Made by a program: the position numbers and the translations under genes. Of a stretch of 51,086 nt of DNA, positions 1 to 51,086 are shown one piece after another. Every line of letters begins with the position of its first letter. Positions within the stretch are counted from its first letter, which is position 1. The notes below the pieces were generated by a model, which did no database searches, had not been told where the DNA came from, and saw nothing but the letters and a program-made list of their open reading frames with translations. This DNA comes from Nitrospira sp. (GTDB lineage Bacteria; Nitrospirota; Nitrospiria; Nitrospirales; Nitrospiraceae). The DNA is taken from positions 1 to 51,086 of the forward strand of contig JACOEH010000039.1 of assembly GCA_024998685.1 (NCBI GenBank), written 5' to 3'.

Positions 1-30
1 GAGCATGCCAGCAGAATAGCACACCACGCA

Positions 31-399
31 CTATTTAGTGAACCAATCAGTAAGAATGTGGGGATCGAAATAACCGAACGATGTGGGGAAGAGCACCTGG
101 GCACCGTCCAGCTTGACCATGCTTTCCATGGTTTTTTGGACCTCGATGGTCTCCGGCACCTTTTCTTCGTCGAATGCTTTCACCCAGTCGAGCTTGGCCA
201 CCGCCGCTTTTCCTTCAAAATGTGCCTGATTGTACCCGTAGTCGTCTCGTGGACCCACAAAGATAAAGCCCATTTTTACCTTATCCGATGCGCCCCATGC
301 CTGACCGACCCAGTCCAAGCTCCCTAACATTCCCAGCGCGCCGGCAGCTGCAGCCCCCTTCAGCACTTGGCGTCTCGTCAGTTTGCGTGATTCGGACAT
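31..399 (-). pseudogene. Truncated BMP-family ABC transporter substrate-binding protein
   Basis: The 122-residue frame begins with a twin-arginine signal (TRRQVLKG near residue 8, then an Ala/Gly-rich hydrophobic stretch). It continues with the start of a basic-membrane-protein (BMP/Med) periplasmic binding domain: MGFIFVGPRDDYGYNQAH near residue 43, then VPET and FPTSFGYFDPHI near residue 106. Full-length relatives have roughly 350 residues, so about two thirds is missing. Similarity stops after PHIL and a stop codon follows six residues later, so the gene has been cut and joined to unrelated DNA near position 50. A good Shine-Dalgarno (aggagg) precedes the ATG at 399. Intact members bind nucleosides or similar small ligands for ABC importers. 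No permease or ATPase gene is visible here. It is probably non-functional. Confidence 0.7.
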
Positions 400-698
400 A
401 TGTCCTCCTTGCGGTGAAATGTGTATGACTGCATGCGGTTCCGCCGATGCGGAGGATGCTTCCCGGCAGGCGACGATTGACCGACTCGAAGGAGATTCAG
501 GAAAGTAGGTTGAGATGCGGTATTCAAACGGATGCCGTGCGGGATGTCGTCTTTCTCGGAGGGAAGGAAGGTCGGCATCGCGTCAGACTCAAGCCTCAGG
601 TTACAGGCCCGGTGAACCACGCTATGCATGGTCCCGCCGAGATAATGGGCCGGCACCAGGGCGCCGATCGAAAAGGCCTGGAAATGCATGATGGACAC
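400..698. other. Intergenic region upstream of the truncated BMP gene
   Basis: About 300 bases lie between the GntR regulator and the BMP start. Open frames on both strands (for example 378-698 minus and 447-713 plus) show no recognisable domain, signal peptide or good ribosome site, so I do not call a gene. The region must hold the BMP gene's ribosome site (around 401-408) and probably its promoter. I see no copy of the TGTATACA operator found at 1485-1496. Confidence 0.4.
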
Positions 699-1412
699 TT
701 AAGCTTTCGATGAGTACGCTTTGGCCAGCGCGTCTTTAATCGCTGTATGAACGTTGTTCCTTCCTTCTTCGATGTTTCGTTGCATCGCGGTTCGTGCTCC
801 TGAAGCATCTCCGGCGGTTATACACTTTAAAATCTTGAGATGCTGGCGGCATGTGCTTTCCGCGCGATCCGACTTATCGAAATCGATCATTCGAAAAAGC
901 ATCAACCGCTCATTGATGGCGCGGAGGTGCTGCAGGAGAGGGGTGTTTCCTAAAGTTTGGGCGAGTGTCTCGTGAAACAGGGTGTCCAGCCTGGCGAGCT
1001 CTTCGGCTTTCTTGCCGGGTCCGTTCAACAGCCCGATCCATGTGCTCTTCAGTTTACTGATGGCCTCCTTGCCGTTCTGGTGGAGAGGACCTTTTGTCGC
1101 CAAGCGTTCGACGGTATAGAGTTCCAACGCCAAGCGAAGATCGTACAGCTCCTCGATCTCACCGAGGTTGTACTGTCTGACGACATAGGCTCGATTCGGC
1201 AATCTCCTCACGAACCCATCGGATGCCAGCATGCGAAGCGCTTCCCGGACCGGGCTTCGACTCACCTCGAACTTCTTGCATAGTTCGGCCTCAGTCAATC
1301 GATGTTCGGGCGGGTAATGCCAATGAATGATCTGGTCTTTGAGTGCGGCCACGATCGACAAACTAAGATTGGAGCGTTCTCGTTCTCTCATCCGGCCATC
1401 TAGGTTTGCCAT
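699..1412 (-). CDS. GntR-family transcriptional regulator, FCD (FadR-like) subfamily
   Basis: This is a 237-residue DNA-binding regulator. The N-terminal winged helix (about residues 14-80) shows the GntR signature: EHRLTEAELCKKFEVSRSPVREALRMLASDGFV. The rest is an all-helical FCD ligand-binding domain (about 85-220), with conserved DLRLALE, FHETLAQTLGN and CRQHLKI segments; FCD proteins usually bind small organic acids through a metal ion. The next gene upstream on the same strand (1799-2542) is a close paralogue, and the truncated BMP gene lies downstream. A near-perfect palindrome, 73 bases upstream of the start, is a likely autoregulatory operator. The ligand is unknown. Confidence 0.88.
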   Translation of the reverse strand: MANLDGRMRERERSNLSLSIVAALKDQIIHWHYPPEHRLTEAELCKKFEVSRSPVREALRMLASDGFVRRLPNRAYVVRQYNLGEIEELYDLRLALELYTVERLATKGPLHQNGKEAISKLKSTWIGLLNGPGKKAEELARLDTLFHETLAQTLGNTPLLQHLRAINERLMLFRMIDFDKSDRAESTCRQHLKILKCITAGDASGARTAMQRNIEEGRNNVHTAIKDALAKAYSSKA

Positions 1413-1484
1413 GTTTTCGGTATCTCAACGATCAAAGAACGACTTCTCCGTTTTAGCGCTTCTGAACCTGGGAAAACGGACATA

Positions 1485-1496
1485 ACTGTATACAAT
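1485..1496. promoter_or_regulatory. Candidate GntR/FCD operator (palindrome)
   Basis: The sequence actgtatacaat is one base away from the perfect palindrome ATTGTATACAAT. Many FCD-type GntR repressors bind sites of this kind (TNGTNNACNA core). It lies 73 bases upstream of the GntR gene at 699-1412, in the gap before the repeat element, which fits autoregulation. Binding by either of the two regulators is inferred. Confidence 0.5.
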
Positions 1497-1600
1497 ATAG
1501 CGTACCAAATCAAATCTGCCTTTGGATGTTCTAAGCTCGAGAGGATTGCGCTTCGCGTCAAGCAAGGGCAACACTTACGAACGGCGAGTGACTCTCTAAC

Positions 1601-1802
1601 AGGATGCTGAAAAAGTCCGCCAGCGGCGTTCTCGCATCGCTCAGAGGCTCAACGTACCGAAGCGTACGACTCGCCCCTTCGCTTGCTGCGGCCTTGCTGG
1701 ACAGCCTTTTTGAGCATCCTGAAAGGTATCCTAGCGGTGGCACTGTACGGACAATTCCAGCTCTATTGTCGGCATCAGCCGAGTTTTTCCGCAGCCTGCT
1801 AA
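1601..1802 (-). repeat. Dispersed palindromic repeat, copy 1 (MITE/REP-like)
   Basis: A core at 1601-1720 starts aggatgctgaaaaagtc and ends cagcctttttgagcatcct, so it is bounded by imperfect inverted repeats. A flank to 1802 ends ccgcagcctgcta. Both parts recur in the opposite orientation at 13809-14185, including tagcaggctgcggaaaaa and the internal gtacgttgagcctctga. No transposase is encoded. The stop codon of the neighbouring GntR gene (1799-1801) lies inside the repeat end, so insertion has set that protein's C-terminus or trimmed the sequence behind it. It is probably a non-autonomous mobile element. Confidence 0.75.
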
Positions 1803-2542
1803 GTTTTCTTGAGATAAGCTCTGGCCAGCGCGTCCTTAATCGCTGTCTGGATGTTGGTCCGACCTTCTTGGATGTTCTCCTGCATGGCGGCGCGTGCGCC
1901 CGGCGCATCCTCGGCCATAATCCGCTTCACGATCTCGAGATGTTGGCGACAGGTGCGTTCGGCTCGCTCCTGGTTCTCAAAATCCAGCATTCGAAATAAG
2001 GTCAATCGCTCATTGATGGTTCGAAGGTGCCGAAGGAGCGATTTATTTCCTACGGCCCGGGCCAGTGTATCGTGAAAGAGCGTGTCCAGTATGGCAAACT
2101 CCTCGGGCTTTTTGGACGATTCTTTCCAGAGGTCGGTCCAGGTGTGTTTGAGCTCTCTGAGCTCGGCAGCAAGCTGCGCCGACGGCCCTTTGGTTGCTAA
2201 GCGTTCGACGGTGTAGAGTTCCAAGGCCAAACGCACCTCGTACAGCTCCTCGATTTCCTCGATGCTATATTGCTTGACCGCATAGCCGCGATTCGGCAGT
2301 TTTTTTACGAAGCCGTCGGACGCCAGGACTCTGAGTGCCTCCCGAACCGGACTCCGACTCACACCGAACGTCTTGCACAATTCGTCTTCGGTCAACCGAT
2401 GTTCCGGCGGGTAGTGCCAGTGAACGATGTGTTCCTTCAGTGTGGTCACGATGGACGAGCTCAGGTTCGAGGACCCACGCTTCTTCCTGCGATCCTTCCG
2501 ACCGGCCGTCTTCGCCATGTGTGTTCTCAATCGGGCGGGCAT
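1799..2542 (-). CDS. GntR-family transcriptional regulator, FCD subfamily (paralogue)
   Basis: This is a 247-residue regulator with an N-terminal winged helix (EHRLTEDELCKTFGVSRSPVREALRVLASDGFV, about residues 44-77) and a C-terminal FCD domain. It is clearly a paralogue of 699-1412: long identical blocks run through both domains (for example HIVHWHYPPEHRLTE against QIIHWHYPPEHRLTE, and ALELYTVERLATKGP in both). A tandem duplication followed by divergence is the simplest reading. The N-terminal extension is Lys/Arg-rich (GRKDRRKKRGSS). The start may be the second Met (MAKTAGRK, position 2518) rather than the Met at 2542. The C-terminal codons abut the dispersed repeat. Confidence 0.87.
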   Translation of the reverse strand: MPARLRTHMAKTAGRKDRRKKRGSSNLSSSIVTTLKEHIVHWHYPPEHRLTEDELCKTFGVSRSPVREALRVLASDGFVKKLPNRGYAVKQYSIEEIEELYEVRLALELYTVERLATKGPSAQLAAELRELKHTWTDLWKESSKKPEEFAILDTLFHDTLARAVGNKSLLRHLRTINERLTLFRMLDFENQERAERTCRQHLEIVKRIMAEDAPGARAAMQENIQEGRTNIQTAIKDALARAYLKKT

Positions 2543-2618
2543 CTATGTCCTTCGTCATCGTCCGGCAATTGTGATGCCTTTGGGATGGCGACTCTTAGGC
2601 GCCTCGGATCGATAGCGT

Positions 2619-3158
2619 TCACCAGTAGTAGGGCCAAGAATGCCAGTACGGCGACCAGTACGGGCTCCAATAGGGGCCGATGGGCCGGCGAATGCGAGGC
2701 GGCTCCTCGTCGTCCTCCGTCCACACACGTAGATTGTTGATGCGCACCAGTGGATACGTATATTCCGTTTCATCGAGCGGCAAGGTGAGGGAACCGGCCA
2801 TCTCTCCGGTCACGGTGACGAATGTGCCGGGCGGAACCGTCGCAGGGTCGAGAAATTCCTTCTGCTGGGCGACGAACCGACCTTGGGACTTGCCGAGGTC
2901 CACTGTCGGTCGGAGGGAGTCGGTCAACGGCAATTGAAGTATCTCGATTCTGGTTCCTTCTTTGAGTCGACGTGCTCCCAGCACTTTCCCGCCGAATGTG
3001 ACCGGCTGTCCGCTGTACGATTCGGGAGCGGCTTTTACCTGCGCATAACTGACGGAAGACGCGCCGGAGGGGAGCGTGCCGGCCTGATCACCGGTCAAGG
3101 CACAGCCTGTGAGCATGACGAATGCGGACACGAGGGGTGCACAGGGAGGTGGACGCAT
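2619..3158 (-). CDS. Slp-family outer-membrane lipoprotein
   Basis: The protein has 179 residues with a lipoprotein signal peptide ending in the lipobox LTGC (Cys about 19). A compact domain follows (SYAQVKAAPESYSGQPVTFGGKVLGARRL, later TFVTVTGEM), typical of the Slp/YeaY lipoproteins attached to the outer membrane. The C-terminus is unusual: an acidic and Pro/Arg stretch, then an aromatic tail that repeats PYWSPYW and ends WPYYW. No clear ribosome site precedes the ATG, but TATAAT sits only six bases upstream, so the mRNA may be leaderless. The gene is divergent from dsbA. Its role is unknown; family members are linked to stress and envelope stability. Confidence 0.8.
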   Translation of the reverse strand: MRPPPCAPLVSAFVMLTGCALTGDQAGTLPSGASSVSYAQVKAAPESYSGQPVTFGGKVLGARRLKEGTRIEILQLPLTDSLRPTVDLGKSQGRFVAQQKEFLDPATVPPGTFVTVTGEMAGSLTLPLDETEYTYPLVRINNLRVWTEDDEEPPRIRRPIGPYWSPYWSPYWHSWPYYW

Positions 3159-3239
3159 TGCTCGATTATAACAAAGGGAAAAGGCTGCTCTCTATCCGCT
3201 ATAATGAGCATCGATTATTCGCTGTGAAAGGAGTACGAA
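3159..3239. promoter_or_regulatory. Divergent promoter region, slp / dsbA
   Basis: Two perfect -10 hexamers (TATAAT) point away from each other: minus strand at 3165-3170 toward the Slp lipoprotein, and plus strand at 3200-3205 toward dsbA. Neither has a recognisable TTGACA -35 box at 16-18 bases; the upstream elements would overlap in 3171-3199. The minus-strand -10 is so close to the ATG that the transcript would start at or next to it. The dsbA side has a normal leader and ribosome site (aaaggag at about 3227-3233). Confidence 0.5.
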
Positions 3240-3896
3240 ATGAATGGTCGGATGACGTCGATGTGGAAAATGGTTTTTATGGTGATGGGAACGGTCGGAC
3301 TGCTCAACGTGCCGGTAAGTGCGCAGGCGGCCAAGCCGGAGCTGAAGGGGAAGTTCGAAATACTCAAGGATGAGCCGTCGACCCATCAGACGGGGAAGGT
3401 GAAAGTCGTCGAGTTCGCGGACTTCTACTGTCCGCATTGTCATCATTTCGAGGAAAACGGGGTGCCGCTCCTTCTAAAAGAGTTCGGGAACAAGGTGGAT
3501 ATCACGATGGTCGGATTCCCCGTCATTCCAGGAAAACTTCCGACCGTGTTCGATATGTATGAACAAGCGAAGCTGATGGGGAAGGGCGATCAAATGAAGG
3601 CGATCTTGTTCCGCACGATTCACAAGGACAAAGTCGACGGTGTATTCGATCGCTCCATACGCTCGTTGTTGATCAAAGAGGCCGGCTTGGATATCCCGGC
3701 GTTCGAAGCCGGAATGGAGAGCGGAAAGCCGGCCAAGCTGTTCGAAGAAGGGCGCCGCTGGGGAGAGCGCATCAAGGTATCGTCCACGCCGTCGCTCCTG
3801 CTGGACGGGAACATCAAAGTCGATGGTGCCAACATGACGCCGGAGAACGTCGTGACCATCATCCGGAGCATCCTCGAAGCCGACGCGAAGAAGTGA
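3240..3896 (+). CDS. dsbA: DsbA-family thiol:disulfide oxidoreductase, periplasmic
   Basis: This is a 218-residue exported thioredoxin-fold protein. A signal peptide covers about residues 1-30. The active site FYCPHCHH places C64-P-H-C67, the exact CPHC motif of DsbA. The helical insert follows, and the cis-proline loop SSTPSLLLDG appears near residue 180. DsbA oxidises cysteine pairs in exported proteins; its partner DsbB is not in the window. A strong ribosome site supports the start at 3240. It is followed after about 10 bases by the sigma factor gene and then the copper ATPase, so it may help fold copper-handling envelope proteins or repair damage from copper. Confidence 0.9.
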   Translation: MNGRMTSMWKMVFMVMGTVGLLNVPVSAQAAKPELKGKFEILKDEPSTHQTGKVKVVEFADFYCPHCHHFEENGVPLLLKEFGNKVDITMVGFPVIPGKLPTVFDMYEQAKLMGKGDQMKAILFRTIHKDKVDGVFDRSIRSLLIKEAGLDIPAFEAGMESGKPAKLFEEGRRWGERIKVSSTPSLLLDGNIKVDGANMTPENVVTIIRSILEADAKK

Positions 3897-3905
3897 TGGT
3901 GAGGA

Positions 3906-4469
3906 ATGAGGATGCAGGAGGGTAGAACGAGCGGAGTCATTCAACGACTGCTGGAGAACGAGTCCGCCTTCAGGCAATTTGTCCGCCGCCGAGTCGGCGA
4001 TGACGTTGTCGCGGACGATATCCTGCAACAAAGCTTCATCAAAGCGGTCGGGCGCTCCCATTCTTTGAATAACGAGCACAGTGCGGTCGCCTGGTTCTAT
4101 CGCATCCTCCGCCATACGGTGGCCGATCATTATCGTTCTCATGGAGCCGAGACTCGCCGGAATGAGGCCTTCCTGCGGGAGTTGACGATTTCGGGCAATC
4201 ATCAGGAACCGCCGCCTGACGAACTACAGGCTGCCGCCTGCGCTTGTCTTCATGGTCTCCTTCCGAGTCTCCATGGGAACTATGCGGAACTCATCAAACG
4301 CATCGATCTCGACGGCGAATCGCAGGCTCAGGTCGCGAAAGAACTGAGGATATCACGGAACAGTCTCACGGTTCGTTTGCACAGGGCTCGCCAAGCCCTA
4401 CGCGGAGCCCTCGAAGCATCCTGCGGCATTTGCAGCAAGCATGGCTGCTTGAATTGCACCTGTGGCTAA
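3906..4469 (+). CDS. ECF sigma factor with C-terminal cysteine-rich tail (CorE-like)
   Basis: This is a 187-residue ECF RNA polymerase sigma factor. Region 2 (about residues 22-82) contains DDVVADDILQQSFIKAVG and VAWFYRILRHTVADHYR. Region 4 (about 112-168) contains a helix-turn-helix, QAQVAKELRISRNSLTVRLHRAR. The last 15 residues, CGICSKHGCLNCTCG, hold five cysteines (173, 176, 181, 184, 186) and a histidine. No anti-sigma gene adjoins it. CorE-type (ECF44) sigma factors carry such a tail that binds copper and controls activity directly; the same role is inferred here from the tail and the copper ATPase that follows. The start may be the second ATG at 3912, which is better spaced from the ribosome site. 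Confidence 0.86.
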   Translation: MRMQEGRTSGVIQRLLENESAFRQFVRRRVGDDVVADDILQQSFIKAVGRSHSLNNEHSAVAWFYRILRHTVADHYRSHGAETRRNEAFLRELTISGNHQEPPPDELQAAACACLHGLLPSLHGNYAELIKRIDLDGESQAQVAKELRISRNSLTVRLHRARQALRGALEASCGICSKHGCLNCTCG

Positions 4470-4609
4470 CTGTCCCGCCTGTTTCGCCTTTTTTCCGATC
4501 GTTTTCATCGTACCGACCGGCTCTCTGTAATATTCGGCGCCTCCGTCCGTCTTTAGTGGTGAAGGAGACATTGAGCGAGCAGACCGGATAAGATGAAAGG
4601 AGGCGGATC

Positions 4610-7348
4610 ATGGCCCATCGATCGACAGGCGGCTGTTGCGGGATTCATCATCCAGGAGAGCACGATATGAGCGAGCAAATACCGATGACTCACATGTCTT
4701 CGCACGCTGGATCGGACATCGATCCGGTATGCGGGATGACGGTGGACCCCGCCGTTGCGGCAGGGCATTACAACTACCAAGGCAAGACGTACTATTTCTG
4801 CTCGGTATCCTGTCTCGATACATTCAAAGCCGATCCAGAACGGTTCTTGAAGTCCGCGCCGGCCGGGCTCATTTCCTTGGGGAAGAAAAAGCCGTTGCCC
4901 ATGATGATGGCGACTGAGCCGGCGCCGGCAATCGGCGAGACCGATCCGGTTTGCGGGATGACGGTACAACCCGCCACGGCGGCCGGTTCGTACGAGTATC
5001 GCGGCAAGAAATACTATTTCTGTGCCGCCAGGTGTCTCGAGAAGTTCCGAGCCGATCCCGACTATTACCTGACCCAGCCGGAACAACGGGCTCCGAAACC
5101 GATGCCCGTACCGGCGGGCGGAGTCACGAAGTATGTCTGCCCGATGGATCCCGAGGTACTCGAATCTAAGCCGGGGGCCTGTCCCATTTGCGGCATGGCC
5201 TTAGAACCTGCCGATGTGACGGCAGCGAGCACTCGCACGGAATATACCTGCCCGATGCATCCCGAGATCGTGCAAACCGAGCCCGGCACCTGCCCGATTT
5301 GCGGGATGGCGTTGGAGCCTCGCACGGTGACGATGGAGGAAGCCAATCCCGAGTTGATCGATATGACTCATCGATTCTGGCAGAGCGTAGTTCTCGGTGC
5401 CCCTATTCTTGCGCTGATGATCTCCGAGATGCTTCCGGGCCGACCGTTACAGCAGCTCTTTTCAGGGAGAGCATTGATCTGGTTCCAGTTTGTGCTGGCG
5501 ACGCCGGTGGTGCTCTGGACCGGCTGGCCGCTGTTCGAGCGGGCCTGGGCTTCGATTGTCAATCGGCATCTCAACATGTTTACACTCATCGGCCTGGGGA
5601 CCGGTGCCGCGTACCTGTACAGTGTTGCCGCCACGCTCGTCCCTGAAATGTTCCCCGACTCGTTCCGGGTCCATGGCGGCGAGCTGGCCGTCTACTTTGA
5701 ACCGGCGGTCGTCATTATTGCGCTGGTCTTATTAGGACAGGTGTTGGAGCTGAGGGCCCGTAGTCGAACCAGCAGTGCCCTGAAGGCCCTGTTGGGGCTT
5801 GCGCCGAAAACAGCCAGTGTCATACGCGGTGATGATCAAGAAGAAGATATCCCATTGGAACAGGTGCAGGTCGGTGATCGGTTGCGCGTGAGACCTGGTG
5901 AAAAGATCCCCGTGGATGGTGTGGTGGTGGAAGGGACAAGCGCGGTCGATGAATCCATGGTCACCGGCGAATCGCTTCCGGTGGTGAAGCAGTCAGGTCA
6001 CAAAGTGATTGGAGCAACGGTCAATGGGACAGGCAGTTTTGTGATGCGGGCCGAGAGGGTCGGTCGGGAGACGCTGCTGGCGCAGATTGTCCGCATGGTC
6101 AGTGAGGCACAACGCACAAGGGCTCCCATTCAACGATTGGCCGATGTTGCGGCGGCGTATTTCGTGCCGGTTGTGATTCTGGTCGCTGCCGTCACTTTTC
6201 TCGTCTGGGCGTTCTATGGGCCGGAACCGCGGATGGCTTATGCCTTGCTCAATGCGGTTGCAGTGCTGATTATCGCATGCCCCTGTGCGCTTGGGCTGGC
6301 GACTCCTATGTCGATCATGGTGGGGACCGGCCGCGGCGCGACCGCCGGCGTGTTGATCCGCAATGCCGAAGCGCTCGAGACCTTGGCGAAGGTTGATATT
6401 CTGGTGGTCGATAAAACAGGGACATTGACGGAAGGCAAACCTCGTCTCATGACGGTGGCGCCGCTGCCGCATGTCACGGAGACCGAGCTATTGAAGCTCG
6501 CAGCCGGGCTTGAGCAATCCAGCGAGCATCCGTTGGCGTCGGCCATCGTATCCGGCGCCAGGGACAAGGGAATTCTTCCATCGAAGGTAGAGGACTTTCG
6601 TTCTCTCACGGGGAAGGGCGTCACCGGCATGATCGAAGGTCGTTCAGTGGCCGTCGGTACCATGCTGCTTCTTAACGAGCTGGGTATCGAGACGAAATCG
6701 CTGGTAACCCAGGCTGAGCCGCTCAGGCAGGAAGGCCAGACCGTCATGTTTGCGGCGATCGATGGGAAGCCGGCCGGTTTACTGGGCGTCGCTGATCCGA
6801 TCAAGACTTCTACGCCGGAGGCTATTGATCTGTTACACCGGGAAGGTCTGCGGATCGTGATGCTGACCGGTGACAATCGGACGACAGCCGAGGCTGTGGC
6901 TCGCCGGCTCAAGATCGATGAAGTGCAGGCCGAAGTCTTGCCCGAGCAAAAGGCGGCGGTCATCAAGCGGTTCCAGGCTGAAGGGCACATTGTGGCGATG
7001 GCTGGAGACGGAATCAACGATGCACCGGCCTTGGCGCAAGCGCAAGTGGGGATTGCCATGGGAACCGGAACAGATGTGGCGATGGAAAGCGCGGGAGTCA
7101 CGCTCGTGAAGGGCGACCTACGAGCCATTGTGCGGGCCCGCCGGTTGAGTCGCGGGACGATGCGCAATATTCGGCAGAACCTGTTCTTCGCCTTTGTCTA
7201 CAATATGCTGGGCGTGCCTGTCGCCGCCGGAGTCCTTTATCCATTCGTCGGGGTACTCTTGAGCCCCATGATCGCCAGCGCCGCCATGACCTTCAGTTCC
7301 GTGTCGGTCATCGCGAACGCGCTGCGCTTGCGGAAGATAGCTCTGTAA
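4610..7348 (+). CDS. copA: Copper-translocating P1B-type ATPase with YHS and metal-binding domains
   Basis: This is a 912-residue heavy-metal efflux ATPase. In place of the usual CxxC HMA domains, the N-terminus has two YHS domains (about 38-80 and 112-154, each with DPVCGMTV and YYFC). Two short Cys-rich metal-binding modules follow (about 175-202 and 211-238, each with CPxCGMALEP). The pump core holds TGES near 451, the membrane ion site CPC near 557 (IACPCALG), the phosphorylation motif DKTGT near 601 and GDGINDAP near 800. It exports Cu(I), and perhaps Ag(I), from the cytoplasm using ATP. The strong ribosome site aaaggagg fits the ATG at 4610; a later ATG at 4667 is less likely. It follows the cysteine-tailed sigma factor. 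Confidence 0.93.
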
Positions 7349-7443
7349 CGTTTCATGAGTTTGTTCGGGAACGGCGTCCACCGAGTACTGACGGATGAGA
7401 AAGACCGTTGACGGTTAAGTTGACGGAAGCATAGACTGAGCCT

Positions 7444-7821
7444 ATGCGCTTGAGTTCTCATCATTCCCGATCGTTTCTTGCCGCGACCATCGTGGTGTTT
7501 CTGCTGGCGTTCAGTTTCAATGCCTACGCTTGTCTCCTGCCGCTGTCGGGGACCGATGATGTCTCGATGGCAAACGGCTGTTCAACTCCCGTGGAGCAGC
7601 CGGTTCGGCAGTTGTGCGATGCCTTCAAAACTCTAGGCGTTGAGTCTTCCCCTCAGTCGTCTTCGTCACACATGGACAATCACCGGTCAGCGGCAGACCA
7701 GGCGCCGGCTGCGCTTCCGGCCGTGAGTTACAGGCTCGCACGAATTTCGAGTCCATATCACCCCCACGAATCGAGTTCTCCTCCGCATCAGTCTCTTTCC
7801 GGCACAGTGCTTCGTATCTGA
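7444..7821 (+). CDS. Small exported protein at the head of the CusCBA-like operon
   Basis: This is a 125-residue protein of no recognised family. Residues about 10-29 form a hydrophobic signal peptide ending FNAYAC; the cysteine could be a lipidation site, though NAYAC is not a classic lipobox. The remainder is Ser/Pro/His-rich with two further cysteines (about 46 and 58). Small Cys/His-containing exported proteins often stand first in metal efflux operons and may buffer metal in the periplasm; that role is a guess from position. It lies between the copper ATPase and the TolC-like gene, all on one strand. Confidence 0.6.
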   Translation: MRLSSHHSRSFLAATIVVFLLAFSFNAYACLLPLSGTDDVSMANGCSTPVEQPVRQLCDAFKTLGVESSPQSSSSHMDNHRSAADQAPAALPAVSYRLARISSPYHPHESSSPPHQSLSGTVLRI

Positions 7822-7968
7822 TCTCTCCGGTTCTTCCTTATACCGGTTCATCATCACGTCATCTGCCCGGCGCTGGATCTCGGTTCATCCCGCCGCTTCT
7901 TCTGTATCAAGACGGGGGCTGAGATCCGCGATAGTCGTGGGCAGGAAAGTATCGAGGAGGACCACCCC

Positions 7969-9255
7969 ATGACTCGCTCAATTCAAATTGTTCTGTCGGC
8001 GATAACAGTCCTGAACATGACCTTCGCGATGGATGAACGCCAGGTCGTCCATGCCGCCGATCAGACTGCACAATCGTCTTCGGCATTACCGGATTTGATC
8101 CAGGAAGCCTTGGTCAAAAATCCTGAGATTGTGGCGGCGCGCAAGCAATGGGAGGCTGCCACGAATCGGATAGCCCAGGCGCGATCGCTGGATGACCCCA
8201 CTCTGTCCGTCCACTTGTGGAATTTCCCGCAGACCTTCAATGTCACGCAGACGCAGAACGGCATCTTCGGTCTTTCGCAAAACCTCCCATTCCCGGGCAA
8301 GCTGGCCTTGAAAGGCGAAATCGCGAGTCGGTCGGCTGAGATGACCGAGCAGGCGCTGCACGCGAAGGAACGGGAATTGGTCGCCCGCCTCAAGCAGGCC
8401 TACTACGACCTGTTCTTCGCGCACAAGGCGATCCAGATTCATCATGAACAGGCCGAATTGCTCAGGCAGTTCTTCGAGATTGCAAACGCGAAGTTCAGGA
8501 CTGGAAAAGGATCACAGGCGGATGTGCTCAAGGCCCAGGTCGAGCTGTCTGTGTTGCATCAGCAACTTCCAGTCCTGGAACAGGGTCGGGAGACCGCTGC
8601 AGCGCTGCTGAATACGATTCTGGACCGCGCCCCCCTCTCACCATTCGGCATTCCTCAGGAGCCGTCTCTGATACCGCTCGACGCCACCATCGACGATCTA
8701 CACCGTCTTGCGCTGAATGCCAGACCGGAGTTGAAAGCGGCAGAACTGGCGGTCCGACAGAGCGAGCAGTCGCGGGCGCTCGCCCGGCGTCAGTACTATC
8801 CGGACTTCAACGTGATGTTTCAGCGTTTCCAAAACTTTCAGGCCAACGATGGATTCGGCGCCTATGTGGCGATGACCGTCCCCTTCGCGTTCTGGACCAA
8901 ACAAAAGTATGACGCCGGCGTGCAAGAAGCCGCGGCGTCGGTCGCAGCCGCGCAGGCACAACAGCACCAGCTGGAAAACCTGACTCGTTTTCAGGTCAAC
9001 GACCTCTTGGCCAAGGTCCGGGCGAGTGAGCAGGTGGCCAGGTTGTATCACACCACGATCCTACCCCAGGCCGTACAGAACCTTGAATCGGCGCGAGCGG
9101 GATATCGCGCAGGAACGGGAGGGTTTCTGGATCTTATCGATACCCAGCGGGCCTGGCGAGGATATCAGCAGGAGTACTACCGAGCGCTGGTCGAGCGGGA
9201 GCGTCGTCTCGCCGAACTCGAACAGGTGATCGGAACCGATCTGAATGGGGGCTAA
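7969..9255 (+). CDS. TolC-family outer-membrane efflux channel (CusC-like)
   Basis: This is a 428-residue outer-membrane factor with an N-terminal signal peptide (about 1-30). Two repeated helical hairpin regions follow, with the typical ALVKNPEIVAARKQWEAA near residue 48, GLSQNLPFPGKL near 100 and TGGFLDLIDTQRAW near 385. Trimers form the duct through the outer membrane and docking helices that meet the RND pump and adaptor. A ribosome site (gaggagga) precedes the ATG. The gene is followed directly by the adaptor gene and then the pump, so it is the channel of this tripartite system. The metal is set by the partners (probably copper/silver). Confidence 0.9.
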   Translation: MTRSIQIVLSAITVLNMTFAMDERQVVHAADQTAQSSSALPDLIQEALVKNPEIVAARKQWEAATNRIAQARSLDDPTLSVHLWNFPQTFNVTQTQNGIFGLSQNLPFPGKLALKGEIASRSAEMTEQALHAKERELVARLKQAYYDLFFAHKAIQIHHEQAELLRQFFEIANAKFRTGKGSQADVLKAQVELSVLHQQLPVLEQGRETAAALLNTILDRAPLSPFGIPQEPSLIPLDATIDDLHRLALNARPELKAAELAVRQSEQSRALARRQYYPDFNVMFQRFQNFQANDGFGAYVAMTVPFAFWTKQKYDAGVQEAAASVAAAQAQQHQLENLTRFQVNDLLAKVRASEQVARLYHTTILPQAVQNLESARAGYRAGTGGFLDLIDTQRAWRGYQQEYYRALVERERRLAELEQVIGTDLNGG

Positions 9256-9271
9256 GAAAGGAGAAATGGCC

Positions 9272-10675
9272 ATGAGTCAGGACCTGCGCAGAAAAGGTCT
9301 TGTTGTCGGTGTCGCAGCAGCATGCCTGTTCGTCGGAGCCGTCGCCGGGTTCTTCGCCGCGCATCGAGGGATGAGCGACATGTCGGGGACAAAGAACCGT
9401 GGGGAGATGAAGGGCCATGGGATGGAAGGTATGTCCATGAAAGAGACGGACATGAAAGGGATGCCGATGGAAGGCGCGAAATCCATGAGAGACATGGAAC
9501 CAATGCCGGGCATGTCAGACGCTTCATCCGGGGCTGTGGCGAGACAGTTGATCGGCGTCCGCAGCGCTCCGGTTGTCCACGCAACGCTGGAGGAAGAGAT
9601 CCGTGCGGTCGGCACGGTCGGCTACGACGAACGGAGTTTCACACAAGTCACGCTGAAAATCTCCGGGTGGGTTCGAAAGGTCTTCGTCAATTCGATCGGT
9701 CGACCGGTTCGCAAAGGTGAACCACTCTTCACTGTCTACTCGCCGAATCTCTTGGCTACGCAAGACGAGTATCTCCTCGCTCTGAAAATGCGTGCGCAAC
9801 TGGCCGCGAGCGCGCTTGACGAAGCGAAAGCCAACGCCGATGCGCTTGTGGCGAGCGCTCGGGAGCGTTTGCGGCTCTGGGATGTGACCGATTCACAGAT
9901 CGAGGCTCTTGAGCGTCGAGGCCAGGCCGATCCGGTGCTTATGGTCTACGCTCCTTCCTCCGGTATCGTGCTGAAACGCGAGGCTTTACCTGGGAAGTAT
10001 GTCGAGCTCGGCACGACGCTGTACGAGATCGCGGATCTCTCCATGGTCTGGATCTCCGCCGATATTTATGAGTCGGAGGTGGCGGCCACGAAAGTCGGTC
10101 AGCCGGCAACGGTGACCGTTGCTGCTTATCCGGGAGAAACGTTCAGCGGTAGGGTGGCCTATGTGTACCCGACACTGAATACCGAAACCCGCACAGTACG
10201 GGTGCGGCTGGAATTTCTAAATCCTGAGCTGAAATTGAAGCCGGGCATGTATGGGAACGTGACCTTGCAGACAGATGCGGTCAGGACCTTAGTGGTGCCG
10301 AAGGAAGCAGTGTTGGACACGGGGCTTCGTCAACTCGTGTTCGTGGATCGGGGGCAAGGCCGGTATGAGCCTGCTGCGGTCAAGTTGGGGCGCCGGAGTC
10401 AGAATGCAGTGGAAGTCATGGAAGGACTCAAAGAAGGAGATCGGATCGTCACCTCGGCCAATTTCTTGTTGGATGCGGAGAGCAAATTAGCCTCGGCTTC
10501 GACCATGCAGGGCATGATGGGCCGGATCGGCATGGCGGACTGGCAGATGCGCGGCGCACACGAAGGCAAAATGCAAGGCGGAAGAGATATGGAGGGCATG
10601 GAAGGCATGGAACTGGGAAAGGGGGGCGTCTCAGCGCCCCCAGGGCCGGATGATGAGAAAGGCGGCATGAAATGA
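9272..10675 (+). CDS. cusB: RND efflux periplasmic adaptor, CusB-like, with Met-rich segments
   Basis: This is a membrane-fusion protein of about 467 residues. It has an N-terminal membrane anchor or signal (VVGVAAACLFVGAVAGFFAA), then a Met-rich stretch of about 50 residues with repeated MxGM and HGM motifs. The lipoyl/hairpin/barrel core follows (GWVRKVFVNSIGRPVRKGEP, then VWISADIYESEV and TRTVRVRLEFLNPELKLKPGM). The C-terminal 45 residues are again Met/His-rich. Methionine clusters bind Cu(I)/Ag(I), as in CusB, which hands metal to the pump. The ribosome site aaaggag suits the ATG at 9272; ATGs at 9245 and 9266 are worse spaced. It overlaps the pump gene by 4 bases. Confidence 0.9.
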   Translation: MSQDLRRKGLVVGVAAACLFVGAVAGFFAAHRGMSDMSGTKNRGEMKGHGMEGMSMKETDMKGMPMEGAKSMRDMEPMPGMSDASSGAVARQLIGVRSAPVVHATLEEEIRAVGTVGYDERSFTQVTLKISGWVRKVFVNSIGRPVRKGEPLFTVYSPNLLATQDEYLLALKMRAQLAASALDEAKANADALVASARERLRLWDVTDSQIEALERRGQADPVLMVYAPSSGIVLKREALPGKYVELGTTLYEIADLSMVWISADIYESEVAATKVGQPATVTVAAYPGETFSGRVAYVYPTLNTETRTVRVRLEFLNPELKLKPGMYGNVTLQTDAVRTLVVPKEAVLDTGLRQLVFVDRGQGRYEPAAVKLGRRSQNAVEVMEGLKEGDRIVTSANFLLDAESKLASASTMQGMMGRIGMADWQMRGAHEGKMQGGRDMEGMEGMELGKGGVSAPPGPDDEKGGMK

Positions 10676-13600
10676 TCGCGCGACTCATCGAAGGGAGTGC
10701 CCGCAATCCGGTCCTCGTTATCCTCTGCCTGTTGCTCCTAGTAGGGTGGGGATTGTGGGCCTTGTTTCAAGTTCCGCTGGATGCCATTCCCGATCTTTCG
10801 GATGTTCAGGTGATCGTCTACACCGAGTGGCAGGGACGAAGTCCGACCCTCATTGAAGATCAGATCACCTACCCGGTTGTGACCTCTCTACTCGCGGGCC
10901 CGAGGGTCAAACGGGTCCGAGGTGTGTCGGAATACGGCGTCTCCTATGTGTATGTGATTTTTGAAGACCGAACCGATCTCTACTGGGCAAGAAGTCGTGT
11001 CCTCGAATATCTCCAGAAACTCACCGGCAAGTTGCCGATCGGTGTTACGCCGACTCTCGGACCTGATGCAACCGGAGTCGGGTGGGTCTATCAGTATGCG
11101 CTGGTGGATGAGTCCGGGACGCACGATCTGGCGCAGCTCCGGAGTCTTCAGGACTGGTACTTGCGGTATCAACTTGAGAGTGTGACTGGTGTAGCGGAAG
11201 TGTCGGCGATCGGTGGATTCGTCAAACAATACCAAATCGAAGTGGACCCCAACACCTTGGCGGCTTATCGACTGCCGATTCAGAGGGTCATCGAAGCCGT
11301 CCGCAACAGCAACGCGGAGGTGAGCGGCCGCGTTTTGGAGATGTCCGGCACAGAATACGTGATCCGAGGGAGAGGCTACCTGCGCTCAGTTGACGAGATC
11401 GAGCTGATTCCGGTCGGCACGGATGGACGAGGCACGCCGATTCTCGTGCGAGACATCGGGCATGTCCAACTCGGGCCGGATCAGCGTCGGGGCATCGCCG
11501 AATTGGACGGCAAGGGCCAGACGGTCGGAGGCATCGTGATCATGCGGGTCGGAGAGAATGCGCTCGCCGTGATCGAGCGAGTCAAGGCGAGACTGGAAGA
11601 GATCACACCTGCCATGCCGAAGGGCGTACACATCATCTCCACCTACGATCGGTCTGACCTCATTCATCGTGCGATTGCCGTCCTCCGCGAAAAACTGCTT
11701 GAAGAAAGTGTGATCGTCAGCCTGATTGCGCTGATCTTTCTGTTTCACGTTCGCAGCGCGTTCGTGGCCATCCTGATCCTACCGGTCGCGGTGTTGCTGG
11801 CCTTTATTCCGATGGCCTACTTGAAGATTACGTCCAACATCATGTCGCTGGGCGGGATCGCCATTGCTATCGGCGCCATGGTCGATGCCGCGATTGTGAT
11901 GGTCGAGAATGCCCATAAACGGTTGGAGCAATCTCCATCAGGCAACCGAGCGGAAATCATCATCGCTGCCGCGAAAGAAGTTGGGCGGCCCCTGTTCTTT
12001 TCACTTCTCGTCATCGCTGTGTCATTCCTGCCGATATTTGCCCTGGAAGCGCAGGAGGGACGGCTCTTCACGCCACTGGCCTACACCAAAACTTTTTCGA
12101 TACTCTTTGCCGCCGCGCTCTCTGTGACCTTGGGGCCCGTGCTGATGGTGTTGTTGATTCGTGGGAAGGTTCGTCCTGAAACCAAGAATCCGCTGAACCG
12201 GTGGCTCATTGCCTTCTATCGACCCATCCTCTCTGGGGCGTTGCACGTTCGGTGGCTCACACTCGGAATAGCAGTGGTGACGTTCGGGCTTACAGTACCG
12301 GCATTCATGCGACTCGGCGCGGAATTCATGCCGCCGCTGAACGAGGGCACCATCCTTTACATGCCGACCACCGTCCCAGGCCTTTCGATTCCAGAAGCGA
12401 CGAAGGTGTTACAGGTTCAGGATCAGTTACTCACGACCTTCCCGGAAGTAGAGCGGGTGTTCGGCAAAATGGGGAAGGCCCCGACTGCGACGGATCCAGC
12501 CTTCGTGGGAATGGCCGAGATCACTGTTACGCTCAAACCGGAGGCACAATGGCGACCAGACATGACCTGGGACCGATTGTTGGATGAGATGGATGCCAAA
12601 CTGCGCATCCCTGGATTTCCGAACATCTGGTGGATGCCGATCCAGACCCGCACAGAGATGATCACGACCGGTGTCCGGAGTCCGGTCGGCATCAAGGTGC
12701 TGGGGGCTGATTTAAAGACGATCGAGCGAATCGGCGTAGAAATCGAGCAGGCCTTGGCGACCGTGGCCGGCACAAAAAGCGCTTTCGCCGAACGGCTCAA
12801 TGAAGGCTATTACTTGGATCTAATCGTGAACCGGCGCGAAGCGGCCCGCTATGGCCTGACGGTGGGTGATGTGCAAACGGTGATCACCTCGGCCATTGGA
12901 GGAGAAACCGTAACCACTACGGTCGAGGGACGGGAACGGTATCCGGTCAACGTTCGCTACAAGCGCGAGTTACGCGACGATCCGGACCGGCTCAAACGGG
13001 TACTGATTCCTACATCAACCGGCGCGCAGATCCCTCTCGACCAAATCGCGGAGATGGTGATCACGCAGGGGCCGCCGTCGATCGCGGATGAGGGGGGATC
13101 GCTGGCAGGCCTGGTGTCGGTATCGGTGAGTGGACGTGACTTACGCGGCTATGTCGAAGACGCTCAACGGGCAGTCCACGAGCGAGTCACACTCCCGTCC
13201 GGTTACCGACTGATTTGGGCCGGTCAATACGAACATCTGGTGCGGGCGGAAGAACGGTTGAAGCTGGTGGTCCCTGTGACTCTGGCCGTGATTCTGCTGC
13301 TCCTGTACCTCAATTTCCGATCGCTCACGAAATCGTTGATCGTGCTCTTGTCCGTCCCGTTCGCCGCGATCGGAGCCATCTGGTATCTCCATTACCTAGG
13401 TTACAACCTCAGCGTGGCGGTCTGGGTGGGGATCATTGCGTTGGCAGGCGTGGCGGCGGAGACAGGCGTGGTCATGCTGGTCTATCTCGACGAAGCGTAT
13501 GAGCGGCTGGTGCGCGAAGGTCGTATGGCCACGGCGCAGGACCTCCGCGACGCCATTATGGAGGGTGCGGTTCAACGAGTACGACCCAAGATGATGACGG

Positions 13601-13782
13601 TGGCGGCGATCATGGGCGGCTTGTTGCCGATCATGTGGACGACCGGCACCGGGGCCGACGTGATGAAGCGGGTTGCCGCCCCCATGATCGGCGGCATGGT
13701 CAGCTCGACGGTGCTCACATTGCTCGTCATTCCCGTCCTCTATTCCATGTGGCGCCGTCTGCAACTCCGTTCCACGATCTGA
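10672..13782 (+). CDS. cusA: Heavy-metal efflux RND pump, CusA-like
   Basis: This 1036-residue inner-membrane proton antiporter of the HME-RND family has the expected length. It has a first membrane helix, periplasmic porter domains, a central block of helices containing GAMVDAAIVMVENAHKRLE (the proton-relay helix, near residue 405), a second porter half and a final helix block (about 865-1030). The segment IWWMPIQTRTEMITTGVRSPVG near 650 is characteristic of CusA-type pumps that move Cu(I)/Ag(I). ATGA overlap with the adaptor gene shows translational coupling. With the TolC-like channel it would expel periplasmic copper or silver. A dispersed repeat begins 26 bases after the stop. Confidence 0.93.
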   Translation: MIARLIEGSARNPVLVILCLLLLVGWGLWALFQVPLDAIPDLSDVQVIVYTEWQGRSPTLIEDQITYPVVTSLLAGPRVKRVRGVSEYGVSYVYVIFEDRTDLYWARSRVLEYLQKLTGKLPIGVTPTLGPDATGVGWVYQYALVDESGTHDLAQLRSLQDWYLRYQLESVTGVAEVSAIGGFVKQYQIEVDPNTLAAYRLPIQRVIEAVRNSNAEVSGRVLEMSGTEYVIRGRGYLRSVDEIELIPVGTDGRGTPILVRDIGHVQLGPDQRRGIAELDGKGQTVGGIVIMRVGENALAVIERVKARLEEITPAMPKGVHIISTYDRSDLIHRAIAVLREKLLEESVIVSLIALIFLFHVRSAFVAILILPVAVLLAFIPMAYLKITSNIMSLGGIAIAIGAMVDAAIVMVENAHKRLEQSPSGNRAEIIIAAAKEVGRPLFFSLLVIAVSFLPIFALEAQEGRLFTPLAYTKTFSILFAAALSVTLGPVLMVLLIRGKVRPETKNPLNRWLIAFYRPILSGALHVRWLTLGIAVVTFGLTVPAFMRLGAEFMPPLNEGTILYMPTTVPGLSIPEATKVLQVQDQLLTTFPEVERVFGKMGKAPTATDPAFVGMAEITVTLKPEAQWRPDMTWDRLLDEMDAKLRIPGFPNIWWMPIQTRTEMITTGVRSPVGIKVLGADLKTIERIGVEIEQALATVAGTKSAFAERLNEGYYLDLIVNRREAARYGLTVGDVQTVITSAIGGETVTTTVEGRERYPVNVRYKRELRDDPDRLKRVLIPTSTGAQIPLDQIAEMVITQGPPSIADEGGSLAGLVSVSVSGRDLRGYVEDAQRAVHERVTLPSGYRLIWAGQYEHLVRAEERLKLVVPVTLAVILLLLYLNFRSLTKSLIVLLSVPFAAIGAIWYLHYLGYNLSVAVWVGIIALAGVAAETGVVMLVYLDEAYERLVREGRMATAQDLRDAIMEGAVQRVRPKMMTVAAIMGGLLPIMWTTGTGADVMKRVAAPMIGGMVSSTVLTLLVIPVLYSMWRRLQLRSTI

Positions 13783-13808
13783 GTCCTGCTTCTGAGTAGC
13801 TTTTTGCA

Positions 13809-14185
13809 TAGCAGGCTGCGGAAAAATTCGGTTGATACCAAAAATATGGCTGGAAGTTCCCGTTCGGTGCTAATGCCAGAACCACTTCAGGATGCTCAAA
13901 AAGGCTGTCCAGCAACGCCGCAGCGAGGTCCGCGACGCGACGAATAAGGAGCGTCACGCCTGCGGACGGGCGCGAGTTGGTGAGCGCCCCGTGTCCTAGC
14001 GGCCGAGGCGTAACCTTTCTCATCCACCCGCCCCGAGCTGCTTTGGCAGCTCTTCCCCGGTGGTACGTTGAGCCTCTGAGGTTCACGCCGCGCCGAATAA
14101 GGCGCGGCATGTTTGTGAACGCCGCCGAGGTGGTGAGGCGGCAGTGTCTCGCGAGAACGCCGCTGGCAGACTTTTTCAGCATCCT
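13809..14185 (+). repeat. Dispersed palindromic repeat, copy 2 (MITE/REP-like)
   Basis: This fills nearly all the gap between the cusA stop and the cytochrome stop (404 bases). It starts tagcaggctgcggaaaaa. A core at 13889-14185 is bounded by inverted ends, aggatgctcaaaaaggctg and cagactttttcagcatcct. The core is about 297 bases against 120 in copy 1 (1601-1802, opposite orientation), so copy 1 may be an internally deleted form. It contains smaller palindromes (for example gcgccgaataaggcgc) and no credible gene. The element ends one base before the cytochrome stop codon. It may also act as a transcription barrier between convergent genes. Confidence 0.75.
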
Positions 14186-14186
14186 G

Positions 14187-14765
14187 TCAGGGTTTGGGTA
14201 CGTCCGGCCGAGGATCCGGGAGGAAACCCCGGCGGTTCGGCATGGAGATGCCGGGCAGCGAATGGGCATCGAGCACGGTGTCCTCTGCAATAATGCCGTT
14301 CTGATAAAGCAACCAGGCCACGACCGAGTAGACTTCGTCCGGCGAGAGGCTTTGTGGAGCAGGAAACGGCATGGCGCGATGCACGTAATCATACAGCGTC
14401 GTTGCATAAGGCCAGTAACTACCGACGGTTTTGATCGGGTGCTGGCTCGCCAATGTGCCGGCACCGCCGATCAAACGGTCCATCGGGCCTTCCTTCCCCG
14501 TCGGCCCATGACAAGTCGCGCAACGTGCGGCAAAGAGGGCCGCTCCTTGCTTGGCTGTCCCTTGGCCGGTAGGCAACCCCTCGCCGGTCGGCGCCACATC
14601 GATGTTCCATACTCGGACTTCCTGATCTGTGGCGAGCCGCCCTAATCCATAGCCGTGCGTTTGTTCCTGTCGCTCTGCCGGGCCGCCAGCCCACAAAATT
14701 CCTGCGCCCAGGATGGTGGTGAGCCCCACCATGAGAATGTGACGTAGGATGTTACGCATGGACAT
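14187..14765 (-). CDS. Mono-haem cytochrome c subunit of sulfite dehydrogenase (SoxD/SorB-like)
   Basis: This is a 192-residue exported cytochrome with a signal peptide (about 1-26), one haem site CATCH (C82, C85, H86) and a likely axial methionine at about 132 (RAMPFPAPQSL). The segment YSVVAWLLYQNGII near 150 is typical of SoxD/SorB-like class I cytochromes. It overlaps the 3-prime end of the SoxC gene by 14 bases, so the two are translated together. It would take electrons from the molybdenum subunit and pass them to the respiratory chain. Its stop codon abuts the repeat element. Confidence 0.85.
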   Translation of the reverse strand: MSMRNILRHILMVGLTTILGAGILWAGGPAERQEQTHGYGLGRLATDQEVRVWNIDVAPTGEGLPTGQGTAKQGAALFAARCATCHGPTGKEGPMDRLIGGAGTLASQHPIKTVGSYWPYATTLYDYVHRAMPFPAPQSLSPDEVYSVVAWLLYQNGIIAEDTVLDAHSLPGISMPNRRGFLPDPRPDVPKP

Positions 14766-16026
14766 TGCTCACCTTCCCGTCTGCGGCAATGTGCCAGCTT
14801 TGGATCGCATTATAATGATAGACCGAGTTCACGCCACGCACCGCCACCAAGGCGGTGCGATCCGGCTGCCGATATCCGGTGTCGTCCAGGCAACGGCTCT
14901 GCAGAATCACGTCCTCACCGTTCCACCGCCAAGACAAGTGAAACCTGGTATGGCACTTGGGCAGGATCGGCTCTTGTAAGGCCGCCTGCCGCCAGGATCG
15001 TCCGCCATCCGTACTCACCTCAACCGACGCGATGCGGCCCCTGCCGCTCCATGCCAAGCCACGGATCTCCAGGAAGCCGGGCTGGATATGTTGTCCACCC
15101 GAGGGAGAGGTAATGACGGATTTGGCCTCCATGACCATGGTGAATTGACGAGCCGTGCCGTCCGGCATCAGATCCGTATATTGCGACGTTTCTTCGCGGG
15201 TCATGAAGGGCGCCTTGCCGAGCTTCAGCCGCCGCAACCATTTGATGCAGGTGTTGCCTTCCCAACCGGGAATGAGCAGGCGGAGCGGATAGCCCTGTTC
15301 CGGGCGGAGCGGTTCGCCGTTTTGGGCGTAACAGAGGATCGCCTCCTCCAAAATGGACGCCAGCGGCAGGCTGCGCGTCATAGCCGCCGCATCGCCGCCC
15401 TCGGCCAACATCCAGGACGCCTCGGGATTCATTCCGACTTCTTGCAGTACGGTCTTCAAGGCCACGCCGGTCCATTCACTCGTGCTTGTCAAGCCGTGGG
15501 TTTGCTGCGCGGTCTGCCCGGTCGGTCCACGCCATTCGGCCGCCGAATTGCCCGAGCATTCGATGAAGGCCAACCGCGAGACGGAAGGAAACCGCTTCAA
15601 ATCTTCCATGGCAAAGGTCCATGGTTGATCCACCATGCCGTGAATGAGGAGGCGGTGCTGTGTCGGGTGAATGGTCGGTACGCCGTTGTGATGCCGCTCG
15701 AAGTGCAAGGAGGAAGGAGTCAAGATCCCGTGCGAGTCTTGCAAGGGTGTCAGCGACGACCACCAGGAACGTGGGATACGGACGGCTTTTTCGAAGGCGG
15801 ATCGCTGTCCATAGGCAGTCGGTGTCGCCCCAGGCACCCGCGTGGGATCTTCCGGCGAATTCTCTGTAGCCGCTTCGGCGGCCGGCGTCATCGATCCCAT
15901 GAGCATCGCGCTCACTAAGCCTGCCGTTCCTGCCAGAAGGCTCCTGCGATTCAGAAGAGATTCATCTTCAGCATCGGGCCGGCCGTCGCCTCCTGATGGT
16001 CCTTCTTCTTGAAGGTGCTTTGTCAT
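14752..16026 (-). CDS. soxC: Molybdopterin-dependent sulfite dehydrogenase, SoxC-like
   Basis: This is a 424-residue sulfite-oxidase-family enzyme exported by the Tat pathway: NRRSLLAGTAGLVSAML begins at residue 26. The molybdopterin domain shows RLAFIECSGNSAAEW with the molybdenum-ligand cysteine at 157. A C-terminal dimerisation domain follows (IRGLAWSGRGRIASVEVSTDGGRSW near 335). There is no haem domain, so it needs the cytochrome encoded just downstream. The pair would oxidise sulfite, or a sulfane carrier if part of a Sox system, in the periplasm. No other sox genes are in the window. The ribosome site agaggag supports the start. Confidence 0.9.
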   Translation of the reverse strand: MTKHLQEEGPSGGDGRPDAEDESLLNRRSLLAGTAGLVSAMLMGSMTPAAEAATENSPEDPTRVPGATPTAYGQRSAFEKAVRIPRSWWSSLTPLQDSHGILTPSSLHFERHHNGVPTIHPTQHRLLIHGMVDQPWTFAMEDLKRFPSVSRLAFIECSGNSAAEWRGPTGQTAQQTHGLTSTSEWTGVALKTVLQEVGMNPEASWMLAEGGDAAAMTRSLPLASILEEAILCYAQNGEPLRPEQGYPLRLLIPGWEGNTCIKWLRRLKLGKAPFMTREETSQYTDLMPDGTARQFTMVMEAKSVITSPSGGQHIQPGFLEIRGLAWSGRGRIASVEVSTDGGRSWRQAALQEPILPKCHTRFHLSWRWNGEDVILQSRCLDDTGYRQPDRTALVAVRGVNSVYHYNAIQSWHIAADGKVSNVHA

Positions 16027-16245
16027 GAAATGCTCCTCTGTTACGGGGTGGCGCAGGGGGTCTTATGCGGTGCCCCTGTTTCGAACGGAGAGTATTTCAA
16101 CTCAACTATAAAAAATTGTCTGCAGTGGTTTCAACGGCAAAGTCGAAGATTGACGAGCCGAGTGGAGCAGTGGGGATTTGCTCGAAGTCATACAGGGGCC
16201 GTGTTCATTGATGCAATTACGGGATTGTGCTAGGCTGAATTCACA

Positions 16246-16710
16246 ATGCAATCGAGATATAGCAACTGGTTTCGGATGGCAGTCCTTGCATGGGTTGCCG
16301 TATGGATGCTTGCCGCACCGTTGGTGCACATCCACCCGGAAGCCGATCATCTCCATGGAGAAGCCGGTCATGTCCATGGCGGCACGGTCCATACGGTGTT
16401 TTCGCCGGACCTGAGCTGTGAGTTCTCAGCTTACGACCATGCTTCAGTTGCAGCCAAGGAATCCAGCTGTCCGCTTCATCTGATTGCACAACCGTTCCAC
16501 GGAGCGGAGCACTTTGAAATCGATTTGGTTCTTGCGTCTTCCGCTGAGCCGCAAGTCGGCAAAGGCACCGCCTTGGATGTGGCGGCACATTCCTTTTCTG
16601 CGAACCAACCTATCAGAGCTCCTGCCGCCTGGAGGCCGCAACCCAATCTTTCACTAACGAATCTTTCCCTCGCGACCAGTCTTCCATCTCGTGCACCTCC
16701 TTCCGTCTGA
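16246..16710 (+). CDS. Histidine-rich exported protein heading the second efflux operon
   Basis: This is a 154-residue unrecognised protein. A signal peptide (about residues 9-27, AVLAWVAVWMLAAPLVHIHP) leads into a His-rich segment of about 25 residues with HxH and HxxH patterns (VHIHPEADHLHGEAGHVHGG). Three cysteines or His-Cys spots follow (LSCEF, SSCPLHL). Such clusters suit binding of Zn, Ni, Co or Cu. It stands about 80 bases before a TolC/adaptor/RND set on the same strand, matching the place of the small exported protein in the first efflux operon. A periplasmic metal buffer or sensor is likely but unproven. No strong ribosome site is seen; ATG 16276 is an alternative start. Confidence 0.6.
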   Translation: MQSRYSNWFRMAVLAWVAVWMLAAPLVHIHPEADHLHGEAGHVHGGTVHTVFSPDLSCEFSAYDHASVAAKESSCPLHLIAQPFHGAEHFEIDLVLASSAEPQVGKGTALDVAAHSFSANQPIRAPAAWRPQPNLSLTNLSLATSLPSRAPPSV

Positions 16711-16793
16711 CCTCGCTGTTTACAGCTACTGACCGGTTCGATCTATTTTGTCGGCGCTCCGTGTCCGTCTCTTCCTCATGGAGGTGAATTGCC

Positions 16794-18077
16794 ATGACGC
16801 CGGCAGGGGAGGACAGCATGAGACCTGCACTCGCTTGCGGGATCATCGCCGCGTTCGTCTGCGCGGGGATATCTCACTCTTGCCCAACGAGTTATGCCGC
16901 AGAACTTCACCCAAACGGATACACATTGAATCAAGTCATACAGCTTGCGCTTCAACACAACCCAAAGATGAAGGGCGCGGAAGCAGCCTTGGAACAAAGC
17001 CGGAATCAACGAGTTACGGCCGGCGCCTATCTCAATCCCACCATCACCGGGTCCATCGGCCGAGGATCGATTCGCGATCCTCGAACCGGTGTCTCCATCG
17101 CCGAACGGACTATTACGGTGGAGCAGCCGTTGGAGTGGCTGGGCAAGCGAGCGGCCAGACAGCGCGCCGCTGAGGCAGGCGTAGGGGGCGCTCTTGCCGG
17201 ATTCGATCACATAAAAGTGTCGGTCATGGCCGACGTCAAAGGCGCGTTCTTCCGATTGCTCTTTGCGCAACAGGATGCACGGCTTGCGGGAGAAAATCTG
17301 AAGACAGTCGAAGACCTCGTGAAGTTGGTGAGCGCGCGTGTGAGTACCAAGGAGGCGCCGAAATTCGAGTTGGTCAAAGCGACCGTCGAACTCCAGAAAT
17401 CCCAAAAAGATCTGGCGAGAGCGGACAATGCCCTCCTCGTCGCTCGCGCGCAACTCAATACGGTGACAGGCAAGGCCATGGGAGAATCTTTTGCCGTCCA
17501 AGGAGAATTTGAAACAGCGAGGCCCGGCCTGGAACTCCACGCACTGGTGAATCAGGCACTCGAGCGACAGCCCGCGCTTCGCCGACAGCAGAAAGCGGTC
17601 GAGCAAGCCGAATACACGATCGAGCACGAACGCGCATCGCGCATTCCGAATGTCTCCGTGATCGGCCAGTATCACCGGGAAGCCGGCGATGAATCCGTCA
17701 CGGCAGGATTCAGCGTGGCGTTGCCGGTCTGGTATCGCCGGCAGGGAGAAATCGGGACGGCGATGGGTGCTCATCGGGAAGCGCAGGCGGAGCGGGATCG
17801 AATACAGCAGGAACTGGAGCAGACCATCATCCAACATTTTCAGGACATGCAGACCGCTCAAGCGCAGATGAAGGTTTTTGAACAAGGGCTGCTGCATCAA
17901 GCTCAAGAAGCCCTCGACATCGCCCAGTTCAGTTTTCGCCATGGAGCGACCAGCCTGCTCGAAGTCATCGACGCGCAGCGTGTCTCTCGCCAGACCCTGC
18001 TCGAATATGCCCAAGCGCAAGCCGATCATTCCATCGCGCTGGCCCGATTGGAGCGGGCGGTGGGAGAATTGCCATGA
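16794..18077 (+). CDS. TolC-family outer-membrane efflux channel (CzcC-like)
   Basis: This 427-residue outer-membrane factor has a signal peptide near the start, then YTLNQVIQLALQHNPKMKGAEAAL (about 43-66) and GATSLLEVIDAQRVSRQTLLEY near 390, the hallmark TolC repeat segments. It overlaps the adaptor gene by ATGA and is the duct of the second tripartite system. Two starts are possible: 16794 (gaggtg nine bases upstream) or 16818 (ggagg five bases upstream), the latter giving the cleaner signal peptide (MRPALACGIIAAFVCAG). It is only distantly similar to the first TolC-like protein, so the operons are not recent duplicates. Confidence 0.88.
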   Translation: MTPAGEDSMRPALACGIIAAFVCAGISHSCPTSYAAELHPNGYTLNQVIQLALQHNPKMKGAEAALEQSRNQRVTAGAYLNPTITGSIGRGSIRDPRTGVSIAERTITVEQPLEWLGKRAARQRAAEAGVGGALAGFDHIKVSVMADVKGAFFRLLFAQQDARLAGENLKTVEDLVKLVSARVSTKEAPKFELVKATVELQKSQKDLARADNALLVARAQLNTVTGKAMGESFAVQGEFETARPGLELHALVNQALERQPALRRQQKAVEQAEYTIEHERASRIPNVSVIGQYHREAGDESVTAGFSVALPVWYRRQGEIGTAMGAHREAQAERDRIQQELEQTIIQHFQDMQTAQAQMKVFEQGLLHQAQEALDIAQFSFRHGATSLLEVIDAQRVSRQTLLEYAQAQADHSIALARLERAVGELP

Positions 18078-19297
18078 GCATTCACGGTGTCATGCGCATC
18101 TCGTCGGTTTCTCTCCGGATCATTCCGTTACTCTTCATCGCTACGGGCCATCCGTCGTGTCAGTCAAAGCAAGAGGATGCTCCGAAGCCGCCGCCTCCGG
18201 CGGCTTCGGCATCTCATGTGGAACTCGGTATCCTCGAATTGCCGGAAGGAAGTCCGACCCTCGCTCACCTTCAGACGGAACGAGTCGCTCTCCGACCGAT
18301 CCGGACCGCTCTCAAAGCCCAGGCCGGGAAGATTTTGGCCAATGAGAATCGATTGGCACACCTCAGCGCAAGAGTTCCGGGCCGTATCGTGGCCGTGTAT
18401 GCCGATTTGGGAGCCCGAGTGAAAGAAGGCGACCGGCTTCTCTTGCTCGATAGCCCCGCCTTTGGAGAGGCTCAACTGGAATATCGCAAAGCGCGGAATG
18501 CCCTGGCTGTGACGGGAAAGTCTCTCGAACGGGCTGAAGCGTTGTTGGACCGCGGGGCAATCGGCGCGGGTGAACATCAACGACGCGAGGCCGACTATGA
18601 GAACGCGCGTGCCGATTTGCACGAAGCGGAAGAAAAGCTGCATTTGCTCGGCATGACGGAACGGGAAATCCGGCGTCTGGCGGCCAAGACCTTGCCCCAT
18701 GCCGAAGTCGCGCAAGTTTTTCTCCGAGCGCCGTTTCGCGGTGAAGTGATTGAACGAAATGCGACGATCGGCGAAGTCGTCGATCCCAATAAGATGCTGT
18801 TCACAGTGGCGGACCTCTCGATCGTGTGGGTGCGCGCCGATTTTCCGGAACAACAGGCCGGTCGATTGAAGACCGGTCTCACCGTCGAACTGCGGGTGTC
18901 GGCCTATCCGGACACGACGTTTCGAGGGGGCATTACCTATGTCGGCGCCGTGATCGATCCGACCACAAGGACAATCATGGCACGCGCCGAGGTACCCAAC
19001 CTTGATGGTCGATTGCGCCCGGAAATGTTCGCCGAGATCACCTTGCTGACGGACGAGCAATCTGTCTTGAGCGTCCCGCGCGCGGCGGTGCAGCAGATGG
19101 GCAACCGGCAGGTTGCCTTTGTCGTGCGAGGACCGCGTCGGTTCGAACCTCGCGAGGTGACCTTCGCCCAGACCGCGACCGAGTATGTCCAGGTCATCAC
19201 AGGGCTGGCCGCCGGAGACGAAGTGGTGACACAAGGCAGTTACGCCTTGAAGTCCGAACTCCTTCGGGAGCAGATGCCGACAGGAGGCCCGCTATGA
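18074..19297 (+). CDS. RND efflux periplasmic adaptor (CzcB-like)
   Basis: This 407-residue membrane-fusion protein has a hydrophobic leader followed by a Cys (HPSCQSK near 35) that could be lipidated, then a proline run. The barrel-sandwich segment reads LSARVPGRIVAVYADLGARVKEGDRL. A helical hairpin (about 130-200) and beta-barrel (VWVRADFPEQQAGRLKTGL, then PTTRTIMARAEVPNLDGRLRPEM) follow. It lacks the Met-rich ends of the adaptor at 9272-10675, which points to a divalent metal (Zn, Co, Ni or Cd) rather than Cu(I). It overlaps its neighbours by 4 bases on both sides. Confidence 0.88.
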   Translation: MSIHGVMRISSVSLRIIPLLFIATGHPSCQSKQEDAPKPPPPAASASHVELGILELPEGSPTLAHLQTERVALRPIRTALKAQAGKILANENRLAHLSARVPGRIVAVYADLGARVKEGDRLLLLDSPAFGEAQLEYRKARNALAVTGKSLERAEALLDRGAIGAGEHQRREADYENARADLHEAEEKLHLLGMTEREIRRLAAKTLPHAEVAQVFLRAPFRGEVIERNATIGEVVDPNKMLFTVADLSIVWVRADFPEQQAGRLKTGLTVELRVSAYPDTTFRGGITYVGAVIDPTTRTIMARAEVPNLDGRLRPEMFAEITLLTDEQSVLSVPRAAVQQMGNRQVAFVVRGPRRFEPREVTFAQTATEYVQVITGLAAGDEVVTQGSYALKSELLREQMPTGGPL

Positions 19298-22200
19298 TCG
19301 AACGGCTGATCCGTACGGCCTTAGAGCAACGACTCCTCGTGTTCCTGGTTATTCTCGGACTTATTGCCGGCGGCATGGCGGCATTTCGCTATCTGCCGAT
19401 CGACGCGTTCCCCGACGTCACTTCCGTCCAAGTTCAAGTCATCACTCGAGCGCCCGCTTTAGCTCCTCCGGAAATCGAACGCTTGGTGACCTTTCCGTTG
19501 GAGATCGAGTTGACGAATTTGCCGGGCAAAACCGAACTCCGGTCGGTATCGCGATTCGGGATCTCGGTGATTACGGTCGTGTTTGAAGACAGGATGGACA
19601 TTTATTTCGCTAGACAACTCGTCTTGGAACGGATACTTCGAGCGCGATCCGTTCTTCCACAAAGCGCTGAACCAGTGCTGGGGCCGGTCAGCACGGGATT
19701 GAGTGAGGTCTTCATGTATCTCGTCGAGGGACCGACGCAGACCCTCATGGACTTGCGGACCCTACAAGATTGGGTGATCCGCCCGATGCTGCGGGCGGTG
19801 CCGGGCCTCGCGGATGTCGATACATTGGGCGGCTTCTCGAAGCAGTATGAAGTGCTCGTCGATCCTAATCGATTGACAAGCTTTGAACTCACATTGCGAC
19901 AGGTACAGGCTGCCGTAGCAGGGAATAACCAAAATGCCGGGGGCAGTTACATCGAGCAGGGCGGTGATAAGTTGGTCGTGTACGGTGTCGGGCTGGCCCG
20001 CTCTGCGGCGGATCTGGAACAGATCGTGGTGGCGGCGCACAAGGGCACACCGATTTATCTGCGGGATGTCGCGAAGGTGCGCCAAGGCACCGCGATTCGG
20101 TTAGGTGGCGTCACACGTGACGGGAAGGGGGAGGTACTCGAAGGCATTGCCGTCATGCTCCGAGGTGGCAATAGCCGGGAAATTGTCTTGGGAGTGAAAG
20201 ATGCGGTCGAGTTGGTCAACCGGGTATTGCCGGCCGGTGTCACGCTATCGCCGTTCTATGACCGCATTGAACTGATTGCTCGAGCGCTTACAACGGTCGA
20301 GCGTGCCCTGTTGGAGGGTGCCACGGTCGTGATACTCGTCTTGTATCTGTTCTTGAGAAATCTTCGTGGCGCGCTTGTCGTGGCTCTGACCTTGCCTCTG
20401 GCCACGTTGGCCACGTTCATCATCATGCAGCAGGTCGGCTTGTCGGCGAATCTGATGTCCTTGGGCGGTTTGGCCATCTCGCTGGGAATGATCGTCGATG
20501 CGGCCATCGTGCAGGTGGAGAACGTGGAGCGTCACTTGCGTGAGCAGTCAGAAGGCCCGGTTCCTCTGAACACCGTATCGGAACGGCTGCCTGTGGTTTT
20601 ACGCGCCGTCCTGGAAGTGCGGCGGCCGAGCCTGTTCGGGGAATTGATCATTGCGCTGACCTTTGTACCGCTCCTGACGTTACAAGGCATGGAAGGCAAG
20701 ATGTTCGTTCCGCTGGCCCTGACGGTGGTCATCGCGCTCCTCAGTTCGTTAGTGCTCTCGATGACGGTGGTACCGGTGCTGGCGGCCGTGCTTATGAAAC
20801 CTCATGCCGCGCAGGAGGGCGGGCCTGTGTTGGCGCGCGGGCGGCGGCTGTATCGCCGGATGTTGGAGGCAGCCGTCGGCAGAACTCGACTGGTCGTCTT
20901 CGTGGCGGCCGGCGTGCTCGTCGGCGGGGCAGCTCTGGTCCCGTTCATCGGTCGGGAATTCGTGCCGATCATGGACGAAGGATCGATCGTGGTGAATTTG
21001 GTGCGCCTTCCGAGCATCGGCCTCAGTGAGTCGCTGAAAATTGCGGGGGAAGTCGAACGGTTATTGTTGGATATACCGGACGTGCGCTCCGTGATTTCGC
21101 GCACGGGAGCCAATGAATTGGGGACGGATCCAATGGGGATGGAACTCAGCGATATGTATATCTTGCTCAAGCCGGAGTCCGCGTGGCAGGCGCAATCCAA
21201 AATCGAGATCGAGGAACAGGTCCGCCGGCGGCTGGAGCAAGTGCCCGGCATCGCGTTCGGGTTGTCCCAACCGATCGCCATGCGCGTCGATGAATTGGTC
21301 TCGGGAGTCCGATCTCAGGTCGCCGTCAAGCTGTTCGGCGATGACCTCGAGACATTGCGGATGAAGGCGGATGAGATCGCCAGGGTTCTGCGGCAGGTGC
21401 GCGGCATGTCCGATCTACGAGTCGAGCAGGTGTCTGGCCTGTATTATCTGAAGATCGACATCGACCGTGCCAGGATTGCGCGATATGGGATCAACGTCAC
21501 GGAGATCACGGAAGTGATCGAAGCCGTCGGTGTCGGCATTGCCGCCGGAGAGGTGTTCGAAGGACAGTGGCGTTTTCCGATCATGGTGCGGTTTCCCGAC
21601 GATCGGCGGACCGATGTGGAGACGATTGCGGCCTTGTGGGTAACGGCCCCGGACGGCTCACGAATTCCTCTTCGTGAGCTGGCCGACATTCGAATCGTGG
21701 AGGGACCGGCGCAAATCAGCCGGGAACATGCAAGCCGCCGGATCGTGATCGAAGCGAATGTGGTTGGGCGCGATCTGGTCGGTGCAGTAGAGGAGGCTCA
21801 AACAGGAGTTGCACGTCTGGTGCAGCTTCCGCCGGGCTATTATTTGACTTGGGGCGGCCAATTCGAAAATCAGCAGAAGGCCATGGCACGTCTGGCTGTG
21901 GTCGTGCCGCTGGTCATCGGCTTGATCTTCTTGTTGCTCTATTTCACGTTTGGAACCCTGCGACACGCGGCGCTCATTCTCCTCGCGATTCCGTTCGCCA
22001 TGGTCGGCGGTCTCGTGGCGCTGCTGGTTGGTGGGCTGTATTTATCGGTCCCGGCGTCCGTCGGCTTCATCGCCTTGTTCGGTGTGGCGGTGCTCAATGG
22101 GGTCGTGAAGATTGCCTACATCACTCAGCTGCGGGAACAGGGGATGCCGTTGGACGAGGCGGTGTTGACCGGCATGGTCTTGCGACTCCGCCCGATATTG

Positions 22201-22437
22201 ATGACTGCCTGTGTGGCGGCACTTGGACTGACTCCGTTACTCTTCGCGAGCGGGCCGGGCTCTGAGGTCCAGCGACCGCTGGCGACAGTCGTGATCGGCG
22301 GACTGATTTCGTCGACCGCGTTGACCCTGGTGGTGTTGCCGGTGCTCTATCGGTGGATGGAGCGGCGGATTGTTCAACGGTGCGAAGCTGATTGCCAAAG
22401 GCTCGCCTCGCGGCCTGTCATGGAAACGAGACCATAG
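19294..22437 (+). CDS. czcA: Heavy-metal efflux RND pump, CzcA-like
   Basis: This 1047-residue HME-RND inner-membrane antiporter has a signature start (LPIDAFPDVTSVQVQVITRAPALAPPEIERLVTFPLE). The proton-relay helix reads SLGMIVDAAIVQVENVERHL (about 397-416). Two porter halves and a C-terminal helix block complete it. The relay helix differs from the CusA-like pump of the first operon (GAMVDAAIVMVENAHKRLE), suggesting a different metal. It is coupled by ATGA overlap to the adaptor gene. Substrate is inferred only to family level: divalent cation efflux. Confidence 0.92.
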   Translation: MIERLIRTALEQRLLVFLVILGLIAGGMAAFRYLPIDAFPDVTSVQVQVITRAPALAPPEIERLVTFPLEIELTNLPGKTELRSVSRFGISVITVVFEDRMDIYFARQLVLERILRARSVLPQSAEPVLGPVSTGLSEVFMYLVEGPTQTLMDLRTLQDWVIRPMLRAVPGLADVDTLGGFSKQYEVLVDPNRLTSFELTLRQVQAAVAGNNQNAGGSYIEQGGDKLVVYGVGLARSAADLEQIVVAAHKGTPIYLRDVAKVRQGTAIRLGGVTRDGKGEVLEGIAVMLRGGNSREIVLGVKDAVELVNRVLPAGVTLSPFYDRIELIARALTTVERALLEGATVVILVLYLFLRNLRGALVVALTLPLATLATFIIMQQVGLSANLMSLGGLAISLGMIVDAAIVQVENVERHLREQSEGPVPLNTVSERLPVVLRAVLEVRRPSLFGELIIALTFVPLLTLQGMEGKMFVPLALTVVIALLSSLVLSMTVVPVLAAVLMKPHAAQEGGPVLARGRRLYRRMLEAAVGRTRLVVFVAAGVLVGGAALVPFIGREFVPIMDEGSIVVNLVRLPSIGLSESLKIAGEVERLLLDIPDVRSVISRTGANELGTDPMGMELSDMYILLKPESAWQAQSKIEIEEQVRRRLEQVPGIAFGLSQPIAMRVDELVSGVRSQVAVKLFGDDLETLRMKADEIARVLRQVRGMSDLRVEQVSGLYYLKIDIDRARIARYGINVTEITEVIEAVGVGIAAGEVFEGQWRFPIMVRFPDDRRTDVETIAALWVTAPDGSRIPLRELADIRIVEGPAQISREHASRRIVIEANVVGRDLVGAVEEAQTGVARLVQLPPGYYLTWGGQFENQQKAMARLAVVVPLVIGLIFLLLYFTFGTLRHAALILLAIPFAMVGGLVALLVGGLYLSVPASVGFIALFGVAVLNGVVKIAYITQLREQGMPLDEAVLTGMVLRLRPILMTACVAALGLTPLLFASGPGSEVQRPLATVVIGGLISSTALTLVVLPVLYRWMERRIVQRCEADCQRLASRPVMETRP

Positions 22438-22689
22438 TGGAAGCGCCTTATGAGCTCGATACGACCGCGCCACGTGCTTAAGGGCCAGGATCACTCACCC
22501 AGTCGGCGGCTCATTCCCGTTGCTCTATTGCTTCCCCTCCGCTGTTCGATGCCGTGGTGGCGGCGAAAGCTCGCATTGTGTCGAGGCGTTGCCGGCTCCG
22601 GTGACCTCAGCGGTCTTCGCGGCCGATACTCAAAGGGCCGGTCGCCGTTCGCAGGCAGCCTGTTTCCGTTTCTATCGCTTCGCGACCGA

Positions 22690-25600
22690 TCAGCATTTGA
22701 TCGCCAACCTTCGAATCCGCCGCTGATTGTTCTCTTCAACGTACACTGACAGCAGTAAACAGTCTCGACAAGCCCGCAAGGCGATTTTCTCAATCTCGCA
22801 TTCTCGTGACTGGAATGTATGCAGTACGCCGCATTCATTCAATACAAACGCTTCGAAGCGACCGAAACAATCATAGATAATCTCGACCACCTTCCCAGTA
22901 TGCACGACCACGTCCTTGACGCCGGTGGGCCCCGGAGCCCCATTGGGCGACGGGGGAATTGCGTTGGGGTTGCCGCCAAGCCCCGCGATCCGAGCCGATA
23001 CATATTCGATATAGCGCTTGAGCACGAGATGCCAGCGGTTGGCCGGCGACATGGATTGTAGACGCCACCTCATCACGGCTAGCGCGTCTTCATCTGGACG
23101 TAGCATGATTTGCGGAGTCGTGACGGGAATTTTCACTTGGAAGGTACCGGTCACGTAGCGCCAGTTTCGCATCGGTGGAACGGGGCGAGGTTCTTTGGGC
23201 TCCTCGATCGGCCCGGATTCAGTACCGCGTTTGTCCAGCGAGAGTTCAAGTAGTGGATTGACCGCCGGCTCGCGTCCGGCGGGGATAGGATCCTGTTTGA
23301 ACCGCCGCGTCGAAATGCGCCGCACGATAATGTTGAACTCTTGCCCGATCGACACTGTTTGAGGCAAGTCCACTGTCAACAGTCCGGCGATGTTCTCGAT
23401 ATTCCCCGGCGGTATTGGAATATAGCTCACACCGTTCGTCACTTGGCAATCAATCGTATTGCTGTCGCCGGCGGAAAGGAGGTGCGCGCCGTACAAACGA
23501 CCGGCCAAACTTAAAACTTTAGCGGTATTGATCTGCGGCCAGTAGATGTGGGCGACGGCTCCTGCTGGAGTGCGGCCCCAATCAATCATGAGCTCGTCGG
23601 GATAATCAAGCAAGGCTCCGGCACGGGATGCGATGGCCGGAGCAGGCCGCAAGTCGAAGGTTTGTGGTATGCGGTGGGTGTCCGCCGGACCCGGATTATC
23701 GGAAAAGGTCAACTGTAAATTACGTTGCGCGAGCTTATCGGATCTTTCAGGTCCGGCTACGATGCCATTGGCACTGATGATAGGTGCATCATCATAGGCG
23801 ATTTCGGCGACGAGACAATGATGCGTGCCCGCCAACAATGCCTGTACTTGCGCACCATTCACCACATTCCCTGGGTCATATACATTCAGGAAGCACCCGA
23901 AGTATGCATAGGCCTTATCGCCTGAGACGATCGCAATGGTCTGGTTGTTGATCCCATCGATTCCGTATTCGGGATTATTCGGATCGCTGAGATTCGGGCT
24001 ATTGCCCATGGCGAAAAACGGAATTGTATGGGCGTCGGGCGCGGGCAGCGGCCAGTGCGGATGCCCGCCATCCTGATGACTCAGGTAGGTGGAACCAGGA
24101 TCGAAGCCGGTATCCGCTGTCTGTGTCGACCAGAGCCGGAAAAAGACCTTGACATGCTGAGCCTGGCCGGCCGGGCCTGCGGTACCGCGCAAGCGGACGC
24201 GCGCGACGGCGAAATTGTAGTTGCTGTGGAATTGAGGCGGGAAACCGGCAAGCGTGAATCGAGATACGGAGGAATCGGCCGTGAGGGATCCCGCCTGGTC
24301 GGGGATGACGCCCGAAGCGAACGGATCGTTGGTGCCGTCGGTAAAATGGTTCGCGGGGTTGTTGAGAAATGCAAGCAGACCCTGGATGTAGTTGTATGCG
24401 CCGGAGAAACTATCGGAAGAAAAGGCGGGCGCGCCCGGAACGGGTGTATTGTTCAGGCTTGGCGATGCCGTGAATACCCGTAAATCTTGGCTCAGCCAGA
24501 AGACATTGTTCTGCGTGGTGTCCATATTCGTGTAGTAGGGATCGGCGCCGGAGATCAACTCGAACTCGGTGAGTGCCGATGCGCCCAACAGTGGAGCCCC
24601 GCCCACATTGATCACTGCGGTGAGCGGTTCCTGAAGGGGGGCGTTGCCGGGGGCCGGGAATGAACCTAATGTGGCGTTCGTAAAACCGATGTCGAAAGGG
24701 AACCGGATACGCTGCGGAATTTTAGTGTCGGACGTCTCGAAACTAACGCCGGAACCGTCGGCCGAGAGCCCGATGCCGGGGAGGTTGGCAAACGGACCGA
24801 CGAACGTCGGCGTGATTATGCCAAGGCTATTGAACTTGTTTTTGTTGAAACCTTCCAGTACAAGCCAGTAGGCATTCGGGAACGTGCCGTTGCTCGCCGA
24901 ACTGATCACGTCCGTCACTTCATCTCGACCGAACGTGCTCTTATCCACCCAGAACGAGAGAATGCCCAGCGGGAAAGGATTGTCAGGATTGGCTCCGCCA
25001 ATGGTCGTTGTGCCAGGGTATGCCGTGTCGAGTAGTTGCTTGAAAAAGGGAAAGGGATCGCTTCCATCACCGGTGACGTTTGCATAAACGCCGGCCAATT
25101 CCGAGGCGGCTGCGGCGACGATCTGATTAATCGTGAAGCCAAGTTGGGTGAAGAGGTAGTAGATAAAAAGAATAGAGCAACCGGTCTTTGCGTCTATCCC
25201 ATGATCGCCCGTATCTATGTGATTGACGAAATCCTGTCTCGGGCTATTCATCCAGCCGTTGGCCAAACCAAAACCCGGCATGGCAGGTGGTTGACCGATG
25301 GATACGAGGAACTGGGAGGCAAGGAATCGGGAAAGTCCCTCTCCTGCGCTTCCTTCATTGCTGCCGTCAGGGGCAAACCAGCCTCTGTTCTGGGCGAGCA
25401 TGAACATTTCCGTCACCTCGGATACCAGCAAATATCGGCACAAGATGGCATTAGATGCGTTACCCGGCTTCAGCGTAATCGGAGGACCCCAACCGGCGCT
25501 GGCATAGGGGCCTGGTACGACGTTAACTGCGATGGGAGTGGATACAGTCAAGGCGATATTGCCGAACCAGCCGGACATGAGATTGAAGTCGTTCTCACAC

Positions 25601-25725
25601 GCGGCCATCATGGCATTTGTCCTCGCCGGTTCCGGCCCTCCGGCTCCAGCAAGAGAATCATCGTATTGGAATTGATAGTGGGTGGTCGTTCCGCCATTCG
25701 TGAGGCCGGTCGTTGTGAGTGCCAT
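22690..25725 (-). CDS. Unrecognised 1011-residue protein next to a sedolisin protease
   Basis: I do not recognise this family. The protein has no clear signal peptide or membrane helix. The N-terminal third (about 40-290) is mixed helical and contains VSEVTEMFMLAQNRGWF followed by GSAGEGLSRFL (about 101-135). This spacing recalls the helix and downstream Glu of zinc peptidases, but the HExxH histidines are absent. The middle (about 290-760) is Gly/Pro/Asn-rich and beta-looking. The C-terminal part (about 760-1011) has a beta-rich segment, then MLRPDEDALAVMRWRLQSM and a Cys-containing end (ECEIEKIALRACRDCLLL). The start at 25725 is preferred over 25767 because gaggga precedes it. It lies downstream of an S53 protease gene on the same strand. 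Confidence 0.75.
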   Translation of the reverse strand: MALTTTGLTNGGTTTHYQFQYDDSLAGAGGPEPARTNAMMAACENDFNLMSGWFGNIALTVSTPIAVNVVPGPYASAGWGPPITLKPGNASNAILCRYLLVSEVTEMFMLAQNRGWFAPDGSNEGSAGEGLSRFLASQFLVSIGQPPAMPGFGLANGWMNSPRQDFVNHIDTGDHGIDAKTGCSILFIYYLFTQLGFTINQIVAAAASELAGVYANVTGDGSDPFPFFKQLLDTAYPGTTTIGGANPDNPFPLGILSFWVDKSTFGRDEVTDVISSASNGTFPNAYWLVLEGFNKNKFNSLGIITPTFVGPFANLPGIGLSADGSGVSFETSDTKIPQRIRFPFDIGFTNATLGSFPAPGNAPLQEPLTAVINVGGAPLLGASALTEFELISGADPYYTNMDTTQNNVFWLSQDLRVFTASPSLNNTPVPGAPAFSSDSFSGAYNYIQGLLAFLNNPANHFTDGTNDPFASGVIPDQAGSLTADSSVSRFTLAGFPPQFHSNYNFAVARVRLRGTAGPAGQAQHVKVFFRLWSTQTADTGFDPGSTYLSHQDGGHPHWPLPAPDAHTIPFFAMGNSPNLSDPNNPEYGIDGINNQTIAIVSGDKAYAYFGCFLNVYDPGNVVNGAQVQALLAGTHHCLVAEIAYDDAPIISANGIVAGPERSDKLAQRNLQLTFSDNPGPADTHRIPQTFDLRPAPAIASRAGALLDYPDELMIDWGRTPAGAVAHIYWPQINTAKVLSLAGRLYGAHLLSAGDSNTIDCQVTNGVSYIPIPPGNIENIAGLLTVDLPQTVSIGQEFNIIVRRISTRRFKQDPIPAGREPAVNPLLELSLDKRGTESGPIEEPKEPRPVPPMRNWRYVTGTFQVKIPVTTPQIMLRPDEDALAVMRWRLQSMSPANRWHLVLKRYIEYVSARIAGLGGNPNAIPPSPNGAPGPTGVKDVVVHTGKVVEIIYDCFGRFEAFVLNECGVLHTFQSRECEIEKIALRACRDCLLLSVYVEENNQRRIRRLAIKC

Positions 25726-25853
25726 TGACTTATCCCTCTCTTCCGGGTTTGTGTCTATCCGCCACACTCAGTCGTATTTGCAAGTAGTCTTCTTGCGAAA
25801 ATCGACGCACGACGTCCCTCCGTTGATCGTGCACAAGGGAACGCTATGTGAGC

Positions 25854-26090
25854 TTATTCCAGCCGCTCCATGGACCGGCGTGCGGCACGGTCGCCAGACA
25901 TTGTAGAGAGCGCCGTCGCCGCCGATGCTGAACACAGACGTCCGTCCGAATTGATCGTTGACGCATTTTGTGAGACGTCGATTCGAGGGAAGCGCACCGG
26001 CTTTGCGCGGCGAGAAGGGTCGATAAATTCTGTGCTCGCGCCGCGCTGAGCTGGGTCGGGCGCCTGGTCAGGCTCCGTCCTCATGATCAC
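25854..26090 (-). CDS. Possible small protein coupled to the S53 protease gene
   Basis: This is a 78-residue frame starting with GTG at 26090 that overlaps the protease stop codon by 4 bases (GTGA), or with ATG at 26084. It has no recognisable domain, signal peptide or membrane segment; composition is Arg/Ser/Ala-rich. Only the overlap and the lack of another explanation for the 360-base gap between the protease and the large downstream gene support it. It could equally be non-coding leader for the 1011-residue protein gene. Confidence 0.3.
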   Translation of the reverse strand: MIMRTEPDQAPDPAQRGASTEFIDPSRRAKPVRFPRIDVSQNASTINSDGRLCSASAATALSTMSGDRAARRSMERLE

Positions 26091-27670
26091 CCTCCGAGCG
26101 CCTGGAGGAGCTTTGCGCCGTTAGGCGTGCCCCATCCTGTGCATGCATCCCAGTCCTGTTTGGCAGAGTAGACTCCGTTGTTGCCCGAAGAGATATCTCG
26201 GAAGGAACCCTTGCCGACGACAGGCTGATAGATGAGCGGGTTCAGAAACCCTACCGGATGACTGAGTTTCTGGTTCATCAGCGCGATCAAGCCGGCCCAT
26301 AAGGGAGCGACCGCGCTCGTTCCGCCGATCACAAACTCCTCTCCGTCGACACGGACCAAATAGCCGGTGGCTGGGTCTGCATCGCCCGCGACATCAGGGA
26401 CACCACGGCCCTTGTGGCTGCCGGGGTTTGCCGATGGCGGGATGCCGGCCGTGCTCTGGTATTGCGGCAGGGGAAAGAAGTCGCTCACACCTCCGCCGGT
26501 CGCGCTGTCGGCGGATTCGTTCCAGACTGTTTCATCGGCGATCGTGTTCCCTGAAGCGGTCAGCTTAGTACCCCCGCAGCCCAGCGCAAATGGGCTGGAT
26601 GCCGGAAAATCTACATGTGCCTTACCGTCCGTCTCGCCGTCCGCTGATCCGTTATCCCCCGCCGCGCAACAGATCGTCACGCCCAGCGCAGCCGCTGTCT
26701 GAAATGCCTGGTCAAACGACGTCATGGCCTGCCCGGTCCAGTTGTTCTCCGCACTGCCCCAACTGATCGAGATCACCGATGGCTTGTGGGTCGTGTCATG
26801 GATCGCCATAGTGACGGCGTCGAGGAACCCTTTGTCGGTGTTCGGCGCGAAGTAGACCGCGATCAACGCTTTCGGCGCCACGGCGGCCGCCACTTCGATG
26901 TCGAGCATGACCTCTCCGTCGGCGCTCTCGGCGTTGGAGGGGTGGTTCTTTCCGCCATCGACCCGAACCGTTTTGACCTTCGGCGCGGGCCGATCGAGCT
27001 TTTGAAAGTACGCCTTGATGTCGGCCTTGCGATAGCCGCCGCCGAGTTCGATGACGGCGATACATTGCCCGGAGCCGTCCAAGTCGGTCGGGAAATTATA
27101 GAGTGTTGCCAGTTCGACCGGGGTAAATGATCTTCCCGTCGCGCGGGATTGCATACCGCCGGTCATTTTGCGCCGTTGAAAGTGTGGTTTTGCCACCGGT
27201 CGGTCGTCGATCCCGAACACCCCTTCTACGATTCCGTCCAACTCGGCCGGCACCGTCAGCGGGCCGACCCGACCGCGGTAAGTGCCCCCGTCATGTTCGT
27301 AATGTTCAATGGTCGTCCCGAAGGCTCTTGCAAAGTCGGCAGCGGTCCCCGAGAGAAACATGCTGCGCCGGGCCTGGCTCTTTTCGACGACGACGAGGTT
27401 GTGGGCTCGAGCGAATGCTTCGACCTTTGCCATATCCGCCGGGTCAGCGCCATGCGACGAGGCGTACTGTTCGCGTGTGAGGTAGCGCCGATTCATGGGT
27501 AGTTTGTCGGTATGAAATCCGTCGGCCGGACTCTGGAGCGCGGTCTTGCGACGAATTCTTACGGTCACTTCAAATCGCTCGTCATTCGGAATAGGACCGT
27601 CGACACGCGCTCCGTGATGGGGGCTGCGCTCGCTGCCGCGAATTGTGACGCGATTGTGATTTGTAGGCAT
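26087..27670 (-). CDS. S53-family serine-carboxyl peptidase (sedolisin/kumamolisin type) with propeptide
   Basis: The protein has 527 residues from the ATG at 27670, which has a strong ribosome site (ggagggag). Earlier in-frame ATGs up to 27790 are less likely. The N-terminal pro-kumamolisin activation domain (about 32-160) contains PMNRRYLTREQYA. The catalytic domain holds the Glu and Asp of the SED triad at E253 and D257 (DGEVMLDIEV), the oxyanion Asp at D339 (AAGDNGSADG) and the nucleophile S452 (GGTSAVAPLWAGL). A calcium-site region follows (RDISSGNNGVY, GWGTPNG). These enzymes are acid-active, self-processing endopeptidases. No obvious signal peptide is visible, so the export route is unclear. 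Confidence 0.9.
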   Translation of the reverse strand: MPTNHNRVTIRGSERSPHHGARVDGPIPNDERFEVTVRIRRKTALQSPADGFHTDKLPMNRRYLTREQYASSHGADPADMAKVEAFARAHNLVVVEKSQARRSMFLSGTAADFARAFGTTIEHYEHDGGTYRGRVGPLTVPAELDGIVEGVFGIDDRPVAKPHFQRRKMTGGMQSRATGRSFTPVELATLYNFPTDLDGSGQCIAVIELGGGYRKADIKAYFQKLDRPAPKVKTVRVDGGKNHPSNAESADGEVMLDIEVAAAVAPKALIAVYFAPNTDKGFLDAVTMAIHDTTHKPSVISISWGSAENNWTGQAMTSFDQAFQTAAALGVTICCAAGDNGSADGETDGKAHVDFPASSPFALGCGGTKLTASGNTIADETVWNESADSATGGGVSDFFPLPQYQSTAGIPPSANPGSHKGRGVPDVAGDADPATGYLVRVDGEEFVIGGTSAVAPLWAGLIALMNQKLSHPVGFLNPLIYQPVVGKGSFRDISSGNNGVYSAKQDWDACTGWGTPNGAKLLQALGG

Positions 27671-28302
27671 GGTGTGCTCCCTCCCATGAATAGAATAGGG
27701 CCTCTGCCGATAGGAGACCCGAAGCCCCTCGTGAATAAGATAGACCGTTAGCCTTCCATGCGGGCTCGCTCGCCCACCTTTCCGGTTCAAAGACAGCCGC
27801 CTAATCTCCGGAACAAGATACGCCGCCTCTCAATGCCTATGCGGCCGAAGAGCAAGTAAAATGGAGATCATTTCGTTTGAAACGTTGGCCGCAGTCGCGT
27901 GCCTCTCGTCTTCCTCATCACTCAAGATGAACGAGTTCAGCTACGCCTTGTGCCGATGCATTTCTCTTGCCTCTGCCCCAACGAAATGGCCTTCTCGGTT
28001 TTCCTGTGGTTTCGAGAAGCCGCGTGCGGCCTGTGCGGATTCAAGAGAATATTATTAGATACAGGTACGTATACTATCAGATACATATTTCTTCATGCCG
28101 TTTCCGGAGTCGTGCGCGGTCGGTGCGGAGTCGCGCGAATCTGATCGGGTATAAGTACGTGTTTGTTTGAGCAACACGCAATGCTGTAACCCAAGAATAG
28201 ATTTCTCAGTGCAAGCTGGAGTTAATCAGACATTCACTGACTGTCGCAGATCACAGACACAGGCGGCTGTTAAGGAGGGACGGTAGGTGCATGTTTGGCT
28301 GC
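27671..28302. other. Long gene-free region with a degenerate direct repeat
   Basis: About 630 bases lie between the protease start and the stop of the transporter gene at 28303. Short frames (for example 27861-28058 and 27967-28170 plus) have no recognisable features or ribosome sites. The part near 28040-28200 is noticeably more AT-rich than the surrounding genes and holds the degenerate repeat listed separately. The protease promoter must lie at its left edge. Confidence 0.4.
28033..28161 (+). repeat. Degenerate direct repeat, two 39-base units 90 bases apart
   Basis: Units at 28033-28071 and 28123-28161 both begin GTGCGGA and end GTACGT plus one base. By hand alignment 27 of 39 positions agree with no gaps. 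Sequence just before each unit also looks related (gccgcgtgcggcc against gtcgtgcgcggtc). No gene explains it. It may be the remains of an old tandem duplication. Confidence 0.4.
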
Positions 28303-29367
28303 TCAGCTTTCCTGAGCCACCCTATTTCGATCGAGGACCATATGAATACTCCCGGCTACTACATGTTGCACCAAGTTGTAAAAAATGATTGGAACCATGA
28401 CGCGTGGGTAGGCGGCCAGAACAAGAGAGGCCAACACGAGGCCTGTTCCATTGTTATTCATTCCCAGGCTATACATCAATGCGACCGTTTCAGGCTGCTC
28501 CAGTCTAAACCGACCGCTGAGCCAATACCCGACGGCAAATGCCGTGAGACACAGGCCTGTCGTAATGGCGAAAGTGACGGCGAGAAAATCCCAATCGTGC
28601 TCAGCCACTGCTTTCGGGAGCGAAACCGAGGCATTCGAATAATTCAACAGCAGTAACACCACCGAATTCACGAGTTTGATGTACGGCATCAACGCCGTTA
28701 ACCTGGTTTCAGGCACGGCTATGCGAATGCCAAGACCCAGCAAGGTGGGAAGCACCACCCAGAAGCCCAGAAACCCTCCTGACCCGTAGACAGAGACATT
28801 GTAGAGGACAGCTTCATATTCCTTGGAGGCCATTTCGCCGAATACATAGAACGCCCAGGGTGTGATGATAGGACTCAGGAGCGTTGAGAAGAGGATCAAC
28901 CCGAGGGTCAGCGCCAGATTTCCGTTCGAATTCTGCGTCCAGGTGGACGACGCGCCGGCAATGGGCATGGCCGCGACCAGTGCGAGGCCTACCAGAATGT
29001 GTTGTGCCTCTTCGGGGTTATGCCACATCAGCAAAAGCAGGGTGATGCAAAAGATATAAGCGATTGGGATAAGGACATTGGCGGCAAGCCCGGTCATCAA
29101 GAGCCACTTGTGATCAGCGAGCGCTTTCAGATGGGATGTTTTCAGACCGAGCCCTGCATTAAACATGAGGATCGCCAGGAAAACCAAAAGCAGCGAGATT
29201 TGGGATCCGATTCCGGAGAATGAGAGAGTGCCGAACGAGAACTGTCTGATCGTGAGCCCAGGGCCGGGGAAGACGGCAGCCAGCGCATAGGCGCCGAGTA
29301 GGAACCAGAGCAGGTAATGATGAACGAACCGAGAGAGGCCGAGAAATGTGAATGTTCGCGCTTCCAT
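28303..29367 (-). CDS. Bile acid:sodium symporter (BASS/SBF)-like transporter
   Basis: This 354-residue membrane protein has about ten hydrophobic helices and the two signature regions of the BASS/SBF fold: MPIAGASSTWTQNSNGNLAL (about residues 134-153) and SLGMNNNGTGLVLASLVL (about 310-327), which form the sodium-site crossover helices. Relatives move organic anions with sodium; the Acr3 arsenite carriers share the fold. A ribosome site (aaagg) precedes the ATG. It is the last gene of a minus-strand set headed by a fluoride-type riboswitch (porin, small protein and repeat protein upstream). An anion-handling role tied to fluoride is possible but unproven. Confidence 0.85.
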   Translation of the reverse strand: MEARTFTFLGLSRFVHHYLLWFLLGAYALAAVFPGPGLTIRQFSFGTLSFSGIGSQISLLLVFLAILMFNAGLGLKTSHLKALADHKWLLMTGLAANVLIPIAYIFCITLLLLMWHNPEEAQHILVGLALVAAMPIAGASSTWTQNSNGNLALTLGLILFSTLLSPIITPWAFYVFGEMASKEYEAVLYNVSVYGSGGFLGFWVVLPTLLGLGIRIAVPETRLTALMPYIKLVNSVVLLLLNYSNASVSLPKAVAEHDWDFLAVTFAITTGLCLTAFAVGYWLSGRFRLEQPETVALMYSLGMNNNGTGLVLASLVLAAYPRVMVPIIFYNLVQHVVAGSIHMVLDRNRVAQES

Positions 29368-29454
29368 CTATGACCTTTACCGGAGATTTTCAGTAAGGTG
29401 ATGTCATCTGGCACCACCGACTTAAACTCGTATGAGCCGGCGTTAGGATCTCCC

Positions 29455-30975
29455 TCATGGGAGATAATAGCGAACCGTGGTCATGATCGTATGTTCTTCT
29501 CCCCACGGCCGTACGCCATTGGCACCCGACCACACGGTGCGGCGCGTGTAGGAATAGGACAGTCCGAGCGCGACACTGCCCACATCCGAAGTGATCACCC
29601 GGTACCAGAACCCAGGCTGAGCCTGGCTGATCGTCGCATTGGCCGCCTGGCACGGCTGAATGCCAGGATCTTCGACGGCACAGCCACTGAGATCCGCCAA
29701 GGGAGACCCGTAGCCGATCGGTGTCGTGGCATACGAGGTTCTCGCGTAATGTTCGATTCCATAATACGCATAGATATCCCATTCCTTGGTTGGGTGCCAT
29801 TCGAGGCCTCCCATAAAATGAAACGCTGCAATGGGGACAATCTTGCCCGAAGGGCTTGCGACCACATCGGCGCCGATTGTGGAAGCATAGCGTCCAATCC
29901 CTTGCCCTACCAGCCCTTCCGCAATGAGGTTCAGCGTCGGTGTCAGCGGGAGCACCGCTGCGAGGCCTGCGCCGCCCCCGATCGCCACATGGTTATGAGC
30001 GTTTAATCGATCCTGAAAAAACCGGACAATCCCTTTCAATTCCCAGTGCCCATAGCCGGGTTCCCACACGAGCTTCCCGATCAGATCCGGCGCAAAATCG
30101 GTCGAAATCCCGTTGGCGCCGGGTGTGGTACTCGTCGTGAAGAAGTTCGATGGCGTCTTGGCATTGGGAGAGGTATTGAACCCCTGTACTCCGGTCGGTT
30201 GGACGACTCCGTTCACACTCGCTTCCGGATTTTCAATCGCAACCCCCATCAGAAGATTGGGCCCGAGGTTTTTGGTGACCCGCACTCCCCATTGCCGTGC
30301 CCAGTTGTTCCCCACCACTGTTTGGAGGTCGGTGTTCAGAGGAATGAATTCCTGTCTCGGTTTGAGTCCGATGCGGTGAGTGGTGAGCAGAGACCAGCTC
30401 TGGCCGAACAACAGGGAGATGCCGGTGGGAAGATCGACATGACCCCACAGTTGCCGCAACCTCGGATTCCAACTATTCGTCTCCAACTCGTTCCCGGACG
30501 TGGAGCTCCCGAGAAAGTCGAGTTCGACATAGCCGGCAATGGCCGTGCTCCGATAATGTCCTTCGCTTAACAGGTTTAGCCGGGAACCACGGGCCGTCCC
30601 CCGAAATTCCCGGAGATGGCTGTTGGCCGACCCGTGCAGCGGGATGTTTCCAAATGTACTTTGAATGTCGGCATTCTCATTGGCAGAACGAACAATCGCG
30701 GTTCCATCTAAAAATCCACCGGGCGCGAAAGAAATGCCCTTGTACTGAAATGTCTGGAATCCCCGTCCCGCAATCAGCTCCTCGGTCGCCCCTCTTGGCT
30801 CGCCCGCTGAGAGACCGGCTTCTGTGGTCGCAGGAACGTTCGGCACGGCTGTGCGCTCGGCCTGTTGGTTCGCACGCGTAGAATCCACAGAGGGATCCGC
30901 CCATGAATATTCTTGCATGAGCAAGAGCGCCAAGCACGCGAAGAGCCCTCCACCCCATCGATGACGTGTCGTCAT
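29455..30975 (-). CDS. Outer-membrane porin-like beta-barrel protein
   Basis: The protein has about 506 residues with a signal peptide (CLALLLMQEYSWA, cleavage near 25) and a short Thr/Ala/Pro linker. A long alternating beta-strand region ends in aromatic YYLP, as expected of an outer-membrane barrel. Segments such as LRQLWGHVDLPTGISLLFGQSWSLL resemble DcaP-type porins. It may admit small anionic solutes. The start at 30975 has a purine-rich ribosome site (aggggtagg). The alternative ATG at 30990 overlaps the upstream small gene's stop as ATGA. It lies 87 bases before the BASS-like transporter, so porin and transporter may work together. Confidence 0.75.
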   Translation of the reverse strand: MTTRHRWGGGLFACLALLLMQEYSWADPSVDSTRANQQAERTAVPNVPATTEAGLSAGEPRGATEELIAGRGFQTFQYKGISFAPGGFLDGTAIVRSANENADIQSTFGNIPLHGSANSHLREFRGTARGSRLNLLSEGHYRSTAIAGYVELDFLGSSTSGNELETNSWNPRLRQLWGHVDLPTGISLLFGQSWSLLTTHRIGLKPRQEFIPLNTDLQTVVGNNWARQWGVRVTKNLGPNLLMGVAIENPEASVNGVVQPTGVQGFNTSPNAKTPSNFFTTSTTPGANGISTDFAPDLIGKLVWEPGYGHWELKGIVRFFQDRLNAHNHVAIGGGAGLAAVLPLTPTLNLIAEGLVGQGIGRYASTIGADVVASPSGKIVPIAAFHFMGGLEWHPTKEWDIYAYYGIEHYARTSYATTPIGYGSPLADLSGCAVEDPGIQPCQAANATISQAQPGFWYRVITSDVGSVALGLSYSYTRRTVWSGANGVRPWGEEHTIMTTVRYYLP

Positions 30976-30986
30976 GGACCTACCCC

Positions 30987-31250
30987 TCATTGGCGGGAAT
31001 CGATCCGATACTTCGCCAATTGGAGAGCTGCGGCCTCTGCCTCGTCATGCGTGGCGAAGCTCGCGTCGCAGGAGCCCGTGACGCCGGAGTCAAGAATGAG
31101 ATACCGGCACATCCATCGCCCATCTTGTTGTTGACCCGCTGTGAGGGCGATCAGGTGGCCCTTATATTCTCGTAGGATGGCTCCCCCTCGCGAATCCTGC
31201 GCCATTGAGATCCCAGAGGCCAGTTGCGTGGGACAGGCGTTGAGCGTCAT
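30987..31250 (-). CDS. Small conserved-looking protein upstream of the porin
   Basis: This is an 87-residue frame of unrecognised family. It contains EYKGHLIALTAGQQQDGRWMCRYLIL and then FATHDEAEAAALQLAKYRID. The pattern of an N-terminal beta-sheet and a C-terminal helix with a terminal ID pair is seen in many small bacterial proteins of unknown role. Its stop overlaps the first possible porin start (ATGA), which supports expression. The ATG at 31250 has agga touching it; the later Met (MAQDSRGG, 31205) is an alternative. It is probably cytoplasmic. Confidence 0.6.
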   Translation of the reverse strand: MTLNACPTQLASGISMAQDSRGGAILREYKGHLIALTAGQQQDGRWMCRYLILDSGVTGSCDASFATHDEAEAAALQLAKYRIDSRQ

Positions 31251-31300
31251 TCCTGTCTCGACAACGACCTACCAGAATTCCCTTTCGACCGCGAAACACG

Positions 31301-31636
31301 CTATTCTAATTGAATGGGGCTGTAGCTCTCGCCGGCTTCACCCCCGACTCGTCCTTCCGCGTGAGTCGACTCATAGTCGTGCTTCAGGTGATCGTAGGGT
31401 TGCCCCGCCTGTCCGCCGATGCGTTCTCCAGGGTGTCTGTGCAGTCGTTCTTTCGTGTGGGCCGATTCGTCTTTGTAGGTGACCTGATCGTAGGACTGCC
31501 CGGCTTGGCCACCGATACGCGACTCAGGATGCGGGGTTTTCATCTCCTCTCCAGCCCAGGTGAGTTGCTGGGAGAAACCAATGCCCAGGGCAATCCCACA
31601 CGCGAGAATATACACGATTTTAGATGGCCGGATCAT
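31301..31636 (-). CDS. Exported protein with three GG(Q/E)AG repeats
   Basis: The protein has 111 residues from the ATG at 31636, which has a strong ribosome site (aaggagg). Upstream frame to 31807 lies in the riboswitch leader. A signal peptide covers about 1-29 (IVYILACGIALGIGFSQQLTWA). The mature part is three imperfect repeats of roughly 25 residues, each with RIGGQAGQSYD or a variant (RIGGQAGQPYD, RVGGEAGESYS), separated by charged His-rich linkers. I do not recognise the family. It is the first gene after the fluoride-type riboswitch, so it is probably made when fluoride rises. It may act in the periplasm or at the envelope. Confidence 0.75.
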   Translation of the reverse strand: MIRPSKIVYILACGIALGIGFSQQLTWAGEEMKTPHPESRIGGQAGQSYDQVTYKDESAHTKERLHRHPGERIGGQAGQPYDHLKHDYESTHAEGRVGGEAGESYSPIQLE

Positions 31637-31807
31637 GAGAACCTCCTTGGTTGGGATAATGGGCAGGGAAGCCAATCCCCCCTGCATCGATGCAGACAAA
31701 AAGGACGTGTTGAGGTGAGCCTTCAGGATAGAAGCCGCGTTTTTCAGGGGTATGTGAGAATGAAAAGAAACTGGAAAAGCGGAAGAAGCTCGACCGAGGA
31801 ACCCCAT

Positions 31808-31848
31808 AAAAAAACTCCTCCCCGACCAGATTGTGTCAGGCAGGAGTT
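31808..31848 (-). terminator. Riboswitch-controlled intrinsic terminator
   Basis: Read on the minus strand, a stem closes with AACTCCT (31842-31848) pairing with AGGAGTT (31813-31819), with inner GAC/GTC and CC/GG pairs. It is followed by a run of T (31808-31814). The 5-prime arm contains the ACTCC that the fluoride aptamer uses for its pseudoknot, so aptamer folding and terminator folding exclude each other. Fluoride binding would therefore prevent termination and switch the downstream genes on. Confidence 0.75.
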
Positions 31849-31900
31849 ATTATTCCCCTCCAGAGAGAGGACGGTTCTTGGTGAACTCCATCACCACGCC
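31839..31900 (-). promoter_or_regulatory. Fluoride riboswitch (crcB motif)
   Basis: On the minus strand the sequence reads GGTGATGGAGTTCACC (31895-31880), then AAGAACCG, a small hairpin CCTC-tctctg-GAGG (31870-31857), then AATAATAACTCCTGCC. This matches the fluoride riboswitch pattern recalled from the family: GGNGATGGNGTTCNCC, AACNG, a hairpin, and TGATNACTCCT. The GGAGT of the first loop can pair with ACTCC to form the pseudoknot. GGC at the 5-prime end and GCC at the 3-prime end could close the outer stem. A terminator follows directly. A promoter may lie just upstream (TTGGCG, 16 bases, TATTCT). The first gene downstream starts at 31636. No crcB or fluoride-type CLC gene is in the window. 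Confidence 0.85.
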
Positions 31901-31998
31901 AATTTATTTATAGAATAAAAGCAGCAAGTCTCGCGCCAAACAAAAAGCATGACGAAATAGGCCGATTCTCCTGCTCAAGCACGACAACTGAGCTTTTC

Positions 31999-32059
31999 GC
32001 ACAGTGCTCACTGTGCAAAATATCACCCATTCCAGTATACTTGTTTTTTCAGTATACTT
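31999..32059. promoter_or_regulatory. Cluster of palindromes between the riboswitch and the antiporter gene
   Basis: A perfect palindrome with 8-base arms, gcacagtg-ct-cactgtgc, lies at 31999-32016. Two identical copies of cagtatactt (containing the palindrome agtatact) lie at 32033-32042 and 32050-32059, 17 bases apart. They lie in the 300-base divergent gap between the riboswitch and the antiporter gene. Another hairpin (cctacgctac-tgcc-gtagccgtagg) is at about 32115-32139. These look like operators, but no regulator gene adjoins them. Confidence 0.5.
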
Positions 32060-32205
32060 ACCCTTTGCAGGGGATGGAGTCCCCCGTATAAGCGCTTGGC
32101 CAGGCTGATGACTCCTACGCTACTGCCGTAGCCGTAGGATTATCGTCGATCAGGTGGCGACCGGCTCAAAGCAGCATGCGCCTGGCCGGAACGGAGGACT
32201 CATCA

Positions 32206-33411
32206 ATGGAATCGATCTTTCTCACGGCAGCCCTGTGGCTCGCCCTCGCTGTTGTCTCTGCACTCATCGCATCCTCGCTGCGCCTCTCCATCGCATTAGT
32301 TGAAATCTGTGTGGGCGTCGTCACCGCCGCGGGACTGGAGTTCTTCGATCTCAGCCCTGTTCTCGCCGCCGATTCGGAATGGGTGAAATTTCTCGCCGCC
32401 TCCGGCGCTGTCGTCCTCACGTTTCTGGCCGGTGCTGAACTTGATCCCGACATCGTTCGGATGAAGTTGGCCGAGATCAGTGTTGTCGGATTCGTGGGAT
32501 TCATGGCGCCGTTCCTTGGCTGTGCCGCCGTGGCCTATTTCCTCTTGGGGTGGGATGCGAATGCCAGTTGGCTCTGCGGCGTCGCCCTTTCCACAACATC
32601 CATGGCGGTGATCTATGCGATCATGCTCGAAACGGGATTGAATAGGACAGAATTCGGCAAAGGGATTCTCGCTTCATGCTTTGTCACTGACTTAGGAACA
32701 GTGATCGCTCTTGGACTCCTCTTTGCGCCGTTTACCTATAAGACTCTGGTGTTTATCGTGGGTGTCATTGTAGCGCTGATGAGTTTGCCTTATATGACCG
32801 CGTGGCTGACGCGGCACTATGCGCATCGTACGGCTGCGATCAGAACGAAATGGGTCATGCTGACGCTGTTTGGATTGGGCGCGCTGGCGCTATGGTCCGG
32901 AAGCGAAGCGGTGTTGCCGGCGTATCTTACGGGCATGGTGCTCGCGGGAAGCGCCGCGAGGGATACGCATTGGATTCGTCGATTGAGAACCCTGACCGTA
33001 GGATTTCTCACGCCCTTTTACTTTCTTCGCGCCGGAACATTCGTGTCCTTGCCCGCTCTCCTTGCCGCGCCGCTTGTGTTTCTCGCGTTGCTTATGGGGA
33101 AAGTGGCGTCGAAGATTTTTGGCCTCTATCCCTTTATCAGCCGTTTCCGTCAGGATCGCAAGGAGCGCTGGTACTACACACTGTTGATGTCCACCGGCTT
33201 GACGTTCGGGACGATTTCTTCTCTCTACGGCCTGACGCATGGATTGGTGACTCACGAGCAGTATTCTTTTCTCGTCGCGACGGTCATCGCGAGCGCGGTC
33301 GTGCCCACTCTCATTGCAGGCCTGTTTTTTGTTCCAACACACCTCTTGCCGAAAGCTGATCATGGGAAACGAGCAGTGAGACGGATCAATGACCTGAGCG
33401 ACGAGGGCTAG
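32206..33411 (+). CDS. Cation:proton antiporter (CPA2/KefB-like)
   Basis: The protein has 401 residues from the ATG at 32206, with a ribosome site (ggagga) eight bases upstream; the ATG at 32176 lacks one. It has about 12 hydrophobic helices. Family features include FLAGAELDPDIVRMKL (about 80-95), the discontinuous helix region LSTTSMAVIYAIMLETGL and CFVTDLGTVIALGLLF (an Asp pair region near 160). No cytoplasmic TrkA-N domain is present. It would exchange sodium or potassium for protons at the inner membrane. It is divergent from the fluoride-riboswitch operon. Confidence 0.87.
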   Translation: MESIFLTAALWLALAVVSALIASSLRLSIALVEICVGVVTAAGLEFFDLSPVLAADSEWVKFLAASGAVVLTFLAGAELDPDIVRMKLAEISVVGFVGFMAPFLGCAAVAYFLLGWDANASWLCGVALSTTSMAVIYAIMLETGLNRTEFGKGILASCFVTDLGTVIALGLLFAPFTYKTLVFIVGVIVALMSLPYMTAWLTRHYAHRTAAIRTKWVMLTLFGLGALALWSGSEAVLPAYLTGMVLAGSAARDTHWIRRLRTLTVGFLTPFYFLRAGTFVSLPALLAAPLVFLALLMGKVASKIFGLYPFISRFRQDRKERWYYTLLMSTGLTFGTISSLYGLTHGLVTHEQYSFLVATVIASAVVPTLIAGLFFVPTHLLPKADHGKRAVRRINDLSDEG

Positions 33412-33502
33412 AAGCGAAACCGGCGATACGGATCATCTGTTTTCATCGTCGACGTTATAGGATGAGCGATTAATCGATTCTCCACCCTTGTTTCCAACTT
33501 TG

Positions 33503-34699
33503 ATGCAGTCACAGATGAAGTGTCCACCAAGTCACATCCCGTCCGGCGTCTGGGTGTTGGGGTTGGTCAGCATGCTGATGGACATTTCATCGGAAATGAT
33601 TCATAGCTTGCTGCCGTTGTTCATGGTCACGATCATCGGCGCAAGCGCAACCGTCGTCGGCCTTATCGAAGGATCGGCCGAATCCCTTGCACTGATTGTG
33701 AAAGTATTTTCCGGCACGCTGAGCGACTATCTTGGAAGGCGTAAGGGGCCGGCCGTGTTCGGCTACGCCTTGGGCGCTCTCACGAAGCCCCTCTTTGCGC
33801 TTGCCTCAGGAGTGGGTATGGTGTTAACCGCTCGATTACTGGATCGGGTAGGGAAAGGGGTGCGAGGGGCGCCGCGCGATGCGTTGGTGGCGGATATCGC
33901 ACCGCCACATCTCCGAGGCGCAGCGTTCGGCTTACGGCAGTCGCTGGATACCGCCGGCGCGTTCGTCGGCCCATTGGTTGCCGTTGGGTTGATGCTCCTC
34001 TGGGCCAATGACTTTCGGGCAGTCTTTTGGGTCGCCGTCATCCCGGGGTTGATGGCCGTGGCGCTCCTGGTTTTCGGGGTCCGAGAGCCTGTGCGCCGTC
34101 AAACCGAGACAAGGACAAACCCGATTCGAAGGGATAATCTCCGGCGACTCGACTCCGCCTATTGGTGGGTGGTGGGAATCGGATCGGTGTTCACGCTGGC
34201 ACGGTTCAGCGAAGCTTTTCTTGTCCTCCGCGCCCAGCAAGGGGGGATGTCCATCGCTCTTGTGCCTCTGGTCATGACGGCAATGAATCTGATCTATGCC
34301 TTATCGGCGTACCCGTTCGGCAAGCTCTCCGATACGATGAGCCATACAAGGCTGCTTGTAGTAGGCCTGATCGTTCTGATTGCCGCCGATGTGGTGTTGG
34401 CCATCGACAATCACTGGAGTATGGTACTCGTGGGCGTTGTCTTATGGGGACTGCATATGGGGATGACGCAAGGCTTGCTGGCGGCCATGATCGCCGGTGC
34501 CTCACCCGCAGATCTTCGTGGGACAGCATACGGCTTCTTCAACTTGTCCAGCGGGTTGGCCATGTTGGCCGCGAGTGCGCTTGCGGGCATCGTCTGGGAA
34601 GAATTCGGCGCACGGTTCACATTCTATGTGGGGGCAACATGCGCCGCTTGTGCGATCGCGCTGATTACCGTTAAAGAGGGTCGATCTTCAAGTGATTGA
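33503..34699 (+). CDS. Major facilitator superfamily transporter
   Basis: This is a membrane protein of about 398 residues with 12 predicted helices. The MFS loop motif appears as GTLSDYLGRRKGPAVFGYALG (about 72-92), with DRVGKGVRGAPRDALVAD at about 115-132 and its second-half counterpart FGKLSDTMSHTRLL. The substrate is unknown. TTG at 33488 and ATG at 33515 are alternative starts; no strong ribosome site decides. It lies about 90 bases downstream of the antiporter gene on the same strand. Confidence 0.85.
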   Translation: MQSQMKCPPSHIPSGVWVLGLVSMLMDISSEMIHSLLPLFMVTIIGASATVVGLIEGSAESLALIVKVFSGTLSDYLGRRKGPAVFGYALGALTKPLFALASGVGMVLTARLLDRVGKGVRGAPRDALVADIAPPHLRGAAFGLRQSLDTAGAFVGPLVAVGLMLLWANDFRAVFWVAVIPGLMAVALLVFGVREPVRRQTETRTNPIRRDNLRRLDSAYWWVVGIGSVFTLARFSEAFLVLRAQQGGMSIALVPLVMTAMNLIYALSAYPFGKLSDTMSHTRLLVVGLIVLIAADVVLAIDNHWSMVLVGVVLWGLHMGMTQGLLAAMIAGASPADLRGTAYGFFNLSSGLAMLAASALAGIVWEEFGARFTFYVGATCAACAIALITVKEGRSSSD

Positions 34700-34760
34700 A
34701 TCGACATCTACAGTCGGGTTTCCACAAGAGCGGTTAGGACTCTCGGATGAGGAGGCATGA

Positions 34761-35090
34761 ATGTCCGTCTTGAGTTCTTTAGGACTGTTTGTGCTCGCCG
34801 GCCTGTGCGAGATCGGCGGCGGGTATCTGATCTGGCTTGCGCTCAGAGAGAACCGACACTGGACGTACGCCGCGATAGGTGCCGTGGTGATTGTCCTCTA
34901 TGGAATTATTCCAACCCTGCAGCCGGCTCACCTTGGACGAGTCTATGCGGCGTACGGTGGAATGTTTATCGTATTGTCTCTACTATGGGGCTGGGGTATT
35001 GACGGGGTTCGACCGGATCGGTATGACGCGATTGGAGCCATCATCTGTTTAAGCGGGATGCTCGTCATGATGTATGCTCCCAGGACATAG
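34761..35090 (+). CDS. ynfA: YnfA-family small membrane protein
   Basis: This 109-residue protein has four hydrophobic helices: ETGGGYLIW-like [16 protein letters not shown] at about 16-31, the conserved [20 protein letters not shown] at about 59-78, and a last helix ([16 protein letters not shown]). Length and motifs match the YnfA/UPF0060 family, related in fold to small multidrug transporters. Its function in most bacteria is unsettled. Start context: ggaggcATGAATGTC overlaps at 34757 in another frame; the ATG at 34761 gives the correct frame. Confidence 0.92.
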
Positions 35091-35234
35091 ACGGTGCAGC
35101 GGTGAGGACCTCAATGGGAACCTCCTTGGAGTGCGTCATATCCAATTGTGTATGCGCATGCTGATTCCACATGGTAGGCTGGCCCACACGTTTTGATCAC
35201 TGCTTAAGCAAGTCTTCGGGAGGAATAGCATCAG

Positions 35235-36647
35235 GTGAACAGCAACAGACTCGTGATGCAGATCGTCGTCTGGGGTGCCCTGGGCAGCCTGACGGTTCCG
35301 GCTTCTGGCCTGGCAGGCAGTCAACAGACGCCTGCGATTAACAGCCGCGATTTGCAAAGCCAAGTCAAGGGTACCGCTAATAAGGTCATTCCGGCGGTGG
35401 TGAGCATCGCGTCAACCGTCATGGTACGCGATCAGGCCTTCAGCGATGAGGCCTTGCCGTTCGGTCTATTCAAAGAGCCCCCGACCCGCCGTCAATATGG
35501 GCAGGGATCCGGAGTGCTTGTTACGCCGGACGGCTACATCATCACGAATAACCATGTGGTCGCCGATGCCGTCGATGTGGAAGTGATCCTGGCGGATCGC
35601 CGCCAATACAAGGGGAAGGTCGTCGCCACCGATCCAAAAACCGATGTGGCGGTCGTGAAGATTCAGGCGTCGAATCTTCCGACGGCGACCTGGGGGGATT
35701 CGAGCCATCTGGCCGTCGGCGATTTCGTGCTTGCGATCGGCAACCCGCTGGGGTTGAGCCGCACCGTCACGTTCGGTATCGTGAGCGCGGTCGGTCGCGC
35801 GGATGTCGGAGTGGCGGATTTCGAGGATTTCATCCAAACGGACGCGCCGATCAACCCGGGGAATTCAGGCGGAGCGCTGGTCAATATCCATGGCGAGCTG
35901 GTCGGAATCAACACGGCCATCGCGAGTCCGACAGGCGGAAGCGTGGGTGTCGGATTTGCGATTCCCAGCAACATGGCCCGTGCCGCCATGCAAAGCCTGA
36001 TCAAGACGGGCCGTGTGGTGCGAGGATTCCTGGGAGCCTCGACCCAAGATGTCAGTCCTCCACTGGGGAAGATTTTTCGTTTGCCGGATGTCAAAGGCGC
36101 GATCGTCACCGATGTGCAATCCAAAGGGTCGGCTGAACGGGCGGGTCTGAAACGAGGCGATGTCGTGGTGCGCTTCGACGGGCGGGACATCATGGACAGC
36201 GGCCAGTTGCGGAACCTGGTGGCACAATCGTCGATCGGCAGCAAACACCGCCTGGATCTGATCCGAGAAGGGAAACAGCATCAGGCTGATCTGGTCGTTC
36301 AGGAAGCGCCGCGTGAACGCATGAAGAAAAGTCAGACGGCGTCCTCGGCGGTCTCGACGGCGCATCCGCTGGCGGGCGTCGTCTTCGATGACGTCACTCC
36401 CCCTCTGGCACGGCAGATGGATTTGCCGGTGAATAACGGCGTAGTCGTGACCGATATCGAAGACGGCAGCTTAGCCGAAACTTCCGGTTTGCAGCCGGGT
36501 GACGTCGTGCTGGAAATGAATCGACAGCATGTCAACAGCTTTGCCGTTCTCCAACGCCTCGCCGATCCTCTCAAACCCACCGATCTTGCTCTTCTACTCG
36601 TGAACCGCCAGGGGAACGTCATGTATATCCCGATTCAAGGGGAATAG
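35235..36647 (+). CDS. degQ: HtrA/DegQ-type periplasmic serine protease with two PDZ domains
   Basis: This is a 470-residue periplasmic quality-control protease. A signal peptide covers about 1-29. The trypsin-like domain has the triad H107 (IITNNHVVAD), D137 (KTDVAVVKI) and S211 (NPGNSGGALV). Two PDZ domains span about 250-340 and 375-465, with GAIVTDVQSKGSAERAGLKRGD and GVVVTDIEDGSLAETSGLQPGD. It degrades or refolds damaged envelope proteins. The start at 35235 is GTG with ggagg about 11 bases upstream; ATG 35256 is an alternative. A relic of a second gene of this kind lies at 39934-39991. The metal-stress sensor set follows convergently. Confidence 0.92.
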   Translation: MNSNRLVMQIVVWGALGSLTVPASGLAGSQQTPAINSRDLQSQVKGTANKVIPAVVSIASTVMVRDQAFSDEALPFGLFKEPPTRRQYGQGSGVLVTPDGYIITNNHVVADAVDVEVILADRRQYKGKVVATDPKTDVAVVKIQASNLPTATWGDSSHLAVGDFVLAIGNPLGLSRTVTFGIVSAVGRADVGVADFEDFIQTDAPINPGNSGGALVNIHGELVGINTAIASPTGGSVGVGFAIPSNMARAAMQSLIKTGRVVRGFLGASTQDVSPPLGKIFRLPDVKGAIVTDVQSKGSAERAGLKRGDVVVRFDGRDIMDSGQLRNLVAQSSIGSKHRLDLIREGKQHQADLVVQEAPRERMKKSQTASSAVSTAHPLAGVVFDDVTPPLARQMDLPVNNGVVVTDIEDGSLAETSGLQPGDVVLEMNRQHVNSFAVLQRLADPLKPTDLALLLVNRQGNVMYIPIQGE

Positions 36648-36744
36648 AGGTGTGCAGGCCTGCCGTTGGTTTTTTAAGGCGAAGTTCCTCTCTGTAACGG
36701 TTGCGCGGCAGGTTCATGCTCGCCGCACCAATGCGCTTACGAGT

Positions 36745-37236
36745 TTACCCTGCAGGAGTGCCCGGGCCCCGACGCGTGCGCATCAGCGGTTCACCGCCAT
36801 TCGGAGGATGGGACGGCGTGAGCCATGTCAAGCGCTTCTTCGTGGATTCAAGATAGTCTCGGGAATTTGTCCAGCGCCGCTGTAACCGCGCGTACATTGT
36901 CTCGATCCGCGTCTGTTGCTCGGGAGACAATTTCGCTTTGAGGTCGGCCATCCCTTTGGTCAGGATGGCTTCGATTTCGACTTGATGCGCAAACCGCAAT
37001 TCCAGGACGGCCACATGGGCCCGCGTCACAATCGGCTCAATGGCTGTTCGCTGCTCGGCCGTCAGGGCCAATTCCTGCGTGAGACGTGTCATGATCAGAT
37101 CGTGCTGTGCGGCTGCCCCCCGTTCCCCACGCCGCTCTCGTTCGTAGGTGTGATAGATGCTGGTTCCCGCAATGCCGCACAACACCCCGGCGACAAAGAG
37201 TGTGACCAGCCCTGCTAGAATTTTGCCTCGCGACAT
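36745..37236 (-). CDS. Periplasmic heavy-metal sensor (CnrX/Spy/ZraP-like)
   Basis: The protein has 163 residues from ATG 37236 (ribosome site gaaggagag). An N-terminal membrane anchor or signal (ILAGLVTLFVAGVLCGIAG) precedes a periplasmic all-helical domain with the LTxEQ pattern of the Spy/CpxP/CnrX group: LTQELALTAEQRTAIEPIV at about 52-70 and LSPEQQTRIETMYARLQRRW at about 103-122. Histidines at AAQHDL, RAHVAV and FAHQVE could bind metal. With the membrane protein and sigma factor upstream it forms a trio like CnrX-CnrY-CnrH of cobalt/nickel resistance, where the sensor controls the anti-sigma factor. The metal sensed is unknown. Confidence 0.75.
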   Translation of the reverse strand: MSRGKILAGLVTLFVAGVLCGIAGTSIYHTYERERRGERGAAAQHDLIMTRLTQELALTAEQRTAIEPIVTRAHVAVLELRFAHQVEIEAILTKGMADLKAKLSPEQQTRIETMYARLQRRWTNSRDYLESTKKRLTWLTPSHPPNGGEPLMRTRRGPGTPAG

Positions 37237-37262
37237 GACGCTTCTCTCCTTCTCACACACGC

Positions 37263-37577
37263 TTACTCGAGAAACAGCGAGCTCAGGTGGATCTCTTCAG
37301 CCACCAGGCCGCTCTCTTCAATCGCAAATTTAGGGGATACGATCATAAGCAGCACCACCAAGAGTACCGCCAGAGCAGCCGCGAAGCCGGCTGTCCGCCA
37401 CACGAGGTGCGCGACGTCATCGTTTCGGCGGACCGGCGGCTGTCGCCTCGCTACGCGACGAATCTCCTGCATCACGCTCTCGTCCCATCTCCCTTCCCAC
37501 GGCGGCATCTGTCGTGCCCGGTGGGTTTCAATAAGAGCCTGTTCCAACTTCTCCAGACGCTCGTCAGGGGTCCTCAT
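37263..37577 (-). CDS. Single-helix membrane protein, putative anti-sigma factor (CnrY-like position)
   Basis: The protein has 104 residues from the ATG at 37577, which overlaps the sigma gene stop as ATGA. The N-terminal 65 residues are cytoplasmic and charged (ERLEKLEQALIETHRAR, later ESVMQEIRRVARRQ). One transmembrane helix follows (TAGFAAALAVLLVVLLMIV, about 66-84), then a 20-residue acidic periplasmic tail. Size, single helix, coupling to an ECF sigma gene and a sensor gene 26 bases downstream all match the CnrY type of anti-sigma factor. There is no sequence motif that proves it. Confidence 0.65.
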   Translation of the reverse strand: MRTPDERLEKLEQALIETHRARQMPPWEGRWDESVMQEIRRVARRQPPVRRNDDVAHLVWRTAGFAAALAVLLVVLLMIVSPKFAIEESGLVAEEIHLSSLFLE

Positions 37578-38158
37578 CGTGTTTCTAATTCCTCCAGAAT
37601 GTTCCGCAGGGCTCGCCGAGCCCGATGCGCGCGCACTTTGACGTTGATCATGCTCCATCCTAATAACGCAGCCGCTTCACGGATGGAGTGGCCGTCGAGA
37701 TGCACCAAGGTCACGACCAGACGGTTCTCCGGCGACAGGCGCCCCAATGCCCACTGCAATACCTCACTGGCTTCCTGCCGGCGGGCCTGCTCGGCAAAGT
37801 TCTCATCCGACCGGGCCGCCATGACCCGGTCGATCCAGCGCTGATGATCAGCCGTGAGCGCACTCACAGGCAAGTCCGCCGCCTGCTGTGTTCGCCAAAA
37901 GTCGTAACAGCTGCGGACCGCGATCGTGGCCAACCAATGGGGAAAGGGTTCTTCAAACCGATAGGTCCCGAGTCCAGTATAGGCCTTCACAAAAATCTCC
38001 TGGGCGACTTCTGCCACCCGATCGTGCGGGACATGGTTCCCGACTATTCGCCTGACATGATTCCGATGGCGGAGCATCAAGTCTTCGAAGCACTCGGTTT
38101 CCCCCGCGACCACCCGACGAACCAGCTCGTCATCCGCACGGAACGACTGAGCCATCAT
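37574..38158 (-). CDS. ECF sigma factor of the sensor/anti-sigma trio
   Basis: This is an RpoE/CnrH-like sigma factor of about 194 residues. Region 2 holds VAEVAQEIFVKAYTGLGTY and FPHWLATIAVRSCYDFWR. Region 4 holds LSPENRLVVTLVHLDGHS and the helix-turn-helix SIREAAALLGWSMINVKVRAHRAR. It recruits RNA polymerase to stress promoters when released by the anti-sigma protein. The start is uncertain: 38158 has gggag nearby; ATGs at 38155, 38185, 38215 and 38278 are in frame. The coupling to the next gene is an ATGA overlap. Confidence 0.85.
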   Translation of the reverse strand: MMAQSFRADDELVRRVVAGETECFEDLMLRHRNHVRRIVGNHVPHDRVAEVAQEIFVKAYTGLGTYRFEEPFPHWLATIAVRSCYDFWRTQQAADLPVSALTADHQRWIDRVMAARSDENFAEQARRQEASEVLQWALGRLSPENRLVVTLVHLDGHSIREAAALLGWSMINVKVRAHRARRALRNILEELETR

Positions 38159-38439
38159 GTCTCCCGGCAAAGTCTCAAGAGACATGCCTCTCGCAGGGTA
38201 GTCGTGCTCGACCATACGCGGGACATCCCCATGGAAAGGATGCTGACCCTCCCTCTGTGTATCAAGACGATACGGCAAGTCAAAAGGTTACAGATCTCCG
38301 GTCTATCAGAGCATAAGATGTCATTGTCCGCTCCGACCTTTACAACCACGTCGGTGATTCCGCATGACGAGTACGAGGGCCTGCTTCTTGCCTATGCTCG
38401 TGGCAGGGTGTCTTTCGCCCCAGATGGAAGGAGTGTACG

Positions 38440-39039
38440 ATGATGGGATATGGCAAGCGCGTGTTAGTGGCTGATGATGAAGAATCGGTCGGACGCCTTC
38501 TTGTAGGACAACTGGAGTTGCACTACTTTGCGGCGGTGGCGGCCGCGGATGGATTGCGGGCTTTGAGGGAACTCCACCAACGTCATTTCGATGCGGTGAT
38601 CACCGACATATATATGCCGTACCTCGATGGTCTCGATCTTCTGCGCCAATGTCAGATGGTGTGGCCTCAACTGCCCGTCATTCTCATGTCCGGTCATCTG
38701 CTCGATACTGTCTGGCCGGCGATGGCCCAGGGGGCCTTCGCGTGTCTCCCTAAACCGGTCGATACCGAGCAATTGATCCATGTCCTTTCCGAGGCCACGC
38801 ACACGGGTGACACCCGATCCGGTCATGTCGATATGTTCTCGCACAGGTTGGAAGCCCGACGATGCCAGGTCCCCGGCGGTACGCTGACGGAAGAGATTCA
38901 TGCGGAAGACCGTCTGGTGGATCCGGATGAACAATCGCTTGCTCATCGCCGACCACCGACCGCATCGGTATTGCGAAAAAGTAGTGGGAGCGGTAGGTTG
39001 CAGGCGGGCTCTACTGTGGAAACGTCGAGACCGACGTGA
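38440..39039 (+). CDS. Response-regulator receiver protein without output domain
   Basis: This is a 199-residue protein. The receiver domain (about 6-125) has the acidic pair DDE at 12-14, phospho-acceptor D56 (VITDIYMP), MSGH near 84 and K of LPKPV near 109. The last 70 residues (Arg/Ser/Thr-rich) match no output domain I know, so it may signal by protein contact. The C-terminus may be altered by a frameshift. Ribosome site aaggag supports the ATG at 38440. No sensor kinase adjoins. It is divergent from the sigma factor trio. Confidence 0.82.
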   Translation: MMGYGKRVLVADDEESVGRLLVGQLELHYFAAVAAADGLRALRELHQRHFDAVITDIYMPYLDGLDLLRQCQMVWPQLPVILMSGHLLDTVWPAMAQGAFACLPKPVDTEQLIHVLSEATHTGDTRSGHVDMFSHRLEARRCQVPGGTLTEEIHAEDRLVDPDEQSLAHRRPPTASVLRKSSGSGRLQAGSTVETSRPT

Positions 39040-39114
39040 TCCGTATCAAGCGTCTGGGACTCCGATTGCTGAACGGGGGTCTCCTTCGGTCTACAGCAGA
39101 AAGGAGAGTCGCCC

Positions 39115-39747
39115 ATGCGTAGTATCGGACCCATGCGTAGTATCGGATTGGTAGTGATGAGTGTGTGGTTGAGCGCTTGCTCAACCACCCCGATGTTCCC
39201 ACCGGCGGTTATGAAACACGTCGATGCCAATACTCGTGATGTCAAGGCCTGGGAGGACCAAGCCTATCACCCCTCGGGTGCCGCCTTTGTCCCTCACAAA
39301 GTGGAGTTAGCCGGTGAGATCATACGAGTGATTCAGAAGCCGGACGGTGTGGTCATTCTGGCCGAGGAGCAACCTCTTGATACCGATCCGGCGTCCAGCC
39401 CGACGAACGTCCAACAGGACGGAGCACCCTGGTTCGCGATCACTTTTAAAGGGCCTGTAGACCCGAGTCTGTTGCAGGCCGGTAATCGACTGACTGTGGT
39501 CGGCACGACGCAGAGAGCCGGCCCGGAAATGCTCGGCGGCGCTCCACGAATGCTGCCACATCTGATGGCGCAATGCCTTCACATCTGGAATACGCGAGAA
39601 TCGGAAATGGCGAACTTTTCTTATTATGGAGGCCCCATGGGACATCATCCTCCTGAAGAGCGGACCTTCTGTCTTGAGGGTAGCAATGCCGGTTCCACAC
39701 CCCGCGGCAGTCAAGGCGACATGAAGAAGGCCCCCGGAGGTTCATGA
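39115..39747 (+). CDS. Slp-like outer-membrane lipoprotein with duplicated start
   Basis: The protein has 210 residues with the lipobox LSAC (about residue 22), then a domain with PHKVELAGEIIRVIQKPDGVVIL and NRLTVVGTTQ, resembling the Slp family (another member is at 2619-3158). The C-terminal third is rich in Gly, Pro and His (YYGGPMGHHPPEE). The first codons are a tandem copy: MRSIGPMRSIG, from an 18-base direct repeat at 39115-39150. That places two start codons, at 39115 and 39133. The ribosome site aaaggagag is best spaced for 39115. Confidence 0.75.
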   Translation: MRSIGPMRSIGLVVMSVWLSACSTTPMFPPAVMKHVDANTRDVKAWEDQAYHPSGAAFVPHKVELAGEIIRVIQKPDGVVILAEEQPLDTDPASSPTNVQQDGAPWFAITFKGPVDPSLLQAGNRLTVVGTTQRAGPEMLGGAPRMLPHLMAQCLHIWNTRESEMANFSYYGGPMGHHPPEERTFCLEGSNAGSTPRGSQGDMKKAPGGS

Positions 39748-40167
39748 AACAGCGGCTATTGGGTCGTCCGAGAATGGGGCCCGTCGTTGTGTATCGAGGT
39801 CGACCTGAATGGCTCCAGGTACAAGCGTGTAACGTGCCGAGGACCATGACTTGGGTAGGGGGGTGCAAAGGCATAGGCCTCATGGATGAGTCTGTCGCGC
39901 CTGGTAGTTCAATTTTCTTCTAACCTCCCGCACCCTCCTGCTCGTCAATCGGCGGGAGAATGTGATGTATATCCCGATTCAGGGGAGTAGGGAAAGAGAT
40001 AGCTGCCTGCCAGGAAGACTGAGGCCACGAGATTTGAAACCTCTACAGGGTCAGAGACTATAGGTCCGGGTAGTTCCTCATTGCTTCGCTCTCAATCACT
40101 TACAGAGGAGTCAGAGGCAGACGAAGAACCGATGAAACCACGTCGGACACGATAGTTCTATCACAGT
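39748..40167. other. Gene-free region with gene debris
   Basis: About 420 bases between the lipoprotein and the frameshifted gene at 40168. Apart from the htrA 3-prime relic listed separately I see no gene, RNA or strong terminator. The composition is more AT-rich after 40000. Together with the neighbouring broken gene this looks like a site of past insertion and loss. Confidence 0.4.
39934..39991 (+). pseudogene. Relic of an htrA/degQ 3-prime end
   Basis: In frame, this stretch reads LLVNRRENVMYIPIQG, against LLVNRQGNVMYIPIQGE at the end of the protease encoded at 35235-36647. Nucleotide differences are mostly at third codon positions, so it comes from a diverged gene that was once under selection, not a fresh copy. 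One base is missing just before the original stop. Nothing upstream resembles the rest of the protease. Confidence 0.65.
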
Positions 40168-40909
40168 TTAGCCACACATAACATTATTGGTCAGATTTGG
40201 ATGAATGGAACGGTATATCTGCAATGCGTTCGACCCATGCATGCTTGAGAGGTGTGTTGTTAAAGGCCCTCCATGAAGTTTGGATCTGGCTGAACTCAGA
40301 AATGAACCAATCAAAACTATCTGCTGTTGGTCCTTTGAGGAGAATACTTGGGCGAGCGGAGCCGTCAATAGTTTGTATCGCATGGCTCTCGAACAGCAGC
40401 CAAACAAAACGATTGATGTATGCACGGAGCCATCAGTTCGCTGCCGGGTCAGTAGTTCACTCACTCTATATACAACAGCGTGTGGATTCAACACATCGAT
40501 GTTCTCGTTTAAAAGAACAAGCAAGCCGACAGCCTTGGAAAGGTTAAAGATTTCTTCGGTATCTGAAATCTGAGTTTCTGCACTTCGAACCGCATCCTCT
40601 ATCGATCGGGAGATATTGCGGTAGATTCGCTGATTGATCTGATCGCCGTCAGGCAAGTGTTGAAGAATCTCGGAGAGTTCAACTTGGCCATAGAATATTG
40701 GGAAATCAGTGCGGTCTCGGTGTTGAGACAGTGTAGCTTCTATCTTTGGCGATGGATCAACTTTGAGAGTTTTCAGTTCTACGACTATTGGCCCAAAGGT
40801 AATCGGCTTGCTGCTTGTGCTCGAATGAACCTGGTGGGAGTAAAATGTCAACCGACTCGACGCCGTGGATGGATGCCATGAATTGTTTGAATCGATTCTC
40901 CAATGTCAC
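40168..40909 (-). pseudogene. Frameshifted gene of unknown function
   Basis: The main frame (40168 to about 40851) encodes IVVELKTLKVDPSPKIEATL onward to a C-terminus with LYRSIHPNLTNN-like sequence. Upstream, a second frame continues the protein in the N-terminal direction: LENRFKQFMASIHGVESVDI, then LLPPGSFEHKQQADYLW. The pattern ADYLW followed by VVELKTL is typical of one continuous domain, so a single extra base near 40791-40793 (a GGG run on the minus strand) splits the gene. Possible starts are GTG 40909 or ATG 40879. The E-x-K motif (VELK) recalls nuclease-like folds, but I do not assign it. AT content is higher than its neighbours, suggesting transfer. Confidence 0.6.
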
Positions 40910-41068
40910 GATTGGCCCCAAAGGTGTGCGAAGAGGGAGTGTATGCGCTCACAAGAGCCTGGTCAATTCAGCGAATTGCAGATTCGCAGCCTCTGCCATT
41001 TTGATGGTAGCATCCATCGCTCAGCATCACACGGCGAGCACATAGTTTCTCCCACAAGGAACCTGCCG

Positions 41069-42190
41069 CTACAGAGAAAACAGCTCAAGATCGAAGACCC
41101 GCTCGGTGAACCAGACGAGCGCGATGGCGATCACCGCCAGTGATCCGCCGGTGAGGACCAATCTCGGATAGGACCATGAGCGGCGAATCAGGTAAGCAAA
41201 AGGCAAGAATGCGCTGACAATGGCGAGTTGGCCGACTTCCACTCCCACGTTGAAGCTGACCAGGCTGAGCAACAATGAGTCATGAGGCAGCCCCAGATCG
41301 GCGAGCACTGACGCGAACCCGAATCCATGAATCAGGCCGAAGCCAAAGGCGATCATCCATCGACGATTCATCATAGCTGGATACAGATTGCCGACTGCCG
41401 CGAATATAACGGAAGCGGCGATCGTTGATTCCACCAATCGAGACGGTAGTCGGACGACATCCAAAGCAGCCAGACTCAACGTCAGAGAATGGGCAACGGT
41501 AAAGGCTGTCACGATGCTGACGACATTCCAGTACACTGACGAAAAATCACCAGCTGCCTGCCAGCGACCATCGACTCGGACCATGACTGCCGGAAGTAAG
41601 AGGGCAAGCAAGAACAGGACATGGTCAAACCCCAGCCAGATGTGCCAGATGCCCTCATGAATGAATTGCATACTCTCGGCCCAGCGTGATCGCTCGGCGC
41701 GCGAAAATTCCTGAGTGGGGGATTCCAGGCTGAAAATGGCAGTATTGGTTTGTCCGCCTTGAGTCAGACGCAAAAGCCCCTTATGCTGGGCATCGATGTC
41801 GAACAATAACTGATACTCCACACCGAGCCGTCCGATGGGTTCAATGCAATGGGCCTGAAAGCGTAGGACAGAATAGGCTCCATCTGTGTGATGGTCGATG
41901 AGCTGCTCTAGCGCCTGGGTCGTACAGACTTGGGTGCCAGCTGACAGTACGAGACGAGACAATGCGTAGGCACTGATCTCAGCATGCGCGTCACGGACTT
42001 CTCCCCAAGTGAGTTGGCCGTTGCCATCGCGATCCAATCCGATTGCATCGTCAAGGTCGCGCAGGGCGATGTCCCATTGCCCCTCGATGCGATCATTCTG
42101 AATCGTCAGTGAGAGATAACTGTCGCTGGGCTTATGGGCAAAAGCTGGAAGGCTGAGCAGAAGCCACGCGATAACGAGCAGCGTACGCAT
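41069..42190 (-). CDS. HupE/UreJ-family membrane protein with N-terminal exported domain
   Basis: This is a 373-residue protein. A signal peptide (about 1-18) and a periplasmic domain of about 160 residues contain an EF-hand-like loop DRDGNGQLTWGEV (about 53-65). Next comes the HupE/UreJ membrane domain with GIWHIWLGFDHVLFLLALLLP (about 178-198), AHSLTLSLAAL and GFGLIHGFGFASVLADLGL (about 283-301). The His/Asp-rich motifs in helices fit nickel or cobalt permeation, known for HupE and UreJ. It starts within the TPR gene's stop (TAATG). It is the last gene of the lipoprotein-DUF4331-TonB-TPR-HupE operon. Confidence 0.88.
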   Translation of the reverse strand: MRTLLVIAWLLLSLPAFAHKPSDSYLSLTIQNDRIEGQWDIALRDLDDAIGLDRDGNGQLTWGEVRDAHAEISAYALSRLVLSAGTQVCTTQALEQLIDHHTDGAYSVLRFQAHCIEPIGRLGVEYQLLFDIDAQHKGLLRLTQGGQTNTAIFSLESPTQEFSRAERSRWAESMQFIHEGIWHIWLGFDHVLFLLALLLPAVMVRVDGRWQAAGDFSSVYWNVVSIVTAFTVAHSLTLSLAALDVVRLPSRLVESTIAASVIFAAVGNLYPAMMNRRWMIAFGFGLIHGFGFASVLADLGLPHDSLLLSLVSFNVGVEVGQLAIVSAFLPFAYLIRRSWSYPRLVLTGGSLAVIAIALVWFTERVFDLELFSL

Positions 42191-43386
42191 TAGAATGTGG
42201 TCTCCTGAATCTGTTGCGCGAGTTGTCTCAGTCGAAAATCTTCAACATGGTTGATACTCAACCAATCGAGCACCGGCTGTGCGGCCGCTCGGTTCCCTTC
42301 GATGAGCGCGCATTCCAGGAGAATCCTGGCGTCCGCCGGTTCGCGTTGGACGTTCCAATTGGCTTGGGCTAACGGCAGCGCACGTCCAGCATCGTGCAAC
42401 AAGGCCAACGTGAATCGTGCTTCTTCTCTCACATGGACGATCGTTTCTCGCTGGCGGCCGGCGGCAAAGCGGGCTGCCAGTTCGGCTGTATGGTTCTGGA
42501 ATGCAGGCAGCTCCAACGCCTGTTCAGCGATGGCCAGGCGCAAGAACAGTCCATCGGCTCTCGTCTCGGATCGGAGTAGGGAGATGACGTCTTGATAACG
42601 GCGTTGATCCAGGAGGTAGTCAGCATAGGCGCTCAGTAAATATTGATCCTTGATGCCGACCTTGAAAGCTTCCGAGAACGACTGCTCAGCCTCTCGTACG
42701 GCTCCAGTGCGCGCGGCTGTCTCGGCCAGAATTGTCGTCAGCCAGATCCGCTCACGACCTGAGAGGCCAGGATTCGACAGTGCCGTCCGAAGTAACTCTT
42801 GGCTTTTCGTCGATTGACCAGTCAGGCCGCCGATATCGCTCAAGCATCCAAGCAGAACATGAGAGGCCGCTAATCGGGCAAGCCGCTGACAGGCCCGCCG
42901 TGCCTCATCGTAGCGTGCCTGTACCTGGAGGATCGATGCTTTGGTGAGCCATGCCTGCGCATTGGTCGGTTGTACGGCCAATACTTGATCGAGATCAGTC
43001 AGGGCTTGCTCAAATTCATGGGCATTTTGCCTGATCGTTGCGCGTAGGAAGAGAGTGGGAGGCGGGGGTGTCGGTTCGTTCCACCAAGGGGTGAGTATGG
43101 CTTGTGCCTGCCCAAGCAAACGAGGATCGCCTTCCGACCGACCTCGTTCGATGTAACGAGTGGCCAGCTTCACGGCTGTTTCGAGATGACGAGGGTTGTT
43201 TCGCAGGTCGGCTCGTAGGCTTTCGATTTCGCGTGCAGCAGGATCAGTCGTCTTGAAACTGAGCCGCTCAAGGACCTGGACATCATCTGTCGGTCGGTAG
43301 GGTTCAGGGTAAGCCGGAGGAACCTCGCTCATTATCGACCATCCGAGCACCATGAACGCTATGAGCGACCGTGATGGAATCATCAT
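42190..43386 (-). CDS. Exported tetratricopeptide-repeat protein
   Basis: This is a 398-residue protein with a signal peptide (about 1-25). Helical repeats then run over the length, the clearest being EFEQALTDLDQVLAVQPTNAQAWLTKASIL (about 122-151) and YDEARRACQRLARLAASHV. TPR proteins serve as protein-binding scaffolds. It lies 4 bases after the TonB gene and overlaps the HupE-like gene, so it is a member of a tight operon and may connect components of a transport complex in the periplasm. Confidence 0.8.
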   Translation of the reverse strand: MMIPSRSLIAFMVLGWSIMSEVPPAYPEPYRPTDDVQVLERLSFKTTDPAAREIESLRADLRNNPRHLETAVKLATRYIERGRSEGDPRLLGQAQAILTPWWNEPTPPPPTLFLRATIRQNAHEFEQALTDLDQVLAVQPTNAQAWLTKASILQVQARYDEARRACQRLARLAASHVLLGCLSDIGGLTGQSTKSQELLRTALSNPGLSGRERIWLTTILAETAARTGAVREAEQSFSEAFKVGIKDQYLLSAYADYLLDQRRYQDVISLLRSETRADGLFLRLAIAEQALELPAFQNHTAELAARFAAGRQRETIVHVREEARFTLALLHDAGRALPLAQANWNVQREPADARILLECALIEGNRAAAQPVLDWLSINHVEDFRLRQLAQQIQETTF

Positions 43387-43390
43387 TGAG

Positions 43391-44287
43391 CTATTCTCGT
43401 GAATAGGCGATGGGAATGTGCATGACGATGTGTTGCCGGTCCAATGTACGGTCGAACTGCATAGGAAAGGCCCGTTGCACGAGCGCTATCGCTTCCTGAT
43501 CGATGCGATCTAGACCGGAACTTTTCACCACTGCAGAATCCAGCAAGATTCCTTCCCTCGAAACCACGGCTTTGACCGTGACCTTGAGGGGGCGCGATTC
43601 ATCGAGTGACGGGCGAAAAGATCGCTTGAGCTCCTCAAGTCGGCGAGAAATCGCCTGCTGAAGCCAGCCGTAGTCTGGCCGTGATGTAGAAGCTGCTTCC
43701 GTGTCCAATACCGTGGTCGGTGGTAGCAATGGATGGGCGGGGTCCGCAGTCTTCATGTTTTCGCCGCTCGATGTGGCCGCGGCTGTTTGTGCTGTTGGTT
43801 CTGCTGTCGTTGAGTTGACCGGTCTATCAGCCTGTGGCAATGGATGGTCACTTGCCTGTGGCTGATTGGACATCGGCTTATCCGATATCGAAGCTGTGGT
43901 CGATTCCCTCGGTGAAGCGGCGGAGGAAGCAATGCTAGGTTGAGACGCTGGTGCAACCGGTTCCGCAGTCTGGTCGATCGGCACGATCCGTTCAGATGAA
44001 GTGACATGACGGGCTGTGCGAACCGCACGGGCAGGTATGGGCGTTCTCCCTTTGGGCTTCGATATGGCCGATTCGGTGGCATTGGTATTGTGAACCGACT
44101 CGTCGGCTGTTTGCGTCGATTGCACAAGTGCGACATCCCAGTGAAACGGTTCTTTGGAGACAGGGATGAGTGACTGACGGAAGAGCGAAAGGAAGCAGAG
44201 AAGTACAGACCCGTGGAGGGCGATTGAACTGAGCCATCCATGTAGGAGAGGGATTCGTGTTTCTTGCCTTGTCGTCTGCTGGTTCAC
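43391..44287 (-). CDS. tonB: TonB-family energy transducer
   Basis: The protein has about 298 residues. One N-terminal transmembrane helix (LSSIALHGSVLLCFLSLF) is followed by a long Pro/Ser/Thr/Gln-rich spanning segment. The C-terminal TonB domain (about 215-298) contains SREGILLDSAVVKSSGLDRIDQEAIALVQRA. It would carry proton-motive energy to a TonB-dependent receptor, plausibly the one at 48990. The start is probably GTG 44287 (aaggac upstream). The frame extends to 44332, but that part is a strong hairpin. ExbB and ExbD are not in the window. Confidence 0.85.
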   Translation of the reverse strand: MNQQTTRQETRIPLLHGWLSSIALHGSVLLCFLSLFRQSLIPVSKEPFHWDVALVQSTQTADESVHNTNATESAISKPKGRTPIPARAVRTARHVTSSERIVPIDQTAEPVAPASQPSIASSAASPRESTTASISDKPMSNQPQASDHPLPQADRPVNSTTAEPTAQTAAATSSGENMKTADPAHPLLPPTTVLDTEAASTSRPDYGWLQQAISRRLEELKRSFRPSLDESRPLKVTVKAVVSREGILLDSAVVKSSGLDRIDQEAIALVQRAFPMQFDRTLDRQHIVMHIPIAYSRE

Positions 44288-44306
44288 GTCCTTATCCTGT
44301 AATGAT

Positions 44307-44336
44307 GCGAGTGCCGCACCATCGTGCGGCACCCGC
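44307..44336. promoter_or_regulatory. Intercistronic hairpin between DUF4331 and TonB genes
   Basis: A perfect inverted repeat, gtgccgcac-catc-gtgcggcac (44311-44332), is extended by three further pairs after one mismatch. No T-run follows on the minus strand, so it is not a classic terminator. In a polycistronic RNA it would shield the DUF4331 part from decay or lower expression of the downstream genes. Confidence 0.55.
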
Positions 44337-44346
44337 TTGGCGATGA

Positions 44347-45837
44347 CTAGAAGGCCTCTCTCGGATCGATATGCCGACGGTCCCGGCCATCGAACGGAAT
44401 GGGAAGGAATGGAAACTCCTTCGCGATCCCGTTGGCCGTCTTGTTGGTGCCGACCGATCCGACATTGAAATTCACGCCGTCCCCGAGGTTCGGCACGGCG
44501 GGGTTCGTCAGGATTCCGGCCACGACCCGTAATGCCACATCGGTCACATCGTCGTTCGGTCTTCGACCGTTCGGCCAGCCTGCTCTATCGGGTGTCGCAT
44601 TGCCGCTCGCGTCATGGGCGAGAGGACCCAGTCGCTTCTGACCGGCAGCCGGAGTGGCGGGTACATCCAGATCGACACGCAGAAAATCGGCCAGCGCTTC
44701 ATTGGTTTTACCGGCTCCGCAGACCGAGGGACCTGGTGCATACCGAAGCAAGGCGTTCACGAGATCTTCGCGATTCGCCGTCGGGAAACCGGTGCCGAAG
44801 ACCGCGTTGAGCGCCGTTGCCAGAGCGGAGTTGCAGTAGAACGAAACGAAATCGTTCTCGTCTTCCGCATCCGCGGCATTCCACTTGTCCTTCATATTCG
44901 TCGCGATGATCAATTCGTTCACGAGCGGATTACCCATGCGCGCCACTTGGACGAAGCGGGCGCTGTTCTCCCGATCGCCGTTTTTCTTGATGATGCTCAC
45001 CTTAGGCCGGCTCGTGCTGGCATAAGCGCCGAGAAGTTTATTGCCGTTCGGGCCGATGAGCTCGCTGATGGGAATTTCCAACGCGATCGTGTTGACGTTG
45101 AAGCCGCTGAACGTATCGGCAGTGCCGGTGCCCGGCGCTCCGACAATGATTGCATCATTGGCATCGTCGGCATCGGACAGAATCGGCGAGATGTGCAGAT
45201 TCAAGGTATCGAATGTTCCTCCTAAGTCGATGTAGAAGGTCTCATCCCGCTGACCGGCAAAGACTCTCCCGCCGTTCTTCAAGGGGTACATCCCTTTGGA
45301 GGCCAATTCTTCATATTTGGGCATCGTACGTGGACCGACGTTCGAAGGAACGGCGAACATGGGACCGGTACCGAGATCGCGTGGCGGTTGACCGTAGCGC
45401 TGTTCCGTGACGGTATAGCTTTGCCGCACGAGCAACCCTTCCGACCCTCCACCGGTGAGGGCCGTGATGGGCGGCAATGCGACATAGGCCAACGGGAACA
45501 CGTTTCCTGGCTGGCGGATTTCCGTTTTGAATCGGACTTGATAGACGATATTCGCGGCGATGTTGTTTTTATTGTTGTCGATGTGAATTTCATACAGGAC
45601 GTCGTCTGCGAAATTGAAGTAATTGGGTCCTGATCCGGGCTCCTGACTCGGGATCACGTTCATGATCAGGATCGCTTTGTCGGGGTCCTCCCAACTACGG
45701 AAGAAATAAAAGTCTGTGATATCCGCCGTCGGATCATTCGCGATCAGCGGAGCTTCGCGATGACTGGCCGCCATGATCGGTGTGGCCATGAGCACAGTCA
45801 GTACCGTCAGAATGAGTGATCTAATTCGAGCGAACAT
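44347..45837 (-). CDS. Exported DUF4331-family protein
   Basis: The protein has 496 residues from the ATG at 45837 (ribosome site aaggagga). A signal peptide (about 1-25, LILTVLTVLMATPIMAASH) precedes the family's hallmark start SHREAPLIANDPTADITDFYFF. GSGPNYFNFADDVLYEIHID follows, with the conserved VPSNVGPRTMPKYEELA near 145 and FVQVARMGNPLVNELI further on. The function of DUF4331 is unknown. It is the second gene of an operon with TonB, TPR and HupE-like genes, divergent from an ECF sigma/anti-sigma pair. A periplasmic or surface binding role in metal uptake is a hypothesis. Confidence 0.88.
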   Translation of the reverse strand: MFARIRSLILTVLTVLMATPIMAASHREAPLIANDPTADITDFYFFRSWEDPDKAILIMNVIPSQEPGSGPNYFNFADDVLYEIHIDNNKNNIAANIVYQVRFKTEIRQPGNVFPLAYVALPPITALTGGGSEGLLVRQSYTVTEQRYGQPPRDLGTGPMFAVPSNVGPRTMPKYEELASKGMYPLKNGGRVFAGQRDETFYIDLGGTFDTLNLHISPILSDADDANDAIIVGAPGTGTADTFSGFNVNTIALEIPISELIGPNGNKLLGAYASTSRPKVSIIKKNGDRENSARFVQVARMGNPLVNELIIATNMKDKWNAADAEDENDFVSFYCNSALATALNAVFGTGFPTANREDLVNALLRYAPGPSVCGAGKTNEALADFLRVDLDVPATPAAGQKRLGPLAHDASGNATPDRAGWPNGRRPNDDVTDVALRVVAGILTNPAVPNLGDGVNFNVGSVGTNKTANGIAKEFPFLPIPFDGRDRRHIDPREAF

Positions 45838-45880
45838 GGTGTCCTCCTTGTGAACAGTTTCGCCTGGTGAGCGGGTTGAA

Positions 45881-46105
45881 TTACAGGTCCGGCGGTAAGG
45901 CCGGCATGGGTTCCGAATTAGCTTGGCTGACCAGTGCTGCCTCATCCGACGTGAGCGCGTCCGATTGCGGAGTGCGCTGATCGTCCGCTGATGCGGTCGG
46001 ACCGCTCGGAGGCGTAATGATGGGTGCGGTGTCACTGCCACTGCAGCCGGACAAGAGTCCGATGGCGAAGATGACTCCCAAAGGTCCCAACATGGGTGGT
46101 TTCAT
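45881..46105 (-). CDS. Small lipoprotein, first gene of the DUF4331 operon
   Basis: The protein has 74 residues from ATG 46105 (ribosome site gaggagag). The signal peptide MLGPLGVIFAIGLLSGCSGS has a proper lipobox LSGC, with the lipidated Cys at about 21. The rest is Pro/Ser/Thr-rich and disordered-looking (TAPIITPPSGPTASADDQRT), ending PALPPDL. No family is recognised. A candidate ECF promoter lies about 85 bases upstream, facing this gene. Confidence 0.7.
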   Translation of the reverse strand: MKPPMLGPLGVIFAIGLLSGCSGSDTAPIITPPSGPTASADDQRTPQSDALTSDEAALVSQANSEPMPALPPDL

Positions 46106-46189
46106 GGCGCTGCTCTCCTCTGAAAGGTGAAATGCCGCTGTTATGAATCCGTCTTTGTCATCAGCACCTGCAGGTTGTCTGCTTTCCAC

Positions 46190-46215
46190 TACGAGATGTG
46201 TTGTGGTTTGGATCT
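46190..46215 (-). promoter_or_regulatory. Candidate ECF-type promoter for the DUF4331 operon
   Basis: On the minus strand AGATCC is followed after 16 bases by CGTA. This is close to the TGATCC / CGTA pattern recalled for promoters of RpoE-ChrR (ECF11-type) sigma factors. The divergent gene at 46347 encodes a sigma factor with a ChrR-like partner, so it may drive this operon. No similar pair is apparent on the plus strand in front of the sigma gene itself. Confidence 0.4.
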
Positions 46216-46346
46216 TTTTGTGAAGGAGGTCTGCTTGCTGGGGTTATTTTTATGGTGCTATAGTCCTGCTTCTATCAAGGGTGCCGACCCACAATCAGCA
46301 ATCCAATCTTCCCATTCCCTCGTACAGTGTTAATGAGGAAGATTGC

Positions 46347-46949
46347 ATGTTGCTCATGTCGTCAGACACGACCAAAGCGGCTCAAGACCAAGAGTGGGCA
46401 CAACTGATCGCTCTGACGGCACAAGGTGATCAGACGGCTTTCGCCACGTTTTACGATCGTACCAGTCCTCAGGTATTCGGGTTTATCTGCAAGATTCTCA
46501 ATAATCGCGAGGCCGCTGAAGAAGTCACCCTGGACGTCTACACGCAGGCGTGGCGTCAGGCCCATACATATGATCAAGCGCGAGGAACACCTGGTGCCTG
46601 GCTGATGACACTGGCCCGAACAAGAGCGATCGATCGATTTCGCGCCGGAGCCTCCGAACAGGGGCGCATCGAATCGTTGGATGCCGTCGAACTACTTATC
46701 AGCGACGACGACACGCCGGAGCAGGATGTCGAAGGCCAAGAACGTCGACGGTATGTACAACAGGCGTTGGCGGTATTGACGGTGGAGCAGCGGCAAGCGA
46801 TCGCACTGGCCTATTTCTATGGTTTGAGCCAGAGCGAAATCGCCGAGAAATTGAAACTGCCGCTGGGCACCGTGAAGACGAGAATCAGATTGGGTATGAT
46901 GAAATTGCGCGAAGCGCTCGCGCCTTATGAGGCGGGTTTAACGCCGTGA
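46347..46949 (+). CDS. ECF sigma factor paired with cupin anti-sigma protein
   Basis: This 200-residue sigma factor resembles the SigK/RpoE (ECF11) group. Region 2 contains NREAAEEVTLDVYTQAWRQA and GAWLMTLARTRAIDRFR. Region 4 contains LTVEQRQAIALAYFYGLSQS and SEIAEKLKLPLGTVKTRIRLG. Ribosome site gagga supports ATG 46347. The frame extends to 46281 without support. The next gene, starting at an overlapping GTGA, is its likely anti-sigma protein. It is divergent from the DUF4331 operon, which it may control. Confidence 0.88.
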   Translation: MLLMSSDTTKAAQDQEWAQLIALTAQGDQTAFATFYDRTSPQVFGFICKILNNREAAEEVTLDVYTQAWRQAHTYDQARGTPGAWLMTLARTRAIDRFRAGASEQGRIESLDAVELLISDDDTPEQDVEGQERRRYVQQALAVLTVEQRQAIALAYFYGLSQSEIAEKLKLPLGTVKTRIRLGMMKLREALAPYEAGLTP

Positions 46950-47869
46950 CTGAACTCAAACTACCGGAAGAATTGGAAGCACAAGCGATTCTCCATGCCC
47001 TCGGGATATTGGATCCGGACGATCGCCGGGCCTTTATGGTGAGACTACAAGGAGAATCCGATCTCTTGCGCCAAACCGTGACGGCGTATCAAGCGACAAC
47101 GAATGCATTGGCCGCAGTCGTGACACCTGTCAGGCCTCCAGCGGTCCTTCGAGATCGGGTTGTTAACCAGGTCGCATTGGAAGCCGGACACGAAGCCGAA
47201 CAGTTTGAGCTTGCCGCAAATACATTGGCCATGGCGTCCCTTCCAGTAAAGCCTCGCGATTCTGTACGAGAACGGCTCCTCTCACGAATCGAAGGGGCTT
47301 CGGATGTTCGACGTGATGTCACAGACTCGGCGCGGATCCTAAGCGAAGCGTCCGTCCTGCCGGGTGATGGAGGAAAGAATGAAAGTGAGGGACGCCTCGC
47401 TCAAGACGTTGGCTCTCTCTTCAGTCTGCCGCGATCTTGCTGGACGGCCGTTTCGGATTTTCTGCGGACCACTCTGATTCGTTTCGTAACCTCAGAGCGG
47501 GTCCGGTATTGGAAGGCCAAGATCGCGCTTCAACAGCCGGTGAAGGGACTGACCTTCATCAAAGCGTCGGAGGGAACCTGGCGGGGAATCGCTCCGGGTG
47601 TGATGGCTAAGTTGCTCTCCTTTGATCCGATTTCCGGAAGGACCACCACCGTCCTCCGTTTTGCACCCGACACCAGCTATGCTCCGCACCGTCATACCGC
47701 AGTAGAAGAGCTCTATGTCCTCGAAGGCGGATGCAGTATTGCCGGCCGTGAAATGACGGTTGGGGACTATCATCGCGCCGAAGCCGGGACCGTGCATCAT
47801 GATACGTCGACGGACGAAGGGTGTCTGCTGCTCGTGATCTCTTCGCCGCAAAACGAGATGCTGCGATAA
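46946..47869 (+). CDS. Anti-sigma factor with C-terminal cupin (ChrR-like) domain
   Basis: This is a 307-residue, probably cytoplasmic protein. The N-terminus (about 8-60, ILHALGILDPDDRRAFMVRL) resembles the anti-sigma domain of RskA-type proteins. It lacks the HxxxCxxC zinc motif of classical ChrR. The C-terminal cupin (about 205-300) has YAPHRHTAVEELYVLEGG and GDYHRAEAGTVHHD, giving the His/Glu metal site of ChrR proteins. ChrR holds its sigma factor until a signal such as singlet oxygen arrives. The signal here is unknown. GTG start, overlapping the sigma gene by 4 bases. Confidence 0.82.
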   Translation: MTELKLPEELEAQAILHALGILDPDDRRAFMVRLQGESDLLRQTVTAYQATTNALAAVVTPVRPPAVLRDRVVNQVALEAGHEAEQFELAANTLAMASLPVKPRDSVRERLLSRIEGASDVRRDVTDSARILSEASVLPGDGGKNESEGRLAQDVGSLFSLPRSCWTAVSDFLRTTLIRFVTSERVRYWKAKIALQQPVKGLTFIKASEGTWRGIAPGVMAKLLSFDPISGRTTTVLRFAPDTSYAPHRHTAVEELYVLEGGCSIAGREMTVGDYHRAEAGTVHHDTSTDEGCLLLVISSPQNEMLR

Positions 47870-48017
47870 TTGTTCGTGGGTTCAGTTTCTTCGTTTCCCG
47901 TAAATCCGATCATCGCCGAATTGCCGTAAGACGATTAGTGTGAGCCTCAACGTTGATTTTTGAGAAGTGTTGTGCTACCAAATTGAAGTTCGTGACACTC
48001 ATAAGAAGGTAAAGGGT

Positions 48018-48434
48018 ATGAAAAAGTTGGTGCGCTTCGGCGTGTCCCTCGACCATCATCTGTTGGACGCCTTCGATCGCCATATTGAACGGCGCAAGTA
48101 TACGAATCGCTCGGAAGCGTTGCGTGATCTCATCCGCAACAATTTAGTCGGTCAAGAATGGGATGAGAATAAGGAAACGGTCGGCACGATCACGTTCGTC
48201 TATGACCATCATGTGCGGGACTTGACCAGTAAATTGACGGATATTCAACACGACTACCATGCGCAAATTTTGTCGGGCATGCATGTGCATCTTGATCATG
48301 ACCATTGTCTTGAAGTGTTGGTGGTGAAAGGGAAGGGCTCTGAAATAAGAAAGGTCGCCGATGCTCTTGTGAGTGTGAAAGGCGTCAAGCACGGCAAATT
48401 GACCATGACTACGACCGGCAAAGGATTGGTGTAA
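48018..48434 (+). CDS. nikR: Nickel-responsive regulator NikR
   Basis: The protein has 138 residues from ATG 48018 (aaaggg upstream; frame extends to 47967). The N-terminal ribbon-helix-helix ([19 protein letters not shown], then [16 protein letters not shown]) binds DNA. The C-terminal ACT-like domain carries the nickel ligands H78, H89, H91 and C97 ([20 protein letters not shown]), which match E. coli H76, H87, H89 and C95. With nickel bound it represses or activates nickel transport genes. It lies upstream of the DUF3842 and TonB-receptor genes on one strand, and a dyad with NikR geometry precedes the receptor. Confidence 0.95.
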
Positions 48435-48438
48435 ACAC

Positions 48439-48864
48439 ATGCGCGTGTGTGTCATTGACGGGCGCGGTGGAGGATTGGGTTCCCGGCTGGTGTCGGGGTT
48501 GCGGGAATCCTTGCGCCTCGATTGCCAGATCTTGGCGTTGGGAACCAACCTTGCCGCAGCTGCGGCGATGAGGGAGGCCGGGGCTGAACAGGTCGCAGTA
48601 GGAGTCGAGGCGATCTCCAAACTGGTGCCGACGGCCGATGTCATTGTGGCCTCGTTGAACATGGTGTTGCCGGGTGCGATGTTGGGCGAAGTCACGCCGG
48701 AAGTAGCCAAAACGATTCTTGAGGCGAAGGCCAAGAAGGTGCTGTTGCCGCTGAATCGGGTCCGGGTGGAAATCGTAGGGACTGAAGGCCGCACGATGGA
48801 GACGTTGATTGACGAGTGCCTCTCACGCGTCCGTATTGCCATACAAGCAACCTGCCAAGCCTAA
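48439..48864 (+). CDS. DUF3842-family protein
   Basis: This 141-residue protein starts MRVCVIDGRGGGLGSRLV, the nucleotide-binding-like glycine motif of DUF3842. It continues with ILALGTNLAAAAAMREAGA and ADVIVASLNMVLPGAMLGEV. The family has no known function; the fold looks Rossmann-like. It begins 5 bases after the nikR stop, so the two are probably co-transcribed and it may be linked to nickel handling. Confidence 0.85.
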   Translation: MRVCVIDGRGGGLGSRLVSGLRESLRLDCQILALGTNLAAAAAMREAGAEQVAVGVEAISKLVPTADVIVASLNMVLPGAMLGEVTPEVAKTILEAKAKKVLLPLNRVRVEIVGTEGRTMETLIDECLSRVRIAIQATCQA

Positions 48865-48957
48865 CAACATTCCCATTTCGTTCTGAGTTGCGGGACCACG
48901 AGGGTCTGCGCCGGTCGATGAGTCGGCTGTCGAGAGATCATCGTGGGCGTCTCATCC

Positions 48958-48989
48958 GTCCACAACATTCATGACGAGGAATTGTGGAC
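48958..48989. promoter_or_regulatory. Perfect dyad before the TonB-receptor gene, candidate NikR operator
   Basis: GTCCACAA (48958-48965), 16 bases, TTGTGGAC (48982-48989): the arms are exact inverse complements and the right arm touches the ATG at 48990. NikR sites in E. coli are GTATGA-N16-TCATAC, the same inner spacing. The nikR gene lies one gene upstream. In RNA the same repeat would form a hairpin with the ribosome site (gagga) in the loop, so a translational role is also possible. Confidence 0.55.
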
Positions 48990-51041
48990 ATGACACGCGC
49001 CATGACATTTGTACTGGTTCTTACGGTCGCACTCAGCTTTGGGGAAAATGTCCAGGCCCATGACCCGGACGAACCTGTCCTGGAAGTGCCGGAAGTCGCG
49101 GTCATCGGTGAAAAACCGGTGGCGGCCTCCTCTCAACAATTCATTCCGGACAAGGAAATTGTGCTCCAGCCCCAGGGGAGACCGGCTCAAGTCCTTCGCT
49201 TGATTCCAGGTATGGTGGCGGTTGAGCATTCCGGAGGAGCAGGAAAGGCCGACCAATATTTCCTGCGCGGCTTTGATGCCGATCATGGAACGGATGTCGC
49301 CTTCTTCACGGACGGGATGCCGATCAATCTGCGGACCCATGCGCATGGGCAAGGGTATGCCGATTTGAACTTCATCATTCCTGAGACGATTGAAGGCGTC
49401 GAGGCCTCCAAAGGTGCCTATCTCCCGGAGATCGGAGATTTTGCGACGGCAGGGGCGATCAATTTCAAGACCAGGCAAGTCGTGCAAGAAGGGATTGCGC
49501 AGGCGACCGGCGGGCAGTTCGACACGCAGCGGTATCTTTTGATGTTCTCGCCTACCAAAGATAGAGTCCGTACCTTGGTCGCTATGGAAAACTATTACAC
49601 CAACGGTCCGTTTGAACACCATAATCGATACCTGCGGACCAATTTACTAGGCAGGCTTACGACCAGCTTTACGGGAAGAGACGAATTCAGTGTGAAGGCG
49701 ACCTTCAACAAATCCAAATGGAACGGCTCGGGGGAAATCCCGCTGCGCGCCGTGGAAGAAGGGATCATAGGTCGCTTCGGGTCGATCGATCCGACGGAAG
49801 GAGGATCGACGCTCCGGGCGACCGGCGTCATGAACTATCACTACGACACGACGACCAACGGTCAGTTCTTTGCCGATGCGTACGGGCAGTACTATCGGCT
49901 GGACCTGTTCACGAATTTTACATTTTTCCTCAATGATCCCGTCAACGGTGACGGCATTCAGCAAGCCGATCGACGGGTCATGTACGGCGGCGATATCGGA
50001 TACAAGCAGCGTTGGGAATTTTTGGGAATGCCGACCATTGGAACGGTGGGAGTTCAAGCCCGAGTGGATGACATCCATCCAAGGCTGGGGACGCAAACGA
50101 AACGGGCAGGGACCGGCACGACGGTCTACAGCGATGTGCTGTCCGCTTCCTATGCGCCCTATATCAAAGGCGAGGTGCAGCCTGCTTCGTGGGTTCGATT
50201 CGTCGGCGGGTTGCGGTGGGAAACGTTTACGTTCGATGTGCGCAATCTGTGCGCGACCTGCACGTTGCGGCCGGAGGGACACACCAGTTCCGGCATTCTC
50301 TTGCCCAAGATGAGCATGATCGTGGGCCCTTGGGGCAAAACCGAATTGTTCGTCAACTACGGAGAAGGCTTCCACAGCAATGATGCGCGATCGGCGGTGC
50401 AGATCGGGTCGGCTCCGCTCGCTCGATCCAGGAGCTACGAGGTGGGGCTCCGATCGAAACCCTGGGGACCTGAGGGGCTCGAATTGACTGTCACGGCATG
50501 GCGCATCGATCTTCAGTCCGAGCTGGTGTTCGTGGGCGACGAAGGCACGACGGAGAGTCGTGGACCAAGCAGACGACAGGGTTTTGAAGTGGCTGCACGC
50601 GGCCAGGTATGGGGGCCGCTGTATGTGAACGGCAGTTTCACCTGGACGCAGGCCAAATTCCGCAACGGCGATGCGATCCCATTAGCCCCGGAGTTCACGG
50701 CCTATGGAGCGGCGATTCTGAGATGGCCCGAAGGAATGACGTCTCAGCTGCAAGCCACCTATCTCGGAGTTCGACCCCTCACCGAGGATCGGAGCTTCAA
50801 GTCACCTTCGTGGATCGTCTTCGATTGGACGCAACGGTATCAATTGCCGATCAAGTTGCCCTATGGTCGCTTGGAAGCGTTTTATTTCGTTCAAAATCTG
50901 TTCAACACGGACTGGGAGCAAGCGATCTTTGCGTTCGAATCAAGGCTACAGACTGAACCGGCCGCCGTGAACGGCATCCATTTCGTACCAGGAAACCCAC
51001 GTACATTCATGGGAGGGGTTGCCTGGCATTTTTCAACCTGA
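48990..51041 (+). CDS. TonB-dependent outer-membrane receptor
   Basis: The protein has 683 residues from ATG 48990 (gagga nine bases upstream; GTG 48984 is worse). Signal peptide about 1-23 (MTFVLVLTVALSFGENVQA). Plug domain about 45-165: RPAQVLRLIPGMVAVEHSGG, YFLRGFDADHGTDVAFFTDG, then VEASKGAYLPEIGDFATAGAINFK. The 22-strand barrel follows, ending with aromatic WHFST, the usual terminal strand. It would bring a scarce ligand across the outer membrane using TonB. The upstream nikR and dyad suggest a nickel chelate or another metal complex, which is inference. The TonB at 43391 may power it. Confidence 0.92.
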   Translation: MTRAMTFVLVLTVALSFGENVQAHDPDEPVLEVPEVAVIGEKPVAASSQQFIPDKEIVLQPQGRPAQVLRLIPGMVAVEHSGGAGKADQYFLRGFDADHGTDVAFFTDGMPINLRTHAHGQGYADLNFIIPETIEGVEASKGAYLPEIGDFATAGAINFKTRQVVQEGIAQATGGQFDTQRYLLMFSPTKDRVRTLVAMENYYTNGPFEHHNRYLRTNLLGRLTTSFTGRDEFSVKATFNKSKWNGSGEIPLRAVEEGIIGRFGSIDPTEGGSTLRATGVMNYHYDTTTNGQFFADAYGQYYRLDLFTNFTFFLNDPVNGDGIQQADRRVMYGGDIGYKQRWEFLGMPTIGTVGVQARVDDIHPRLGTQTKRAGTGTTVYSDVLSASYAPYIKGEVQPASWVRFVGGLRWETFTFDVRNLCATCTLRPEGHTSSGILLPKMSMIVGPWGKTELFVNYGEGFHSNDARSAVQIGSAPLARSRSYEVGLRSKPWGPEGLELTVTAWRIDLQSELVFVGDEGTTESRGPSRRQGFEVAARGQVWGPLYVNGSFTWTQAKFRNGDAIPLAPEFTAYGAAILRWPEGMTSQLQATYLGVRPLTEDRSFKSPSWIVFDWTQRYQLPIKLPYGRLEAFYFVQNLFNTDWEQAIFAFESRLQTEPAAVNGIHFVPGNPRTFMGGVAWHFST

Positions 51042-51086
51042 ATCCTGCGGCGCTTGTGAGCGAACAATGTACATACTGATAGACCT

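Follow-up and report, generated by a model that had tools for sequence, protein, structure and literature searches.

The 3' end of the window, by which we mean the whole 51,086-nucleotide stretch of Nitrospira sp. contig JACOEH010000039.1 that was analysed, carries, in this order, genes for an ECF sigma factor, a ChrR-type cupin protein, NikR, a DUF3842 protein and a TonB-dependent receptor. On the forward strand, nikR (48018-48434) is recognised by the Pfam domains NikR_C (1.3e-34) and RHH_1 and by the NCBIfam NikR equivalog model (4.2e-62), the DUF3842 gene (48439-48864) by Pfam PF12953 (3.4e-40), and the receptor gene (48984-51041) by the Pfam families TonB_dep_Rec_b-barrel (1.6e-28) and Plug (6.2e-14), its start being either GTG 48984 or ATG 48990. 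The substrate of the receptor is probably nickel, and its 80 relatives come almost all from Nitrospira or from Nitrospiraceae/Nitrospirae/Nitrospirota. DUF3842, which accompanies both nikR and the RNA described below, was mentioned nowhere in our literature search. Near this operon, on the opposite strand (41069-44332), lie genes for a HupE/UreJ-like protein, a TPR protein and a weakly TonB-like protein, which possibly belong to the same metal uptake system. The window also holds two divergent Rfam fluoride riboswitches about 160 nt apart, at 31834-31904 on the reverse strand and 32061-32124 on the forward strand (43.6 and 45.9 bits).

At the head of the receptor gene, positions 48958-48989 read GTCCACAACATTCATGACGAGGAATTGTGGAC, a perfect 8-16-8 dyad (GTCCACAA-N16-TTGTGGAC) whose description in an earlier note holds: both arms are perfect, it ends one base ahead of ATG 48990, it encloses the ribosome-binding site (a Shine-Dalgarno-like GAGGA in its loop at 48976-48980, kept in position in near relatives), and it stands one gene after nikR, the DUF3842 gene intervening. 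Its left arm (48958-48965) consists of the 3' strand of a hairpin, hairpin 3 below, plus two bases; its right arm (48982-48989) is the start-codon segment and includes GTG 48984-48986, in frame with the receptor. As bare DNA the dyad is unremarkable. No second perfect 8-16-8 repeat occurs in the window, but order-1 simulations with the same dinucleotide make-up yield on average 1.0 per 51-kb window, and perfect 8-bp inverted repeats with spacers of 4-24 number 31 in the window, so that symmetry alone is weak evidence.

Upstream of nikR the situation is different in kind. A 7-13-7 site at 47972-47998, GTGCTAC-N13-GTGACAC, follows the pattern GTGYTAC-N13-GTRNYAC close ahead of the gene and is conserved in relatives, 73 of whose 75 nikR loci carry GTGCTAC-N13-GTRNYAC. 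A weight matrix built from 68 distinct sites of relatives, the window's own excluded, gives it 28.4 bits, the next-best place in the window reaching 5.3, and GTGNYAC-N13-GTRNYAC has this single match in the 4.8 Mb genome. In length, spacing and half-site it agrees with the published delta-proteobacterial NikR consensus GTGTTAC-[N13/14]-GTAACAC (Geobacter, Desulfovibrio; PMC545781), from which the dyad before the receptor differs in half-site, in its 24 bp centre spacing and in not lying at nikR. By pattern and conservation, 47972-47998 is the predicted operator for NikR, which, acting there, would control transcription of the operon. The weaker dyad that had been proposed before nikR (47967-47998) thus does contain this predicted NikR site, but its register was off, and just 5 of its 8 arm positions match.

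The same measures bear on the idea that the dyad at the receptor is a DNA operator, for NikR or for another repressor, giving the receptor a transcriptional control of its own. Its perfect symmetry and its place within a NikR operon speak for this reading, but in the receptor leader the best placement of the NikR matrix scores -22 bits, compared with 28.4 for the site before nikR, and 938 places in the window score above it; the genome's single NikR pattern precedes nikR; the dyad sequence, allowing up to 3 mismatches, occurs 15 times in the genome compared with 14 for its reversed control; and conservation in this region follows RNA pairing, G-U pairs included. The N16 likeness to classical NikR sites proved superficial: from centre to centre the half-sites of the dyad are separated by 24 bp, those of the Nitrospira NikR site by 20 bp and those of GTATGA-N16-TCATAC by about 22 bp. 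On these scores the dyad is no NikR binding site, and an operator of any sort is highly improbable. Between the two roles first envisaged for the dyad, operator or RNA hairpin, the matrix values tell against the former, while the latter fares better; one dyad arm belongs to a larger conserved RNA.

This RNA, located between DUF3842 and the receptor, has a core of about 75 nt (48891-48964, forward strand; 90.7 bits with our model R1) that is represented by models R1 and R2 and supported by an alignment of 33 loci showing covariation. It comprises three hairpins. Hairpin 1 (48893-48907, GGACC-ACGAG-GGUCU) is paired in 99.4% of the cells of the 33-locus alignment and in 99.2% of those of a second alignment of 53 sequences fitted to the RNA model, and its loop, ACGAR, is near-invariant. 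Hairpin 2 (48912-48929, CGGUC-GAUGAGUC-GGCUG) displays compensatory changes at 3 of its 5 pairs over the 33 loci and at 4 of 5 over the 53 sequences, and hairpin 3 (48943-48963, GUGGGCG-UCUCAUC-CGUCCAC) at 3 of 7 and 5 of 7 pairs, respectively. Loops 2 (GAUGAG, 48917-48922) and 3 (CUCAUC, 48951-48956) would form a kissing contact, with 92% of cells paired and two pairs changed on both sides; inspection by eye of the 33-locus alignment revealed co-varying loops in the N. defluvii group (GCUAGG/CCUAGUU in L063, GGCAAG/CUUGUC in L066), and the contact is absent from the g7 leaders and from L140. Kissing pairs included, the 33-locus alignment has 94.7% of its cells in standard pairs and 8 pairs changed on both sides, a result equalled by none of 500 shuffles, partners slid out of register pairing in 35-49% of cells; the figures for the 53 sequences are 95.8% and 9 pairs. 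A permutation of loop-loop partners returned p = 0.01 with an automatic loop finder that cut into the stems, and we relied on the 33-locus covariation instead. G-U cells are common in the helices, a sign that it is the forward-strand RNA that folds. Besides the ACGAR loop there are few conserved unpaired positions, an uncommon trait in an aptamer for a small molecule.

None of the 4227 Rfam covariance models matched the element at gathering score, two snoRNA fragments far below it being chance hits, in a scan that did detect the two fluoride riboswitches of the window; a known Rfam family is thereby rejected. No paper describing the RNA of 48891-48964 was found in the literature search. With model R1 the RNA is single copy in this genome, which excludes a dispersed repeat or mobile element. 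Comparison points firmly to a conserved structured RNA upstream of the receptor that is absent from the RNA catalogue searched.

Within the phylum, model R1 found the RNA in 23 of 198 genomes, every confident match being in the same family and after nikR-DUF3842, and model R2, run over 395 phylum genomes, left this picture unchanged. Among cultured Nitrospira, N. defluvii carries the RNA (L059). A search within the family gave matches in 78 of 175 genomes at E <= 0.02, the weakest of which were not near a receptor and were set aside. Weak model matches in coding regions (L113, L114, L116-L118, L152, L153, L158, L160-L164, L177 and L178), with no receptor nearby, were likewise discarded as chance. 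Receptor loci in relatives are of two kinds, nikR-DUF3842-RNA-receptor or nikR with the receptor as its immediate neighbour, nearly always at a distance of roughly 9-47 nt, and both kinds occur together in the assemblies LNDU01 (L015, L027) and VOPR01 (L063, L070). The upstream region could be read at 77 receptor loci, and the RNA precedes the receptor in all 30 where DUF3842 is the gene next to it, in none of the 44 where nikR takes that place and in 2 of the 3 others.

Several exceptional loci are informative. In L027/L165 the RNA and receptor are located away from nikR and DUF3842. In L009/L139, which cover the same genome region, the order is DUF3842-RNA-receptor-DUF4198-RNA-receptor, so that a single operon contains the RNA twice, the two receptors being 26% alike and the first only 26% identical to that of the window; L140 has nikR-DUF3842-RNA-receptor with a receptor 28% identical to the window's. 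The presence of the RNA before such unrelated receptors implies that it tracks TonB receptor leaders and not one gene family. A diverged copy was also seen in L151, near 1873-1990 on the reverse strand, before a receptor 53% identical to the window's and in a stretch without nikR or DUF3842. As expected of a cis-regulatory RNA, the element combines a compensatory structure with a fixed leader position before one type of gene, unrelated TonB receptors included.

Two readings that deny the block a regulatory fold are weighed by the same comparison. It might be a passive intercistronic element that separates DUF3842 from the receptor and serves for processing or as a stabilising structure, in keeping with its invariable place in an operon leader and its absence where nikR directly precedes the receptor. 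However, a passive stem is not expected to have two conserved exclusive pairings, such as those set out below, and the RNA stands before a receptor distant from DUF3842 and nikR in L027/L165 and in two copies in L139, which makes this reading quite improbable. Least probable of all the readings weighed here is an upstream reading frame, MSRLSRDHRGRLIRPQHS, encoding a leader peptide. Many leaders within the clade of the window have this frame open and in similar form, but it is broken by frameshifts in L150 and L166, stops after 2-5 codons in L149, L124 and L173, and lacks a start in L106, the N. defluvii group, the g7 leaders, L140 and L151, the RNA helices persisting throughout. These breaks in the frame spare the RNA, which excludes a leader peptide as the conserved feature.

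The same RNA can adopt a second pairing. A long helix, P1, joins CCACGAGGGUCU (48896-48907) to AGAUCAUCGUGG (48935-48946) by 11 bp with one G.A; it is incompatible with hairpin 1 and consumes 4 of the 7 bases of the 5' strand of hairpin 3, so that its formation would free the left arm of the dyad. Over the 33 loci 92.6% of P1 cells are paired, compared with 34-51% when the partners are slid, and one pair is compensatory. Against shuffled linkers the mean z is -2.16 over 50 leaders, with p < 0.05 in 66% of them, and in divergent leaders the helix is near or fully perfect, with 11 bp in L111, 12 bp in L143 and 13 bp in L112 and L140. A switch requires just such a set of two conserved pairings that exclude each other. 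In single-sequence folding the combination of P1 and the dyad reaches -30.8 kcal/mol versus -21.0 for the three hairpins, with a dyad helix probability of 0.95; these programs cannot score the kissing contact, and the lead of about 10 kcal/mol for the dyad fold is computed without it. A CCACGA/UUGUGG helix before the start, considered as a general partner, was rejected, its covariation being no better than in shuffles.

We consider that the dyad is probably the start-covering helix of a translational RNA switch in the receptor leader of the nikR-DUF3842-receptor operon of Nitrospiraceae, a reading derived from sequence comparison. Across 54 non-redundant leaders the 3' strand of hairpin 3 pairs with its own downstream segment at -8.81 kcal/mol, against -7.94 (sd 0.26) with swapped partners (p = 0.0006, a permutation value that is optimistic for leaders related to one another). 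The pairing is also rebuilt with different sequence, as GACCCACC/GGTGGGTC in L140, GCCCAC/GTGGGT in L149, CGTCCAC/GTGGGCG in L102 and TCCATA/TATGGA in L099, and in the N. defluvii group there is apparently another partner, CAGATCACG with CGTGATCTG, 3' of hairpin 3. The strict dyad columns are paired in 71.9% of cells over 24 leaders, where pairs changed on both sides are no more frequent than in shuffles, and a good start-covering hairpin is missing in several leaders (L047-L050, L083). With respect to conservation in close relatives of the same gene order, on which the earlier note had staked its proposal, the outcome is split: the perfect form is confined to the nearest species and L166, but the potential to pair comes back in leaders with other sequences. 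Of the elements of a riboswitch, namely exclusive folds one of which covers the ribosome-binding site, P1 is thus supported and the start-covering helix is supported in part.

These mixed data leave room for a genuine cis-acting RNA in which the dyad is incidental and regulation depends on some protein or small RNA that recognises either the ACGAR loop or the kissing complex. The perfect 8-bp form is limited to the nearest species and L166, mismatches occur in L006, L008 and L027, about one such repeat is expected per window, and the arms are constrained otherwise, the left as the 3' strand of hairpin 3 and the right as the start region (GTG GAC ATG). Against this alternative, which we regard as unlikely though by no means remote, stand the complementarity above swapped partners in the 54 leaders, the pairings rebuilt in L140, L149, L102 and L099, and the negative folding z-scores of near-clade leaders.

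The right arm also bears on where translation begins. In the leaders of L027/L165, L124 and L139/L009 the codon aligned to ATG 48990 is not ATG, which makes the codon in the arm the closest start in frame, whereas L006/L123 have GCG at the arm position and would use the ATG. The true start of the receptor may accordingly be GTG 48984, inside the dyad.

In the switch that we favour, fold one would consist of all three hairpins, the loops of the second and third kissing; CGUCCAC would be bound up in hairpin 3 and the start region left open. In fold two, CCACGAGGGUCU would pair with AGAUCAUCGUGG and use up the 5' strand of hairpin 3, and the freed GUCCACAA would pair with UUGUGGAC across the Shine-Dalgarno sequence and the start codon, lowering translation. 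The RNA would then act as a translational layer for the receptor alone, on top of the transcriptional control predicted for NikR. What comparison establishes is the RNA with its helices, the long helix that excludes some of them and the gene context; from these we infer that the two folds exchange in the cell, that OFF corresponds to the dyad fold and that some signal or ligand shifts the balance. Our likeliest guess from context for the signal is nickel or a nickel complex, only because nikR is nearby and, in L009, a gene for DUF4198, which we take to be a family including nickel/cobalt transport components. The partner may instead be a protein or small RNA, since conserved unpaired bases are few. 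It is tempting to speculate on a new riboswitch class confined to Nitrospiraceae, a kissing-loop sensor of nickel (or a nickel/cobalt complex) controlling translation of an outer-membrane metal receptor, although we hold this to be rather doubtful.

Known systems offer partial parallels. The NiCo (czcD) riboswitch (RF02683) is likewise a metal-linked cis-regulatory RNA, and the ligand would be shared if the window RNA senses nickel; its architecture is a four-way junction, whereas the window RNA has three hairpins with kissing loops and no Rfam match at the thresholds used. Purine-type riboswitches also have two hairpins joined loop to loop, together with a competing helix in which the 5' strand takes part, but the window RNA shares neither sequence or Rfam match nor the conserved three-way junction core with them, and its kissing contact is lost in the g7 leaders and L140. 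Cobalamin riboswitches of the BtuB type are leader RNAs with kissing loops and translational control of a TonB receptor, as is predicted here, but the window RNA is much smaller, has no cobalamin-family match and lies in a nikR gene context.

Nitrospira are dominant nitrite oxidisers, among them comammox bacteria, of which some depend on nickel enzymes such as urease. With an uncatalogued RNA guarding what is probably a nickel receptor, metal uptake in these organisms would gain a further level of regulation and, should a nickel riboswitch prove true, one operon would possess two nickel sensors, NikR on DNA and the RNA on the receptor message. Few genetic tools exist for this group. The RNA would offer an orphan riboswitch candidate that can be tested and whose gene context is clear.
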